Source: Candidatus Aenigmatarchaeota archaeon (GTDB lineage Archaea; Aenigmatarchaeota; Aenigmatarchaeia; QMZP01). From it: a DNA stretch of 64,000 nt. The position numbers and the translations under genes are program-made. Under the pieces are notes generated by a model. That model was not told where the DNA came from. It searched no databases and was given only the letters and a program-made list of their open reading frames with translations. The stretch lies in contig JACPNN010000015.1 of assembly GCA_016185435.1 (NCBI GenBank), positions 62,001 to 126,000 of the forward strand. The letters run 5' to 3'. This document shows positions 1 to 64,000 of this stretch, piece after piece (the stretch's first letter is position 1; every line of letters begins with the position of its first letter).

Positions 1-110
1 CATGCACGTCATTGCGGAACCGGTAAGCTCCTTCAGTTTCCTTGTGCACTTGGGACATTTCATAGATTTCCCCCTTACTTCCTTATCAATCCCCCCACAG
101 CTAATCCTTC

Positions 111-530
111 TCATCTATTGTCTCTTATAATGCTCTTCCTCTCAGCGACAGCAGGGTCATAGGCCGGCACAAAAAGGGTGCGGGGGAAGCCCCTGCCAAC
201 AAGGTATTCCCTGAACCTGAGGGATTCGTCCCTTGTCATGTGAAGCTGGAGGGTGTTCCACTGTTTGTTGTATATTTCGAAAACTGTCCTGTCGTCCTTG
301 TACAGTGTCACATCAGTATACTCGCCCTGCTTGACCCTCTTGATGAGTTCGAACATCCTCTCCTGATTCAGCCTTTTTCTGGCCTCCTTTTCCGCAGGGT
401 TCAGGGGAAAGGTATAGAGATTGCAGAACATGCAGAGGTGCTCGAGCATTTCCCCTATGGCCACGTTCTCCTTTCCCTTGAGGTTTTTCTCGAAGAAGAA
501 CCTGTCGGGCAGGAAGGTTTCGACGGGCAT
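111..530 (-). CDS. hypothetical protein
   Basis: 139-aa ORF; no family recognised. Confidence 0.5.
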   Translation of the reverse strand: MPVETFLPDRFFFEKNLKGKENVAIGEMLEHLCMFCNLYTFPLNPAEKEARKRLNQERMFELIKRVKQGEYTDVTLYKDDRTVFEIYNKQWNTLQLHMTRDESLRFREYLVGRGFPRTLFVPAYDPAVAERKSIIRDNR

Positions 531-579
531 GATTATATATTGGCAAGGATGTTTATCAGCTTTTTGGGGCGTGTTTTGC

Positions 580-1020
580 TCATATTTCGTCTTCCAGCAG
601 GAGTTCTGCCTGAAGGCTTCCCATCTTCGTGACCTGCCCCTTCAATTGCTCTATGAGGCCTTCAAGACTGCTGGCTGAAATCGGCTGCAATTGAGGATGC
701 TTAAGCGTGTATTGTTCGCCTACCCTGTTGACTTTTGCGTTTACCTTAGCAGCGCCCTGCAGATTAGGGTTTATCACGGTCGTGAACGAGATTCTTATGG
801 GTGCTCCTGCAGACATATTGTATGCATTGGGCTGATCTTCCAGATAGAAATCGACAGCCTCCCTGACACTCTCTCTAAGTTCCTCATAGGTGCTGCTCTC
901 AGTGGTTATGAAGCCGTCTTTAGCGTGCACTATATAGGTGCCATCTTCATTAATCCATGCTTCCATGGCAATATAAGCAGCTTTTGTGCTTCCCTTGCTC
1001 ATAAGTCTGTTTGTGCCGGC
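580..1020 (-). CDS. HicB-like / UPF0150-type protein
   Basis: ORF 580..1089; N-terminal 'AYIAMEAWINEDGTYIVHAKDGFITTESSTYEELRESVREAVDFYLE' resembles the HicB fold; start chosen at internal Met. Confidence 0.4.
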   Translation of the reverse strand, partial: AGTNRLMSKGSTKAAYIAMEAWINEDGTYIVHAKDGFITTESSTYEELRESVREAVDFYLEDQPNAYNMSAGAPIRISFTTVINPNLQGAAKVNAKVNRVGEQYTLKHPQLQPISASSLEGLIEQLKGQVTKMGSLQAELLLEDEI

Positions 1021-1387
1021 AGTTTTTAAATTGATATACAAGCTTTCCCAATAAACAATCATAGGCTGGCTGTTCGCAGAAGTGTACAACTACAAGCTGG
1101 CCAAGTTTAAGTGAGGCTCCTGCATCGCATTTTGCTTTTGCCGGCCTTGAAAGCCGGGTGTTTTTGTTAGACGATAATACATTTCACTCGGCTGCCCTTC
1201 TATGAGAGCCCTGGCCCAGGGATATCTCGACCTGCCGTTTGAAGAACAAATCACTTCCTCAGAGCCACTCTTTTCATGAAGGGATATTTTGAACAGTTAT
1301 CAGCCTATCCTCTCCCACCTGCCCTTCAGCCCCTTTGTAATATCCGGCACATTCTTTCTTTTTATAAGCACAATCCAAAAATAGACT

Positions 1388-1792
1388 ATGGGACAGATGA
1401 GGATGAAGATTCTTGGAGTGCTGAAGAAGGCAGGCAGTTTTGGCAGGCTGAAGTTTGCCTGCATCTACGGCTCTGCCGCGGAAGGAAAGGCAGGCAGGCT
1501 TTCTGACATAGATGTCTGCCTTTACTACGACATTAAGAAGGAGGACAGGCTAAGGAAGCTGCTTTACACGATAAGAGGCATGATGCCTGGGAAGTATGAT
1601 GTTCAGCTTTTCCAGATGCTGCCGGTTGTTGTGAGGAAGGAGGTCTTCAGGGGCAAATTCATATACTGCGCAGACAAGGGCCTCGTGTACGACCTCGCCT
1701 TCAGGACATTCAAGGAGTATGACGATTTCGAGCCAAGATACAAATTCAACGTGATGAACACAAGGCTGAAGCCTCACAGGGTTCTGCTATGA
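1388..1792 (+). CDS. minimal nucleotidyltransferase (MNT family)
   Basis: 'ACIYGSAAEGKAGRLSDIDVCLYY' = GSx(n)DxD NTase motif. Confidence 0.8.
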   Translation: MGQMRMKILGVLKKAGSFGRLKFACIYGSAAEGKAGRLSDIDVCLYYDIKKEDRLRKLLYTIRGMMPGKYDVQLFQMLPVVVRKEVFRGKFIYCADKGLVYDLAFRTFKEYDDFEPRYKFNVMNTRLKPHRVLL

Positions 1793-2062
1793 CATACAGG
1801 GAAAGGATGCTTTCAAAGTTGCAGGAGGCACCCGGTTCCAAAGGAAGAGGCTGACATCTTCAGGGAGCTTGAGAATCACAAGATAATCAGCAGGGCGATA
1901 GTGGCCATTATTGTCCGGATGAGGGGCTTCAGGAACTTTCTTGTCCACAGGTACGGCAGCATAGATGACAGGAAGGCCTATAAAGACATAAAGGAAGGGC
2001 TGAAGGATTTCGAGAAGGTCTTCAAGGCATTTGAAGATGCGATAGAAAGAAGTCGCAAATGA
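1789..2062 (+). pseudogene. HepT-like HEPN (DUF86) with frameshift
   Basis: Starts in ATGA overlap with MNT; frame shifts near 1830-1840; downstream frame encodes 'RNFLVHRYGSIDD' (RX4HXY motif). Confidence 0.7.
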
Positions 2063-2132
2063 AGTGATTTTGAGAATAAAAGGCTCTGAAGGATGTATTT
2101 ATTTTTTCATTCTTAATTGATCATGGTCTTAT

Positions 2133-2693
2133 ATGAAAAATATTTGGTTTACAGGTGATACCCACTTTGGCCATAAAAACATTTTAGCATATGCTAACCG
2201 ACCTTTCAGTTCTGTGGAAGAGATGGATGAAGCGATAATAATCAACTGGAATTCGCGGGTTGAGCCTCAGGATAATGTTTACCATTTAGGGGATGTTGGG
2301 CTATGCCATCCTGACAGGTTGAGGGTTGTTTTAGAAAGACTGAATGGCAGAATATATCTCATCAGAGGCAACCATGAAAAATCGGCAGAGGCGTGCAATG
2401 AACGCTTTGAATGGATCAGGGATTATTATGAACTGAAGGTGGATGACGGTGAGGCACATCGTGGAAAACAGCTTGTAGTTCTATTTCATTACCCAATGCG
2501 GGAATGGAAGGCTTCGCATTATGGGGCATATCATCTATACGGCCATTCACATGGCAATTTACAGGATGATTCGGCATTACTTTCTTTTGACATTGGTGTA
2601 GATTGCCACCATTTTAGGCCGGTTTCATACGATGAGGTGAAGGCCGTCATGAAATGCAAAAAATGGAAACATCCTCCGCCACGTGATTTTTGA
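2133..2693 (+). CDS. calcineurin-like metallophosphoesterase
   Basis: 'FTGDTHFGHKNI...HLGDVG...RGNHE...YGHSHG' motifs. Confidence 0.9.
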   Translation: MKNIWFTGDTHFGHKNILAYANRPFSSVEEMDEAIIINWNSRVEPQDNVYHLGDVGLCHPDRLRVVLERLNGRIYLIRGNHEKSAEACNERFEWIRDYYELKVDDGEAHRGKQLVVLFHYPMREWKASHYGAYHLYGHSHGNLQDDSALLSFDIGVDCHHFRPVSYDEVKAVMKCKKWKHPPPRDF

Positions 2694-2723
2694 GCTTATT
2701 CTCATTTAAGAGTAATGTGTCTT

Positions 2724-3818
2724 TCAAGAAATCTTCTCCCATCTCCCCTTCACCCTCTCCATGATGCCAGGCAAACTCGTGTATTCCATCTCGTTCTCGG
2801 GAAGCCTGTGCGGCTCGAAGGGCCCGTGCCTCCTCATGTAGTCGGCTACCTTGTTGGCCGTCTTCCTTGAATTGTCAAAAGCAGGGTCATCGAAGAGGTC
2901 CACGGGACCCACAAGATGGCCGTTGCCCACCTGGAAGCCGAGGGCAACAATCCTTGGCGGCCCGTCAAACCTTGTCGGATGCGCCTGAGAAAGTGAACAG
3001 GGCATCAGAGGCCCTACATGGCTCCCTCTGTTCCAGCCATGGACGAGGTGTGGGTAAGCGAAAGGCTCAAGGGCCTCTCCCTGTCCCGGGAAGCCCCTCT
3101 GAGTTCTGACTATAAGAACAGGGTCATCCTTGCCCACATATTCTCCTGCAATCAGGCTTAGTTTGTCTGTAGAGCTGGCCGCTGCTATTTCCATGTCAGG
3201 GTTTCTGAATACATGTTTTATCACGAATCTGCCGTGAGAGCCGATAAAGGCAAGGAGGTCATAAATTTCCGCCGGGCAGGAAAAATTGATTTTTTTGTTT
3301 TCGATGACATCATGGACCTCAAACGTGAATCCGGAATGGATGATAGGCTCTATCACAAGGCCTGCTGTGGTGAAAGGATCGGCAAACATCTTGTACAAAG
3401 GCAGGTTCCAGGCCCCCGGAGATGTCTTGTCGGCCGCAAAGACAATAATCGGCTCCGCCTTCCTCTCCTCGAACTCCATCTCAGCAACTCCCGGGCCCAT
3501 GCCTTTTATGTTCCCTGAGAAGGCCGTCTTGAGCATGTCCTGGCCGGCCCCATAGAGCTTGAGGCTTTTTGCTATTTCAGTGGCCTTCATGAATGTGTCA
3601 AAGGCCAGCTTATGGATATCATTATTATTGACCCCTTTCGTATGGGACATTATAAGGACAATATCATCCCCGCATGCTGTAACATGGAAATCAGTAAGGA
3701 CTTTCCCCTTGGCTTCAGAAAGGCTTCTCTCAGCCTCTTTCAGAAGATCGGGATGCACCTTGGTGTGGCCCGAATAGGAGCCCACATCGGCCTTGATGAC
3801 GGATATTGTGGTTTTCAT
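2724..3818 (-). CDS. fbp: fructose-1,6-bisphosphate aldolase/phosphatase (archaeal type V)
   Basis: 'MKTTISVIKADVGSYSGHTKVHPDL' start and 'ACGDDIVLIMSH' motifs. Confidence 0.92.
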   Translation of the reverse strand: MKTTISVIKADVGSYSGHTKVHPDLLKEAERSLSEAKGKVLTDFHVTACGDDIVLIMSHTKGVNNNDIHKLAFDTFMKATEIAKSLKLYGAGQDMLKTAFSGNIKGMGPGVAEMEFEERKAEPIIVFAADKTSPGAWNLPLYKMFADPFTTAGLVIEPIIHSGFTFEVHDVIENKKINFSCPAEIYDLLAFIGSHGRFVIKHVFRNPDMEIAAASSTDKLSLIAGEYVGKDDPVLIVRTQRGFPGQGEALEPFAYPHLVHGWNRGSHVGPLMPCSLSQAHPTRFDGPPRIVALGFQVGNGHLVGPVDLFDDPAFDNSRKTANKVADYMRRHGPFEPHRLPENEMEYTSLPGIMERVKGRWEKIS

Positions 3819-4153
3819 GGTAGTTTATAGAATGAGGAGCAGGTTTAAAAGTCTTCCCCCACATGTTTGGGAAGCTTTTCTCACTTCCACAGGGAGGATA
3901 TTATAGTATAAAAAACTAAGCTTCCTAGTCCAAGTATGATGAAAGACAAATACTACCATAAAACTCATGAGTATGATAAATCTGGCCTCTACAATCCTCA
4001 AGTTCCTTATCCTCTTCTCGGCGTAAGGGATGAAGATGATGCGCCGTCTATAATGGATGCCATAGCCTTGAAAAGCCGCCTCAAGAGCTATCAATTGTGA
4101 ATTTACATGACTAACCTGTAAAGGCTGTTCTGCAGGAAGAGGATGCGGTTCAT

Positions 4154-4512
4154 TTGCTGCCGTTTTCCTCAACCTTCACGCACCTGTTCTCCACGCACTT
4201 CACTTCCTGCTCGGTGCAAGGCTATTCGAAACATAGGGAAGCTTAGGTTTCTCAAAGGGGCAGAAATTGCTCCACTTCCTGTTCACTGCGTCCTTTATGG
4301 GTCCCTCCGCAGCCGCCGGAGTCGCATGTTATCTCCTTGAAGGCGCAGTCTGAATCAGTATTGCAGCTCCTGAGGGGCTGGCCTGCAACAAGGCCATTGA
4401 GAGGCTCATTGAGGAAAAACAGCACGCCAGAATAATTCAGCACGATCAGAATAATCAAAACCCCAAGGGCTATCAGCCCTGTTCTGGCGCCTGGAAGGGG
4501 TTTCATTTGCAT
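4154..4512 (-). pseudogene. Cys-rich single-TM secreted protein, apparently frameshifted
   Basis: N-terminal TM and 'SCNTDSDCAFKEITCDSGGCGG'; Cys-rich continuation lies in other frames downstream. Confidence 0.4.
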
Positions 4513-4607
4513 ATGGACTGAATAAGGGGGAAAGCTTAAAAAGTGTTTTTCAGGCGCGATGGGATGAACAAATGCAGATTCTTTAGCTGGCCAAGGGAAT
4601 TATTAAT

Positions 4608-6092
4608 ATGGATGTCGGGAAGCCCATAAAGGACTATTACGTCAACCTGGATGAGATATCGGCCAAAATCAGCATCCTGAGATATTCTGACGAGTTCGTT
4701 CCCACTTACAAGGTCATATTCCCTAAGATAGAGCCGGCCACAGAAGCCATGCTGGATTCCATCAGGGAGAGGCTCATAGTCGAGATTGCCATCAATGCAG
4801 AAGAGACTCTCACTCAGGAGCAGGCCGGGAAGCTGAAGGATGCGTTCTTCAAAAGGAGCCTGGAGCTGATAAAGGAAAGCTTTGGAAAGATAGACGGAAA
4901 CGATGCGAAAATACTGGCCGAGATACTCGTCAACAAATCGCTTGGCCTAGGGCCTTTGGAGATACTGCTGAAGGACGAGAATCTGGAGGAGATTGTCGTG
5001 AACAGCTCCAAGGAGCCTGTGTGGGTGTATCACAGGAAGCTCGGCTGGCTCAAGACAAACATAATGATACCTTCAGAGGCAGAGATATACAATTATGCCG
5101 CAGGCATAGGAAGAAAAATAGGGGTTCAGATAACCAATCTCAGCCCCCTCATGGACGCCTATCTGACAACTGGCGACAGGAGCAATGCCACGCTTTTCCC
5201 AATAAGCTCGAGAGGCCACACGCTCACAATAAGGCGCTTCGCAAGGAAGCCGTGGACAATAACCGATTTCATAGCCTCGCAAACCATAACGCCTGAAGCT
5301 GCTGCCTTTCTCTGGCTTGCCATCCAGTATGAGATGAATGTGCTTGTTGTGGGAGGGACTGCGAGCGGAAAGACGAGCCTGCTCAATGTCATGACAAATT
5401 TCATCCCACCCACGCACAGGATAGTGAGCATAGAGGACACAAGGGAGCTCCAGCTTCCTGATTTCCTGCACTGGGTGCCCCTGACAACCCGGGCTGCAAA
5501 CTCAGAAGGCAAGGGGCAGGTGACAATGCTGGATCTGATGGTAAACAGCCTGAGGATGAGGCCTGACAGGATTCTTGTGGGAGAGATAAGAAGGGGCAGG
5601 GAGGCTGAGGTGCTTTTTGAGGCCATCCACACAGGCCATTCTGTTTATTCCACTCTTCATGCCAATACAGCCCAGGAGGCTGTCAAGAGGCTCTCCAACC
5701 CTCCCATAGCCATACCAGTAAGCATGCTTGGGGCCCTCGACCTTGTGGCTGTCATGCACAGGGACAGGAGGAAGGAGATAAGAAGGGTGCTGGAAATAGT
5801 TGAGATTGTAGCTGGAGTAGAGGATAATGTGACAGAGCTGAACCCTGTTTTCAGGTGGATACCCTCTACCGACGAGGTGATAGCCCTGAACAAGTCTTCC
5901 AGGGTTCTGGACCAGCTCAAGCTGTATGCGGGCATGGAGCATGGCGACTTCCTGAAGGACCAGAAGCAGAAGGTTTCCATCCTGAACTGGATGAAACAGA
6001 AGAGCATGACTGACATAAATGCTGTCGGGAGGCTTGTGTCAGAGTACTACATGGAACCTGAATCTGTGATGGCAAAGGTAGGGATGAAATAG
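4608..6092 (+). CDS. type II/IV secretion-system ATPase (PilT/TadA/VirB11-like, archaeal pilus)
   Basis: Walker A 'GGTASGKTS', 'RPDRILVGEIRRGREAEVLFEAIHTGHSVYSTLHA'. Confidence 0.93.
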   Translation: MDVGKPIKDYYVNLDEISAKISILRYSDEFVPTYKVIFPKIEPATEAMLDSIRERLIVEIAINAEETLTQEQAGKLKDAFFKRSLELIKESFGKIDGNDAKILAEILVNKSLGLGPLEILLKDENLEEIVVNSSKEPVWVYHRKLGWLKTNIMIPSEAEIYNYAAGIGRKIGVQITNLSPLMDAYLTTGDRSNATLFPISSRGHTLTIRRFARKPWTITDFIASQTITPEAAAFLWLAIQYEMNVLVVGGTASGKTSLLNVMTNFIPPTHRIVSIEDTRELQLPDFLHWVPLTTRAANSEGKGQVTMLDLMVNSLRMRPDRILVGEIRRGREAEVLFEAIHTGHSVYSTLHANTAQEAVKRLSNPPIAIPVSMLGALDLVAVMHRDRRKEIRRVLEIVEIVAGVEDNVTELNPVFRWIPSTDEVIALNKSSRVLDQLKLYAGMEHGDFLKDQKQKVSILNWMKQKSMTDINAVGRLVSEYYMEPESVMAKVGMK

Positions 6093-6122
6093 CGTGCTGA
6101 ATTTTCACAGCTGAAGGCAGAC

Positions 6123-6461
6123 TTGCTTATAACATATGCCTGGCTTAATAATCATATGGACAGGCAGCAGCTGCTATTGAGGGCCGTGAAGGACTATAAC
6201 GGCTTTGCTTCTAATGAGTCAAGGGTGCACCTGATCCATGAGAAGGGCAGCTATATAACTGTCGAGGTCAGAATGAAAGAATCTAGCCTGAAGAAGGGAA
6301 AGGAGATTTCAGACCTCCTCCTTGAGAGCCTCTATGAGCTGAAGATGATCCTTGAGAGGAGCATAGAGATGCCGATTTCAATTGAAAGGGTGAGAAGAAT
6401 AGATGGAAAAAGCTACCTTGCGACGTTCTTCTCCAAGAGGAGGAATGTGCTGGGGCACTGA
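6123..6461 (+). CDS. hypothetical protein
   Basis: 112-aa ORF following the ATPase, codon usage like neighbours. Confidence 0.6.
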   Translation: MLITYAWLNNHMDRQQLLLRAVKDYNGFASNESRVHLIHEKGSYITVEVRMKESSLKKGKEISDLLLESLYELKMILERSIEMPISIERVRRIDGKSYLATFFSKRRNVLGH

Positions 6462-6596
6462 AGCCTATTCAAAGAGATGAAGATGAAATGGCTGCGTCAT
6501 AGGCATCTCCGAGGTCAGATTTATATTTAGGCCCAGAAAGAAAGTACAGCTTATGAGGATGAAATATGCTGAAATGGGGGGAACCTCAAAAAGTTT

Positions 6597-6815
6597 TTGA
6601 GGAAGAAGAAATATGTCAGGGCATCTTATCTTTTCAGCTCCATGGCAGAGAGAGAAGGAAGCCAACTTAGCGATATAGATATAGCAGCCTTTATAGATGA
6701 CAAGCTTGGAAGAGCAGAAAGGAACAGAAGAAAGATTTTACTCATAAGTGCAATATCTTCTATTCTGAAAACCGATAGAATAGACCTTGTAATATATAAA
6801 GTTAACGATTGGTAA
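6597..6815 (+). pseudogene. minimal nucleotidyltransferase fragment
   Basis: 'YVRASYLFSSMAEREGSQLSDIDIAAFIDD'; no good start; C-terminus ends inside a 30-bp repeat shared with 10461-10490. Confidence 0.65.
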
Positions 6816-6820
6816 CTTTA
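6791..6820 (+). repeat. 30-bp direct repeat copy A (taatatataaagttaacgattggtaacttt)
   Basis: Identical to 10461-10490. Confidence 0.9.
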
Positions 6821-7002
6821 GCTTAAAATCAAGTACAAGATTACAATCTAATAAATAATCTGGACTTCCCAATCCCAAACAAAAACGGGTCGGTGTCTGT
6901 TATCAGTATCAAGCGACCATATAGCCACACCGCCGCTGACAGAAATGGGTTGTTTGATTTCTGGGCTATTTTGTTGTTTCACTATAACCCAAATGATAAT
7001 AA

Positions 7003-7536
7003 TTAATCAAAGCGAAAAGTTGAAAATACACTTTCATTAATAGGTATATCCTTTGAAATAACCGTTTTTTGATAGAAATCTTCCTTCTCGTAAGGTATCA
7101 TTTTAAAAAACATGCTAGTTTTTGCCCTATACCGAACCCTTATGTCATATGAATAGAAATCAGATTCTAATCTGAGTGGATTATCTTTCAATATGTATGA
7201 AAGAGGGATTTGGATAAATACAATGGAAATGTTCTTCGTCTCAAGCGGAAATATTTTTGTTTCTGTAGTGCCACCATAAATGGTTGAATCTTTACCGTCT
7301 TTTCCTTTAGCGGTAATAGTAGCTTCCAATATCTCAACATCAATTTCTTCCTGTCGCGTATTTGTTATTGGAATGTTAATTGAAGTATCAATTTTCATTT
7401 CAATTTCATTGGGCAAGATATTGTAAGGTTTGCTAATGCTCACATCTGGGCTACCAATAATAGGCTGGGTTGTATCTATACAACCTGAAAAAAAGATAAT
7501 AAGTGCGATGTTAATCGGAATTGTTAAACTACGCAT
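7003..7536 (-). CDS. putative lipoprotein, hypothetical
   Basis: Signal peptide with lipobox-like 'IIFFSGCI'; AT-rich segment. Confidence 0.6.
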   Translation of the reverse strand: MRSLTIPINIALIIFFSGCIDTTQPIIGSPDVSISKPYNILPNEIEMKIDTSINIPITNTRQEEIDVEILEATITAKGKDGKDSTIYGGTTETKIFPLETKNISIVFIQIPLSYILKDNPLRLESDFYSYDIRVRYRAKTSMFFKMIPYEKEDFYQKTVISKDIPINESVFSTFRFD

Positions 7537-7612
7537 AGAACTTCACCACAACACCATGAATAAAAGCTTATAAGCCATGCCATTAATAATTGCATATAAT
7601 TTGGTGACTTAA

Positions 7613-8599
7613 ATGAGAATATATCAAGCAAGCATTGTTTTTCTGGGTCTTATTATTTTCATAAGTCCTCTTGTTTCAGCAGTCCCTCCTTTTACGACCA
7701 AATTTGACAAAGCGAGTTATAGGCCTGGGGATGATGGAGTTTTAACAGTTACAGTGAACAATAATGAAGGAAATGATGAGAGAAACTATGAATTCTGTCT
7801 CTCAACGAGTAGCTCATACTTTCAAACAAGTTGTGGTTTAATAGATTATCTTAGAAGTGGAGAAAGAGGTAACACTGAAATAAGTTTTTCTATCAGCAAT
7901 GATGCCCCATCACCTAACAGCTATTCAGGGATAGTCACAATGACTTACGAGTATAAGGTCTTACTCTGGCTAAAAGACAAAGGTACACAGACTGTATATA
8001 TACCCATTTCAGGTATATCATACAAAGATGAAGCAAATCAAAAGCTTTCCCAATTACCCTCTTTGATATCTTCAGCTGAAAATACTATAAGAGACGCACA
8101 AGGTGCTATTTCTACTGCAGAAAGTGCCATAAAAAGTGCAGGAGCAGTAAATGCCAATGTTAATAATGCCAACAATTACCTTTCATCAGCAACCTCATCA
8201 TTGTCAAATGCACAACAATACCTCAGTTCATCTCAAAATTCACAGTCGAGTGCTCAGGCAAATTTCAATGTCAACGCATACAAGAAAGCACTCAATCTTA
8301 TATCGGATGCTACTATTAGTTCCGAAAATGCAAAATCGTATGCAAATTCAGCATATAGTAGCGCACTTCAAGCTAAATCAGCTGCTGACGATGCCAAGGT
8401 TGAAGCTGAAAGACCTAATGTTGGAGGTGCTGCTCCTTATGTTCCACCTACTTCCTATGGAGGAGGAGACAATTCTGCACTATGGCTAATCATTTTCATA
8501 ATTGCTATTGGTGGAGTAATCTGGTATCTAAAGTTCAAAAGAAAAGCAGCAGTCACAAAAGAAACTAAGGAAACTAAGATTGCGCATAAGAAAAAGTAA
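7613..8599 (+). CDS. secreted protein with coiled-coil region and C-terminal TM anchor
   Basis: N-terminal signal peptide, Ala/Ser-rich heptads, C-terminal 'ALWLIIFIIAIGGVIWYLKFKRK'. Confidence 0.7.
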   Translation: MRIYQASIVFLGLIIFISPLVSAVPPFTTKFDKASYRPGDDGVLTVTVNNNEGNDERNYEFCLSTSSSYFQTSCGLIDYLRSGERGNTEISFSISNDAPSPNSYSGIVTMTYEYKVLLWLKDKGTQTVYIPISGISYKDEANQKLSQLPSLISSAENTIRDAQGAISTAESAIKSAGAVNANVNNANNYLSSATSSLSNAQQYLSSSQNSQSSAQANFNVNAYKKALNLISDATISSENAKSYANSAYSSALQAKSAADDAKVEAERPNVGGAAPYVPPTSYGGGDNSALWLIIFIIAIGGVIWYLKFKRKAAVTKETKETKIAHKKK

Positions 8600-8610
8600 G
8601 GGGAAATAAA

Positions 8611-9189
8611 ATGGGACTCCAGGATTTTATATCTCCAGATGAGTCAATAAAATTTAGAAGCCCAACTGCTATTGACTATCAGGGAGATTCTTACGATTTT
8701 CTTATCACAAACAAAAGACTAATTTGGTATAAAAGAAGCGGACTTATATTTAAGAAAGACAATTTTGTTTGTGAACTTTTAGAAAATGTTAAATCCATTT
8801 CATTCAAAGAAGAAGGTATCATAAATAAAAAAGGGATCATAAGAATAGCAATGGGCGATAGAAATTTATTATTTGCTGGTAATCTTTCAGCGATGCGAGC
8901 TGTTTATAACGAGGCACAGGCTTTAATATCAACGCCCCAGAAAACTGAAAAAGTATCTAAAGAGATGATAAAAGAACCTATTTATATACATGAGAAAGTT
9001 ATAAGTGAACCGATTATTGAAAATCAACAACTTACGTATATTTGTAAAGTTTGTGAGACTACATATCCAAATAAAAAAGCTGCTTTAATTTGTGAAAAAT
9101 CTCATAAAAAATCTGCGAAAAAGTCTACCAAAAAGCAGAAGATTACAGCGAAGAAAAGTAGCCTCAAAAAAAGAAAATCTAAAAGGTAG
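8611..9189 (+). CDS. PH-like domain protein with zinc-finger-like motif and Lys-rich tail
   Basis: 'YDFLITNKRLIWYKRSGL' bPH-like; 'CKVCETTYPNKKAALICEKSH'; basic C-terminus. Confidence 0.55.
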   Translation: MGLQDFISPDESIKFRSPTAIDYQGDSYDFLITNKRLIWYKRSGLIFKKDNFVCELLENVKSISFKEEGIINKKGIIRIAMGDRNLLFAGNLSAMRAVYNEAQALISTPQKTEKVSKEMIKEPIYIHEKVISEPIIENQQLTYICKVCETTYPNKKAALICEKSHKKSAKKSTKKQKITAKKSSLKKRKSKR

Positions 9190-9399
9190 TCATTTCTCTG
9201 TCTTCGTAAGAAGTTCAGCATCCTCTTCCCCCTTTTTAACCAGCTTATAAACCTTCTCCCTCTTCATATCATTGTGACAATGGATAACAAATCGGAACTA
9301 CTGTTCGTTTCATACCATCTCTCACCTCGACGTCCTATGCAAGAGGCTATAGTATGTAGTTTTGTTTCGTAATCAATGCACTCGGAGATTGTTAATATA

Positions 9400-9476
9400 T
9401 CATCCCTTCACATTCCCGATCGGCTTGAAACCGACGACAGGCTTTGAAATTCCAGCCGCAGCCACGGAATCAATCA
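9400..9476 (-). repeat. duplicated 3' end of rtcB (77 bp)
   Basis: 74/77 identical to 10535-10611; the three differences are synonymous in the rtcB frame. Confidence 0.93.
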
Positions 9477-9866
9477 TCCCAGAAAAGCCTTAACATAGGC
9501 CAAGAACCTTTCTGCATCAAGCTTGGCCTGCTGGGCATCTTTTTCCTTCAGCTGCCTGTCCCCATACTCCGCATCTGTTTTTGTTTGAATGAGTGTGAAC
9601 AATCTCTGGCAAGCTTTTCTGTGCTCTTCGTTTTGGAGAAGGCCGCTGAAAAATTCGGCTGCCTCCCTGTGGTCCTGTCCTTTGTATCTCTGGGCCTTCA
9701 TTTGGATGCAGAAGGCATCCTGGGCTGAAATGGCACAATGGACAGCATTCCCGACACAGGCATCCCAGTCTCCATTCTTAAAGGATGCCTCAGAAGATCT
9801 CGAATATTGTTCTGCTCTGACAAGATAGATCCCTTTCCCTTTCCATCTGTCTACGGTTACTATCAT
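9474..9866 (-). CDS. HEPN-domain protein (putative toxin partner)
   Basis: HEPN-like helical pattern '...AVHCAISAQDAFCIQ...AEYGDRQLKEKDAQQAKLDAERFLAYVK'; overlaps NTase gene. Confidence 0.7.
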   Translation of the reverse strand: MIVTVDRWKGKGIYLVRAEQYSRSSEASFKNGDWDACVGNAVHCAISAQDAFCIQMKAQRYKGQDHREAAEFFSGLLQNEEHRKACQRLFTLIQTKTDAEYGDRQLKEKDAQQAKLDAERFLAYVKAFLG

Positions 9867-10441
9867 CTGATCACAATCCCGCGTTTAATATTCTCAGACA
9901 ACTGCCGGTTTCTTTTAGCATCTGCTTCTGTCATAATGTGGGGGTGGATTGAGTTGCCATACCTTTCCTTGTAAAATTCAGCCACTTCAAGCACCCTTTT
10001 CATGGCATGCTGCTTGTGTTCATGCCTCCCCACAAGGAGGAAAAGGTCTATGTCCGATGATTCCTTTTCCTTTCCGTCAGCAATGGAGCCAAAAAGGACA
10101 ACCTTCTTTATGTACGTGTATGCCTCTCCGAAATCTGCCTCCAGCCGTTGTTTCAAATCGATAAGAGGCGGTGTTTTCGCCAGATACTCAAGGCTGCAGG
10201 CCGAAAAGGCATAGCTTTTTTCATTGAGTGACCATACATGGACATTGCCTATTTTCGTCTTCCTCAGGAAGTTGACAGTTTCGATGTCCTTCAGGGCTTT
10301 GCCTACGGCCACATGTGACAGGCCCACAGACTTGGCCAATTCCCTTTCCCCTGAGGGTCCGGCGCCTGATAGCATATGCAAGGCAATTCTCAGCTTGGTT
10401 TTGGATCCAAGCAGCCTGAAGGCAAAATCATGGAATATCAT
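9863..10441 (-). CDS. winged-HTH nucleotidyltransferase
   Basis: N-terminal HTH; 'VVLFGSIADGKEKESSDIDLFLLV'. Confidence 0.82.
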   Translation of the reverse strand: MIFHDFAFRLLGSKTKLRIALHMLSGAGPSGERELAKSVGLSHVAVGKALKDIETVNFLRKTKIGNVHVWSLNEKSYAFSACSLEYLAKTPPLIDLKQRLEADFGEAYTYIKKVVLFGSIADGKEKESSDIDLFLLVGRHEHKQHAMKRVLEVAEFYKERYGNSIHPHIMTEADAKRNRQLSENIKRGIVIR

Positions 10442-10444
10442 ATT

Positions 10445-10490
10445 AAAGTTAACGATTGGTAATATATAAAGTTAACGATTGGTAACTTTC
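10445..10490 (-). promoter_or_regulatory. tandem operator-like repeats upstream of HTH-NTase/HEPN operon
   Basis: Two copies of ttaccaatcgttaacttt 23 bp apart with TATA-like 'tttatatatt' between them, immediately 5' of the ATG. Confidence 0.6.
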
Positions 10491-10534
10491 GTTTACAGTC
10501 TATGTTCTCGTACTGCCAGCAGGCTTTGGAGAAA

Positions 10535-12019
10535 TCATCCCTTCACATTCCCAATCGGCTTGAAACCGACGACAGGCTTTGAGATTCCAGCCGCAGCCAC
10601 AGAATCAATCACCTCATTGATGTCCTTGTAGGCCATCCCTGCCTCTTCAGCTAAACCTGACATGCTTACGGCCTTGACATATATGCCTCTGTCTTCCATG
10701 TTTTTCTGCAAAAGGTCTCCTCTTACTCTTCTCTTGGCCTCTGTCCTTGACATCGTCCTGCCTGAGCCGTGGGCTGTAGAGCCGAATGTCTCCTCCTCGG
10801 CCTTCTTGGTCCCTACAAGCAAATAGCTGCCTGTCTCCATGCTTCCGCCAATAATTACGGGCTGGCCTGTGTCCTGGAATATCGGAGCCAGTTCGGGATG
10901 GCCCGGGCCAAAGCTTCTGGTGGAGCCTTTCCTGTGGACAATCACTTTCTTTCTTTCGCCATTCACTTTATGCTCCTCTATTTTCGCTATGTTGTGGGCC
11001 ACATCATAAACGATATGCATCTCCATGTCTTCTGGAGTCCGATTGAAAATCTTCTGGAAGCCTTCCCTTATCCTGTGGACAATGACCTGCCTGTTGGCGA
11101 AGGCCATATTGGCCGCGCAGGCCATGGCCTCATAGTAGTCCTTGGCCTCTTTTGTGGAATAAGGAGCACAGGCCAGCTCCCTGTCCCTCACCTTCAGGTT
11201 GTGCCTTCTCATCACATCCTCAAAAATTCTGAGGTAATCCGTGCCTATCTGGTGGCCGAACCCTCTTGAGCCGCAGTGGACCATGATCACAATTTGATTG
11301 GGAAATATTCCGAACTTTTTGGCTATCTCAGGGTCGTGTATCCTTTCAGGAAGCACATGCTGTATCTCAAGATAATGGTTCCCTGAGCCCAAAGTCCCTA
11401 TCTGGTTTATCCCTCTCTGCTCGGCCTTGTCAGAGACCTTATCGGGATTGGCTCCCTTGATCACTCCGTATTCCTCAACCCTTTTTATGTCTTCTTCCCA
11501 GCCATAGCCGTTCTCGACGCACCACTTGACCCCTGTGGTCATCACTTCCTCGAACTGGCCCCTGCTTGCGTTCACAAAGCCTTTCACGCCGACTCCGGCA
11601 GGGACTGTCCTGAAAAAGGTATCCACAAGCTGCCTTAATTTGGGCCTGACTTCATCATAAGTCAGATTGGTTGTGATCAGCCTCATGCCGCAATTGATAT
11701 CGAAACCGATCCCTCCAGGGCTTATCACTCCTTCCTCAAGGTCGAAGGCCGCAACGCCGCCTATCGGAAAACCGTAGCCCCATTAGCCTTTCTGGAATAC
11801 TGTTCCAGAGATATGGCCGTCGGGCATACAGAAGGCGTGTTTTTGTATCCCCGGCAAAGAGGCCACATTGGTGACCTGCTCTATAACCCCAGGGTCCATA
11901 GCATTCACGAGCTTGTCCTTCCCGTATATCCTTGCAGTCACAAGCATGCCGGGCTTGTAACTAGTGGGGATTTCCCAGACCGCTTCTGACACCTGTTTTG
12001 ATTCTTTTGGCAATGGCAT
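10535..12019 (-). CDS. rtcB: RNA-splicing ligase RtcB, interrupted by a predicted 30-nt BHB intron (exon 1 12019..11813, exon 2 11782..10535)
   Basis: 'AFCMPDGH' + 'WGYGFPIGGVAAFDLEEGVISPGGIGFDINCGMR' RtcB signature once 11783-11812 is removed; SD-like aaggaggt upstream of ATG at 12019. Confidence 0.9.
11783..11812 (-). other. predicted 30-nt bulge-helix-bulge (archaeal) intron in rtcB
   Basis: ATCTCTGGAACAGTATTCCAGAAAGGCTAA; inner stem TCTGGAA/TTCCAGA, 4-bp central helix GGCC/GGCU, 3-nt bulges AUA and AAU; cuts after bulge nt 2 give GGCCAU/UGGGGC = GH-WG. Confidence 0.85.
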
Positions 12020-12831
12020 AGTACCTCCTTTTTTATAGTCATGCAATAATATTTGGACTCATTACCATTAATCCATGGGCCGTGGATATTACTATTAATG
12101 CCGAATCTATTTAAAGCCCCTTTAAGGCGCAACAGATTCCTCTTTTTTATGGTGTTGAGTCTGATTTCGTTTCTTCCCGCACGCAATCTGCCCCTATATA
12201 TAACAAAGCGCTGCAAATCGTCTATTGTCTCCGGAATTTTCCAGTTATAATCGACATAGGAGTTAATGGCTTTTTCGAGCAGAACATGTTTATCAGGATG
12301 GAGGAAACCTATGTGTTTTTTGAAATTTTTGAGGTTTTCCAATCCGCATATATTGAGCCTTACCAGCCTGTTTTTCCTCTTTTTTATCGAGCCTCTTATA
12401 GAAAATGTTTCAAGTGCATTTTTTATTTGGTATGTCCCTCTGACATTTTTACAATCGAATCTTATAGTTCTGCTTTTCGCTTTCTGGCATTCAACCCATG
12501 CCTCACAGTCGAAGAAAGATCTCAGCCAAACTTTCATATTTTTCATGGAAAGAGATGGAAGCTCCCATATGTCTGTATAATATGAAAAATCCTTGGCCAA
12601 TATGAAGTAGATCGCCTTTGACTGTATTCTGCATCTTCTTTCTCTGGTGATATGCGGCATTATTCTGAATCGGCTGTAGAATCTGGCTTGAAAATCCTTA
12701 AGCAGCTTCATGTTTGTATTTCTCAATCCTATATGATAGTACTTATGCTTCTGCTTTTGAGGGTTCTTAATGACATATCCGTCAGCACACAAATAGCCAT
12801 GAATAGCAGCCAAATCAGAATCGAATTTCAT
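11938..12831 (-). CDS. LAGLIDADG-type homing endonuclease
   Basis: 'DLAAIHGYLCADGYVIK' and 'LRSFFDCEAWVE' motifs; ORF end overlaps rtcB start. Confidence 0.8.
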   Translation of the reverse strand: MKFDSDLAAIHGYLCADGYVIKNPQKQKHKYYHIGLRNTNMKLLKDFQARFYSRFRIMPHITRERRCRIQSKAIYFILAKDFSYYTDIWELPSLSMKNMKVWLRSFFDCEAWVECQKAKSRTIRFDCKNVRGTYQIKNALETFSIRGSIKKRKNRLVRLNICGLENLKNFKKHIGFLHPDKHVLLEKAINSYVDYNWKIPETIDDLQRFVIYRGRLRAGRNEIRLNTIKKRNLLRLKGALNRFGINSNIHGPWINGNESKYYCMTIKKEVLCHCQKNQNRCQKRSGKSPLVTSPACL

Positions 12832-12933
12832 GAAAGTAATTAGGAAATTTGCTTATATTATTGCCCAGTGGGTATCGGGCCGCTATGCCGGTAACGGCAT
12901 TAACCGGTTAAGCTCAAAATCAGAAGTAAGTGA

Positions 12934-12975
12934 CAACTCCTCTGGCATCTGTCTGGTTTCTTTTGGGAGCGGCAT
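12934..12975 (-). repeat. diverged duplicate of rtcB 5' end (MPLPKETRQMPEE)
   Basis: Parallels 12019 start 'MPLPKESKQVSEA'; many differences are at silent positions. Confidence 0.75.
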
Positions 12976-13057
12976 ATTACGTCCTTTCTCCTGAATCACT
13001 ATGCTGGAGGGAGGCTTAAAAAGATGTTTAAGATGGAGAATTGCCGCAACATAAATT

Positions 13058-13687
13058 TCAGGAATCTGTCCAGACCTCCATCATCTTAAATCCGGTTCTG
13101 TATCTGACAAGCAGCTCATATGCAGCCTGCTGGCTTTCCTTCGGCACAAGTATGACGTTTTTGCTTATCTTGCTGCCCCCCAGCCTTTGGAGCAGCCCTG
13201 TGATATTATATTCCTTTTTCCCTCTCACTAGCCTGTATCCGATAAGCTCCCTCAGGAACTTGGACTTCTTTTTGGGCTGCAGTTTTGAAATTTCGTATAC
13301 TATAAGGACCTGGTGCCGGGCTTTTTTTGGCATTTCCGTATATTTCCCATAAATGACAAGGCCGCTGCTTATCATCTCCCTTTTCAGGGCCGACCACTTC
13401 TCATCATTCAGGTTCCCCACCAAAGGCGTTATCCTGTTCTCTATGCCCCTCAGCACCCATGTGTGCCTGGAATGCGAATAAAATTCGCCGAGCACAGATT
13501 TAACAGTGCCTTCAACTTCAGCCTCCTTCTCTGTGTCTATGAATATGTCTATGTCGCTCTCCCTGTCGAAATCGCCCCTCGCAACAGAGCCGAAAAGAAT
13601 GATGCCTCTTATAGATCCGTAACTTGGCCTTTCCATCAGCCTGGACACAAAGTCATAGGCATAGGAATACAGATCGTTTCTCTTCAT
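13058..13687 (-). CDS. nucleotidyltransferase domain protein
   Basis: 'GIILFGSVARGDFDRESDIDIFIDTE'. Confidence 0.85.
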   Translation of the reverse strand: MKRNDLYSYAYDFVSRLMERPSYGSIRGIILFGSVARGDFDRESDIDIFIDTEKEAEVEGTVKSVLGEFYSHSRHTWVLRGIENRITPLVGNLNDEKWSALKREMISSGLVIYGKYTEMPKKARHQVLIVYEISKLQPKKKSKFLRELIGYRLVRGKKEYNITGLLQRLGGSKISKNVILVPKESQQAAYELLVRYRTGFKMMEVWTDS

Positions 13688-14088
13688 ATAGCCTCCCCCA
13701 GCTCACCTTCTACAGTCTCCTTGAATCTGAAGAGAAGCTGTACAGCATTTTCAGCATCCTCAAGCTTCTTGCTTTTGCCGTAACAGAGCCTTGTTGTCAG
13801 AGCCTCTATCTCTACCAATAAGTTCAGCATGCCCTCTTTTTTGGGGAAATCGAAGGGAAATTTCTCCTCTGCTTTCTGCGGGGATGAGAAATAGCGGTGG
13901 TTGACGCTGAACCCCTGGGTTACAAGCCCTTTCCTGTGAAGGTAGAATTCGAAGAGGTTTGTTGCGCACTCAGAAACATCAAAGCCGATGATCTTCTGCC
14001 TTGAGTAAAGCTTCCCGTCCCTGATTTTCTCGTTTATGTCCTCTACAAATTCGCTGATGGTCTTACTGTGCTCTTCTGCGGATGTCAT
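13684..14088 (-). CDS. HEPN-domain partner protein
   Basis: Overlaps NTase start (ATGA); helical HEPN-like sequence; start at MTSAEEH. Confidence 0.65.
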   Translation of the reverse strand: MTSAEEHSKTISEFVEDINEKIRDGKLYSRQKIIGFDVSECATNLFEFYLHRKGLVTQGFSVNHRYFSSPQKAEEKFPFDFPKKEGMLNLLVEIEALTTRLCYGKSKKLEDAENAVQLLFRFKETVEGELGEAI

Positions 14089-14100
14089 ATGAGATGCATT

Positions 14101-14156
14101 ACATATTTGTATGTTGCATATTACATATATATGTTTTCTGGTACATATAAATATGT
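14101..14156 (-). promoter_or_regulatory. three palindromic operator-like sites at 21-bp spacing
   Basis: ACATATttgTATGT-type sites at 14101-14114, 14123-14134, 14143-14156 upstream of the HEPN/NTase operon. Confidence 0.65.
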
Positions 14157-14321
14157 AACACATCATATATTTAAGCCTTTTCACGGGAAGCGTGCTGACT
14201 GTTGCGCATGCCGTCGGTATGGGAGAAGGAATACGACTGTCTTATGAGAAAAGGAAGAGAAATACAATTACTCCAAGATTGGATACCGAAAAGCTTATAA
14301 ACACATTGTAACTATTATTAA

Positions 14322-14720
14322 GTGGTAATTATGAAGCAATATCAGAAAGTCCCTGAAAAGCTTGAGAGATATATTACTGGGAAGAGGGGAAGCTACTTGC
14401 ATGCGGATAAGGGAACAAATGTTTGGGATGTCCCTGATTTGGCCGAGAAAACAGAAGCAATTGTATATGAAACAAGAGACCAAGGAGGCATAAAGAAACT
14501 GCTTGTCTTCCCATGCCTTGATGATATTGACGCACCTGCTTTGGTATATCAGGTAGTCATGGATGATACAGACTCTGTTGTTCTGAGGCCTGTCAGGAAG
14601 AAAGATGTCCTTGAAACCTTGTATCGTCAAGTAAAGGGTCAGATGCTAACCGGATTCAAAGCCGCTGAAACACCTCCTGAACTTCTTGGGCAGCTAGCGG
14701 CAGAATCGCAAGATTTGTGA
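14322..14720 (+). CDS. hypothetical protein
   Basis: 132-aa ORF with upstream promoter-like AT-rich region. Confidence 0.6.
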   Translation: MVIMKQYQKVPEKLERYITGKRGSYLHADKGTNVWDVPDLAEKTEAIVYETRDQGGIKKLLVFPCLDDIDAPALVYQVVMDDTDSVVLRPVRKKDVLETLYRQVKGQMLTGFKAAETPPELLGQLAAESQDL

Positions 14721-14900
14721 CAAGAATCATGCCACATATGACATCACTATGCGGGCAGCAGATAAGATAAGTGAATTGTGAGATTTTCGTGTTTCTTGAG
14801 GGATATTTCCAATCTTGCAGGGTCGCGACCGAGATTTGAACCAATCAAAGGTTATTGGTCGTTTACGGTGCCTTTCATATGAATGAGGAATGTGCCACAG

Positions 14901-16256
14901 CTATCTGTATCCCTTCTTTTTTCCTATGTATTCCTTTTTCGAGCCCATATATCCGGTGTCAAGGCTTCCATAGAGGCTTGCCATCTCCTCCTGCCTGATT
15001 CCTGATGGGCCGTATCTGTCCTTGGCCTCTGCCGTTTCCGGCATCGGCTTCCATGTGAACCGGAATGACTGGACATCCGGCTCATATCCAGTCTCAATCT
15101 GTGATATGCTGCCCATGCTTGTCTGGAACTTCCACAAGAGGGCGCCCTGCAGATTCAGGCAGTAGAAGTTGCAGTCATGGGAGCCGAAATAGAGCCTGTT
15201 GTCATGCACCATGGGGACAGAATGCGCTATCATACCGCTGGCGCTGAAGCGCCATAACTCCTCCCCTGTTTTCGCATCAAGGGCATACAGATTGCTGTCG
15301 CAGGCCCCGAAATAGAAGACATTGTTGTGGACAGTCCCGCTGTCCCCTGCTATGTTGCTCGTCCTGAAGCTCCACAGCTGCTTGCCATCTTTCGCTGAGA
15401 CAGCATACATGTTGCAGTTCCTTGAGCCGAAGTAGAGGACGCCGTCATGAAGGACAGTGGACGTATTGATTGGTTCGCTTACTGCGAATTCCCATACAGG
15501 CCTGCCTTCTGTGTCCATTGCATGCATCTTGCCGTCGAAGGAGCTGAAGAATATTGTATTTTCCAAAGCCGCTGACCTTATCAGGCCTGCTGCCGCATTA
15601 GTGCCGAATTTCCAGACGAGCCTTCCTGACAGGCCAAGGCAGTAGAAGTTCTGGTCATTGGAGCCGAAATATATCCTGCCTTTGTGAACCAGCGGCACAG
15701 AAAATATCTTGCCGCTGGTGGGGAATTTCCATATCAGGCTGCCTTTATCTGCGGACAGGGCATAGAGGTTGCCGTCATTGGAACCGCAGTAAACTATTCC
15801 GTTATGGACGACAGGGGATGTGTACACTATCTCCTCTTTTGTGGGGAATTTCCAAACAAGCTTCCCGCTTTTCGCATCCACACAATATATGTTCCCGTCA
15901 AAGCAGCCGAAATATATCCTGCCATCGGAACAGCATGCCTGGCCCACCATCTGGCCGTCTGTCTCAAAATTCCATATCTTTCTGCCCGTTCTGGCATCCA
16001 AAGCGTAGAAGTTCTTGTCGCATGCGCCAAAGTACACAAGGCCTTCATGGGCGATGGGATAGAAAGCTACGCTGCCGCCTATGCCTATGTTCCAGACAGG
16101 GTGCCTCTGCTCCCTCACCTGCATGAGCATCATCTCCACGCCGAATTTTTCCTGCAGGGAGTCCTGGAGGGTGAAGCTTATCCTGCCTGTGTCCTCTGGT
16201 GATAGGTAGGGCGGCATACATACTCCTTTAGTTTTTCCTCTTTTAAGAATCCTCAT
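14901..16256 (-). CDS. PQQ-like beta-propeller repeat protein
   Basis: Repeated 'GxxYFGSxDxNxYALDAxxGxxxWxF' blades. Confidence 0.9.
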   Translation of the reverse strand: MRILKRGKTKGVCMPPYLSPEDTGRISFTLQDSLQEKFGVEMMLMQVREQRHPVWNIGIGGSVAFYPIAHEGLVYFGACDKNFYALDARTGRKIWNFETDGQMVGQACCSDGRIYFGCFDGNIYCVDAKSGKLVWKFPTKEEIVYTSPVVHNGIVYCGSNDGNLYALSADKGSLIWKFPTSGKIFSVPLVHKGRIYFGSNDQNFYCLGLSGRLVWKFGTNAAAGLIRSAALENTIFFSSFDGKMHAMDTEGRPVWEFAVSEPINTSTVLHDGVLYFGSRNCNMYAVSAKDGKQLWSFRTSNIAGDSGTVHNNVFYFGACDSNLYALDAKTGEELWRFSASGMIAHSVPMVHDNRLYFGSHDCNFYCLNLQGALLWKFQTSMGSISQIETGYEPDVQSFRFTWKPMPETAEAKDRYGPSGIRQEEMASLYGSLDTGYMGSKKEYIGKKKGYR

Positions 16257-16807
16257 CTATTTAGATGCCTTGTGATTATTGACATTGCATGCCTGGGATT
16301 GGAAAATACAAGGCCGAGATCCTTTTTCAGTATATGCCTCGCTATGGCAAGCAGCAGGATTATTGTTACTGTGTTTCCTATCAGGTTTGATATCAGAGGC
16401 CCGAACATGTCGTTTATGGGGCTTCCGAAGTAGTCAAATAGGGGCCACAGAGTAGGATTATGCTCATGGTATGTGATGTCTATGGCTATATGGGTGAGGC
16501 TTCCTATGGCCGCTGAAAGAAGGAAATTTCTCGTTATATGGAATTTCTCAAAGCCATGGATTCCTATTCTCTGAATTTTTATTTTGAAAAGAAGCCAGAA
16601 CAGGAATATGGAAAAAATAATATTCAGGGTAAATGCCCCAAAAATGGAATGGCCCAGCAAGCGTGGTGGAAATTGGCCTATGAGATAAAGGAGCGGTATT
16701 TCCAGATCGTTGGCCATGCTTCCTGCAGTAAGGCCTGCGAAATCCAGCTTCCTGAACTTCAGCCTGAGGAGCCATGGATAGGCCACATGGAAGGGCGTGA
16801 AGGGCAT
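16253..16807 (-). CDS. DUF4184-like membrane protein
   Basis: 'MPFTPFHVAYPWLLR...DLEIPLLYLIG...LGHSIFGAFT'. Confidence 0.8.
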   Translation of the reverse strand: MPFTPFHVAYPWLLRLKFRKLDFAGLTAGSMANDLEIPLLYLIGQFPPRLLGHSIFGAFTLNIIFSIFLFWLLFKIKIQRIGIHGFEKFHITRNFLLSAAIGSLTHIAIDITYHEHNPTLWPLFDYFGSPINDMFGPLISNLIGNTVTIILLLAIARHILKKDLGLVFSNPRHAMSIITRHLNR

Positions 16808-16881
16808 CTATCGAATAGGCTGACAGGGTATAAATTGGTATGCCGAAATCTTGATTCTCCCTAAGTCTTTACCACTCATTA

Positions 16882-17337
16882 TTAAATACGTACCAGTTCT
16901 GGAGTTCTCCTGAAAAAAGGCACTCCAACAGATTCGTCAAATTCAAGGGCAGGTCCATTTTCATCAAAGCCTATCAGCGATGAAAAATCTTCTTTGATAT
17001 GATATTCCAGCCATGTATTATACAATTCAGGCAGACTCCTCAATCCCTCCTTCTTTGTCACTGGCAATTTTCCAATACCGACATCATAGTCGGATACTGC
17101 GTCGCGAAGTTTACCATAGTCCACAATCCAGTCAACATAAGTAAAATGAACATGAGGAATGTGTATCAAAGCCTGCCCATTCCATGTGCGTCCAGGCCAA
17201 AGTATTTTCCTGGTTGGCTTGGCATATGATCTATTGTCCAGAAAATCGGTCAGAGACGAGGCTGAATAGATTTCTGGCGACCTCCAGTATGTTATAGGAT
17301 CTAACCGATGCCGAAGTTCTTCATTCAGGTGTCTCAT
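16882..17337 (-). CDS. hypothetical protein
   Basis: 151-aa ORF. Confidence 0.55.
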   Translation of the reverse strand: MRHLNEELRHRLDPITYWRSPEIYSASSLTDFLDNRSYAKPTRKILWPGRTWNGQALIHIPHVHFTYVDWIVDYGKLRDAVSDYDVGIGKLPVTKKEGLRSLPELYNTWLEYHIKEDFSSLIGFDENGPALEFDESVGVPFFRRTPELVRI

Positions 17338-17454
17338 AATAATTCAAATGTTGGCTAAATTTTTAGAGAGGATACAGCTCTTCATGTTCGTACTTCAGAT
17401 ATCCAGCACGACCGTCGCCTTCTATCTATCTTCTGCCTTGAAGGCAGGCAGCCT

Positions 17455-17970
17455 CTAAGACTCTCCCACAATGGAGGAGAATCTACCCTCCTTCAGGACC
17501 TTCATCACCTCGTCAGGGCTGAAGACCCTCCCATGCATGCACACATACACTCCGTGAGGCAGTTCATGGACTTTTGCGAAAGCAAAGCCGATATTGAAAG
17601 GGGCGTCTGAAGGGGAGAAACCCGAGAGCGGTATCATAGAGCCTGTCAGGACGATCGTCTTCTCCGTTCCCTTGAGACGCTCCTTAAGGAACCTCCCTGT
17701 GTCAGGCATCGTGTAAGTGCCATGTGTTATTATTATCCTCTTGTGCGGGCTCTTCCTTATCTGCTCATAAACAGCCTGAAGATCCTTCATTGCCGATTCC
17801 CTGCTGTCCTTCATGCAGACGACTGTGAAGGCGCATTCGCTATACAGCTTGAGGCTTTTGATGAATTGCGGGATAACGGATTTCTCGTTAGTCACAACAG
17901 TGTCCTTGCTTCCCTCATAATAAGAGTCAATTGTGCCCCCTGTAATAATGAAGTGGACTGTTTCTTTCAT
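17455..17970 (-). CDS. asparaginase N-terminal-domain protein
   Basis: 'FIITGGTIDS...IIITHGTYTMPDTGRFL...IVLTGSMIPL'. Confidence 0.85.
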   Translation of the reverse strand: MKETVHFIITGGTIDSYYEGSKDTVVTNEKSVIPQFIKSLKLYSECAFTVVCMKDSRESAMKDLQAVYEQIRKSPHKRIIITHGTYTMPDTGRFLKERLKGTEKTIVLTGSMIPLSGFSPSDAPFNIGFAFAKVHELPHGVYVCMHGRVFSPDEVMKVLKEGRFSSIVGES

Positions 17971-18001
17971 AATGCAGAGTGGGGTGCATGGCTTAAGAAG
18001 C

Positions 18002-18430
18002 CTATATGTCAAGGACGACTGTGGCCTTCCATCCCTCCTCATCCTGAGTGACTTCCAGAAGATGCATGGTGACGGCCTTGACATCGTTCCTGAGGTCATG
18101 CCTCTTCCTGTCAATTTCCTCGCCCTGAACTTCTGCCTTCAGGCTGTATGTTCCGCCCTCTTTGGAAATTTTTATATCGAAGCCGCTGAAAAGGAGGCCG
18201 TCTGTATCCTTCAGGAAAATGAGTTCTGACAAAAAATCATATAAGAGCATATCCAGTTTCTCATCCGAAAAATTCAAAATTCTTATTTGCTCTGCTTGAA
18301 TCATCCTTGTGTCAACCATCGCTTCCTCGAGGGCAAGCGCCGACTGCCTGAAAAGCTCTTCCAGCGTCTCTCCTCTGGCCTCGAAGGCGATGTCTGCTAT
18401 GGCCACATCCTCAAGCCATCTGAAGGGCAT
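18002..18430 (-). CDS. archease (RtcB activator)
   Basis: 'FRWLEDVAIADIAFEARGETLEELFRQSALALEEAMVD...DFLSELIFLKDTDGLLF'. Confidence 0.88.
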   Translation of the reverse strand: MPFRWLEDVAIADIAFEARGETLEELFRQSALALEEAMVDTRMIQAEQIRILNFSDEKLDMLLYDFLSELIFLKDTDGLLFSGFDIKISKEGGTYSLKAEVQGEEIDRKRHDLRNDVKAVTMHLLEVTQDEEGWKATVVLDI

Positions 18431-18473
18431 AGTAGAAATAATGAATGTACGCAATATATATTGGACAGAGAAC

Positions 18474-18932
18474 TCAGACGTAGTCCTCGGACATTATCGA
18501 GTCATAAGAGATTATTGTACTTCCTCTCACTTTCGTGTTTCTTAGCCATAGCATCCGTGGGTTTCTGATCTCATGTACGCTTCGGATTCCCTCGTATGGA
18601 TTCTCAAGATCGAACTCCGCATGGACACAGCTTATCTCAAAAGCAACCAAAGGCCTGAGAGGCGTGACTTCTCCTTCTGCGAGGCCGTATTTCCTTGCCT
18701 CCGGGACGACTGTCTGCTCCCAGATCTCATCCCTTTCTCTCTTGAAGTCATGCCATTTGTTGAGAATTCCCTTACTTTCAATGGCCAAAAGAGCGGAATA
18801 GCCCTCTTTATACATCTCAAATGCTTCTATGAAATCCCTTACAACGTCCCTCGCTTCTCTCACAAGGCATACTATAGGCATTTGTTCACCGCCTTGAAAT
18901 TCGATGGAAGCAATATATCCCTTTCTCCTCAT
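18474..18932 (-). CDS. hypothetical protein
   Basis: 152-aa ORF. Confidence 0.5.
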   Translation of the reverse strand: MRRKGYIASIEFQGGEQMPIVCLVREARDVVRDFIEAFEMYKEGYSALLAIESKGILNKWHDFKRERDEIWEQTVVPEARKYGLAEGEVTPLRPLVAFEISCVHAEFDLENPYEGIRSVHEIRNPRMLWLRNTKVRGSTIISYDSIMSEDYV

Positions 18933-18940
18933 CTGATATT

Positions 18941-19540
18941 ATGGAAACTTTCAGGCACGAAGGCTTCTACTACCAGCCCCTCGAGGACAGCTACTTGATG
19001 CTTGAGTGTGCGAAAGAGGCCTTGATTGGCATCCTGAAGAAGAAAGGCAGCAAAATCAAAATTCTTGACATGGGCACAGGATCAGGAGTCATAGCGAATG
19101 ATCTTGCTGAATTCTGCGCCAAGAACAGGATAAAGGCCGATATATTCGGAATCGACCTAAACAGGCACGGGATAAGGCACGCCCTTGCTGAAAGGAAGGG
19201 CGAATTCTATGTCTTATCGGATTTGTTTGGCGGGCTGAAAGGCATCTTTGACATCATAGTGTTCAATCCTCCCTACCTTCCAGAGGGGTATGAAGACTTT
19301 GAAGAGGAATACAAGAAGACCGTGATAGGCGGCAGGAAGGGAAATGAGCTGGCATGCGAATTCGTGAGGCAGGCATCCAAGCATATGGATCATGAAACTG
19401 TCTGCCTGCTTCTGGCCAGCAGCCTTTCTGGAAAAAATGAAATAGAGAAGATCTGCAGGAATTGCAGGCTGAAGATGAAGGCTTTCAGGGAAAAAAGCCT
19501 GTTTTTCGAGAAATTGGCAGTATACGAGATCAGAAAATGA
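18941..19540 (+). CDS. HemK/PrmC-like class I methyltransferase
   Basis: 'LDMGTGSGVIANDLA' and 'FNPPYLP'. Confidence 0.88.
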   Translation: METFRHEGFYYQPLEDSYLMLECAKEALIGILKKKGSKIKILDMGTGSGVIANDLAEFCAKNRIKADIFGIDLNRHGIRHALAERKGEFYVLSDLFGGLKGIFDIIVFNPPYLPEGYEDFEEEYKKTVIGGRKGNELACEFVRQASKHMDHETVCLLLASSLSGKNEIEKICRNCRLKMKAFREKSLFFEKLAVYEIRK

Positions 19541-19578
19541 ATTGATTCAAATATTAGCACAGGAAAGAGAATCTAATC

Positions 19579-20952
19579 ATGGATATGGATTCTGCCCTCT
19601 CCAGGGTTCTTCCCAGGATCAGGCCCTCTGAGAAACAGGCAAAAGAGATAGAGGCCATCACAAAAGAAGTCCTGCATGCAGCCAAAGAGGCCGCCGGGAA
19701 AAAAGGCCTGAAGGTGCTGCTTGCTGGAAGCTTTACCAGGAATACCTATATGCTTGATAAAAAAGAGTTTGATCTGTTTGTTCTTTTCCCTGAGAATGCA
19801 TCAAGAGAGGCGCTGGAAAAGGATGGCCTGGGCCTAGGCAAAAAAATAACAGACAAATTGAAGGGAAAATATTCCATAGCGTATGCCGAACACCCGTATG
19901 TCAGGGCAAAAATAAATGATTATCAGGTTGATATAGTGCCCTGTTATGATGTGAAGGATCCTGCAAAAATAAAGTCTGCCGTAGACAGGACGCCATTCCA
20001 TATAAGGTGGCTCCAAAGAAGAATGCACCCGAAGCTTGCTGATGAGGTCAGACTGCTTAAACAGTTCTGCAAGGCCCTGGGCATATACGGCTCGGACGAG
20101 AAGACCAGAGGGTTTTCGGGATATCTCTGCGAGCTTCTTATTGTGAAATACGGATCATTCAGGAATCTTGTGAGAGAAGCCTCGAAATGGGTTCCTGGCG
20201 CGGAAATAGATATAGAAGCGCATGGAAAAAGGAAATTTGAAGGCCATCCCTTGATTGTAATCGATCCTGTCGATCCGAACAGGAATGTGGCCGCTGTGGT
20301 TGAGCCTTACAATTTCATAAAATTTGCGGCTGCCTGCAGGAAATTTTCTGAAAGGCCCTCTCCTGACTTCTTCTTCCCAAGGAAAAAAATCAATTTGAAA
20401 AAACTGGAAAATTCAATGGAAAAAAGGAAGACAAAACTGATGGGAATCACATTCCGGAGGCCGGACATTATAGATGACATCCTTTATCCGCAGCTCAGGA
20501 AAACTGAAAAGAGGCTCAGGAGCATACTTGAGCAGAACGAGTTCAGAATGCTCAATTCAGGCTGCTTTGCCGATGGCAAAAGCTGCCTCATCCTTTTTGA
20601 GATGGAGGTGTGGAGCCTTCCCAATGTCAGGAAGGTTATCGGCCCTGACATCTTTTCGCATATTCATTCTGCCCAGTTCCTGGAGAAATACAAAAAAACA
20701 GGAAGGATACGCATTGAGAATGGAAAGTATGTGGCCGAGACAGGGAGAACGCTTACGTATGCGGAATCCAAGCTAAAGGACAGCCTCTCGAAAAGTCTGC
20801 CTGTCCTGAAGGCCAAGGGAATACCGGGCTATATTGCAGTGTCTGTGGCCAAGGGCTTCAGGATAATTGACGGGAAAGAAGTGATTGGGAAGGCAAGGAA
20901 AGAAGAGGATTTTGCAGCATTCCTCTCCGAATTCTTTGGGAAAGGGATATGA
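19579..20952 (+). CDS. cca: archaeal CCA-adding tRNA nucleotidyltransferase
   Basis: 'AGSFTRNTYMLDKKEFDLFVLFP', 'VDIVPCY', archaeal class I architecture. Confidence 0.92.
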   Translation: MDMDSALSRVLPRIRPSEKQAKEIEAITKEVLHAAKEAAGKKGLKVLLAGSFTRNTYMLDKKEFDLFVLFPENASREALEKDGLGLGKKITDKLKGKYSIAYAEHPYVRAKINDYQVDIVPCYDVKDPAKIKSAVDRTPFHIRWLQRRMHPKLADEVRLLKQFCKALGIYGSDEKTRGFSGYLCELLIVKYGSFRNLVREASKWVPGAEIDIEAHGKRKFEGHPLIVIDPVDPNRNVAAVVEPYNFIKFAAACRKFSERPSPDFFFPRKKINLKKLENSMEKRKTKLMGITFRRPDIIDDILYPQLRKTEKRLRSILEQNEFRMLNSGCFADGKSCLILFEMEVWSLPNVRKVIGPDIFSHIHSAQFLEKYKKTGRIRIENGKYVAETGRTLTYAESKLKDSLSKSLPVLKAKGIPGYIAVSVAKGFRIIDGKEVIGKARKEEDFAAFLSEFFGKGI

Positions 20953-20997
20953 TCTGCCACAGGCTGAAAATATAAGGAGGCGCTGACAACAGAAATT

Positions 20998-21249
20998 ATG
21001 GCCAAGGAAACCGTTGAAAGCATAATCAAGTCGTCCATTGTGATGGCCTTCTCCATAGCCGCTGCCCTGATATGGAAGGATGTCATAATTGATCTAATTG
21101 AGATTTTTGTGCCTGCCAGTGAAGAGATTTTCTACAAGCTTTTTGCGGCTGTTCTGGCTACAGTTTTGGTGATCATAGCCATATATCTTTTCCTCGAGAC
21201 GGAATCAGAGGCTGAGATTATAATGAAGAGCCTGAAGAAGAAAAAATAG
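20998..21249 (+). CDS. small two-TM membrane protein (DUF5654-like)
   Basis: Two hydrophobic segments, basic C-terminus. Confidence 0.6.
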   Translation: MAKETVESIIKSSIVMAFSIAAALIWKDVIIDLIEIFVPASEEIFYKLFAAVLATVLVIIAIYLFLETESEAEIIMKSLKKKK

Positions 21250-21250
21250 G

Positions 21251-21700
21251 CTATCCCTTCTTCCTGAAAAACAGCCAGCTCTTGGGGCTGAATTTTGTTT
21301 TTACCAGGACAAAGATGCCCTTCAGTTTTTCTCCTTTTATTTCGACTATTATCTTCTCAGGCTTTCTGCTGATTATTTTGCATATTCCTTTGTCCCATAT
21401 TTGTACGGCTCCAGCCCCATAATTCCCTTCAGGTATGGAGCCTTCAAAATTGGCGTATTCGATTGGATGGTCTTCGGTTTCTATGGCCAAAAGCCTTCTC
21501 TTCTCAGCCTCTTCAGGATTCTTTGGGACAGCCCAGCTCTTCAGGACACCGCCTTCCTCAAGCCTGAGATCGTAATGGAGCCTTCTGGCGTCATGCTCCT
21601 GGATGACATAGATGGGCCTGCTGAGTTTTGATTTTCTGTATTTCCCGACTATCTTTTCGCAGAAATCCCGGCTGAGCTCTGATTCTGTCTCCTCTTTCAT
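21251..21700 (-). CDS. DNA ligase D 3'-phosphoesterase-domain protein
   Basis: 'YVIQEHDARRLHYDLRLEEGGVLKSWAVPK', 'YGAGAVQIWDKG'. Confidence 0.9.
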   Translation of the reverse strand: MKEETESELSRDFCEKIVGKYRKSKLSRPIYVIQEHDARRLHYDLRLEEGGVLKSWAVPKNPEEAEKRRLLAIETEDHPIEYANFEGSIPEGNYGAGAVQIWDKGICKIISRKPEKIIVEIKGEKLKGIFVLVKTKFSPKSWLFFRKKG

Positions 21701-21890
21701 GATGATAATTCTTATCAGCCTGAGTAAAAAGCATGATCTCCACAGAGAATGCAAACAGAAGTGATAGTGAGGAGGGGATGGCAAGCCTTTATAGGAACAT
21801 GCCAGCATCCCTCAAAGATGTGTTGGAACTGGGATTTAAAAAGATATCGCTCGATTTGATATAACTACTGATAAATGATAAATCTTGATA

Positions 21891-22637
21891 TTAAAGCTCA
21901 ACATAATCCATTGAATTGGGCATCAGCACCTCAATCCCTTCAGGCCTGGCGATCCTTAGCAGATCCTCCTTCTTCCTTGCAAGCTCCCGATTTATATGGA
22001 CAAGGGCAAGTTTCCTCACGCCTATCGAACTTGCCATGGATATCACATCTGAGATGCTTGAATGCCCTTCAACGTGGCCGCTTGCAAGATATGCCTCATG
22101 GATCAGCATGTCTGCATTCCTGTATAAGCTTGCTGTCTCCTCGGTTATGGCTCCGTCAGAGCTGTAGCAAAGGCTTTTGCTGCCCATGTCAATTCTGATT
22201 GCTGTGACATTCACCGGATGCCTTGGCCTTGCAAAGGAGAGTTTCAGATCTGCAAATTGCAAGGGCCTGGAGGCTGCAGCTTCAAGGTATCCTATGCCGA
22301 ACTTGCCCCTGATTTTTTTCAGGGAGCCCCTGTAGCCTAGTTCAATCATATCCTCTATGTATTTTTTCATCTCTGGCTGGCATATCAGGGCTAGGGGCTT
22401 CTTCCTATCCTCTGAGCACATGCGCATGAGGACTGCTGGAAGGCCGAATGTGTGGTCGGCATGGCTGTGGCTCAGGAAAATTGCATCAAGATATTCAGGG
22501 TTGCTGTTATATTTCCACAGCTCTGGGGGGATGGAATAGCCGCAGTCGAGGAGGATGTTTGCCGAGGATTCGACTAGTATGGAAGTGTTCGGGATGGAGT
22601 CAAAGGCTTCTCCTACCCCTAGGAAAATGACTTTCAT
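21891..22637 (-). CDS. metallo-beta-lactamase fold hydrolase (RNase Z-like)
   Basis: 'FLSHSHADHTFGLP', 'LIHEAYL', 'HSSISD'. Confidence 0.88.
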   Translation of the reverse strand: MKVIFLGVGEAFDSIPNTSILVESSANILLDCGYSIPPELWKYNSNPEYLDAIFLSHSHADHTFGLPAVLMRMCSEDRKKPLALICQPEMKKYIEDMIELGYRGSLKKIRGKFGIGYLEAAASRPLQFADLKLSFARPRHPVNVTAIRIDMGSKSLCYSSDGAITEETASLYRNADMLIHEAYLASGHVEGHSSISDVISMASSIGVRKLALVHINRELARKKEDLLRIARPEGIEVLMPNSMDYVEL

Positions 22638-22676
22638 AATAGAAAGATGTTGATATGTAATAAATTACTGACTGAA

Positions 22677-23105
22677 TTACGGATTGTTTAGCCTATACTT
22701 AAGCATAGGATACGCCTCCGTAATCCTCAAATAAAACCCGAAAGGATCCTCGACCCTGAAATCATATGCCTTCCACTTCCTTTTCCTTAAGGGCTGGACT
22801 ACCTTTACTTTATTTTTTATTTTCTCATAGAATTTTTGTACATTTTTCACCTGGATGATTATCTCAACAGCATAACCCCGTTTCGTTTCCTTCGGGAAAT
22901 TCCTGAAATAGTTCTGATTGCAAACCTTCCCGCTTCCGCCATAGAAATTCAGTATGCTTTGGCCTCTCTTCATGACAAGGTAGTCCTTTTCCCTCCTTGC
23001 AATTCTGAAGCCGAGAATTTTGTAGAATTCCATAGCCTTTCTGAAGTCGGGAACATGGAGCTCGATGAAGATGTCTGTCAAATCCTTTCTGGTTTTTTCC
23101 ATCAC
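22677..23105 (-). CDS. VOC-family protein
   Basis: 'VPDFRKAMEFYKILGFRIARRE...FRVEDPFGFYLRI'. Confidence 0.7.
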   Translation of the reverse strand: MMEKTRKDLTDIFIELHVPDFRKAMEFYKILGFRIARREKDYLVMKRGQSILNFYGGSGKVCNQNYFRNFPKETKRGYAVEIIIQVKNVQKFYEKIKNKVKVVQPLRKRKWKAYDFRVEDPFGFYLRITEAYPMLKYRLNNP

Positions 23106-23403
23106 TATCTATTCTCAAGATTGTTTTTATAAAGAAAGTGAAACAATTTTTTCCACCAGAAACCATGGATGGCTGGAGTGGAAATGTGGCTTCTCTGTAT
23201 CTGTTTCCTGTCTAAAACAGTGTTATTTTCCTGTGTTTATATCCATATAGATTTATATATACCTTGGTGAAAGATTAAATATACACCTTCTAACGGGCAA
23301 CTCCCAAATATTTTCCAACTGGTTGCTTCAGGAAGGGACGGCCAAAGACGTCATGCCACATCAGCATGGCTCAGCTTGGCCTTATAAGTGAGGAGGGAAA
23401 AAT

Positions 23404-24489
23404 ATGGCAGGCATGGAGAGTTTGCTGGAAACGGCGTTCGAGAAGGGCTCTCAACCAACGCAGGACGAGTTCGATATCAACGTGAAGGATGCGAGGATAG
23501 TGGTTGTCGGGTGCGGAGGAGCTGGAAACAATGCCGTCACAAGGCTGACAGAGATGGGCATCAGGGGAGCAAGCACCGTCATCCTCAATACAGATGTCAA
23601 GCACCTTCAGATCAGCAAGGCCGACAAGAAGCTGCTTATCGGGAAAGAGCTCACCAGAGGACTGGGAGCAGGAGGTTTCCCTGACATAGGAAGGAAGGCT
23701 GCAGAGGAAAGCATCAATGATATAAAGAAGGTCCTCGAAGGCGTCGACATGGTTTTCGTGGTCTCAGGCCTTGGAGGAGGGACAGGCACAGGCTCTGCAC
23801 CAGTAGTGGCGAGAGCGGCAAGGGAATGCGGCGCAATAACAATAGGCTTCGTCACCATGCCCTTCAAGATAGAAGGGAGCAGGATGGGGAAGGCTGAAGA
23901 CGGCCTCTACAACATGAGAAGGTTTGCCGACACAGTTATAGTAATAGAAAACGACAGGCTTCTCAGGGTTGCAGGGAATCTTCCATTGCAGCAGGCCTTT
24001 GCAGTAGCGGACAGCCTTGTATCGACAATCATCAAGGGCATAACAGAGACAATAGCCACCCCAAGCCTTGTCAACCTGGACTATGCAGATGTCAAGGCGA
24101 TAATGCATTCAGGAGGCGTGGCTGCTGTAGGGTATGGCGAGAGCAATGCGAGCAACAGGGCTGAAGACGCAGTGCTGAAGGCACTTGCTACGCCCTTGCT
24201 GGATGTCAGTTATGAGGGAGGCAGGGGAGCGCTGATCCACATAACAGGCGGAGAGGACATGAAGCTTGATGAGGTCAATCTTATCGGCGAGCATGTCAGC
24301 AGGCAGCTTGATCCTGAGGCACAGGTGATATGGGGAGCACGCATAGACCCTGCATTCAAAGGAAAAATGCGATGCATAACCATCGTCACAGGGGTAAAGA
24401 GCCCATACATCCTTGGAACGCTGGATTCAGAGACAAGGCAGAAGGACGAGCTTCTTGAGAGGAGCCTGGGAATAAGGCTTGTAGCTTAA
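23404..24489 (+). CDS. ftsZ: cell division protein FtsZ
   Basis: '[15 protein letters not shown]', '[13 protein letters not shown]'. Confidence 0.97.
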
Positions 24490-24593
24490 GGTTAAAGGCG
24501 GCCAAAGGGTCGCCTTTCATTATTGTTTTTTTGTTTTTGCATTTGTTCTCGCATCATACGAAAATATAAGCAAGAAAAGAGAAATATACACTA

Positions 24594-24794
24594 ATGAAGA
24601 AATCACCGAATGAAGGCATCTATAAAAAATATTTTTACAATAAGAATCAGCAGGCATCCATACTTTTGGCTATTCTTGCCATTATCCTCTTTCTTCTCGG
24701 CCATACCATCCTTGCTATTATCTCAGGCATACTGATGGTCATTTTTGAGTACAGGGCCAACAAGGATATGAAAAAGGCCTTAAAGAGATCATAG
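24594..24794 (+). CDS. small membrane protein
   Basis: Two hydrophobic segments. Confidence 0.5.
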   Translation: MKKSPNEGIYKKYFYNKNQQASILLAILAIILFLLGHTILAIISGILMVIFEYRANKDMKKALKRS

Positions 24795-24867
24795 CAACAT
24801 CTTTTGCCGCTTATTTTTGGCAATCCCTTTCTGAACCAATTTAATTGCATGAATAGAATATTATAAC

Positions 24868-25323
24868 ATGCCCCGGCAAATGCAGGCAGGCAAGGCAAGC
24901 GTAGCAGGCATCATAAGGTCTCTCTTTTCCCTGATACGGAAAAGGCAAGAAGAAAGGCCTTCAGCACAGCCTGCTGAAAAGAAAAGGCGCAAAAGGCATG
25001 GCCCATGGAAGACTGATAAAAGCAAATCAGGGGACAAGCCCGCAAAGCAAAGAGACGGAACGGCAGAAGAAAAGCAGCAGGCTGACAAGCCGGTTTTTCT
25101 CGAGACCAATATTGACAAGCTCTATTCCCTGATAAAGGAAAAGAAATCAATAAGCATAGACGATGCCGCAAAAAAGTTCGGTTTGACAGAACATATAATT
25201 GAGGAATGGTGCCGCATGCTGGAGGAGCACGGCATGATAGAGCTGCATTATCCTGCCTTCGGGAAGCCTGAGATTAGGATAAGGAAAAGTGAAAGGAAAT
25301 ACGTATCCTCCCACGTTGCATGA
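24868..25323 (+). CDS. winged-helix-domain protein, low-complexity basic N-terminus
   Basis: 'SIDDAAKKFGLTEHIIEEWCRMLEEHGMIELHY'. Confidence 0.6.
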   Translation: MPRQMQAGKASVAGIIRSLFSLIRKRQEERPSAQPAEKKRRKRHGPWKTDKSKSGDKPAKQRDGTAEEKQQADKPVFLETNIDKLYSLIKEKKSISIDDAAKKFGLTEHIIEEWCRMLEEHGMIELHYPAFGKPEIRIRKSERKYVSSHVA

Positions 25324-25364
25324 GTATGATCGCAAACACAAAATCAAATAAAACAGGCAATTGC

Positions 25365-26588
25365 CTATGGCTCCATCAATTCGCTGAGGTTGTATCTTGC
25401 CGCGCTGGCGTTGTCAAGCCTCAGCCATGCCTGCATGCCTCTGACCGCTTTTCCAGGATAAGAGGCTGGCGAAAAGTAAAGATGGTCCAGCATGCTTTTT
25501 TCTGTCTCCGCTGGCAGGCCAAGGGTCTGAAGCTCGGGAAGGTTTATGAAGGATTCGATTCCATTGGTGCTCTGGTTTGTCACATTGTTCTCCAGCCTCC
25601 TTAGGAAGCTCATTCCTCTGTTTGGCCAGCCAAAGTAAAGGCCGCTGTCAACTGCTTCTCTAACGGGAAGGTGCCATGCTGACCCTGTCTTGTTGTCCAG
25701 ATAGAGCTGGGAATAATTGGCCAGCTGGAGGGTTGAAGTGACTATGCTGACCGCATTGGCGGCATTCCTGATGTGGCAGCCGACAGCAGGGGCATCGCCG
25801 GTTTCAGAAAGGACGCCTGCGAAGCCTGACAGGCCGGAGGCATTGTAAATCACAAGTATGCTGCTCCCGTTTGCCTTGCTGGCATTGAACTCCATTATGC
25901 CCGAGCAGCTTGCCCCTGAAGGGGTTCCTGTGGCGAGCTTCCTTGCCGCATAGCCTTTCTGGTATTTCTTCACCAGCCTCTTTGAATAGCCGTTTGTTTT
26001 GAGGGGATAAAGCGGGTCTTCAAAGTTCTCGAGAGAGATATTGACAAGACTTGCCCCATTCCTTGAAAAGCGGATTCTTCCTGTCACGTCTGATACATTG
26101 ATGCTGAGCTGCAAAGAGAAGTTCATGCTGAAAGGGTCGGAAAGGCCAGGCGACAGGCTGCTGTAAGACAGGGATTTCTGGAGGCTGACTGTCACGCCAA
26201 GAATTTTTGTTCTCCAGTCATCAAGGGTGTTGTTTTCCATGATATAATTGTCCGCAGATTTTAACGTGCCGTTAAGCATGAGCTCCATGATGGATGAAAC
26301 TGAATTATTAAGTCCTTCGCCATGTGTGATGACATTGTTGACCGAGGCCAGTATGGCCCTTTTGCCCCCTATTTCTATTGCCCTGTCAAAATCCTCTTCC
26401 ATTGATTTGGACAGCTCCCCAACCTGGTCTGCCACTATCTTTTCTATGCTGCCGGCGCTCTGCTCCTGGACTGACGCGAGGAAGACGGATGCGAAGAGGA
26501 TGACAGGTATTGAAAGGAAGGCGGCTATTATCGAGTAGACCTGGCCATCCTTTCCGTTTGCCGGCTTCCGGCTTCTGTATTTTTCCAT
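25365..26588 (-). CDS. membrane-anchored extracellular protein
   Basis: N-terminal TM, Asn/Ser-rich; adjacent to similar surface gene. Confidence 0.6.
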   Translation of the reverse strand: MEKYRSRKPANGKDGQVYSIIAAFLSIPVILFASVFLASVQEQSAGSIEKIVADQVGELSKSMEEDFDRAIEIGGKRAILASVNNVITHGEGLNNSVSSIMELMLNGTLKSADNYIMENNTLDDWRTKILGVTVSLQKSLSYSSLSPGLSDPFSMNFSLQLSINVSDVTGRIRFSRNGASLVNISLENFEDPLYPLKTNGYSKRLVKKYQKGYAARKLATGTPSGASCSGIMEFNASKANGSSILVIYNASGLSGFAGVLSETGDAPAVGCHIRNAANAVSIVTSTLQLANYSQLYLDNKTGSAWHLPVREAVDSGLYFGWPNRGMSFLRRLENNVTNQSTNGIESFINLPELQTLGLPAETEKSMLDHLYFSPASYPGKAVRGMQAWLRLDNASAARYNLSELMEP

Positions 26589-28444
26589 CAGCTGAACACC
26601 CTGATTTCGAGTTTTGCAGGCCCCCAGAGGGTAGGGATGCCTTCTATGCTCTGGTTCTCAAGCTTGACGTTCGTGGCTGTCGCGAATGGCCCGAGCTCAA
26701 GCTTTAGACGCGATTCGGCGTCATCCTTAGCCGCCGTGAAGTTGGGGAAAACACTGCTGTAGCCCACAGCTGATTTGAGGAAGGCTGTCTTTTCCCCCAG
26801 GCTTACGCCAGGGTCAACGCCATACCCATAGGTGAAATTCAGCTCAAACTTGTTGTAGCCCAGGTTCAGCACTCCCTGAGTGATATTGGATGAATATCCG
26901 AATCTTGCGAACTCTATCACCAAAGGGTCTGAGCTTGCATTTGAGGGATCGTGGTTGTATAGAATGATGCCGTTGGCTTTGGCCCTTTGCAGCGGATTTG
27001 TGCCTGTCCTGAAGAGCCATGCAAGCTGCCACACTGCTGACAAAGGCGTAGCATTCCCCTGGAATGTGACGTTCCATCTGACATAGCGCTTGAAGGAGCT
27101 GTATCCGGGATCAGGATCGCTGGATGCCTCAACTATCACAGGGGAAGAGACATCGATGTAGGAGAATGGCAGGGAGGAGGTGTATTTGGCTTCAACATAG
27201 CTGCTGTTCAGGATTCTCCTCCCGTATCCGAGGTTTTCCAGAGAGCTGTAGGGGTCGACTTCAGCGACAAACCAGAAGAACCTGCTGTTCAGCTGGCTGT
27301 AGCTTGTTTTTGTCTCCACAATCGGCCTTATCTCGCTGTCCGACCATGAGACGGTTCCGTTTGAGGGTATTTTCCTGCTGATCTGGGTCTCGCTGCCCTT
27401 CCAGCCGAACTTTAATGTGACATTCTTGACTTGTGTTGATTTGGTGAGGTTCATGAAAACAGACAGGGAGGAGATATTTCCATTGATGAAGACTGGCTTC
27501 TTGTAGAGGATTGACGCATTGCTTCTAACGCCTTCGAAATAGAATTTCTCTGTGTGCGGCCTTGACTGGAAGTCTGAGGTGGTGTAATTGATAATCCAGT
27601 GTGTGGAGCCGTCGTCGCCTGCCTCATAGCCTCCGGAGCCGAATCTCCCTTCAAGCACGATGGTATTCAGCCCTGGGCGGAGCTGGGCTGTTATATTGTC
27701 CAGCCTCTTGTTCCCTGTTCCTGCTGTATAGAACTTGCCATTGATATAGACCTTGAACAGGTTGTCCGTCCAGCTGGTCTGGACGAAGCCTGATGCTGAG
27801 GTGATGTTGGCGTCTGATGGTATGTCAATGTAATATGTGATGTTAACAATGTTATTGTTGTTCCCTCCGCTGGGTTTCCTCACGCTGCTTGATACCACAT
27901 CTCCCATGACTATCAGCGTCGTGTTCTTCCTTATGTTCAGGGCAAAGGCTCTGGCGACATATCCTGACACAGGCCTGCCCCTTGCGACGCCTGACACGAT
28001 TGCGTTAATCTTTGAGACATAGCTCGAATTTGCGCTCCTGTTGTGAAGCACATCGTTGTCCATCAGTATCTCATAGCCGTATCGCGTGCCGTTCAGCAGG
28101 CTGTCAGCCACTTCCTTTGTGATATTGGTCGCATGAGATATGTTGCCTTCTGCCCAGAAAGAGCCTATGATGTCAAGCAGGCTCTTGTCCATGTCATCCT
28201 GGGTTATAAGCCCCTGGGAGATGTGCTGCCTGATGGAATTCAGATTCTGCGCATCAGAGACAGTTGTCTTCTTTATTATATTGAGGATGTCCTTCCCCAC
28301 GTAATAGTGCCTCTCGTATGCGAGCTCGGGATTGGTTCCGGTTATCTGTATGGTCGCTACAAAGGCCGCCAGAAACAGCAGTATGCCTATCGCTACCAGA
28401 CTGTCGAGGCTGAGTATGAAGCCCTTGAATGCAGAATTCTTCAT
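26588..28444 (-). CDS. large N-anchored surface protein, pilus-locus associated
   Basis: N-terminal TM 'DSLVAIGILLFLAAFVATIQ', extracellular composition. Confidence 0.6.
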   Translation of the reverse strand: MKNSAFKGFILSLDSLVAIGILLFLAAFVATIQITGTNPELAYERHYYVGKDILNIIKKTTVSDAQNLNSIRQHISQGLITQDDMDKSLLDIIGSFWAEGNISHATNITKEVADSLLNGTRYGYEILMDNDVLHNRSANSSYVSKINAIVSGVARGRPVSGYVARAFALNIRKNTTLIVMGDVVSSSVRKPSGGNNNNIVNITYYIDIPSDANITSASGFVQTSWTDNLFKVYINGKFYTAGTGNKRLDNITAQLRPGLNTIVLEGRFGSGGYEAGDDGSTHWIINYTTSDFQSRPHTEKFYFEGVRSNASILYKKPVFINGNISSLSVFMNLTKSTQVKNVTLKFGWKGSETQISRKIPSNGTVSWSDSEIRPIVETKTSYSQLNSRFFWFVAEVDPYSSLENLGYGRRILNSSYVEAKYTSSLPFSYIDVSSPVIVEASSDPDPGYSSFKRYVRWNVTFQGNATPLSAVWQLAWLFRTGTNPLQRAKANGIILYNHDPSNASSDPLVIEFARFGYSSNITQGVLNLGYNKFELNFTYGYGVDPGVSLGEKTAFLKSAVGYSSVFPNFTAAKDDAESRLKLELGPFATATNVKLENQSIEGIPTLWGPAKLEIRVFS

Positions 28445-28523
28445 TCATTATAGATTAAAAAAGGTAGCTAATATGGATTCATAAGGGGAAAGAGCCTTAT
28501 ATCACACCGGCCAAATACATAAT

Positions 28524-28910
28524 ATGCGCAAAATGCAGGCTGCAATGGAGTTCATGGTTATCCTTGGCGCATTCGTGTTCCTTCTGGCAGCTTCCATTCA
28601 TGTGAGCATGCAGAAGACAAGGGAGGTGGAGCAGGCATCTGATGACCTGGAAGCTGGCAGGATTCTTGAGATGGCTTCATCAAAACTGAACACGGCCCTT
28701 CTGGAAGGGGATGGGTTCAGCGCTAACCTGACTTTGCCGGAAAAGATGAGGGGGAAAGGGTATTCGATAAATATCTCGAATGGCGTGCTGTATATTTCTC
28801 TTCCGGGGAATACATACCCCACAAGACTCCTGACAAGCAACATCACAGGCTCCCTGAGGAAGGGGGAGAACATGATTTCCAACAGGAACGGCGGGCTGTA
28901 TATATCGTGA
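28524..28910 (+). CDS. class III signal peptide (archaeal pilin-like) protein
   Basis: 'MRKMQAAMEFMVILGAFVFLLAASIHV'. Confidence 0.75.
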   Translation: MRKMQAAMEFMVILGAFVFLLAASIHVSMQKTREVEQASDDLEAGRILEMASSKLNTALLEGDGFSANLTLPEKMRGKGYSINISNGVLYISLPGNTYPTRLLTSNITGSLRKGENMISNRNGGLYIS

Positions 28911-29051
28911 GCTGGCGCATGACATTCACAAGACTCGAAGCCTGTGCAGCTTGTCAACGGGAGCCACAGGAACGCCTGCTTCTTTGGCGCAGTGTCAGAG
29001 AGCGAGAGCCACTGCTGGGAGGCTGAATGAAGCGTAAAAGTCAGCAGGCTT

Positions 29052-29300
29052 CTATATCTCAAACTCAGCCAGGCCAAGCTTCACCTTTATCCTGAATCCC
29101 GCCTTCTTGAGGGCTGCGATGCTATTCATGCCATCGCCCGCGAGCTGCAAAGCAGCTTCAGCTGCGAAAGAGGCGTCTTTTATGTCAACCTTTATGTCCT
29201 TGCCTGACATCTCGGCATTGAGGGCATTCCTGCCGTCAATATCAAGCTGTAGAGAGGCCTTCCCGGACTCAAGGCAGGACAGAAGCTTTTCGGCAAGCAT
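29052..29300 (-). CDS. hypothetical protein
   Basis: 82-aa ORF. Confidence 0.4.
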   Translation of the reverse strand: MLAEKLLSCLESGKASLQLDIDGRNALNAEMSGKDIKVDIKDASFAAEAALQLAGDGMNSIAALKKAGFRIKVKLGLAEFEI

Positions 29301-29544
29301 AAGTTTCAGTTTATTTCCGATCAGTCTTTCTTCTCAAGGGGGAGAAAAGTGACTTCAAGGTTGCCGTCAACCCTCACCTTGCTTTTCCCTATACGGAACT
29401 GCATCCCGTCGAGGCTGAGGCTGGCTTTTCCCTGCCTCCTCTCAAGGAGCTTTGCCACTGACTCCAGAAAATCCGGGTACTGGCTGATCCTGGCTTTCAT
29501 AGACCATTAATATTGGGCAAAGGCATATTAAATATTGAGAGCAG

Positions 29545-30840
29545 ATGACTGTGGAGAAAATTGTTATTGGAAGGGACAGGGAGGACCTCCAGAGATACAA
29601 GGACAGGGGAACTGCCTTCGTCGGCAGGCATATAGTGGGTTCAGGGGAGCTGTCCCATTTCACCAATCCTGTGATGATGGATGTCATAAGGCCCCATGTT
29701 GTCCTGGTGTGCGGGAAAAGAGGCTCAGGAAAAAGCTATACAGGAGGCGTCATAGCTGAAGAGATGGCCATGCTGCCTGCTGAAGTGAGGCAGAATCTTG
29801 CCATCCTGATGGTAGACACCATGGGCATATACTGGAGCATGAAGCTGCCTAATGAGAAGGACAGGGAGCTGCTTAAGGAATGGGGCCTCCTGCCCAAATC
29901 CCTGCCTGTCAAGCTTTTTGTGCCGAAGCAGTTCATCAAGGATTATGTGGATGTGGGCGTCAGGGTTGATGCTCCTTTCACGTTGCCTGCAGGGGAGCTG
30001 TCGTCCATGGATTGGATCATTTCTTTCGGCTTCACTCTCATAGACCCCTATGGAATAGCGATAGAAAGGGCTGTGAAGAATGTCAGCACAAGGTTCGGCA
30101 AACGATATTCGATAGACGACATAATAACTGAAATAGAGGCTGACAGCAGGACAGCCAAGGATGTCAAGGACGCCATAGTCAACCGCTTCCTTATGGCAAA
30201 GGACTGGGGCATATTCGAAAGGGATGGCACCCCCATAAGGGACATGCTGCAGGGAGGGGTTGTCACAGTCCTTGATGTAAGCCATTACATGCGGGCATCA
30301 TCAGGCTGGAGCGTCAGGAGCATGGTCATAGGCCTGCTTTCGAGGAGGATCTTCCAGGAGAGGCTTCTGGCGAGGAAAAGCGAGGAATTCGAGCAGATGA
30401 CGAATGAGAGGAGAAAGAACATCCCGATGGTATGGATGATCATGGATGAGGCGCACCAGTTCGTCCCGAATATCGGAGAAACAGCTGCCAGCGAGCCCCT
30501 GCTGACTCTTGTCAAGGAGGGAAGGGAGCCTGGAATAAGCCTGCTCCTGATAACCCAGCAGCCGTATAAACTGCATACTGATGCCTTATCGCAGGTTGAC
30601 CTTATCATATCCCACAGGCTCACGGCCAGGGCAGACATGCAGGCTTTGAGAGGCATAATGCAGAGCTATGTGCTTGACGACATTCAGGAACTGATAAACA
30701 GCCTCCCGAGACTGAAAGGGGCGGCTGTGATTCTGGACGACAATTCCGAAAGGCTTTACACGGTGCAGGTGAGGCCGAGGCTGAGCTGGCATGCCGGCGG
30801 AAGCCCGGTGGCGATAAGGGAGAAGACGCTGATGGGCTAG
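29545..30840 (+). CDS. HerA/DUF87-type ATPase
   Basis: 'VVLVCGKRGSGKSYTGGVIAEEM', 'MIMDEAHQF', 'LLLITQQP'. Confidence 0.88.
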   Translation: MTVEKIVIGRDREDLQRYKDRGTAFVGRHIVGSGELSHFTNPVMMDVIRPHVVLVCGKRGSGKSYTGGVIAEEMAMLPAEVRQNLAILMVDTMGIYWSMKLPNEKDRELLKEWGLLPKSLPVKLFVPKQFIKDYVDVGVRVDAPFTLPAGELSSMDWIISFGFTLIDPYGIAIERAVKNVSTRFGKRYSIDDIITEIEADSRTAKDVKDAIVNRFLMAKDWGIFERDGTPIRDMLQGGVVTVLDVSHYMRASSGWSVRSMVIGLLSRRIFQERLLARKSEEFEQMTNERRKNIPMVWMIMDEAHQFVPNIGETAASEPLLTLVKEGREPGISLLLITQQPYKLHTDALSQVDLIISHRLTARADMQALRGIMQSYVLDDIQELINSLPRLKGAAVILDDNSERLYTVQVRPRLSWHAGGSPVAIREKTLMG

Positions 30841-30895
30841 TGAGCTTTAGGTCTCAGGCAATACTTTTGCAGGTTATCATTGCTCAAATGAATAA

Positions 30896-32395
30896 TCAGT
30901 AAGCTCCCAGCCTCAGATATTTTATCCTGTATAACAATTCCTTCACCTTCCTCCTGACTCTCCTTATACTTTCGCTGGCGCTCTGATATCCCTTCCTTGT
31001 GTATTTGACAGGAAGGAGTATGGTTCCCATTGTCCCCTCGAAGGGCTGCCTTGCTACAAGCTCCACAAAAGCTTTCCTGACAGGCAAAGACATGGAGCTG
31101 CTCCTCGCATTCTTTATGGCCGGCAGCAAGGAAAGGGATGCAGCCCTGAGGATGAAGCTGGCCAGGAAAAGGCTCTGGATTGTCGTCAGGGCGAGCATTG
31201 GGCTGGAGTCGAAGAAGTGGGACAATATGCCGCCAGCTGAAGCTCCCGCAAACATTGAAAATTCCTTTATCGTGTTGTGTTTGCCCACATAGGAAAGCCT
31301 CTTTTCCCTGGACATGGAGGAGAGGTTGAATGCAAAGGCGGCCGTGTCGAAGCCCGACCATGCAAAGCCGTCGAGTATGGCTATCAGAAGGCCATGCGCA
31401 GGTATGCTCGCAAACAGCCAGGAAATGGGTATGAGTATCACAAGGATGCCTGTCACTGCAAGTATGGTCCTTTCGCCGAAGATATCGACTGCTTTCCCCC
31501 AGTGCCTGTAGCTCAGGGTCTCACTGAATGTTGTCAGGGCCATTATCGCTGCAAGCCATGCTATGCCGAACTGAAGCTCGCTGAGGATATAGACAGCTAT
31601 GAACGGGGAAGCTATCCTCACAGAGAACTGCATGAGGGCTATGAATGCTGTAAAGGAGGCATAATTCCTGTTCACTGAGAGCCATCTCCCTGCCTCTGAG
31701 AAATCGAGCTTAAAGGGACTGGCGTAATTGTATCGGGGCATGTATGGCGGCTCTTCTATCCTGAGAAAAACAAGCATGACCGAGAAAAGCCCCAGAACAA
31801 GGGATATGATAAAGGCAAGGGCGTAGCCCTGCAACATATTGCCTTGCATCCCGAAGGAGCTTATCATGCTGCCTATGGCAAGAATGGCAACCAGGCTTGT
31901 CAGCCCCATCAGCATGTTCCTTCTTGCGAAAAATTTTCCCCTCATGTTTTCCGGCACTATGTCGCCCATCAGGCTTGTCCATGCAGGACTCTTGAGGGCC
32001 ATGAAAAAGGTTGAGAGGGCAAAGAAGGCGATGGCCAGAATGACAATATTGATGCCTGAAAAAAGCATGAAGATTATTGGCAGCAGCATGAGCCTTTGGA
32101 GGGCTGAGCAGATGTTCCAGAGGAGCTTCCTGCTTCTTAATTTTTCTGTAAGCTTCACGCCGGGAAGCTGGCTGATTCCTCTTGCCAGGGACTGGAGACT
32201 GTCAAGCATGGCAACCTCGACCTTGCTTGCGCCCATGCTGAAGATGAAGGGTATGGAGTAGCTGTCGACTATTTTTGTGGCCGCTGTTGCGAAAGCGCCA
32301 TCAAGGATGCTGTATTTGAGGTTAGCCTTTTCACTCCCCTTGAGGCTGACAATCTCCACCTTTTCATTTCGAGGTAGGTTCTGCTGTTTTTTCAT
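30896..32395 (-). CDS. MFS transporter
   Basis: ~12 hydrophobic segments, MFS-like loops. Confidence 0.8.
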   Translation of the reverse strand: MKKQQNLPRNEKVEIVSLKGSEKANLKYSILDGAFATAATKIVDSYSIPFIFSMGASKVEVAMLDSLQSLARGISQLPGVKLTEKLRSRKLLWNICSALQRLMLLPIIFMLFSGINIVILAIAFFALSTFFMALKSPAWTSLMGDIVPENMRGKFFARRNMLMGLTSLVAILAIGSMISSFGMQGNMLQGYALAFIISLVLGLFSVMLVFLRIEEPPYMPRYNYASPFKLDFSEAGRWLSVNRNYASFTAFIALMQFSVRIASPFIAVYILSELQFGIAWLAAIMALTTFSETLSYRHWGKAVDIFGERTILAVTGILVILIPISWLFASIPAHGLLIAILDGFAWSGFDTAAFAFNLSSMSREKRLSYVGKHNTIKEFSMFAGASAGGILSHFFDSSPMLALTTIQSLFLASFILRAASLSLLPAIKNARSSSMSLPVRKAFVELVARQPFEGTMGTILLPVKYTRKGYQSASESIRRVRRKVKELLYRIKYLRLGAY

Positions 32396-32610
32396 AACTG
32401 CATCTCAAAAAGACATATGATTCCATCCCTGGCGAGTTTCAGAAATATTGTCTGGATTCTCTCCTTCTCTTTCAGGTTTCATGGTAAACGTATATTTATC
32501 TTTACTTACTTAAATATTTTTAGATATTTTAATATTTAGGTTATAAAGTATGAAAAAATTCATCTGGTTAGTACAGAAAGCTTTAAAAATCCTTAAATTA
32601 TACTTCAGTT

Positions 32611-32793
32611 ATGCCAGAGGAACCTGAGACTATCACTACCACGATAGAGATAAACAAGGAGCTTTTTCTCAAGTTCAAGGCCCTTTGTGTGCTGAGCGAG
32701 CTGACCATCTCCGGAGAAATAGAGAAGATGATCAGGAAGAAGGTCGAGGAGCTTTCGAAAGAGGTTGAGATGCCGATGGCTGCGAAAAGTTAG
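32611..32793 (+). CDS. small RHH-like protein
   Basis: 60-aa acidic/basic helical ORF. Confidence 0.45.
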   Translation: MPEEPETITTTIEINKELFLKFKALCVLSELTISGEIEKMIRKKVEELSKEVEMPMAAKS

Positions 32794-32898
32794 CGCTATT
32801 GTAGAATCCCCTGGCTTTTCAGGTAGAAATATAGAAGAATGAGCAGTAGAATCACTATGAAGACTGTCCCGAATGTCAGCTGTATTTGTGCTTTCATG

Positions 32899-33114
32899 TC
32901 ATTTCCTCCTGAACTTTGATTCCGCATATATGGCGTAGCATAAAAGGAGAACGACATTGACAACAAAGAGCTTTTGTGCTTCTGGCAGCATGCTTGTGAG
33001 TATTGAGTATATGAGGTAGCCTATAGCGCCTAATCCGGCCAGAGCCGTGAAGTACAGATGCCACCAATCCTGTTTCCATACCACTTTATTATCTTTCCTA
33101 TTAATATTGGTCAC
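32899..33114 (-). CDS. small two-TM membrane protein
   Basis: Hydrophobic segments. Confidence 0.5.
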   Translation of the reverse strand: MTNINRKDNKVVWKQDWWHLYFTALAGLGAIGYLIYSILTSMLPEAQKLFVVNVVLLLCYAIYAESKFRRK

Positions 33115-33265
33115 CGATAGAGATAAAGACAGACTTCCGATAACATTGCATGATCAATTGAGATTTAGAATTCATGATTTTTAATTCAATGCCTACGGAA
33201 CATCACTCTGCACTACAAGCGATATACAAGAACAGCACACTATTCTTAAGGCTCCAAATTCTGTA

Positions 33266-33805
33266 ATGATTGTGGAAATCAAGGTAGGCTCGAAAAACAG
33301 GGTGAAAATTGATGTAGTAAAAGGAGCCGTAAAACAATTTTCTGCGTTTTCAAAAGCGCATGTAACAGGCGTTCAGGCCTCTTCCGGAGTTTCAAGGCAG
33401 CCCAAATCTCTGGAAGAGACGATCCGAGGAGCAATGAACCGCGCAAGGAATGCCTTCAGGGGTTGCGATTATGGCATCGGGATCGAGGACGGGATAATGC
33501 CAGCCCCTCTCGTTTCCGAGTGGATAAATGTATCTGCATGCGTGATATATGACGGCTCGAAGTCTCATATCGGCCTTGCACCATCCTTTGTCTATCCCCG
33601 AAAGGTTGCGGAAGCTGCGCTGTCAGAAGGCAGTGAAATCGGCGAGCAGCTTCACCATCTCAGGAAAGTGGAACACAAAAGCAGCAGTGAAGAAGAGGGT
33701 GCCATAGGCCTGCTTTCGAATGGCCTCATCAGCAGGAAGGACTATCTGAAGCTTGGAGTCCTGATGGCCCTGATACATCTTGAAAATTCCAGATTGAACA
33801 AATGA
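33266..33805 (+). CDS. DUF84/YjjX-type (inosine/xanthosine) NTPase
   Basis: 'VGSKNRVKIDVVKGA...QPKSLEETIRGAMNRARNAF...GIGIEDGI'. Confidence 0.88.
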   Translation: MIVEIKVGSKNRVKIDVVKGAVKQFSAFSKAHVTGVQASSGVSRQPKSLEETIRGAMNRARNAFRGCDYGIGIEDGIMPAPLVSEWINVSACVIYDGSKSHIGLAPSFVYPRKVAEAALSEGSEIGEQLHHLRKVEHKSSSEEEGAIGLLSNGLISRKDYLKLGVLMALIHLENSRLNK

Positions 33806-33844
33806 GTTGCGGTATATATACGGGTTCAGACAATACCTAATTGT

Positions 33845-33940
33845 ATGCCAAGCGGACGAAAAAGGAAGAAATCCAAGATCAAGAAGCACAAGCTGAAGAA
33901 GAGAAGGAAGAAGATGCGGCACAAGAAGAGGAACAGGTAA
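33845..33940 (+). CDS. 31-aa highly basic AURKAIP1/COX24 (mS38/bS22-like) mini-protein
   Basis: MPSGRKRKKSKIKKHKLKKRRKKMRHKKRNR matches the form of the MPSGKKRKRHKMATHKRKKRLRKNRHKKK family. Confidence 0.7.
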   Translation: MPSGRKRKKSKIKKHKLKKRRKKMRHKKRNR

Positions 33941-33969
33941 AAACAAGTCGCTTGCCTTTGTTTCCGGAT

Positions 33970-34713
33970 TCAGACCAGGGTGAAACCACTGTCAGCTGTA
34001 ATTATCTGCCCTGTCATGATTCCGGAATCCTCTGATGCCAGGAAGGCTATCACCTTTGCTATGTCCTCAGGCCTTGCCCTCCTCTTCAGGGGAGCCTTCT
34101 GGATGTATGCCTTTCTCATCTCCTCGCTGTGCTTCAGGGCCATGTCAGTGTCAGTCCCTCCCGGGGCCACGCAGTTCACCCTTACGTGAGGGGCAAGAAT
34201 GACGGCAAAGTGCTTTGTCAGCGCATTGACTGCCGCCTTGGATATCTCGTACTCCAAGAAATGCCCCCACCTGGCTGTGCCGGATATCGACGAGACGTTA
34301 ACTATGGCGCCTGATTTCTGCCTCAGCATAACCTTTGATGCGTGCTGGATGCAGTATATCATCCCCCTGAGGTTGGTCCCGATCATGTAGTCCCACATTT
34401 TCCTGTCAGACCTCATCGAGTCCGTGTATTCAAAGACGCCGGCATTGTTGACAAGGATGTCTATTCTCCCGAAGGCCTTTACAGCGGCATCAACCATTTT
34501 CTTGACTTCATCCTCATCCGAGACATCGGCCTGAGCGGTCATTGCTTCTGCTCCCAGCTTTCTTATTTCTTTGGCTGTCTCCTCTGCCTTTTCCTTTGAC
34601 CTGAGATAATTCACAACAATAATTGCGCCTTCCTTTGCAAGCTCCAGGCATGTGGCCTTCCCTATCCCCCTGGAGCCGCCTGTCACGATGGCCACTTTGC
34701 CTTTCAGCTTCAT
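33970..34713 (-). CDS. short-chain dehydrogenase/reductase
   Basis: 'AIVTGGSRGIGKATCLELA', 'NNAG', YxxxK-type 'YEISKAA'. Confidence 0.93.
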   Translation of the reverse strand: MKLKGKVAIVTGGSRGIGKATCLELAKEGAIIVVNYLRSKEKAEETAKEIRKLGAEAMTAQADVSDEDEVKKMVDAAVKAFGRIDILVNNAGVFEYTDSMRSDRKMWDYMIGTNLRGMIYCIQHASKVMLRQKSGAIVNVSSISGTARWGHFLEYEISKAAVNALTKHFAVILAPHVRVNCVAPGGTDTDMALKHSEEMRKAYIQKAPLKRRARPEDIAKVIAFLASEDSGIMTGQIITADSGFTLV

Positions 34714-34797
34714 AGTCTATAATCAGTTTCCGTTTTAATAAAACATGGCTTCTGCCCTCAAACCTCTTTTTAAGTAATCTTTTTCTTTGTTTACTAT

Positions 34798-35337
34798 ATG
34801 GCAATCTATACAAGGAAAGGCGATAAAGGCGAAACGACTTTGCCTGCCTCAGGGATCATAAGCAAGAGCAATATCAAGCTTGAATGCCTTGGGACCATTG
34901 ACGAGCTGAACAGCTGCATAGGCCTCGCAAGGGCTTTTTCCCCTGAAGACATTTCGAAACTGCTTGTCCCTGTCCAGCATGCGCTTGCGAAACTTCAGGC
35001 CCAGATAGCCATGCCCCATGGCAGTCAGGTCAGAATAGGCTCCGATGATGTCGATTTGCTTGAAAGGGACATTGACCACATAGAGCAGATGCTTCCTGAA
35101 ATAAAGAGGTTCATCCTGCCCTCAGGATCCAAATCGGCAAGCGTGCTCCACTTGGCAAGGACCGTATGCAGGCGAGCTGAAAGGGAGATGGTCAGGCTGA
35201 AGGAGAAGGAAGGAGTCGATGAAGAGGCCCTCAAATACATCAACAGGCTGTCAAGCTTTTTGTTTGAATTGGCCAGATGCGCGAACAAGGTTGAAGGCGT
35301 GGGGGATGAGGAGCCTGATTATTATAAGAAGCCCTGA
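34798..35337 (+). CDS. cob(I)alamin adenosyltransferase, PduO type
   Basis: 'IYTRKGDKGETTL...GTIDELNSCIGLA'. Confidence 0.88.
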   Translation: MAIYTRKGDKGETTLPASGIISKSNIKLECLGTIDELNSCIGLARAFSPEDISKLLVPVQHALAKLQAQIAMPHGSQVRIGSDDVDLLERDIDHIEQMLPEIKRFILPSGSKSASVLHLARTVCRRAEREMVRLKEKEGVDEEALKYINRLSSFLFELARCANKVEGVGDEEPDYYKKP

Positions 35338-35352
35338 AAGCTTTATATCGCA

Positions 35353-35511
35353 TTGTTCAAAAAGTGGCAGAAGGCAACCCTTTCTCTGGGCCCCATAGTG
35401 ATCAAATGGGGTTCCTTCCTTGGCGCCCTGATAAACTTCCTGATAATAACGCTGTTGGTTTTCCTCATTGCGAAAAAGGTTCTGGAGGAGGGAAAAACCA
35501 CAAAGAAATAA
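35353..35511 (+). CDS. MscL-like C-terminal TM mini-protein or remnant
   Basis: TTG-start ORF 'LFKKWQKATLSLGPIVIKWGSFLGALINFLIITLLVFLIAKKVLEEGKTTKK' resembles MscL TM2. Confidence 0.45.
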   Translation: MFKKWQKATLSLGPIVIKWGSFLGALINFLIITLLVFLIAKKVLEEGKTTKK

Positions 35512-35628
35512 TCAGCCAGCGCCTGCCTTTGCATGGAAAGAGGGGTTTATTCCAGTTTCCTTAGCAACTGCTTATACTTTAGAACCAGGTCTACCAATTC
35601 ATGCTCGCTCTTATGCTGCTGCTCCATA

Positions 35629-36027
35629 TTATTCAATTTTCGATTCATCTATATCGCCTGTACGTAACCAAGCAGCTATGTCTTCAGTTTCCAAAGCCCT
35701 CAATCTCCTTATTACCTTTTCAACCTTATTAAAGTTTCGAAACCGTATTCTGCCATGATTTTGCAACAAGAAATGAGTTGTAACTATAAATCCTGTTCTT
35801 TTGTTGCCGCTTGCAAAGCCATGAGATCTAATTATTGAGTGCAAAAGAACAGCTGCCTTGTCATATACATCGCCTTGCGCATTTTTTACTCTGTAGATGA
35901 TATCATCTATGAAAGTATCGGATGCCAGTAATTCATGCTTGTCCGCTTTTCGTGCCGACATGATGTTTATTATTTCATTCACGAATATGATGCTTTCCTT
36001 AGACGGATAGATAAAATCTTTAACCAT
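35629..36027 (-). CDS. Fic/Doc-family (death-on-curing-like) toxin
   Basis: 'HGFASGNKRTGFIVTTHFLLQNHG' Fic motif. Confidence 0.85.
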   Translation of the reverse strand: MVKDFIYPSKESIIFVNEIINIMSARKADKHELLASDTFIDDIIYRVKNAQGDVYDKAAVLLHSIIRSHGFASGNKRTGFIVTTHFLLQNHGRIRFRNFNKVEKVIRRLRALETEDIAAWLRTGDIDESKIE

Positions 36028-36129
36028 CTATATCATTGATCAGGCATCAATAAAAGCCGCCTACTGTGATAAAGTCAACACATCGCAAATCGCCCCATTA
36101 TTTATAAATCACATGGAGCATATTACCAG

Positions 36130-36402
36130 ATGGACTTCCAGAAGATGGACGAACAGAAGGAGAAGGTTTTGATGTCAGGCCTGCATGCCCTGATTGCCAT
36201 ACCTGTAGGCTGGCTTTCCCTCCTGCTTGGCCAGGCATATGGCAAGGAGCCGGCAATTGCCCTTGGAATCCTTATACTGCTTTTCCTCGGCTACCTGACG
36301 CAGAAACTGCGGAAGAAGGACGTCAAATGGTGGCTCGCAAACGGCCTCTTCATTTACCTTTTTGCCTGGGTGGCAAGCTGGATATATTTTGCCAATGTGT
36401 AG
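36130..36402 (+). CDS. small membrane protein
   Basis: Three hydrophobic segments. Confidence 0.5.
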   Translation: MDFQKMDEQKEKVLMSGLHALIAIPVGWLSLLLGQAYGKEPAIALGILILLFLGYLTQKLRKKDVKWWLANGLFIYLFAWVASWIYFANV

Positions 36403-36464
36403 AATGCCAGGAGTTCCGGATAGGGCTGATGCACGCTTAAATCTTTCGCTGCAATTCTATACTT

Positions 36465-36971
36465 ATGGAACTCAGAATGCCTTCCGGAAGGGTAGCTGAC
36501 CTGATAGGGAAGGGCGGGGAGACGAAAAAGTCTCTGGAGAAGCTGGCCCATGTTGCCATAAGCATTCAGGGGAATGATGTCAGCATAGAGGGAGACCCTA
36601 TAGGCACCATAAAGGCGGCAGAAATTGTCAGGGCCATTTCAAGGGGTTTTGATGCTGAAGACGCCTTCCAGCTCCTGAATGATGACTGCAGGCTTGATAT
36701 CATCAGCCTCGAAGGAGAGAGTGAAAGGACAATAAAAAGGCTTCTTGGAAGGGTCATAGGGGAGAAGGGCAGGTCAAAGAGGAAGCTGGAGGAGTATTTT
36801 GACTCCAGCATATGCATATACGGAAAAACAATCAGCATCATAGGCAAGTACGGGGACGTGAGGATAGCAAGGGCCGCCATAGAAATGCTGCTCGCAGGCA
36901 GGAGCCACGCCTTTGTCTACAAGGCCATTGAGAAGAGGCTTGCGAGAAGGGACAGGTTTGTGGAATATTAA
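36465..36971 (+). CDS. KH-domain protein, Dim2/Pno1-like ribosome biogenesis factor
   Basis: Two KH modules 'GRVADLIGKGGETKK' and 'GRVIGEKGRSKRKLEE'. Confidence 0.85.
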   Translation: MELRMPSGRVADLIGKGGETKKSLEKLAHVAISIQGNDVSIEGDPIGTIKAAEIVRAISRGFDAEDAFQLLNDDCRLDIISLEGESERTIKRLLGRVIGEKGRSKRKLEEYFDSSICIYGKTISIIGKYGDVRIARAAIEMLLAGRSHAFVYKAIEKRLARRDRFVEY

Positions 36972-36979
36972 ACCCAATT

Positions 36980-37606
36980 CTAAACCTTTCTTTGAAGATG
37001 TTCTGCCAATTTTGGTATGACTTCGGCGTATCCTAATTCTCCTTGTGGACCTGTGTATTCTAGAGCAAAATTTTCAAATCCAGGGTTCGTTCCCATCATG
37101 AAACCATCAATCTCTAAACCAACCAATGATACAGTTTTCCAGTTATGTTGATATCTCGGATTGTGGAAAACTTTGCCTTTAATTGTGCCGGCCTTTGATG
37201 GAGTTAAATGGCAGCTCATTATAATTAACAACTGTATCTCCTCTCTTGTTAATTCACTTGGTAAGAGAGTATCATGTGTTGATAAGCGTACTGTATCGAT
37301 CATCGTTTCACTGTGAGGAAAAAACATATCTATTAAATAATTCTCCGGAGTTTCGATTCTGGTTTTAGAAGCAATCATAGAAATATGTGGTAAATCACCC
37401 AAAATAACCTCAGATCCTATACTGCTTATGAGATCATCATACGCAGGTTTAAAATCACCGAAAGGGACCATGGAGAGATAGACATCTCTTGATTTCCCAG
37501 TGTATGAATTTTTGATATCAACCTCTAACTGAGCGTTAGGAGCCAAATTTCCATAAGGCTCTCTTACTTCTGTTCCATCGACCTTGACAGTCAAGTAATC
37601 TGGCAT
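36980..37606 (-). CDS. hypothetical protein
   Basis: 208-aa ORF. Confidence 0.55.
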   Translation of the reverse strand: MPDYLTVKVDGTEVREPYGNLAPNAQLEVDIKNSYTGKSRDVYLSMVPFGDFKPAYDDLISSIGSEVILGDLPHISMIASKTRIETPENYLIDMFFPHSETMIDTVRLSTHDTLLPSELTREEIQLLIIMSCHLTPSKAGTIKGKVFHNPRYQHNWKTVSLVGLEIDGFMMGTNPGFENFALEYTGPQGELGYAEVIPKLAEHLQRKV

Positions 37607-37752
37607 CTGATTATCCTTTAAAAATATTTATACATGAAACAAAGTTTTAAAAAGGCAGAGGCAGTTATCATTCCTACAATAGGCAGATTCCAAAAATACA
37701 AAAAGGAAAAAACTTCTCATAAAAGTTTCAAGCCGAATACTCAATGATTTTC

Positions 37753-38172
37753 TCATTCCCCAACTACCTGAAGTATAATTTCCCTTTTCCTTGCAGGCAC
37801 ATCAAAATCCAGCAAAACTATCTGCTGCCATGTTCCAAGAAGCAGCTTCTTGTCCTTGAAAGGCACAGTGAGACTTGGGCCCATCAGGCTTGCCCTGACA
37901 TGGCTGTGGCCGTTCCTGTCGCCCCATGTCCTGTGATGCAAGTATTCAGCATCCGAAGGCGCTATCTTTTCCATTATTCTTTCAAAATCTTTCAGGAGAT
38001 TGGGCTCGTATTCTATAGTGGAAACACTTCCGGTTGAGCCTGGAACAAAAATGGTGACGATCCCTGAACTTATCTTCCCATTTTCCAGCCTTTCTTCTAT
38101 CAGAGAGGTTATGTCCTGCATGTCCAGACCGGACTTTGTGCTGACTCTTATCGTGTGGGTTTCGACTGGCAT
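37753..38172 (-). CDS. YjbQ/UPF0047 family protein
   Basis: 'SSGIVTIFVPGSTGSVSTIEYEP...YLHHRTWGDRNGHSHVRASLMGPSLTVPF...LLLGTWQQIVLLDFD'. Confidence 0.9.
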   Translation of the reverse strand: MPVETHTIRVSTKSGLDMQDITSLIEERLENGKISSGIVTIFVPGSTGSVSTIEYEPNLLKDFERIMEKIAPSDAEYLHHRTWGDRNGHSHVRASLMGPSLTVPFKDKKLLLGTWQQIVLLDFDVPARKREIILQVVGE

Positions 38173-38214
38173 GTTGCAGTGTTTGTTTTCCGGATTAAAA
38201 TAAGTGCCATGGCC
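38090..38214 (-). repeat. 125-bp direct repeat, copy 1 (5' end and leader of yjbQ)
   Basis: 123/125 identical to 39092-39216. Confidence 0.95.
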
Positions 38215-38279
38215 GTAAAGTAAGGTTCCTAACGTGACACTTGATGGTGCAGCATGCGGATAACTCATTCTCTGTCAGC

Positions 38280-38448
38280 GGTTGGAATTCCCTCCATCTT
38301 TCCTGTTGATCATGGCCTTCTGCTGCTCGCTCCAATCCCTGTCGGAATGGGATTTGATGTACTCGACCCACGAATCGATGAACTTCAGCCTCTCCTCAAA
38401 GTTCCTTTTCTTGTCCTCCTCCAGCTCTTTCAGGTTGATTTTCATAAA
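38280..38448 (-). CDS. small partner ORF of NTase module
   Basis: MKINLKELEEDKKRNFEERLKFIDSWVEYIKSHSDRDWSEQQKAMINRKDGGNSNR; resembles the 59493 ORF. Confidence 0.6.
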
Positions 38449-39029
38449 AGATACTTCTCATACAGGCTTAAAACCTTCAGATTTTTCGCAAAATGCTCCA
38501 GATTGCCTATGTCGAGGCGATCCTGGAACAGCTTGTAAAGGAATCTAGCATCCTCTATGTCCTTTTCGCTTGAAAGGAAAAGCTTGAATGCGATACCGAG
38601 CTCCAGCGGCCCTATGAGCAGTTTGCCAGACTTCATGAGAACTGTGATCCTGTTTTGCAGGCTGTAAAAATCCGTGTCCCTTTTCGGCATCTTGATCTCG
38701 AAGTTCGGCAGCCATTGATTCTTCCTTGCTATCCTGATCGCCAAGCCATCCTTGATCATGGAATGCGCATCCTTGGAATTGTCATGGTTCAGTATCCAAT
38801 AGCCTTTTTCATGTATTTCCCTGTAGAACTTCTCAAAATCCTGAAAGCCTTCAACAAAAACATCAATGTCCTCGCTCGCCCTGTTCCTTCCGAAAAGAAT
38901 GGCCACATAGCCGCTGATTATGACGTGTTTTGTGTGCTTTTCAATAATCGTTGAGAAATCAACAGCGAACCTGTCCAGGTCATTTTCTGCTTTATCCAGC
39001 CTTATGGTTTTGCTGTTAATGAATTCCAT
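38442..39029 (-). CDS. nucleotidyltransferase-like protein
   Basis: 'HVIISGYVAILFGRNRASEDIDVFVEGF...KDIEDARFLYKLF'. Confidence 0.75.
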   Translation of the reverse strand: MEFINSKTIRLDKAENDLDRFAVDFSTIIEKHTKHVIISGYVAILFGRNRASEDIDVFVEGFQDFEKFYREIHEKGYWILNHDNSKDAHSMIKDGLAIRIARKNQWLPNFEIKMPKRDTDFYSLQNRITVLMKSGKLLIGPLELGIAFKLFLSSEKDIEDARFLYKLFQDRLDIGNLEHFAKNLKVLSLYEKYLL

Positions 39030-39091
39030 ATTGACTGGATGGTTTTGGGGTTAAAATAGTGATATGCAGGACAGCAAATTATCCTTTAAGT

Positions 39092-39216
39092 CTTTCTTCT
39101 ATCAGAGAGGTTATGTCCTGCATGTCCAGATCGGGCTTTGTGCTGACTCTTATCGTGTGGGTTTCGACTGGCATGTTGCAGTGTTTGTTTTCCGGATTAA
39201 AATAAGTGCCATGGCC
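39092..39216 (-). repeat. 125-bp direct repeat, copy 2 (orphan yjbQ 5' end)
   Basis: Two mismatches to 38090-38214; reads MPVETHTIRVSTKPDLDMQDITSLIEER then stops resembling yjbQ. Confidence 0.95.
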
Positions 39217-39257
39217 ACAGATTGTCCTTGCCAATAAAAAACTTTGTTTGCTTTTCC

Positions 39258-41081
39258 TTATCCCGAATCCTCTTCCAACCCTTCCCCAGCAATCTCCACT
39301 TCCTCTATCCTTCTCTTCCTGAGGTACACAAAGCCGAAGATGAGCAGCAGTATGAGCACCCCAAGCACAAGCAGAAGCAGGGATATGGCAATCAGATTGT
39401 CCCCGAGGCCTATAAGGCCTGTCGCTATGCCCGCCTGCTGGGCCTGTGGAGACACGAATATGGAGACTGTCTCGTCCATCTGCCTGCTGTCCTCGCTTCT
39501 TACTGTTATCTTTATGTTGTAATTTCCCGGCTCCTTTCCGGTCACATACAGGAAGGAATCCTTCTTGCCCGAGAACGTCTCAACCGTGTTGTAGCCGAGC
39601 CAGTCTGAAGGAACTCCAGATGCTGAGATTGTGAACTTCATGGCCGCTGCAGAAGGCGATGTTATCGAGATGACAAACACCCCGCTCTTGCCTATAGGAA
39701 TGGCCTGCGTCTTTGGGGAGACTTCCACTCTGAAGTCAGACGGCTGGAGTTTTGGCTGGATATCTGACGGGAAGTAAGGCTCAGAGACCTGGATGCCCTT
39801 GGACAATGTGGTCACTGTGGCCCTTATGGAATCTCTTGCTCCGCATCCTGAATCGGCCTCAAACCTTATCTCATGGCTTCCTGCCGCTGGAATGAAATTG
39901 AATGATTTTTCGTCCTCCTGCCCGCTTGCCATCGTTGCTGTGAGAGTGCCTTTGATGGCATTATCCAGATAAAACCTGAGGTTGATTGTCTGCCTGCTCC
40001 CTGAATTCATGAGCTTCACTTTCGCATAGGCCTTCTCCCCTTCCATGCTGTTCCTCGTGTAGTCGAGGGATGAGAGTGTTACAGAACAGATGCCTGGCCT
40101 TACCCTGATTGTCCTGCTTTCGGAATCAGAAAGGCTGTCATCGTCAGTGACTCTCAGAGATATGGTGAACGTGCCTTCCCTTGAATAGGAATGCGAAGGG
40201 TTCCTGTCTGTGCTTATCTGGCCGTCGCCAAAGTCCCATCTCCACCTGTCTATTCTTCCGTCGCTGTCAGTTGAGTAATCAGTAAACCTTACTATCTCTT
40301 CAACCTCGGCCTCACTTGGATAGAATGTGAAGCTTGCGAAAGGCTCATCCTGCCTTGACCTCCCGTTTCCAACCGCAATGTCCCGTGTCTGGCTTGTGGT
40401 CAGGCCGTCATTATCAGTTATAGTGAGCGTGACGCTATATGTCCTTCTTGCGTCAAATGTGTGGAACACCCTTGTGCTGGATGTGGTCTTTGAAGTTCCG
40501 TCATCATACCTCCATCTGTATTCCACAATCCTGCCATCAGGGTCATAGCTTGAGGAGGCATCGAATTCAATCTCCTCATTTATCCTCGGGTTTGAAGGGT
40601 AGAAGCTGAATTCAGCGACAGGCCTAGTCTGCCCGCTGCCAACTGTTATAGTCCTTGTTGTTGAGGCCTGAAGGCCAAGGTTATCAGTAACCCTTAATGT
40701 GATTGTGAATGTTCCGCTCCTGCCGTACATGTGTGAGGTGCCCTGGCCATATGTTGTCACGCCGTCCCCGAAGTCCCAGAACCATTCCCTTATGTATCCG
40801 TCAGAATCTGAAGACCTGTCAGTGAAATAGACGACATCCCCAACTTTGGGGCTGATGGGACTGAATGTGAAATCAGCTATAGGGGGCCTGTTTGCCGGCG
40901 TCGGAGTAGGCGTCGGATTGGGGCAGCAGACTGGTGTCGGAGTAGGATTTGTGTACGGGCATGTGCTGCCGAAAAGTGTATGCGCTGTGACTGTTTGAGG
41001 GGCAAAGATAGCTGATGCTATCAGAAGCAATACGGCTAAATATATCATTTTCAGACTTTTCATACCACTAATAAGTGGCAA
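39258..41081 (-). CDS. secreted PKD-repeat protein with C-terminal TM
   Basis: Three PKD-like repeats ('WFWDFGDG', 'WRYDDGT', 'WRWDFGDG'), C-terminal hydrophobic anchor. Confidence 0.88.
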   Translation of the reverse strand: MPLISGMKSLKMIYLAVLLLIASAIFAPQTVTAHTLFGSTCPYTNPTPTPVCCPNPTPTPTPANRPPIADFTFSPISPKVGDVVYFTDRSSDSDGYIREWFWDFGDGVTTYGQGTSHMYGRSGTFTITLRVTDNLGLQASTTRTITVGSGQTRPVAEFSFYPSNPRINEEIEFDASSSYDPDGRIVEYRWRYDDGTSKTTSSTRVFHTFDARRTYSVTLTITDNDGLTTSQTRDIAVGNGRSRQDEPFASFTFYPSEAEVEEIVRFTDYSTDSDGRIDRWRWDFGDGQISTDRNPSHSYSREGTFTISLRVTDDDSLSDSESRTIRVRPGICSVTLSSLDYTRNSMEGEKAYAKVKLMNSGSRQTINLRFYLDNAIKGTLTATMASGQEDEKSFNFIPAAGSHEIRFEADSGCGARDSIRATVTTLSKGIQVSEPYFPSDIQPKLQPSDFRVEVSPKTQAIPIGKSGVFVISITSPSAAAMKFTISASGVPSDWLGYNTVETFSGKKDSFLYVTGKEPGNYNIKITVRSEDSRQMDETVSIFVSPQAQQAGIATGLIGLGDNLIAISLLLLVLGVLILLLIFGFVYLRKRRIEEVEIAGEGLEEDSG

Positions 41082-41221
41082 GTATTTAAATACTTTTGCC
41101 TTGCCTATAGGAAGAACATCTTGTGCCTATAGCTGATAGCCCTTCAGCCTCTTTCTCCCTTCAAAATCAAGAGGGTGCAGGTAGCTAGGAGAAGCGTCCG
41201 CATTTCCATATAGTTTCTGTA

Positions 41222-41638
41222 TCATTGCAGCTCTTTCAGAATCATGTGGAGGCTGGACGCCGTGGCGGCAGCACCAGCACTTTCGGCAGGGTGATTTACC
41301 GCGTTTCCCATTAAATTCATGCCCATTTCCTTCCATCTATCGAAGTCGGGCCCATATGTTTCGGTATATGTTCTAACAGGCATGAGATTCTCCATAAAAG
41401 ATTTGTAAGCTTCTGCAGCTCTTGTCCATTCAGGAATAATGTTTGCAGCATTAGCTGTGTATTCTAGCCCTTCTCTCAATTTTGAGCCATAAGTGGAAAA
41501 TCTTTCCGGATCACTCACCAGTGCACCTGTAGCGGCCACGCCCCCAGCTAATTTGGAAGGCCATTCCCAAAGGGTCTTGTAGGCGATCCATCTTCCCGCT
41601 TTCCTTAAACCGTTGCTAATTTTATTCATTTTAGTCAC
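41222..41638 (-). CDS. hypothetical protein
   Basis: 138-aa ORF. Confidence 0.45.
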   Translation of the reverse strand: MTKMNKISNGLRKAGRWIAYKTLWEWPSKLAGGVAATGALVSDPERFSTYGSKLREGLEYTANAANIIPEWTRAAEAYKSFMENLMPVRTYTETYGPDFDRWKEMGMNLMGNAVNHPAESAGAAATASSLHMILKELQ

Positions 41639-41703
41639 CTATAGGTAGTATATTTAATGTATTTAAATGCTTTTCGGTGCTCCAGAATATGTTTTATCAG
41701 AGC

Positions 41704-43371
41704 CTATAGGCCAACCCTCTCCCTCTTCTCCTCGTTCCTCATCTCGGACTTCATCCTCCCCAGAAAGTATTCATTGAGGTCGGCGAACTTCATCTGGCCT
41801 GCCAAGAAAGGGTGCACCTCCTTTATCCTCTGGTGCATCTGCTGGCACACCCTCCTGTATGACTCATGGCCCTGCGGCATCGTCCTTAATTCAATCATGT
41901 GGAAAGCCTCCCTCAGGCTCATCCTCATGTACCATCTTATTTTGTAGGACATAGGCACTACATATTGGGCCTCATGAGGGAATTTCTCATAAATCTTTTT
42001 CCAGGCCTCCTTTGCCTGCTCCATGGCCTCTGTGAACTGCTTGTCAAAGCCGGCCTCCTTTATTTCCTTCGGCACTTCATATCCATGGAAGCATGTCAGC
42101 AGCTGCCTTTCCTGGGTAAGCATGCGGTGCCTGTGGAGATCCCTGTACAGGCCGAAGTCGGCAAGGATGTCGAAGGTGTAGGCCGCATGCTCCAAAGCCC
42201 TTCCCGCCTTGTGCCTCCTGTTCTGCCTCTTCTCAAGGTATTTTGCTATTATGCCCCTTATCTCTCCCTCGCCCATGTTTGAAACAGTTTCTATTGCTTT
42301 TTTCATATCCAGATGGGATTTTGAATAAAGTATAGCGGCAGCTATCTTCTTTTCAGCCTCTTCATCATATTCAACCAGTTCTGCCTCTTTTCCCCCTATA
42401 GAAGAGCCTATAGTTTCAGATATGTTTTCTATGGATTCAGAAGTCTCTGCCACATATTTCTGGAAGGCTTTTCCATACATGTCATCAGCCCTTTTGACAA
42501 AGGATGGTATGCATTTCATCAGCTCATCCTGCATTCCCTTTGCTGTATTTTTGATTTCTGACAGATTGTTTGCATGCATCTTGACAAGGAGGTATTCAAA
42601 AGCGCGGCCATTTCCATATAGGCCAAGGTTGGTGAGCGTGCCGGCAGGCAGTATCACCCTTAAAACATCCAGGGCGAAGGCCTTTACAGAGGAATTATAA
42701 GCTATTTGTGCCCTTTTCTTGAGGGCCTCATCAGCTATGTCCCTGAATCTGATATTCCTGCCGTCCTTCTGGCTGAAGAATTCAAAATCATCAAGGGGGA
42801 ACCTCTGCCTCACATACCCGAGCATGGGCTCTATCAGGGAGGAATACAGGGAAAAAAGCATGTCGCATGTTCTTGCATAAAGTTCAGCGAATTCAGAGGA
42901 CATTATTTTCGGCTCAGGGTAATATTTCCATCTTCCATTCTCCTTGTCATCGAACCTGACATATCTTGTGGATTTCTCAAGAGGGGAAATTCCAATCCTG
43001 CTGTCTTCAAGGGCCTTGGCAGCTATCTGGCTGACATTCTCCACAGCTATATGGGCCCCCCCAAGCTCACCGACAGAATCGTCCCCGAAACCGACAAGTA
43101 TCCTGTCATAGAACTCCTCTGCCTTCCTAATTGCCACAATGTCTTCGGCAGACGATTTCTGGCCTGCTATTGACTTGAAATCCATTTCCGGCCTGTTTAT
43201 GAATTCATCAAGGAGGACTCTCCTGAGGCTTTTGGCGGATCTCGAATACCTGCTGAACAGGGCACCTTTCACAACTTCCGGCAGGTTTTTGAGGACAAAG
43301 ATATCCCTGTCCAGATTGGTAAAGAAAGGCTCTATCAGCCTCTTTTCCTCTTCAGTGAAGGATTCAGCCAT
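41704..43371 (-). CDS. ThyX-like (FAD-dependent thymidylate synthase family), long archaeal form
   Basis: 'RDLHRHRMLTQERQ' and 'VENVSQIAAKALEDSRIGISPLEKSTRYVRF'. Confidence 0.75.
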   Translation of the reverse strand: MAESFTEEEKRLIEPFFTNLDRDIFVLKNLPEVVKGALFSRYSRSAKSLRRVLLDEFINRPEMDFKSIAGQKSSAEDIVAIRKAEEFYDRILVGFGDDSVGELGGAHIAVENVSQIAAKALEDSRIGISPLEKSTRYVRFDDKENGRWKYYPEPKIMSSEFAELYARTCDMLFSLYSSLIEPMLGYVRQRFPLDDFEFFSQKDGRNIRFRDIADEALKKRAQIAYNSSVKAFALDVLRVILPAGTLTNLGLYGNGRAFEYLLVKMHANNLSEIKNTAKGMQDELMKCIPSFVKRADDMYGKAFQKYVAETSESIENISETIGSSIGGKEAELVEYDEEAEKKIAAAILYSKSHLDMKKAIETVSNMGEGEIRGIIAKYLEKRQNRRHKAGRALEHAAYTFDILADFGLYRDLHRHRMLTQERQLLTCFHGYEVPKEIKEAGFDKQFTEAMEQAKEAWKKIYEKFPHEAQYVVPMSYKIRWYMRMSLREAFHMIELRTMPQGHESYRRVCQQMHQRIKEVHPFLAGQMKFADLNEYFLGRMKSEMRNEEKRERVGL

Positions 43372-43491
43372 GGGATCAGATTAAAGATGGTTTGGGATTT
43401 TAAATTGGCGGTCTGATCCCTCAAACTGGCAGAGCATGCTGCATTATCTCTTTAAGGGCTATAAATCCCGTGTGCCATAATTCACATTCAT

Positions 43492-44166
43492 ATGCCAATG
43501 TTATACAGGAGAAGGTTCGAATTCCTGAAAGGGCTTGCAGGGCTCCCCTACACTCATTATGAGGCACTCGGACTGATCAAGGCAACGAGAATCAATGTCG
43601 ATGTGGCCTACAGGCTTCTTGACCGAATGCTGGCCGCATACGATGCTATGGTTCATCCTGATGAAATCAGAAAGCAGCTGGATAGGGCCGAGTCTGAAAA
43701 GCAGAGGCTGTATAATAATGTGAGGCCGCTCATCGAAAGGCAGCAGGAGCACAAGCGGAAGATAAACAGGCTTTTTGTGCGGCTGATCCAGGGAGAAGAT
43801 ATCACAGCCGCCCTGAAGCAGATGGTTTCGGGCAATGAAAGAGGCTATAAGCAGAGCGGATCAATTGACATGTGGAAGGCAAAGAGGGAAGAATGCGAGC
43901 GCCTTGGAGAGGCAAAGATATACTCTCAGGATCCTTCTTTCCTGCCGTCTGCGATGGAGAGATATGGAAAATGGAGAGGAAATATACAGATTTACAGGAC
44001 GGCGAGGGACAGGGGGCTGCTTCACGTGCCAATAAGCCAGTCAGAAAGAATCCAGAGCGGCTGCATGCAGCTGGAGAAGGAGCTTTATGAGCTGGAGAAG
44101 AGGGAAGCGGAGGTTTTCAGGTCTGTGGGGCTTAAAAGGCTGGATGAAATAAAATCCGGGGCATAG
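43492..44166 (+). CDS. hypothetical coiled-coil protein
   Basis: 224-aa helical ORF. Confidence 0.6.
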   Translation: MPMLYRRRFEFLKGLAGLPYTHYEALGLIKATRINVDVAYRLLDRMLAAYDAMVHPDEIRKQLDRAESEKQRLYNNVRPLIERQQEHKRKINRLFVRLIQGEDITAALKQMVSGNERGYKQSGSIDMWKAKREECERLGEAKIYSQDPSFLPSAMERYGKWRGNIQIYRTARDRGLLHVPISQSERIQSGCMQLEKELYELEKREAEVFRSVGLKRLDEIKSGA

Positions 44167-44300
44167 GCTGCATGACGAATTTTTTTGATTTGGAGGATGC
44201 AATCCCAGATTCAGCAATAAACTGATATCAAAATATCAAAACTCTGTTTATTTCTGATATTCGGATATCAAAACTTTTTATGCTATTGAAGAAAGTTCAG

Positions 44301-44951
44301 CTAAAGTTTTCTGCCTCTTTCCATATCTTTGATGGTTTCTTCTGTAAGCCTCTCCACGTTGGCCTTCTTTTCCTCTTCCAAAATGATTTCAATCCTCGCC
44401 TGTGTGGAAGGCTTCTCAGGCCCCAGAACATCGCAGTATTCCTTGCCTATAGAGATCTCATAGGTGCCTATTTCCCTTGCCTTCTCCACTATCTCATCCT
44501 TGTCGAAGCAGATCAGTGGCCTCAGGACGACCATCCTGGTGGCCTGGTCTATCACGGCAAGGTTCTGCAGGGTCTGGGAGCTCACCTGGCCGAGGCTCTC
44601 CCCTGTAAGAAGGAAGCTGCATCCCAGTTTCTTCGCAACCCTTTCGGCAATCCTGTACATGAGCCTCTTCTGGATAACGAAATAGTATTTCCTGTTTATC
44701 TTTTCTGATATCTCTTTCAGTTGCTTTGAAATTCTGATGACAATTATTTTTTTTATTCCAAGAATTTCACAAATCCTTCTCGACTTCTCCTCGGGCAGGC
44801 CATCGGTCAAGGGCTCATAGGAGAAGTGTATGGCTTCTATATCATACGTTTTCCTCTTCATCATCCAGCCTGCCACAGGGGAGTCTATGCCGCCTGATAG
44901 GAGAAGTAATGCTTTTCTTTTCACTTTAACTTTGACTTGTTTTTTCTTCAT
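44301..44951 (-). CDS. ThiI-like PP-loop sulfurtransferase domain
   Basis: 'ALLLLSGGIDSPVAGWMMKRKTYDIEAIHFSYEP'; no N-terminal THUMP. Confidence 0.85.
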   Translation of the reverse strand: MKKKQVKVKVKRKALLLLSGGIDSPVAGWMMKRKTYDIEAIHFSYEPLTDGLPEEKSRRICEILGIKKIIVIRISKQLKEISEKINRKYYFVIQKRLMYRIAERVAKKLGCSFLLTGESLGQVSSQTLQNLAVIDQATRMVVLRPLICFDKDEIVEKAREIGTYEISIGKEYCDVLGPEKPSTQARIEIILEEEKKANVERLTEETIKDMERGRKL

Positions 44952-44974
44952 ACTATCTTCACAAACACTTCACA

Positions 44975-45724
44975 TTAAATTCTAAATACTCTTCGGGCAT
45001 TCTCTTCAGCGGCCTCCATCACCTTTTCCGCACCAATCCCCTTTTCCTTGGCCACCCTTTCAGCCGCATATGTTATGTTCCAGGGGAAGTTCCTTTTCTC
45101 CTCCTCTGTTTTCACGGGGCTCAGGAAAGGGGAATCTGTTTCCAGCAGAAGGTTTTCCAGAGGCAGATCCCTTGCCAGCTTTCTGTGGCTTTTTGAAAAG
45201 CAGGCCTGGGTTGAAACGGATATCATGTGGCCTTTCCTTATTATTTCCCTTTCGAGTTCCCTTGATCCTGAATAGCAATGAAATACAGCAAAGGCATCCC
45301 TTCCTTTGACCATCTCAAAGCAGTCCTGTTCGGCGTCCCAGCTGTGTATGACCAGAGGCAGGTTCAGCTCTTCTGCCAGCGATATGAATTTTTCAAAAAC
45401 GGCCTTTTGCTCCAGTCTTTTTTCAGGCTCCTTCACCCAGTGGTAGTCCAAACCCGCCTCCCCTATTCCGGCTATTTTGCCCTTGTTTTTCTGTATCAGA
45501 TCAAGAACCTTTTCCGCATCCTGAAGCTCAGTGGGGTGGCAGCCTATAGTGGCATATAGGAAGCCATTGTGCATAGCACAGAGCTCCAGAACTTTGAGAC
45601 TTTCATCATATCTGGCCGAACTGGCTATGACAGCCTTCAGCCGTTTCCTGCATTCTCCGACAATCCTTTCCCTGTCCTTATCGTATGTCGGATAGCACAT
45701 ATGAGCATGGGAGTCTATCATCAT
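44975..45724 (-). CDS. TatD family deoxyribonuclease
   Basis: 'MIDSHAHM', 'AGIGEAGLDYHW', 'LLLETDSPFLSP'. Confidence 0.93.
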   Translation of the reverse strand: MMIDSHAHMCYPTYDKDRERIVGECRKRLKAVIASSARYDESLKVLELCAMHNGFLYATIGCHPTELQDAEKVLDLIQKNKGKIAGIGEAGLDYHWVKEPEKRLEQKAVFEKFISLAEELNLPLVIHSWDAEQDCFEMVKGRDAFAVFHCYSGSRELEREIIRKGHMISVSTQACFSKSHRKLARDLPLENLLLETDSPFLSPVKTEEEKRNFPWNITYAAERVAKEKGIGAEKVMEAAEENARRVFRI

Positions 45725-46144
45725 TAATTTGGCCGATGGGTATTAATTAAGGCTGAAAGTGCGTTGGTTCTGGAAAATTCCAATTCCTCATATCGGCCAT
45801 CCTCCGCTAATACGCTCAAAGTAACTACACTAAGAATACAAAACAATCACATGGTTCAAAAGCATATAAGCCACCTGAAATATATCTAATTTATAGATCA
45901 CAAATGTCATGTTCCTTACTTGCACAAATTCCAAATTTGTTTCATGAAAGCGTATAATTGATAAATGATTATACGTCTTGATATGTCTGTAGCAGTGATT
46001 TTCTTAGTTTTTGAATGTTTTGAAAGTGTCTTTCGTAGAAACCCACGAGCAAACTGGCCTGTCTCAAGGGGGTGAAAAGCAGGCCCGGAACCAAGGACGT
46101 AGGTAACCTTAGACCAACGTCACACAGACACATGAGGAGGAAGC

Positions 46145-46861
46145 ATGATGATCAAAAGAGGGTTTCTTTTGGCAAGCCTTCTGGTCATAGCGGCTCTCGC
46201 GATCCAAACACTCTCCGTCGCTTCTCCAGTAGGCAACGAGAACACGTCATCCGTTCTCAATGCCTCGACGACGCTCGAGCCCATCGATTCCGGTGCTCTG
46301 AACGTCAGCGTTGACGTCAGCGACTCGATCCGGCTTTTCCGCACCGAAAGTAGTGGCAACGAGCTCAGCACAGCTACGGAGAATCAGACCGAGCTCAACG
46401 CCATGTTCATCAGGCTCTTCGAGATCGACGACAAACTCATCGAAGAAGACATCTTCGTCAATCAGTGCGTCAACCAGACCATCAACGGCACGGCGACTCC
46501 GCAAATCTACGGCCTCAAGGGGGAGTTCGTCTTCGACAGCGGTGTTCTCGATGCTCTGAATGTCAGCGACTCGAACAGTCTCTATCCGTCTTTCCGCACA
46601 GCCCGCGCGAATACGGACTGGGGTGGCAATGAGCTCATCACCGATATCCAGACCGAGCTCAACGCCATGTTCCTCAGGCTCTTCGAGATCAACGACAAAC
46701 TCATCGAAGAAGACATCTTCGTCAATCAGAGCGCCAATCAGACCATCAACGGCACGGCGACTCCGCACTACGGCCTCAGCGGACGGCTCGTCTTCAACAA
46801 CGTCAACATCGTCAACCACGCTAGAGACATAGGTGTCTACCTCTACGTGGTCACTGACTAG
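46145..46861 (+). CDS. secreted protein with internal repeat, island 1
   Basis: Signal peptide; repeated 'TELNAMF(I/L)RLFEI(D/N)DKLIEEDIFVNQ'; C-end 'GVYLYVVTD'; SD gaggagg. Confidence 0.75.
   Translation: MMIKRGFLLASLLVIAALAIQTLSVASPVGNENTSSVLNASTTLEPIDSGALNVSVDVSDSIRLFRTESSGNELSTATENQTELNAMFIRLFEIDDKLIEEDIFVNQCVNQTINGTATPQIYGLKGEFVFDSGVLDALNVSDSNSLYPSFRTARANTDWGGNELITDIQTELNAMFLRLFEINDKLIEEDIFVNQSANQTINGTATPHYGLSGRLVFNNVNIVNHARDIGVYLYVVTD
46388..46767 (+). repeat. 116-bp intragenic direct repeat (46388-46503 and 46652-46767, period 264)
   Basis: Near-identical text in both copies. Confidence 0.9.
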
Positions 46862-46879
46862 ACGTCCATAAGGGACGCA

Positions 46880-46950
46880 TCCGAATCCGGGGATGGTTGT
46901 TCAGGCGACTTAAGCCTCGCCATCCCCGGTATCCGGCCTTTTTTTGGTTG
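46880..46950 (+). terminator. bacterial-type intrinsic terminator
   Basis: CCGGGGATGG...CCATCCCCGG stem then cctttttttgg. Confidence 0.75.
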
Positions 46951-47098
46951 TACTGAAACTAAAATCAGTACTTCAAAATAACCCCTTAACCTTTTGGAAA
47001 CTCAGTATACCAGCAACCAGATAACGATAAAGCTTCTGGCTCTATTGTTCAGTGAAATGAGACATAAGGTTTAAATAAATAGACCATATTATATTTTA

Positions 47099-47629
47099 TT
47101 GATACTCATGGTCCAACTGCATAAACTTTTGGGCAGCAGAGTGGCCATCAAAATCCTAGCCTTTTTGCTGAAAAATTCCTCTGCCGAGTTCAGCCAGACA
47201 GCGGTCAGGAAGGAACTGAAGATTGCCAAACTTTCAGCCAGCAGATGGCTGGAATTCATGGAGGAAAATGGAATAGTGAAGAAAAGCGCAGCAGGCAGGA
47301 CTCTCCTCTACAGGCTGTCTAGAGACAATATTATAGCCAAGCAGCTGAAGATCCTTTTCATCCTTTCGGATCTGGAAGACAAAATAGGCAATCTGCAAAC
47401 AGAGGCGCAAATCTACCTTTTCGGCTCGGCCTCACGCGGCGAGGACACAGAGCAGTCGGATATAGATCTGCTTGTCATCGGAACAGACAGGAGTCTGGCA
47501 GCAAGACTGAAGGCTCTGGACACAAGGATAAAAGTCAGCTTCTTCACGCCTGTGGAATGGCTCAGGATGTCAAAGGAAGACAGGGCTTTTTACGAAAGGG
47601 TGGAGAAGGACAGAATCAGGCTGGTTTAG
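47099..47629 (+). CDS. HTH nucleotidyltransferase
   Basis: N-terminal wHTH and 'IYLFGSASRGEDTEQSDIDLLVIG'. Confidence 0.82.
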   Translation: MILMVQLHKLLGSRVAIKILAFLLKNSSAEFSQTAVRKELKIAKLSASRWLEFMEENGIVKKSAAGRTLLYRLSRDNIIAKQLKILFILSDLEDKIGNLQTEAQIYLFGSASRGEDTEQSDIDLLVIGTDRSLAARLKALDTRIKVSFFTPVEWLRMSKEDRAFYERVEKDRIRLV

Positions 47630-47706
47630 CATGGACATGGAAGAGTGCATACAAAAAGGCTATCTGAAGCGCACGCAACCGTGACCAGGAGCTGGCCAGG
47701 AAGGAA

Positions 47707-48054
47707 ATGAAGGAATCTGCCTATGATATGCTTGCTGCACGCGAAGCCTGCATGAAAGCCGATTACAAGTGGTGCATTATCAAGAGCTACTATGCCATGT
47801 TCCATGCAGCTAAAGCTCTTCTGTTTTCTCTTGGTTTCAAGGAGCGGCGGCATTTTGCCATTGCCGCCGTGCTGGAGGACCTGTATAAGAACGGCAGGCT
47901 GGAAAGCAAATATATCGAGCAGTTCGCTTCAGCAATGAGTTCTAGGGAGGATGCCGATTATCGCTATACTTATTCGCATGAAACAGCCGAAATCATACTC
48001 GATGCTGCGGAGGAGTTTGCAGAGATGATGCGCAGAATGGCCAAAATGCGATGA
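47707..48054 (+). CDS. HEPN-domain protein
   Basis: 'KWCIIKSYYAMFHAAKALLFSLGFKERRHFAI'. Confidence 0.85.
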   Translation: MKESAYDMLAAREACMKADYKWCIIKSYYAMFHAAKALLFSLGFKERRHFAIAAVLEDLYKNGRLESKYIEQFASAMSSREDADYRYTYSHETAEIILDAAEEFAEMMRRMAKMR

Positions 48055-48097
48055 CTTCATAAATGAGACATCTTTTTATTTCGGTAGAAATAGCCCC

Positions 48098-48340
48098 TCA
48101 GCCCTTGAGGAACTCAGTATACCCGCATCTTCCGCAGTAGATCCTGTTCTTGTGGTCGGCAAGGAATGTCCCCGGCCCGCATCTGGGGCATGGCTTCTTC
48201 TTCCTCTGGACGCCTTTTGAGACGTCATAGAACTTGAATATCTTCACGCTCACATGCTTCCGGCCTTTCCTTATCTTCTTTCCCTTCCTCACTACCTTTT
48301 TTTCGGCCTTTGGCGCCGGTTTCTCGTCCCTGCCTCCCAT
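48098..48340 (-). CDS. rps27ae: ribosomal protein S27ae
   Basis: '[27 protein letters not shown]'. Confidence 0.92.
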
Positions 48341-48341
48341 A

Positions 48342-48638
48342 TCACTTGGCCTCCTTCTTCTGCTCAGGCTGGGCCTGTTTCGCTTTCTTTTCCTTGGGCT
48401 TGGGCATCAGCTCCTTCTTCGAGTAGACAAAGACCTTGACATTGCTCGAGTTCTTTCCTGTCTCGGTAAGGATATTCTCCACTGCAAGAAGCTCCCTGTC
48501 AGCAGACAAAAGCTTTACGGCCTCTTCTTTAAAGGCTTCCCTCGAAGGCGTTGATTTGTTGTGGTGCTCGATTGAAATCAGATATTCTTCCCTTCCCATC
48601 AGAGGGTTGTGCCTCTTGCTAATGACATTCAGCGACAT
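48342..48638 (-). CDS. rps24e: ribosomal protein S24e
   Basis: '[37 protein letters not shown]'. Confidence 0.92.
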
Positions 48639-49023
48639 GTATTGCTATTTGAAGGCCAAGGTATAAAAAGGTTTTTCCGATGCCGGATGATATGCCCAGG
48701 TCTTAGACAGAGCCCGTCTATAGGCTGTCCTATAGGCCAAAAGCATCCGAGGCCAATAAAGGGGCAAATCAGGCCATTTTGAGGCCGCAGGAAGTGTGTT
48801 ATCAGGCCCATACTCTCAAATTTTCTTTTAGATGCCATTTATAAATTTTATTGACATATTGATAGTGATAATAAGGCGTTAGTATGTTCATTTTTCTTCA
48901 TTCACTAATCTGCAAAAAAATGTGAAAGTATTGTAATTTAATACTTTCGAAATTAGAGAAGTTGGTAGATTTTGATTAGTGGATTGAAGAAAGAGATTTG
49001 TCTTTCGAAAAAATAAAATTTTT

Positions 49024-50070
49024 GGAGTGGCGATACCCCGCATCTCTTCACACCATCGCCACTCCCTGAGGAAGTCCCGTACTGTCTAGAGTTTGCGGGC
49101 TTCCTCTGCTATCATGGGGGAGGTTTATACCTGATGCCCCCACACTTCGCGCTCCGGGGGCGGTTTGCCGTACCTTTCTGCCTCCTTGAGGTACGGATTT
49201 TCCCGCCCCCTGCTTGGAATATTCACGTGGGCAGTGCCGATATCCTTTCGCTTGGGCTATCGGCACCAGCTCCTTTCCGCAAGAGAGGAGGATGGGTGTT
49301 TCCTAGGGCATCCGTCCTTCCTCTGCAATCATTCGATTCAGGAATTGAGGGGAGTAAGGGAACCCCTACCTATTGTTCCCTGAAACCCTCAATGCCTCAA
49401 GGCCACAGGAACGGGTTTTGCCCCGCTCGATGACCCTCCTGCGGGGATTTTCCCGTCCCGGAACAGAGCATCCAGAACACCTCTAGTGAGCTAGTGAGGC
49501 CGGCATACCTCTGCTCTGTTCATGGTTGGTTGGCGGGTCAGGTCAGATGATCGCACCCAGGATGTCTCCTGATGCCGCAGATCTGGCCCGCCTTCCTGAC
49601 CTGGAAGATTCGAAATTAGCAGGAGGCCCCCCATGATGAGCAGATAATCCTCCTGCTAATGCCTCATCCCTTACTTGGCGAGGCTCCCCGCCTTGCCAAG
49701 CGACGCGACCCGGCGGGAGGATTCTTTGCGGATTGGGCGGATGCATGCCTCCCGCCGGGGACTTCTCAAGTTATAGAAATTGGAAGAGCCTGCACCGACC
49801 TTGTTTGTGCTCCTCGGGAGGTCGGTGTTCAGGCAGAAGAAGAGGCGGAGCGCGTGGTTCCCGAAACGCGCCGAACACAGAATTTCCGCCTCTTCTCTTC
49901 TGGGATTGGTGGCCTGCGGAAAGGAGGAGATGAATTTCAGCAGGCCTTGGGCGAAAGGACGAGCGATGAAAAAAAGAAGGATTTTGACCTCTTTCATCAC
50001 CCGCTTTTCGAATTGCACGACAAGAGGGGGCTTGGGGGCGGCGGTCGAGGAGCGGTTTCGGTCCGCCCCC
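49024..50070. other. array of ~17 consecutive long hairpins (putative structured leader/ncRNA)
   Basis: Successive inverted repeats with 6-12 bp stems tiling the interval; coordinates in findings. Confidence 0.75.
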
Positions 50071-50095
50071 AGTTCTCTCGAAAGGAGAACACAAC

Positions 50096-51088
50096 TTGAG
50101 GGTCTTACTTCTGGTCTTTACGATGTTGCTCGTCATGGCAATAGCCCCACCGACCGTTGCAGGGCCATACGGGCATCTTCCGCAACTGGCAGCTTTCGGC
50201 CATGACGACGTCACCGATACGAGCAACCTCCAGGCCATCAATATGTGGGCGGGCAATCAGCCAGTCGGCGGCGAGATGCTCTCCCTCGATGACCTGTTCA
50301 ACATGGACGACCTGTGGTCCAGCAACTCAATCGTCACCAACTCGACGAAGTTGGTACCCACTCGAAACGGGAACCTTCTCCCGCAACTGGCGACGCTCTT
50401 GACCTCAAAAGTCAACGTTAACCAGGCTTCGCTCAGCCGCGTACGACTAGGCGACAGCTTCAACCTCAACTCTGGCGTTACACAAAACGGAGTTTATCTC
50501 TACGACAAGTTCGAGTTTAGCAAGGCGGCGCAGGGCCAAGGCGCAGGCGATACCTTCCCGACATTTGAGGCTCAGTCGCTTTCTCGAGCCACTGCCACTG
50601 CAGCTGACATCACCGACGATCGTGGGATTACGCCCGTCAAATCATCGATGGCGCTGTTCGTGGGCGACGATCGCTCAGTTGAGGCACAATTGTCTGGGAA
50701 ATCTGCGGATACTGGCTTGCTGTCGGCGGTGCAGACTGCTGCCCGGGTGGGACCCGGCGTTCAGCACGCCTTCAAGGCCGTCGAGAACAAGTGGATCGAA
50801 GGTGCGCCGACCCAGTTGGCGGTCAAGGCCATCACGCTCATCCAGAGCCCTATCTCGGGCAGCGGAGCGGCCTTCATCGCTCAGGGTGCGGGCATCGCCA
50901 GCACGGCCGTCAAGGGCTACAACGTGGCAAGTAGTCATGTGTTCTCTGGCGAGAACGCTGGCGGCCGCGTTGAGTTCAGTGCGGCCTCGACGCTCGCGAA
51001 CGGTGTCTACCTCTACGTCGTGACGGTCAAGGGCGCCGATGGGCAGAGCTTCGTCAGCAAGGTCCAGAAGCTCATCATCGCGCACTAA
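50096..51088 (+). CDS. secreted protein, island 2
   Basis: Signal peptide 'MRVLLLVFTMLLVMAIAPPTVAG'; C-terminal 'LANGVYLYVVTVKGADGQSFVSKVQKLIIAH'; start is TTG or nearby alternative. Confidence 0.75.
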   Translation: MRVLLLVFTMLLVMAIAPPTVAGPYGHLPQLAAFGHDDVTDTSNLQAINMWAGNQPVGGEMLSLDDLFNMDDLWSSNSIVTNSTKLVPTRNGNLLPQLATLLTSKVNVNQASLSRVRLGDSFNLNSGVTQNGVYLYDKFEFSKAAQGQGAGDTFPTFEAQSLSRATATAADITDDRGITPVKSSMALFVGDDRSVEAQLSGKSADTGLLSAVQTAARVGPGVQHAFKAVENKWIEGAPTQLAVKAITLIQSPISGSGAAFIAQGAGIASTAVKGYNVASSHVFSGENAGGRVEFSAASTLANGVYLYVVTVKGADGQSFVSKVQKLIIAH

Positions 51089-51181
51089 ACTGAACTAACG
51101 GACGGAACCAGAGAGACTGTGGGGCAGGAGATTCGTACTTCTGCCCCTCAGTTCTCTTAGATATCGGAAAGAGAGGTACAA

Positions 51182-51406
51182 ATGATAAACCTCAACAATC
51201 GCTGGATCCGCATCGAAAAGAGCATCTTCCTCGAGGTCAAGGAGTTCGTCTTCGAGAAGGTCCTGTTCATCAGGAAGCTCTTCTTCTTGGTGCCGCTGCC
51301 CGTTCCCGGACTCAAGCCGCCACCCATCGGTCTCTCCGTCAACAGCGGCGCGACGGCCGTGCAGGTCTTCGACCTCAACGGGCGACTCGTTGTCGATACC
51401 GGCTGA
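51182..51406 (+). CDS. small protein with sorting-domain-like tail
   Basis: 'SVNSGATAVQVFDLNGRLVVDTG'. Confidence 0.55.
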   Translation: MINLNNRWIRIEKSIFLEVKEFVFEKVLFIRKLFFLVPLPVPGLKPPPIGLSVNSGATAVQVFDLNGRLVVDTG

Positions 51407-51683
51407 GTTCCGCGAGGGACGCACAGGAGAGTGGGGGATTCAGTGCCGTAGGTATGTTGCAGGTTGTAGCAGGGCCAAAACACCAGCGCTGTCCCCCATT
51501 CTCTTGAAATATTCAAAGGAAGGATGCTAATTACTGGGGCGGTGTGAAGCATGTTTTACCGAAGAAGATATCTCGCAGTCAAGGAGTCGGGAGGTAGCAA
51601 GTGCGAGGTAAGTCGCTTCTGTCCCTCATTGTGGATCACCGCCCCAGTAGCTATAATTCTTTAAGAAAGGGTGAGAGAGGGTA

Positions 51684-51809
51684 ATGAGTCTAGTTAATTC
51701 CATTGTAAATCTGATCGAGAATGTGTTCGATAAGTTACTCCCCCTCACTGTGGACCTCTCGGACTTCAAGATGGAGGAGGTGACAGAAGATAACCCACAT
51801 CTTGAATAA
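51684..51809 (+). CDS. 41-aa ORF in island 2
   Basis: MSLVNSIVNLIENVFDKLLPLTVDLSDFKMEEVTEDNPHLE with purine-rich SD. Confidence 0.4.
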   Translation: MSLVNSIVNLIENVFDKLLPLTVDLSDFKMEEVTEDNPHLE

Positions 51810-52203
51810 GAGGTGAGAGGGCTGTGGTGATTAATCGAATTAGAATTGGCAATGGCGTATCAGGAAAAGCCCGAATAACAGTGTGGCCTTTCAGTCACAA
51901 GAGTAATATTTCTCCCTTTCCTTCAAGGCAAGAATGGAGGCCACGCTATCGTCTAGGAAGCAAATTCTCCCTTCGCTCTAAGCGCAAGGGATAACGAGAA
52001 AGGAGGTCACAAATCCTATTGCGTATCGGGTTAGCCGGGCTTTAAGAGCTGGCCTGGCCAAAAGAGGGCGAGGGAGATACGCCAAGGCCCTGTCGATACC
52101 ACCCCCGCTCTCTTTTGTGGTACTGAAACTATTTTTAGTACTGCTGCCTTCCTTTTCAGGCCTAAAAAACCACCGAGAACAGACAGCAGATCCTTTGAAG
52201 AAA

Positions 52204-52407
52204 CTACTTCCCTTCCTTCACCCACAGGCAATACTTTCCAGGGGCCCTTATGTTCAGTATGGCCGCTATCTCTGACTGGGTGGGGTCGTGGATGTAGGCC
52301 ACCCCTTTCCAGCTCCTCGAGAAATCAGACGCATTGCAGGCAGGGCAGATATTGCCTTCAACAAACCTCTTGCAGTTCCTGCAGACCTTTTCTCCAGACT
52401 TTGCCAT
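52204..52407 (-). CDS. spt4: transcription elongation factor Spt4 / RpoE''
   Basis: 'VCRNCKRFVEGNICPACNASDFSRSWKGVAYIHDPTQSEIA'. Confidence 0.93.
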   Translation of the reverse strand: MAKSGEKVCRNCKRFVEGNICPACNASDFSRSWKGVAYIHDPTQSEIAAILNIRAPGKYCLWVKEGK

Positions 52408-52411
52408 ATGA

Positions 52412-53011
52412 TCAGTCCTTCAGCCTCTTCTCATGCTTCACCTTGGGCTTGGAGGCCTTTTCAGGCACATGGGCCTTGGCCTTCTTCTCCTGCCAGTGGG
52501 GGCAGCCGAGCCCCGGCTGCCTCAGCGTCAGGCCGACCTTGAAATCCTTCTCCACGCTCACGCTTATCACTCTTGCCCTCACAATATCGCCTTCCTTGAC
52601 AGTCCTCTTGCTCTCCTTGCCTGTGAACTGGAATCCCTTGGGGTCATAGCTGACGAAATCGTCCATTATCTGGCTCACATGCACCATGCCATCGACAGGC
52701 CCCATCCTGACAAATATCCCGAACTCGGTCACGTCTATCACCTGGCCTTTCACAAGCTCGTGCAGCTCCGGCTTGTATGTCAGCAGCCTGAAAGTGACAG
52801 GGAAATATAAGGCGCCGTCCCCGGCCAGGATCTTTCCAGAGCCTGCCTTCTCCACGCCGACTACAGAAAGGACCACGCCAAGCTTCCTGTCAGTGATGCC
52901 CTCAAACCTCTCCTCGAGGCTGGCCTTTATGGCCTCCTCCTTCTGGAGGGTGAACTTGTTCGGGGCGACCCTTACCTTGTCCTCGACAGTCATTATCCTG
53001 TACATAAGCAA
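52412..53011 (-). CDS. rpoE: RNA polymerase subunit E' (Rpo7)
   Basis: 'MYRIMTVEDKVRVAP...GQVIDVTEFGIFVRMGPVDGMVHVSQIMDD'. Confidence 0.95.
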   Translation of the reverse strand: MLMYRIMTVEDKVRVAPNKFTLQKEEAIKASLEERFEGITDRKLGVVLSVVGVEKAGSGKILAGDGALYFPVTFRLLTYKPELHELVKGQVIDVTEFGIFVRMGPVDGMVHVSQIMDDFVSYDPKGFQFTGKESKRTVKEGDIVRARVISVSVEKDFKVGLTLRQPGLGCPHWQEKKAKAHVPEKASKPKVKHEKRLKD

Positions 53012-53076
53012 TCCAAGAATTGTTATATATAAGGCGGGTGGGTATTTATTTGTTTGACTGCTCTGTGTTCATTTCG

Positions 53077-55815
53077 CTATTTCATTCCCTTCCTTATCTT
53101 CTCCTTCCCCCACATCACGGCCATTATCGCTGCTGAGGCAGCTATTATCTCTGTCCAGTCCAGTCCGTCAAGTGCCATGGTCTTGAATGGAATCTGGAGG
53201 GCAGGGATATAGACAACAATCAATTGCAAAAGGATTGACAGGCCGATCGCAAGCAAAAGCTTGCTGTTGCTGAATATGCCGAGGCCGTACTTCATCCTGA
53301 CTGACTGGACCCTGAACATCTCCATCATGACCACTGCCGTAAAGGCGACGGTCATGGCCTTCTTGGCCGCTATTGACGGATCCTCATGAGAGAGGTTGTA
53401 CCAGAAGAGGCCCAATACTCCTATAGCCATCAGTATGCCGACAATAAGCATGTCAACAAGCATCTCCTTGTCGAATATTGCCGCGTGATGCTTCAGGGGC
53501 TTCCTCTTCATGATGTCCTTTGCGGCCGGGTCGACGCCCAAAGCAAGGGCCGGCAAACCGTCTGTAAGAAGGTTGATCCACAGAAGCTGGATGGCAGACA
53601 AGGGTATTATGAAGGCTCCTGTCGCCGGGTCGGCAAAGCCTATCAGGATGGCCAGAAATACAATCAGCACTTCCCCGAGATTGCTGCTCAGCAGATACTG
53701 TATGAATTTCCTTATATTGTCAAATATCCCCCTCCCTTCCTCCACCGCAGAAACGATGCTGGTGAAATTGTCGTCAGCCAAAATCATATCACTTGCTTCT
53801 TTGGACACATCCGTCCCCTTTATGCCCATGGCCACGCCTATGTCTGCCTTCTTCAGGGCGGGCGCATCATTTACCCCGTCGCCTGTCATGGCCACTATAT
53901 GCCCTCTTTTCCTCAAGGCATCCACTATTCTCATCTTGTGTTCGGGGTTCACTCTCGCATAGACGGCTATATTCTTGACTATCGGATAGAGCTGCTCATC
54001 CGTCATTGAGTCGAGCTCCTCGCCTGTGACGGCCCTGCGGTCATCTTTTTCAAAAAGACCGAGCTCCTTTGCTATGGCGACAGCAGTGTTCCTGTGGTCT
54101 CCTGTTATCATCACCACCTTTATCCCGGCCTTCCTGCATATCCCGATATCGTCCTTCACCTCTGCCCTTGGAGGGTCTATCATGCCCGTCAGGCCGACAA
54201 AGATCATGTTATTTTCAGCTTCCTGCTCATGCTCAGGGACACGGCTGAATTCCTTGTATGCTATTCCGAGGACCCTCAGGGCCTTTTCAGTCATCTCGTG
54301 ATTGGCCTTCAATATTGTTTTTTTCTCCGGCGCAGCCAGCCTGATGACTTTTCCGTTTATCAGCATCCTGTCGCATCTGGAAAGGACTATTTCAGGGGCG
54401 CCTTTCACAAAAGCAGTCGGCCTTCCCTCAGGCGTCGAATTTATCGTTGTCATCATCTTCCTTTCGGATGAGAACGGGATTTCATGGAGCCTTCTGTAAA
54501 CAGAAGAGATGCGGTTTTGCTCCAGGCCTGCCTTGGCTGCGGCCACAATCAGGGCAGCTTCTGTGGGATCCCCTGCAATCTGGTCTTTCGGCCTCAGTGA
54601 CGCGTTATTGCACAGGATGGATGCTTTCAGAAGCGTGAGGAGCATGTTGTCCTTTTTAGGATCGACTTGCAGGCCCTTCTGCCTGAAATCCCCGGCCGTC
54701 TCATAACCCCTTCCTGTGACTTCTGTATACCTGTCATAATACCAGATTTTGGTGACTGTCATCTCGTTCTTGGTCAAAGTCCCGGTCTTGTCAGAGCAGA
54801 TTACGGTTGTACTGCCCAATGTTTCAACGGCAGGAAGCTTCCTTATTATCGCATTCCTCTTTGATAGCCTCTGCAATCCCAATGCAAGCGTGATTGTGAC
54901 AATCGCAGGCAGGCCCTCGGGTATTGCGGCCACTGCAAGGGCTATGCCCATGATTATGATTGAAACCACTTCACGGTTTTCCAGCAGCTGGCCTGAGAAG
55001 AAGCCTTCCCTTGCCAGGCCTATAATCACCACGACAGCGGCAATGGCAAGTATGAAATAGCCGAGGTTCTTTCCGAACGCTTCGAGCCTCTCCTGAAGGG
55101 GAGTCGCCTCTTCTTCCACCTCCTCTATCAGTCTGGCGATCCTGCCTATCTCAGTGCTCATCCCTGTTGCGATCACTATTCCTTTGGCCCTGCCATAAGT
55201 GGCAAGGGTGCCTGTATAGGCCATGTTTTTCCTTTCTGCAAGCTGGCAGTCCCTTATCCTTGAGGCCTGCTTGGCCACAGGGCTGCTTTCCCCTGTAAGG
55301 CTCGCCTCATCGACCCTGAGGTTTATCACTTCCAGAAGCCTTATATCTGCCGGTATTCTGGTCCCTTCCTCAATCAGGATGATATCGCCTGGCACAAGCT
55401 CGCGTGAGTCGACTTCCTGTCTCCTTCCTTCCCTTATGACATCGGCCTGGGGCACGGCAAGCTTCTTCAGCGCCTCAATGGCCTTCTCGGCCCTGTACTC
55501 CTGGATGTAGCCGAAGATGGCATTGAGGATGACTATTATGAATATTAGTATAGCATCTACTGTCCCGTCAGGCACCCAGACATAGGAGATGACAGCCGCA
55601 GCAATAAGTATTATTACCAGGATGTTCCTGAACTGGCTGATAAAAATCTCGAGCCTGCTTATCTTCTTCTCCTGCTTCAATTCGTTTCTGCCGTAGACAT
55701 CAAGCCTCGCCTCGGCCTCTTTTTCCGCCAGCCCTTCTTCCCTTGACTTCAGCTCCTTTACAACCCTGCCCTCTTCCAGTTCGTGCCACTTCGGCTGCAC
55801 GCCATCTGCCTTCAT
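53077..55815 (-). CDS. P-type cation (Ca2+-like) ATPase
   Basis: 'CSDKTGTLTKNEMTV', 'MTGDGVNDAPALKKADIGVAMG'. Confidence 0.96.
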   Translation of the reverse strand: MKADGVQPKWHELEEGRVVKELKSREEGLAEKEAEARLDVYGRNELKQEKKISRLEIFISQFRNILVIILIAAAVISYVWVPDGTVDAILIFIIVILNAIFGYIQEYRAEKAIEALKKLAVPQADVIREGRRQEVDSRELVPGDIILIEEGTRIPADIRLLEVINLRVDEASLTGESSPVAKQASRIRDCQLAERKNMAYTGTLATYGRAKGIVIATGMSTEIGRIARLIEEVEEEATPLQERLEAFGKNLGYFILAIAAVVVIIGLAREGFFSGQLLENREVVSIIIMGIALAVAAIPEGLPAIVTITLALGLQRLSKRNAIIRKLPAVETLGSTTVICSDKTGTLTKNEMTVTKIWYYDRYTEVTGRGYETAGDFRQKGLQVDPKKDNMLLTLLKASILCNNASLRPKDQIAGDPTEAALIVAAAKAGLEQNRISSVYRRLHEIPFSSERKMMTTINSTPEGRPTAFVKGAPEIVLSRCDRMLINGKVIRLAAPEKKTILKANHEMTEKALRVLGIAYKEFSRVPEHEQEAENNMIFVGLTGMIDPPRAEVKDDIGICRKAGIKVVMITGDHRNTAVAIAKELGLFEKDDRRAVTGEELDSMTDEQLYPIVKNIAVYARVNPEHKMRIVDALRKRGHIVAMTGDGVNDAPALKKADIGVAMGIKGTDVSKEASDMILADDNFTSIVSAVEEGRGIFDNIRKFIQYLLSSNLGEVLIVFLAILIGFADPATGAFIIPLSAIQLLWINLLTDGLPALALGVDPAAKDIMKRKPLKHHAAIFDKEMLVDMLIVGILMAIGVLGLFWYNLSHEDPSIAAKKAMTVAFTAVVMMEMFRVQSVRMKYGLGIFSNSKLLLAIGLSILLQLIVVYIPALQIPFKTMALDGLDWTEIIAASAAIMAVMWGKEKIRKGMK

Positions 55816-55916
55816 CAGTTATAATTACTCCTTTTTCGGCTAAATAATGGCATTACAGAAGCAGCACAACTGCATGGGGGGATAAGGTTTAAACTCCTCG
55901 GGGGCAAATTCAGTAG

Positions 55917-56399
55917 ATGCGAAAAGATGTGTATGCGTTTAGTGAAAAAAGGCTTTATGAGAATGCCGATGAGGCGACATTCTGGGGCATTCCTCTATCG
56001 GTTATAGACCATTTGGGCAGGTCAGAGATTCTTGATCCCAATAAAAGATACGATGCGGAAGCGACAGAAGGAGGGCATGTCGTTTTTCCAAAGTCAAAGT
56101 ACGAGATTCTCCCCAATTATAAGAGACAGCAAGACGGTTTGGGAGGGGCAGAGGTTCTGCCTTACCTGAGAAAGGCCTTTTCCGGGATGCTTTCTGATGC
56201 CAGGAAATTCATGCAGGCTTCTGATAAGGAATGGGTTGTGAATTGCATGTCCCAGAAATCAGATGTCTGGGCTGAGAGAAGCATAACAGGCTACCATGTC
56301 ACAGATCCGGAACAGGAATGGCAGGAGATAGTGCTGGCCACAAAAGTGAGCGGAAAAGTCGTGCTGTTTTTCAAGGCGCAAATGACAGAAAAATTGTAG
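55917..56399 (+). CDS. hypothetical protein
   Basis: 160-aa ORF. Confidence 0.6.
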   Translation: MRKDVYAFSEKRLYENADEATFWGIPLSVIDHLGRSEILDPNKRYDAEATEGGHVVFPKSKYEILPNYKRQQDGLGGAEVLPYLRKAFSGMLSDARKFMQASDKEWVVNCMSQKSDVWAERSITGYHVTDPEQEWQEIVLATKVSGKVVLFFKAQMTEKL

Positions 56400-56504
56400 G
56401 GGGAGCACCCCCGATTCAGAAGCAAGTGAACAGGGGAGTACTGGGTCTTAATCGACTATACTGTCTTTGAATGCTTGTGACTAGGCGGCGAAGGCATCAA
56501 CAGG

Positions 56505-56921
56505 CTACTTCAGCCAGAACAGAACCATCCCCATAGCGATAAGCGAAACAGCATAATACCCGGCATTTATCCAGTACAGTTTCATCGGTTTTCCTGAATA
56601 AAGGAAATCATTGGCTATTGTGGTGGCCACAAAGCCCACCCATGCCATGAAGGCGATCTGCATGGCCTCTATAGTCAGCCTTGCCCTGAAAATCTCGAGG
56701 AACATGGCCAGAACATAGGCCATCACGAACCCCATGATGAAGCTTGCAGAATATGTCTTCCAGATGCCTTTCTTGGCCTGCTTCATCTCCTTCTCGCTTC
56801 TGCCTGACAGCTCCATCCACTGCTTCCCGAAAAGCAGGGGCGAGTACCACAGCATGCCTATGGCCATGCTCGCTATGGCAGCCGCCAGCACTGCAATTAA
56901 ATTGACTTCAACCTGAAGCAT
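56505..56921 (-). CDS. DUF1761-like membrane protein
   Basis: 'AIASMAIGMLWYSPLLFGKQWMELSG', four TM. Confidence 0.8.
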   Translation of the reverse strand: MLQVEVNLIAVLAAAIASMAIGMLWYSPLLFGKQWMELSGRSEKEMKQAKKGIWKTYSASFIMGFVMAYVLAMFLEIFRARLTIEAMQIAFMAWVGFVATTIANDFLYSGKPMKLYWINAGYYAVSLIAMGMVLFWLK

Positions 56922-56945
56922 CTGTCATCCCTTATCTTTTGGAAT

Positions 56946-57560
56946 TCATGGTTTATTATATCCATCTTCAACTTCCTTCCAATTTACAACATTCCACCAT
57001 GCGGCTATGTAATCGGCCCTTCTGTTTTGATATTTCAGATAGTACGCATGTTCCCAGACATCAAGGCCCAGAATAGGTTTTTTCCCCTCCATAAGCGGGC
57101 TGTCCTGGTTTGGGGTTGAGATTATGGACAGTTTATTCCCTTCCTGTATAAGCCATGCCCATCCGGAGCCGAATCTTCCGAGGCCGGCCTTTGCGAACTG
57201 CTCCTTGAACGAATTGAAATTGCCGAAGGAAGAAGATATGGCTTCTTCAAGCCCTCCGGATGGCTCTCCTCCTCCATTTGGGCCCATTATATTCCAGAAC
57301 AGGGAGTGGTTGGCATGGCCGCCTGCATTATTGATTACTGCCTGCCTTATGTTTTCCGGGACTTTTTTTATTTCCTTCAGAAGCTGCTCCACAGATAATT
57401 TTTGCAAATCAGGATGGCCCTCCAAAGCGGCATTCAGGTTGTTCACATATCCAGCATGGTGCTTGCCGTGATGAATCTGCATCGTCTGGGTGTCTATGTG
57501 CGGCTCAAGTGCATTGAAATCATACGGCAATGGCGGCAGTTCGTGCTTTTTGGGTTCCAT
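56946..57560 (-). CDS. Fe/Mn superoxide dismutase
   Basis: '[36 protein letters not shown]', '[13 protein letters not shown]'. Confidence 0.96.
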
Positions 57561-57678
57561 AATCAGATCAGAATCTAATTGGAGTTCTGCTATATATAGC
57601 TTTACATTGGGAAAGCAGTTTACATTACTGAACAGGAAGGATTGGCCTTATTTAAGCTCCAAAAAATCGATAAAGGTA

Positions 57679-58057
57679 TGAAGAAAAAATTATCGGAATC
57701 CTTGGAGGAATGGGCCCTGAATCAACAGCAATATTCTATCAGAGCGTAATCCTTCAGTGCCAGAAACAGTATCATGCACAGTATGATGAGGATTATCCGG
57801 AAATTTTCATCTATAATCTCCCGATACCGGACGTGGTTGAAGGCATAAGAAGCCCGTCAAAAATTTTGCCTGTCCTGATAAAAGGGATCAGGAAGCTTGA
57901 ATCCATAGGCGTTGATTTTATTGCTGTCCCCTGCAATACAGTCCAGTATTTTTTCGAAGACATGAGAAAAAGCTGCTCCATCCCGATATTGAACATTATC
58001 GAAGAGACAGCAAAAAAGGTGCACTCAAGCTTGATATTCTCGCAGAATCGAGTGTGA
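57679..58057 (+). pseudogene. aspartate/glutamate racemase family, frameshifted and 3'-truncated
   Basis: 'GILGGMGPESTAIFYQ...DFIAVPCNTVQYF' without the C-terminal half; start separated by frameshift in an A-run. Confidence 0.7.
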
Positions 58058-58067
58058 AGTATGCTAT

Positions 58068-58256
58068 TCAGTGATTGCGACCTATTTTCTCTACCGAGAT
58101 TTTCAAGGCAGGAAGCTTGTTTATCACCACGATTACAGCATCAGCTGCCATGGAATTTTTCTCAAAATCTTCATAGGTGATGTTTGCTGTATAATTTTCA
58201 ATTCTCTGAATTGCGCTTAGCATGTCATCCAGATATGCCTTATAATTCACTGGCAT
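58068..58256 (-). pseudogene. HepT (DUF86 HEPN), C-terminally truncated
   Basis: 'YKAYLDDMLSAIQRIENYTANITYEDFEKNSMAADAV' lacks RX4HXY. Confidence 0.7.
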
Positions 58257-58599
58257 ACATGGCTTCCTTTTTTACGTATCTGAAAGCTGGCTTAAGGCTT
58301 TCTTCAATGACTAGGTCGACTTTCCTTCGGAAAAGTCTCTCCAGAAAGAACTTCAGTCCCATATAATTGTCAAATGTAGGCTGATAGAATGTAACGAGAA
58401 GGTCCAAGTCGCTTTTCTTATGGGATGTCCCCTTAAGATGGGAGCCAAACAGTCCTATCCTTTTCACGCCATAGCTTCTGATATCTTTCCTGTGTTTCTC
58501 AATGCTCTTGAGGATGTTCTCTGAAGTCGGATTTTTATTTTTCATTTTCATAGCCGCCCATTTAAAATTATATCTGCTGCATATAAATGTTATTGCCAA
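58240..58599 (-). CDS. MntA-like nucleotidyltransferase
   Basis: 'IGLFGSHLKGTSHKKSDLDLLVTF'. Confidence 0.85.
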   Translation of the reverse strand: MAITFICSRYNFKWAAMKMKNKNPTSENILKSIEKHRKDIRSYGVKRIGLFGSHLKGTSHKKSDLDLLVTFYQPTFDNYMGLKFFLERLFRRKVDLVIEESLKPAFRYVKKEAMYASEL

Positions 58600-58609
58600 G
58601 ATGTGGCGC

Positions 58610-59302
58610 CTAATTTTGGAAAATCAGTCCAGAGGCGCTCTCATTCAGTATCACGATCCCCAGCAGGACGCTTGCGATGCCTGCAAAGCTGTGCAGCCCC
58701 TTGAGCAATGTGTCCGCTTTCGCGGCCTCTTCGGCCCTCCGGAAGGCGAAGGATATCATCATGCTTGCGGCTGACATGCCGAATATCGTACCGACTCCAA
58801 AAACAAGGATGAACAGAACGGCCTGGAAAGAAGAGCTTATCGTCGGCAAAAGGAGAAGCATGACAGCAGCGCTGCCGGCCATGCCATGTACCATGCCTAT
58901 CAGAAGGCTCTTATGACTGTGGTGGTGGGCTTTATTTTCCTCATGTGCATGAAGATGCAGATGCTTCTGGCTGCCATGTATGTGAGCATGAAAATGGATT
59001 TTCCCTTTCCTGATGTCCTGCAGAACCCCCAATCCGAGGTAAACCAGCATTATCCCTACAATTCCTTCCAGAAAAAGCGCAAGAGTCCCGGACACAGTGA
59101 AATTGAGGAATATCACTGCAAGGCCTACAGCCAGTATGGAAGCCGTATGCCCCACGCCCCAGAGGGCCCCTGTAAGCAGGCTATCCTTCATGCTTCTCGC
59201 CTGCCTCGAAATGGTCGAGACGGCCGCTATGTGGTCGGCCTCTATTGAATGTTTGATGCCCATGACGAGGCCGAGGGAAAGGATTGTGAACAAGGTTTGC
59301 AT
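58610..59302 (-). CDS. NiCoT/UreH-like metal transporter with His-rich loop
   Basis: 'GIKHSIEADHIAAVSTISR', 'HFHAHIHGSQKHLHLHAHEENKAHHHSH'. Confidence 0.8.
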   Translation of the reverse strand: MQTLFTILSLGLVMGIKHSIEADHIAAVSTISRQARSMKDSLLTGALWGVGHTASILAVGLAVIFLNFTVSGTLALFLEGIVGIMLVYLGLGVLQDIRKGKIHFHAHIHGSQKHLHLHAHEENKAHHHSHKSLLIGMVHGMAGSAAVMLLLLPTISSSFQAVLFILVFGVGTIFGMSAASMMISFAFRRAEEAAKADTLLKGLHSFAGIASVLLGIVILNESASGLIFQN

Positions 59303-59492
59303 GCTGGTAATAGTTGAATAGCTTGAATAAAAAGTTTCGTGCGTGTTTAGCTCAAGAATCGTCTATGTGCCGCAGCATATCTCTTTCAGGTTTCTGGCCA
59401 ATCTCCCTCAAAATACAAAATCATTGTATATCGCCACTATACCTTTCGGGCAGCTGAACACATACAAAGTTTCCTTATGAAAACAGATGAAA

Positions 59493-59696
59493 TTATATTT
59501 CAGCTCTCCTCTTTCTCAGCAGCTCTATCTTTTTCCTCCCATCCTTCGTCTTTGCCAGCCTCTGGTAGAACCTGTTGGCCATTATTATCTGGGAATCTAC
59601 TAGTGCCTTGACCTGCGGCTTCCAGACACGCCTCGGATTGTCCCTGACATATCTGGCCCAGAACTCCACGAAATCCTCCCTTGATTTTATTTTCAT
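59493..59696 (-). CDS. small partner ORF of NTase module
   Basis: 'DFVEFWARYVRDNPRRVWKPQVKALVDSQI' parallels 38280 ORF. Confidence 0.65.
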   Translation of the reverse strand: MKIKSREDFVEFWARYVRDNPRRVWKPQVKALVDSQIIMANRFYQRLAKTKDGRKKIELLRKRRAEI

Positions 59697-60259
59697 TTCA
59701 GCCTGAGCCTCCTTATCTCCCCTTTGATTTTCTCTATCTCTTTTTCATCGGTTTTTCCCTCATAGATTATCCTGAGATGCCTTGCATCCTCGATGTCCTT
59801 TGGCGACTTGAGGAGCTCTTCCTTGAAGGCTATGTTCATCTCTACTGAGGAAAAATAAAAATCCATGTCGGTGAAAGGCAGCTTTTTCCTTGTCTCAAGC
59901 TGGTATTCATCAAGCTGATCTTTGGCCAGCTTCACCTCCATTTCAGGCAAAACAGACCCTTTTCTGAAGTATCTGATTGCCAGGCCTTTTGAGAGATATT
60001 CTGTATACAGTTTTTCCGGAGGCTCTGCCTGCACGCATTCGAAGTTTTCCTTCAAGAGATAAGCATGCAGTCTGGCGAATCTTTCTTTTGGCATCCTCTC
60101 CAGAATGACATCTATGTCCTCTGTCCCCCTGCTCCTTCCATGAGCTATTGCCACAAATCCGGATACTATGATATAAGTTATTTTTTGCCTGTCAAGAACT
60201 GAAACGAAGTCTTTTGCGAATGCCTCAAGGATTGTCCTGTCCATGATGCTTCTTTTCAT
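59693..60259 (-). CDS. nucleotidyltransferase-like protein
   Basis: 'YIIVSGFVAIAHGRSRGTEDIDVILERM...KDIEDARHLRIIY'. Confidence 0.78.
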   Translation of the reverse strand: MKRSIMDRTILEAFAKDFVSVLDRQKITYIIVSGFVAIAHGRSRGTEDIDVILERMPKERFARLHAYLLKENFECVQAEPPEKLYTEYLSKGLAIRYFRKGSVLPEMEVKLAKDQLDEYQLETRKKLPFTDMDFYFSSVEMNIAFKEELLKSPKDIEDARHLRIIYEGKTDEKEIEKIKGEIRRLRLK

Positions 60260-60382
60260 GGGAGAAGATTGGTTTTGGGAAATATATAGGAAAAGAAGAT
60301 TTCTTTCCTCCAATTTCACTTCCGCCTGTGAACACAGGAAAATATTTATACTGGCCGCCGCCATATAATATATCGTGATTGT

Positions 60383-60538
60383 ATGCAGGCTTTGGCGAAG
60401 AAATGCGACAACTGCGGGAAGAAGATCTCAGGCAAGGGCATAAGCAGGCTCGGCAAGAATTTCCATGACAATAAGTGCATGCACGAATATGGGAAGAAGC
60501 ACCCGCCGAAGAATCCCAATGTGTGCGAGTTCTGCTAG
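60383..60538 (+). CDS. small zinc-finger protein
   Basis: MQALAKKCDNCGKKISGKGISRLGKNFHDNKCMHEYGKKHPPKNPNVCEFC. Confidence 0.65.
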   Translation: MQALAKKCDNCGKKISGKGISRLGKNFHDNKCMHEYGKKHPPKNPNVCEFC

Positions 60539-60623
60539 AAGGAATGAGAGACATCGGCATGAATAATAATACCAAAGCGAAAAGACAGATTCAAGCTTAA
60601 ATAGAAGTCAAACAATCAATAGG

Positions 60624-61214
60624 ATGCCAGAAGATTTGCAAGACCTGCAAGACCTCTCCAGAAGCGAGAGGAGAAGGCTGAAAAGGGAAAGGGGAAAGGC
60701 CGAAAGAGGCCTTGCCAAAGGAAATGAAGAGAAAAAAAGAAGGCAGAAAAAGCTGCTGGCTTATGGGATTTTTCTGACAGGAATCATAATAGTCGCCTAT
60801 GCCGGCCTGAATCTTTTTCCAAAAACAACGCCTCCTGCAGCGGTAATAGGCCCCGCGCCCAACGATCACTGGCACGCAACATATGAGGTGATCCTCTGCG
60901 GGGAGAAGCAGGAACAGTATCCTGAGACGCCTGGCGGAGTCCATACACACGGGGACGGCCAGATCCATATCCATCCCCACACACCCTTGCAGGCAGGGGA
61001 GAATGCTAATGTAAGGCTTTTCTTCTTTTCAGTCAATGGGGAGCTGAAATCAGATTATATCAAGCTGCCCGGAGGGAAGGAGTACCGGAACGGGGACAAA
61101 TGCCCGGACGGGAAAGAAGGCTCTGTAAAAATTATTGTGAACGGAAAGGAGAGGGAGGAAAAAGAAAAATATCCGATCAAGGACGGCGACAAGGTCAGGA
61201 TAGAGTTCGGCTGA
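60624..61214 (+). CDS. single-TM exported protein, hypothetical
   Basis: Basic N-terminus, TM, 'DHWHATYEVILCGEKQ...GGVHTHGDGQIHIHPH'. Confidence 0.65.
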   Translation: MPEDLQDLQDLSRSERRRLKRERGKAERGLAKGNEEKKRRQKKLLAYGIFLTGIIIVAYAGLNLFPKTTPPAAVIGPAPNDHWHATYEVILCGEKQEQYPETPGGVHTHGDGQIHIHPHTPLQAGENANVRLFFFSVNGELKSDYIKLPGGKEYRNGDKCPDGKEGSVKIIVNGKEREEKEKYPIKDGDKVRIEFG

Positions 61215-61223
61215 GATGGTTGG

Positions 61224-61556
61224 ATGGTCTTTATAGACAGAATCTATGGAAAGCTGAAGGGGAATATTTTGTGCAGGGCGCTTGTCTTCTTTTCCATTGC
61301 AACAGGAATATATTTCAGGCTTGATATGGCCTTCTATTATCTTTTGATTCTCCTGAACATTCTGACAGCAATGGACATCATGCTGAAGATGAAGTCAAAA
61401 TACCACAGCGTGCAGGCTTTCCTTTTCGACATGGGAACTCTTGCCGCTGGCTTGGCGGTTACCGCTTTCATAGCATTTTTCGCTTCCCCTTATTCCGCTG
61501 CCGCCCTTGGCCTTGCAGGGATGTTCCTGTACTTTCTGCTGCTATATTTTGACTGA
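61224..61556 (+). CDS. membrane protein
   Basis: Three or four hydrophobic segments. Confidence 0.55.
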   Translation: MVFIDRIYGKLKGNILCRALVFFSIATGIYFRLDMAFYYLLILLNILTAMDIMLKMKSKYHSVQAFLFDMGTLAAGLAVTAFIAFFASPYSAAALGLAGMFLYFLLLYFD

Positions 61557-61658
61557 AACGCTCCTCCATTGCCGCCTCTTTCTATTTCCTGCGGCCACAG
61601 CTGAATTTAGGGGAGCGAATACGCTCCCTTCACATAATGATTTAAGGCCGCACCATGA

Positions 61659-62657
61659 ATGAAATCTAATGATATGGCTATGAAAGCACTGGAATGGCTC
61701 AAGCGCTCAATAGCGGCCGCAGGGCTTTTTTTCTGCAGCCAATCTGCTGACATTCCGCTCCCATATGGCAGCAGCCATGATTATCAGAGCCGGTCGTTTT
61801 ATGAGCAGGTATTCTTTACTCAGAAGGCCCAGCCGCCCGGAGAAATAATAAATGCGGAAGCGCTTGCCTATGTGGGCCTCCCTTACGCTCTTGAAGAGAG
61901 GAAGAGGATAGCAGTTGTTGATGTTCACAGGGACCTGTTTGCAGAGATATCGCATGGCGATTACACTTCCTACATAACTGAAGCGGCGCTTGAAAATGAG
62001 GAGGTCATAAGGGTTGACATAGGCAAATACCTGATTCAGAATCATTGCTATGAGAAGCTTTTTGCCGGCCGCTTTGTGCAGTGCGCCAACGGCAGCGTTG
62101 CCGAAGCCGTTGATGAGGCCGTTGATGCCGGGCCTGATGTGATTTCCCTTTCCATCGGCGTGTCATGGGGGTCGATGCTGCCGGTATTGAGGGAGAAAGG
62201 GTGCGAGGTGAATGATATTGAATACAACATCGGGAAAATCGGATCAGGCATACGGAGAGGAATGGAGGAGGGGATCGTTTTTGTCGCTTCAGCCGGAAAT
62301 GAGCGCTCAGAGTCATATTTGGCCTATCCTGCCTGCATCGACGGCGTTCTGAGCTCAGGGGCGCTGAAGAAAAAGGATGATGAATGGAAAATAGCATCTT
62401 TCAGCAACCGGGCCCGTGAAACCTATTTTTCCCCGCAGGCCTACCATGATATCGAAGGCACATCCTTTTCAGGCCCGGTCCTGGCAAGCCTGATAGCCGT
62501 GGCTCTTGCGGATAAAAACTGCAGCTATATCCCTTTGGACGAGATCCTGCAATCGGCAGGAAAAGGGATTATGGACCATGGCAGCTATTACAGGATACCT
62601 ACAGTCGGCGAGATAAAAGGGATATGCGAACTGAAGGCCAAATCCAGATCTTATTAG
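61659..62657 (+). CDS. subtilisin-like serine protease (S8)
   Basis: 'IAVVDVHRDLF', 'SHGDYTSYI', 'GTSFSGPVLASLIA'. Confidence 0.85.
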   Translation: MKSNDMAMKALEWLKRSIAAAGLFFCSQSADIPLPYGSSHDYQSRSFYEQVFFTQKAQPPGEIINAEALAYVGLPYALEERKRIAVVDVHRDLFAEISHGDYTSYITEAALENEEVIRVDIGKYLIQNHCYEKLFAGRFVQCANGSVAEAVDEAVDAGPDVISLSIGVSWGSMLPVLREKGCEVNDIEYNIGKIGSGIRRGMEEGIVFVASAGNERSESYLAYPACIDGVLSSGALKKKDDEWKIASFSNRARETYFSPQAYHDIEGTSFSGPVLASLIAVALADKNCSYIPLDEILQSAGKGIMDHGSYYRIPTVGEIKGICELKAKSRSY

Positions 62658-62711
62658 CACTCCGGCAAATCCGGAACATCAGAAATATTAATGGCCAAAT
62701 CAATTAGAATC

Positions 62712-64000
62712 ATGATACTTTCTAAAAGTATAGCTGTTAGAAGGAATATTTTCATCCCTCTCCTAATTTTTTCACTCACATCAGGCATGGCATATGCTGT
62801 CGGCCAGGGAGGAGGCGGAGGCGGTGATGGCGGCTCTTCAGGAGGCAGCAGCACAGGAGGCTCTACAGGATCGGCAGGAAGCCCTTTCACCCTGACAGCA
62901 TGCAGGGATGATGGAAGCGTTTCGTTTATAGCAGGAAATTTGCCGCAGCCTGTAAAGGCAAGGAACACGGCCACCAACGAGACTTTTGAGGTTCCGGGGA
63001 ATTATGAGCCCTATTTTTTCAATTCCGATGAAGCCGTATTTGTAAAGCAGGGCAATTACGAAATCATTGGAGTCAGGGACAGCCAGTTCAGGTGCCCGGG
63101 TTTGGCTTTCAGCTGCAAGCTCGCTTCGGCAGAGGCAAAAAGTTGTGCAATTTCAAACGGAAGCCTGAGGGCACTTTTTGGTGTCAGGAATATAACAAGC
63201 CTGGACAATTTCGAATACAGGTTCAGGACAGCCAGCAGGATACTTACGCATGATAAAAGCGCATATTCATCAGAACTTAAGGGGCTTTCAGTCAGTAAGA
63301 CGGACTCAGGATATTCGCTTTCTGTCTCCTTGCAAGAAAAGATTACTGCTTTTGAAATTGTTTACACCCCCTGCGCATCTGGAAAATACAAGGTATCATC
63401 GTCAGTTGCATGTACCGAAAGCCCAGCAATTGAGCCGCAAAATCCTGCTGAAGATAAGTTCCAGTGCTCTTCCTTACCAGATATGAGGGAAAGAGTAAAA
63501 TGCAGGCTTTCTTTTTCCAAGGAAGAGGCATATGAGCAGGCAAAACTCCTTTACCTCCCGGAGGAGTGCAGGGCGCTTGAAGGCGCCGATAAAATGAAAT
63601 GCATTGGCGTGTACAAGTTAGTCCAGAAGTGCTGGAGACTGGAGGCAGGAAATGAAAGGGTATCATGTGTAAGAAAGCATCTGGATTTTGAGGGAATAAA
63701 AAATGGAATTGATTTGTGCAGGCAAAAAATATCCGGAGAAGAAGAAAGATGCAAAAGGGAATTGCTGGAAAAGGCATTTGCTGTAATCAAATTCAGGATA
63801 TACGACCTTGAGGAAAGAGCAGAGGAAATGATGGAGAAAGGTCTGGACAAGGAGATTGCTGCTGATTTTGTCGCCGGGGCCGAAAGCTTGAAGGTCATGT
63901 TCAACAATGCGAAAACAATCGCCGAAAAAAGGAATATTATTCTGGATGTGAGAAGCATGTGGAAGGATTTCATAAGGAAAGCAAAGGAGAGCGGCTATGG
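62712..64000 (+). CDS. large secreted protein, runs off window end
   Basis: Open frame from ATG 62712 'MILSKSIAVRRNIFIPLLIFSLTSGMAYAVGQGGGGGGDGG...' to window edge; not in supplied track because 3' end is outside. Confidence 0.7.
   Translation, partial: MILSKSIAVRRNIFIPLLIFSLTSGMAYAVGQGGGGGGDGGSSGGSSTGGSTGSAGSPFTLTACRDDGSVSFIAGNLPQPVKARNTATNETFEVPGNYEPYFFNSDEAVFVKQGNYEIIGVRDSQFRCPGLAFSCKLASAEAKSCAISNGSLRALFGVRNITSLDNFEYRFRTASRILTHDKSAYSSELKGLSVSKTDSGYSLSVSLQEKITAFEIVYTPCASGKYKVSSSVACTESPAIEPQNPAEDKFQCSSLPDMRERVKCRLSFSKEEAYEQAKLLYLPEECRALEGADKMKCIGVYKLVQKCWRLEAGNERVSCVRKHLDFEGIKNGIDLCRQKISGEEERCKRELLEKAFAVIKFRIYDLEERAEEMMEKGLDKEIAADFVAGAESLKVMFNNAKTIAEKRNIILDVRSMWKDFIRKAKESGY

Follow-up and report, generated by a model that had tools for sequence, protein, structure and literature searches.

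Probable insertion with long target duplication of a predicted nucleotidyltransferase toxin-antitoxin pair at yjbQ in an uncultured archaeon

Toxin-antitoxin (TA) modules are patchy in their distribution and clearly mobile. For another class of genes, those of restriction-modification systems, Nobusato et al. 2000 and Furuta et al. 2010 reportedly observed insertion with long target duplication. Three papers describe this mode of insertion for bacterial restriction-modification genes (PMC3874152, PMC3031569, PMC1643837). How TA modules are fixed after horizontal acquisition is, according to a review, not understood (PMC2654758).

Here we analyse the yjbQ locus in a 64,000-nucleotide stretch of archaeal DNA (the window). 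As in the restriction-modification cases, long and variable direct target repeats (order of 100 bp) flank an insert, and the cargo, which has no mobility gene, acts as an addiction unit, a property that is predicted for the present locus. The target repeat is 128 bp at yjbQ and 27-295 bp elsewhere, a variability of length typical of long target duplication. The differences lie in the TA-like cargo, in the uncultured archaeal host, in repeats that span gene starts or ends, and in the lack of a strain pair with an empty allele. Because of the other cargo, the other host and the missing empty allele, we regard the locus as a variant of the described pattern. No earlier report of long target duplication for TA modules was found in the open-licence literature. 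From the anatomy of the locus we infer, with a probability of about 0.75, that long target duplication accompanied the insertion into yjbQ of a foreign fragment carrying a predicted NTase toxin/antitoxin pair.

Repeat and gene order at yjbQ

The locus consists of a truncated yjbQ start, a nucleotidyltransferase (NTase) gene, a small partner gene and an intact yjbQ, in this order and all on the minus strand (Table 1). The two genes between the copies had been recognised in the preliminary description, as had a 125-bp repeat with two mismatches (KSG versus KPD). These values are true within the 125 bp; the full direct repeat is 128 bp long, its copies differ at three positions (38089, 38129 and 38133), and the pair scores 218 bits in BLAST, far above chance. 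The spacing of the copies is exactly 1002 bp, the size originally given for the unit. The ATG at 38172 is the start common to relatives, hence the repeat is made up of 42 bp of leader and the first 28 codons of yjbQ, in agreement with the earlier estimate. Within the insert, DNA similarity to relatives extends only from 38299 to 39042, which corresponds approximately to the two coding sequences. A search of the host genome for a second DNA copy of the cassette found none.

Table 1. Positions of features at the three bracketed loci of the window
Feature	Position	Strand	Remark
Duplicate of rtcB 3′ end	9399..9481	-	94% identical to 10534-10616
Cargo between rtcB repeats	9474..10441	-	HEPN 9474-9866, HTH-NTase 9863-10441
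rtcB 3′ end, intact copy	10534..10616	-	
yjbQ (UPF0047), intact	37753..38172	-	Start as in relatives
Repeat copy 1, in leader and start of intact yjbQ	38087..38214	-	
Inserted DNA	38215..39088		874 bp, ends without inverted repeats
Small partner, predicted antitoxin (P0002)	38275..38445	-	56 aa, WSxQQ motif, predicted two-helix hairpin
NTase, predicted MenT1/AbiEii-like toxin (P0001)	38442..39029	-	195 aa
Repeat copy 2, truncated yjbQ 5′ fragment	39089..39216	-	Adjoins original upstream context
Upstream neighbour, PKD-like repeat protein (by sequence)	39258..41081	-	607 aa, stop ~42 bp from repeat copy 2
40-bp repeat	46976..47015		80% identical to 48088-48127
Cargo of the probable third case	47099..48054	+	HTH-NTase 47099-47629 (NTP_transf_2, Pfam), HEPN-like 47707-48054 (HEPN by reading)
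Second 40-bp copy	48088..48127		At 3′ end of small zinc-ribbon gene resembling rps27ae (48098-48340, -)

Family relatives, none of them close, have yjbQ without the duplication. In these genomes we saw no second partial copy of yjbQ surrounding an NTase and the NTase homologs lie elsewhere, thus the arrangement is not one conserved across distant genomes. A truncated 5′ fragment could also be left if the yjbQ region had been duplicated in tandem while the NTase pair was already present, either between the copies or next to them, and one copy had since decayed. The repeat, however, ends sharply on both sides, the neighbouring genes are single, there is no wider duplicated segment, and a layout of this kind is found at many unrelated genes, which makes tandem duplication extremely improbable. 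The best reading, supported by these data, is that a two-gene NTase cassette was inserted at yjbQ, and rtcB is a second case. In the preliminary description the host gene was thought to have been preserved by a second copy of the gene end. One intact yjbQ and one truncated 5′ end were confirmed and insertion is supported, but the second copy is better explained as duplicated target DNA than as part of a defined element that brought the gene end with it.

The proposed parallel with rtcB holds: the 3′ end of this gene occurs twice, and a HEPN/HTH-NTase pair lies between the copies. The segment from 46976 to 48127 is a probable third case of bracketed TA-like cargo in the window.

The rtcB gene is interrupted at 11783-11812, between the segments encoding MPDGH and WGYGFPIGG, by about 30 nt that contain a stop codon and a 7-bp hairpin; this may be an intron or the scar of an intein site. 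A 297-aa ORF, possibly of homing-endonuclease type, lies just upstream (11938-12831, minus strand). The palindrome AAAGTTA-N8-TAACTTT is repeated upstream of the rtcB-linked HTH-NTase gene (10440-10500) and is found once (6789-6830) in a truncated NTase gene (6597-6815); it may be an operator.

The nucleotidyltransferase and its partner

The NTase had no Pfam or NCBIfam match, AbiEii included, over the curated cut-offs; DUF2204 was below the cut-off. In an alignment of 27 homologs residues G40, G47, R50, D54 and D56 were kept, as in nucleotidyltransferases. The structure model has a pLDDT of 96, and its best matches among solved structures (Foldseek) are MenT1 of M. tuberculosis with its antitoxin (8an5, 8an4), followed by MenT3/TglT, with E values from 8e-7 to 3e-4. 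MenT1 is weakly indicated by the sequence profile as well. In 71 of 78 archaeal loci the NTase adjoins a small W-S-x-Q-Q protein, compared with 7 of 342 control positions, and this defines the two genes as a widespread pair. The partner, modelled as a two-helix hairpin, matched neither solved structures nor HEPN.

These best fold matches and the small adjoining partner gene liken the pair to MenT1/MenA1 and to the AbiEii-type NTase toxins. It differs from them in sequence (~13% identity), in having no Pfam AbiEii match, and in a partner without a match among solved structures, and its activity is a prediction. HEPN-MNT (type VII) systems also combine a nucleotidyltransferase with a small partner, but no HEPN protein is present in the yjbQ pair, and the NTase there is of a different family; true HEPN-MNT pairs are the cargo of several other insertions in the host genome. 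The best prediction, based on the model and on the gene pairing, is that the NTase and its WSxQQ partner form a TA module, in which the NTase would be toxic, the partner would neutralise it, and the host would become addicted.

Relatives of the pair are present on haloarchaeal plasmids, annotated as hypothetical proteins, whereas viral or phage carriers of NTase relatives were not found. A strong repeat that tightly brackets the NTase was not seen in any of ten haloarchaeal-plasmid loci; at one plasmid locus (L320) a 64-bp, 78% repeat (2822-2881/3930-3992) spans the pair. The window encodes a second, distant NTase of the same family (59493-60364, 32% identity), with its own W-motif partner and no bracketing repeat found.

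Bracketed modules in the host genome and in other archaea

A search for direct repeats covered 1,345,701 of the 1,346,455 bases of the host genome (draft, 23 contigs). At least a dozen TA-like modules (HEPN-MNT, VapC/PIN, PemK, AbiE and the yjbQ-type NTase) lie between direct repeats of 27-295 bp, and these repeats are mostly host-gene starts or ends. The cargo with TA domains supported by Pfam includes HEPN and NTase genes at the 3′ end of a helicase gene, at rtcB and at an HTH gene, PIN genes at a gene start (tpiA) and at the 3′ end of a zinc-ribbon gene, PemK at the 3′ end of a gene for an ATP synthase subunit, and AbiEii; host genes other than yjbQ and rtcB were named by reading. Among genes of 60-350 aa, to which the count was limited, 12 of 43 PIN/NTase genes are bracketed in comparison with 55 of 940 other genes (p=1e-5), and the 55 include several partners of TA genes. 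The remaining 31 PIN/NTase genes have no bracket, which indicates either that insertion of this kind is one of several routes or that its traces fade.

Bracketed cargo without a recognised TA domain also occurs in the host genome. It includes a pilin-like gene and, at G000 C2:11355-12976, C14:1427-2900, C16:7758-8649 and C7:105683-107353, ATPases of the AAA type, a LAGLIDADG protein, and two small partners with a protein that reads as caspase-like. One relative used as a control (G020; 1.05 Mb in one contig, ~73% complete, TA content uncounted) has one comparable unit, and no recognised TA cargo is found among its bracketed units.

The draft state of the host genome, a metagenome-assembled one, could suggest that the repeats are assembly artefacts. 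We judge this very unlikely: the copies have diverged (79-100% identity across cases), they are concentrated around TA-like genes, and the pattern recurs in independent assemblies such as that of Ca. Methanoperedens nitroreducens (NZ_JMIY01000005).

In other archaea, the first chance estimate for repeats spanning the NTase was not significant (19 seen, ~13 expected). With tight bracketing, 9 of 80 NTase loci scored versus 8 of 545 shifted windows; this test was designed after the first estimate had been seen, and its p=6e-5 is somewhat optimistic. In Ca. Methanoperedens nitroreducens (L267) 162 bp at the 3′ end of an hsdS-like gene are repeated. At L244 two convergent genes, both intact, overlap at their 3′ ends, and these ends lie in an exact 35-bp repeat; the empty site had no close match in relatives, which are too distant. 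Relative G009 carries an AbiE pair at the opposite (3′) end of yjbQ, flanked by the copies of a 48-bp repeat of that gene end. At L061 the NTase pair lies between the 3′ parts (1257-1292, 2098-2133) of what by eye are two different tRNA-Thr genes, one apparently intact and with an intron; an ARAGORN scan of this locus found no tRNA.

Insert ends and the route of insertion

Twelve NTase cassettes were compared for terminal inverted repeats or shared ends, and nothing beyond shuffled expectation was detected. The common terminal sequences for which the preliminary description had proposed to look are thus lacking in the cassettes of the NTase family. DNA transposons and IS elements differ from these cassettes by having terminal inverted repeats and a short target duplication of fixed length; duplications in the NTase family range from 33 to 162 bp. 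Integrase-driven elements carry a recombinase gene and use a constant attachment core, whereas the yjbQ unit contains only the NTase and its partner, and target sequences differ within the family. An element of either kind with defined ends, moved in trans, would account for the small uniform unit (~0.8-1.0 kb) found in many genomes and for the L061 insertion at a tRNA gene 3′ end, a classic attachment site. In view of the cassette ends, the variable duplications and targets, the gene content of the unit and the arbitrary ends of one insert described below, such an element is very improbable.

The insert at an nrdD-like locus is 87.8% identical, over 1676 bp, to a sister copy elsewhere in the host genome. 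The sister copy lies directly upstream of an intact arcC, and the insert terminates within arcC, after ~44 codons. Because the insert carries the start of arcC, its ends are arbitrary and it is a captured fragment. The lack of common ends in the NTase cassettes fits the same interpretation, and the inserts in general look like arbitrary captured fragments. The 48-bp target repeat at the nrdD-like locus has one mismatch, whereas insert and sister copy differ by 12%; if rates are equal, this lower divergence of the repeat indicates that the resident copy was not the donor (p=0.015).

The same final structure would arise by single crossover, if the resident yjbQ had recombined with a circle that bore the NTase pair together with 128 bp of a related strain's yjbQ; the three differences between the copies over 128 bp are what two alleles might show. 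This would require a donor in which the pair was already in yjbQ, but in none of the relatives was that arrangement found, their NTase homologs being elsewhere. Moreover, the nrdD-like insert carries a piece of arcC and not of the target gene. We consider a single crossover unlikely.

Insertion of a fragment with long target duplication would start with a break, or with a template switch in replication or repair, ~28 codons into yjbQ, followed by a junction to a fragment of ~0.87 kb. The original locus would then be rejoined 128 bp upstream, or staggered ends of 128 bp would be filled in. The leader and gene start would be copied again, and one complete yjbQ would be left. Products of this kind would result from template switching as well as from filled staggered breaks. 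Ku and ComEC, sought as clues to the mechanism, were not found; with no Ku, classical end joining is unsupported. Selection would act twice: the host gene would survive only those insertions whose duplication reaches across a gene boundary, and recombination between the direct repeats would be free to remove the insert except where cells that lose it die, as expected of TA addiction. Addiction is probably a second filter, next to that for host-gene integrity. Enrichment of TA cargo would be its expected result; differential uptake would also do.

The dozen insertions whose duplications are still present in one genome provide datable footprints of TA-module fixation, and they make the addiction explanation testable. 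With them the range of long target duplication, described for restriction-modification genes of bacteria, widens to TA-like cargo in archaea, and they suggest a common spreading mode for such selfish pairs. It is a tentative proposal, to which we give somewhat less than an even chance, that fragment capture with target duplication at gene boundaries is a general entry route, free of mobility genes, for unrelated TA families into archaeal chromosomes, where addiction would retain them despite the direct repeats.

Some loci contain more than two repeat copies. At G000:C1:2208-5860 a 459-aa gene has its 3′ end repeated several times, with AbiE and aspartyl-protease-like pairs between the copies, an order that looks like successive insertion. 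At L206 (4862-6898) two different inserts, one encoding a 281-aa protein and the other the NTase pair, are kept apart by a 107-110 bp repeat present in three copies. Outside the window, at G000:C9:57093-57920, a triosephosphate isomerase-like gene appears to be circularly permuted: the LALNWKAY region, normally N-terminal, is at its C terminus.
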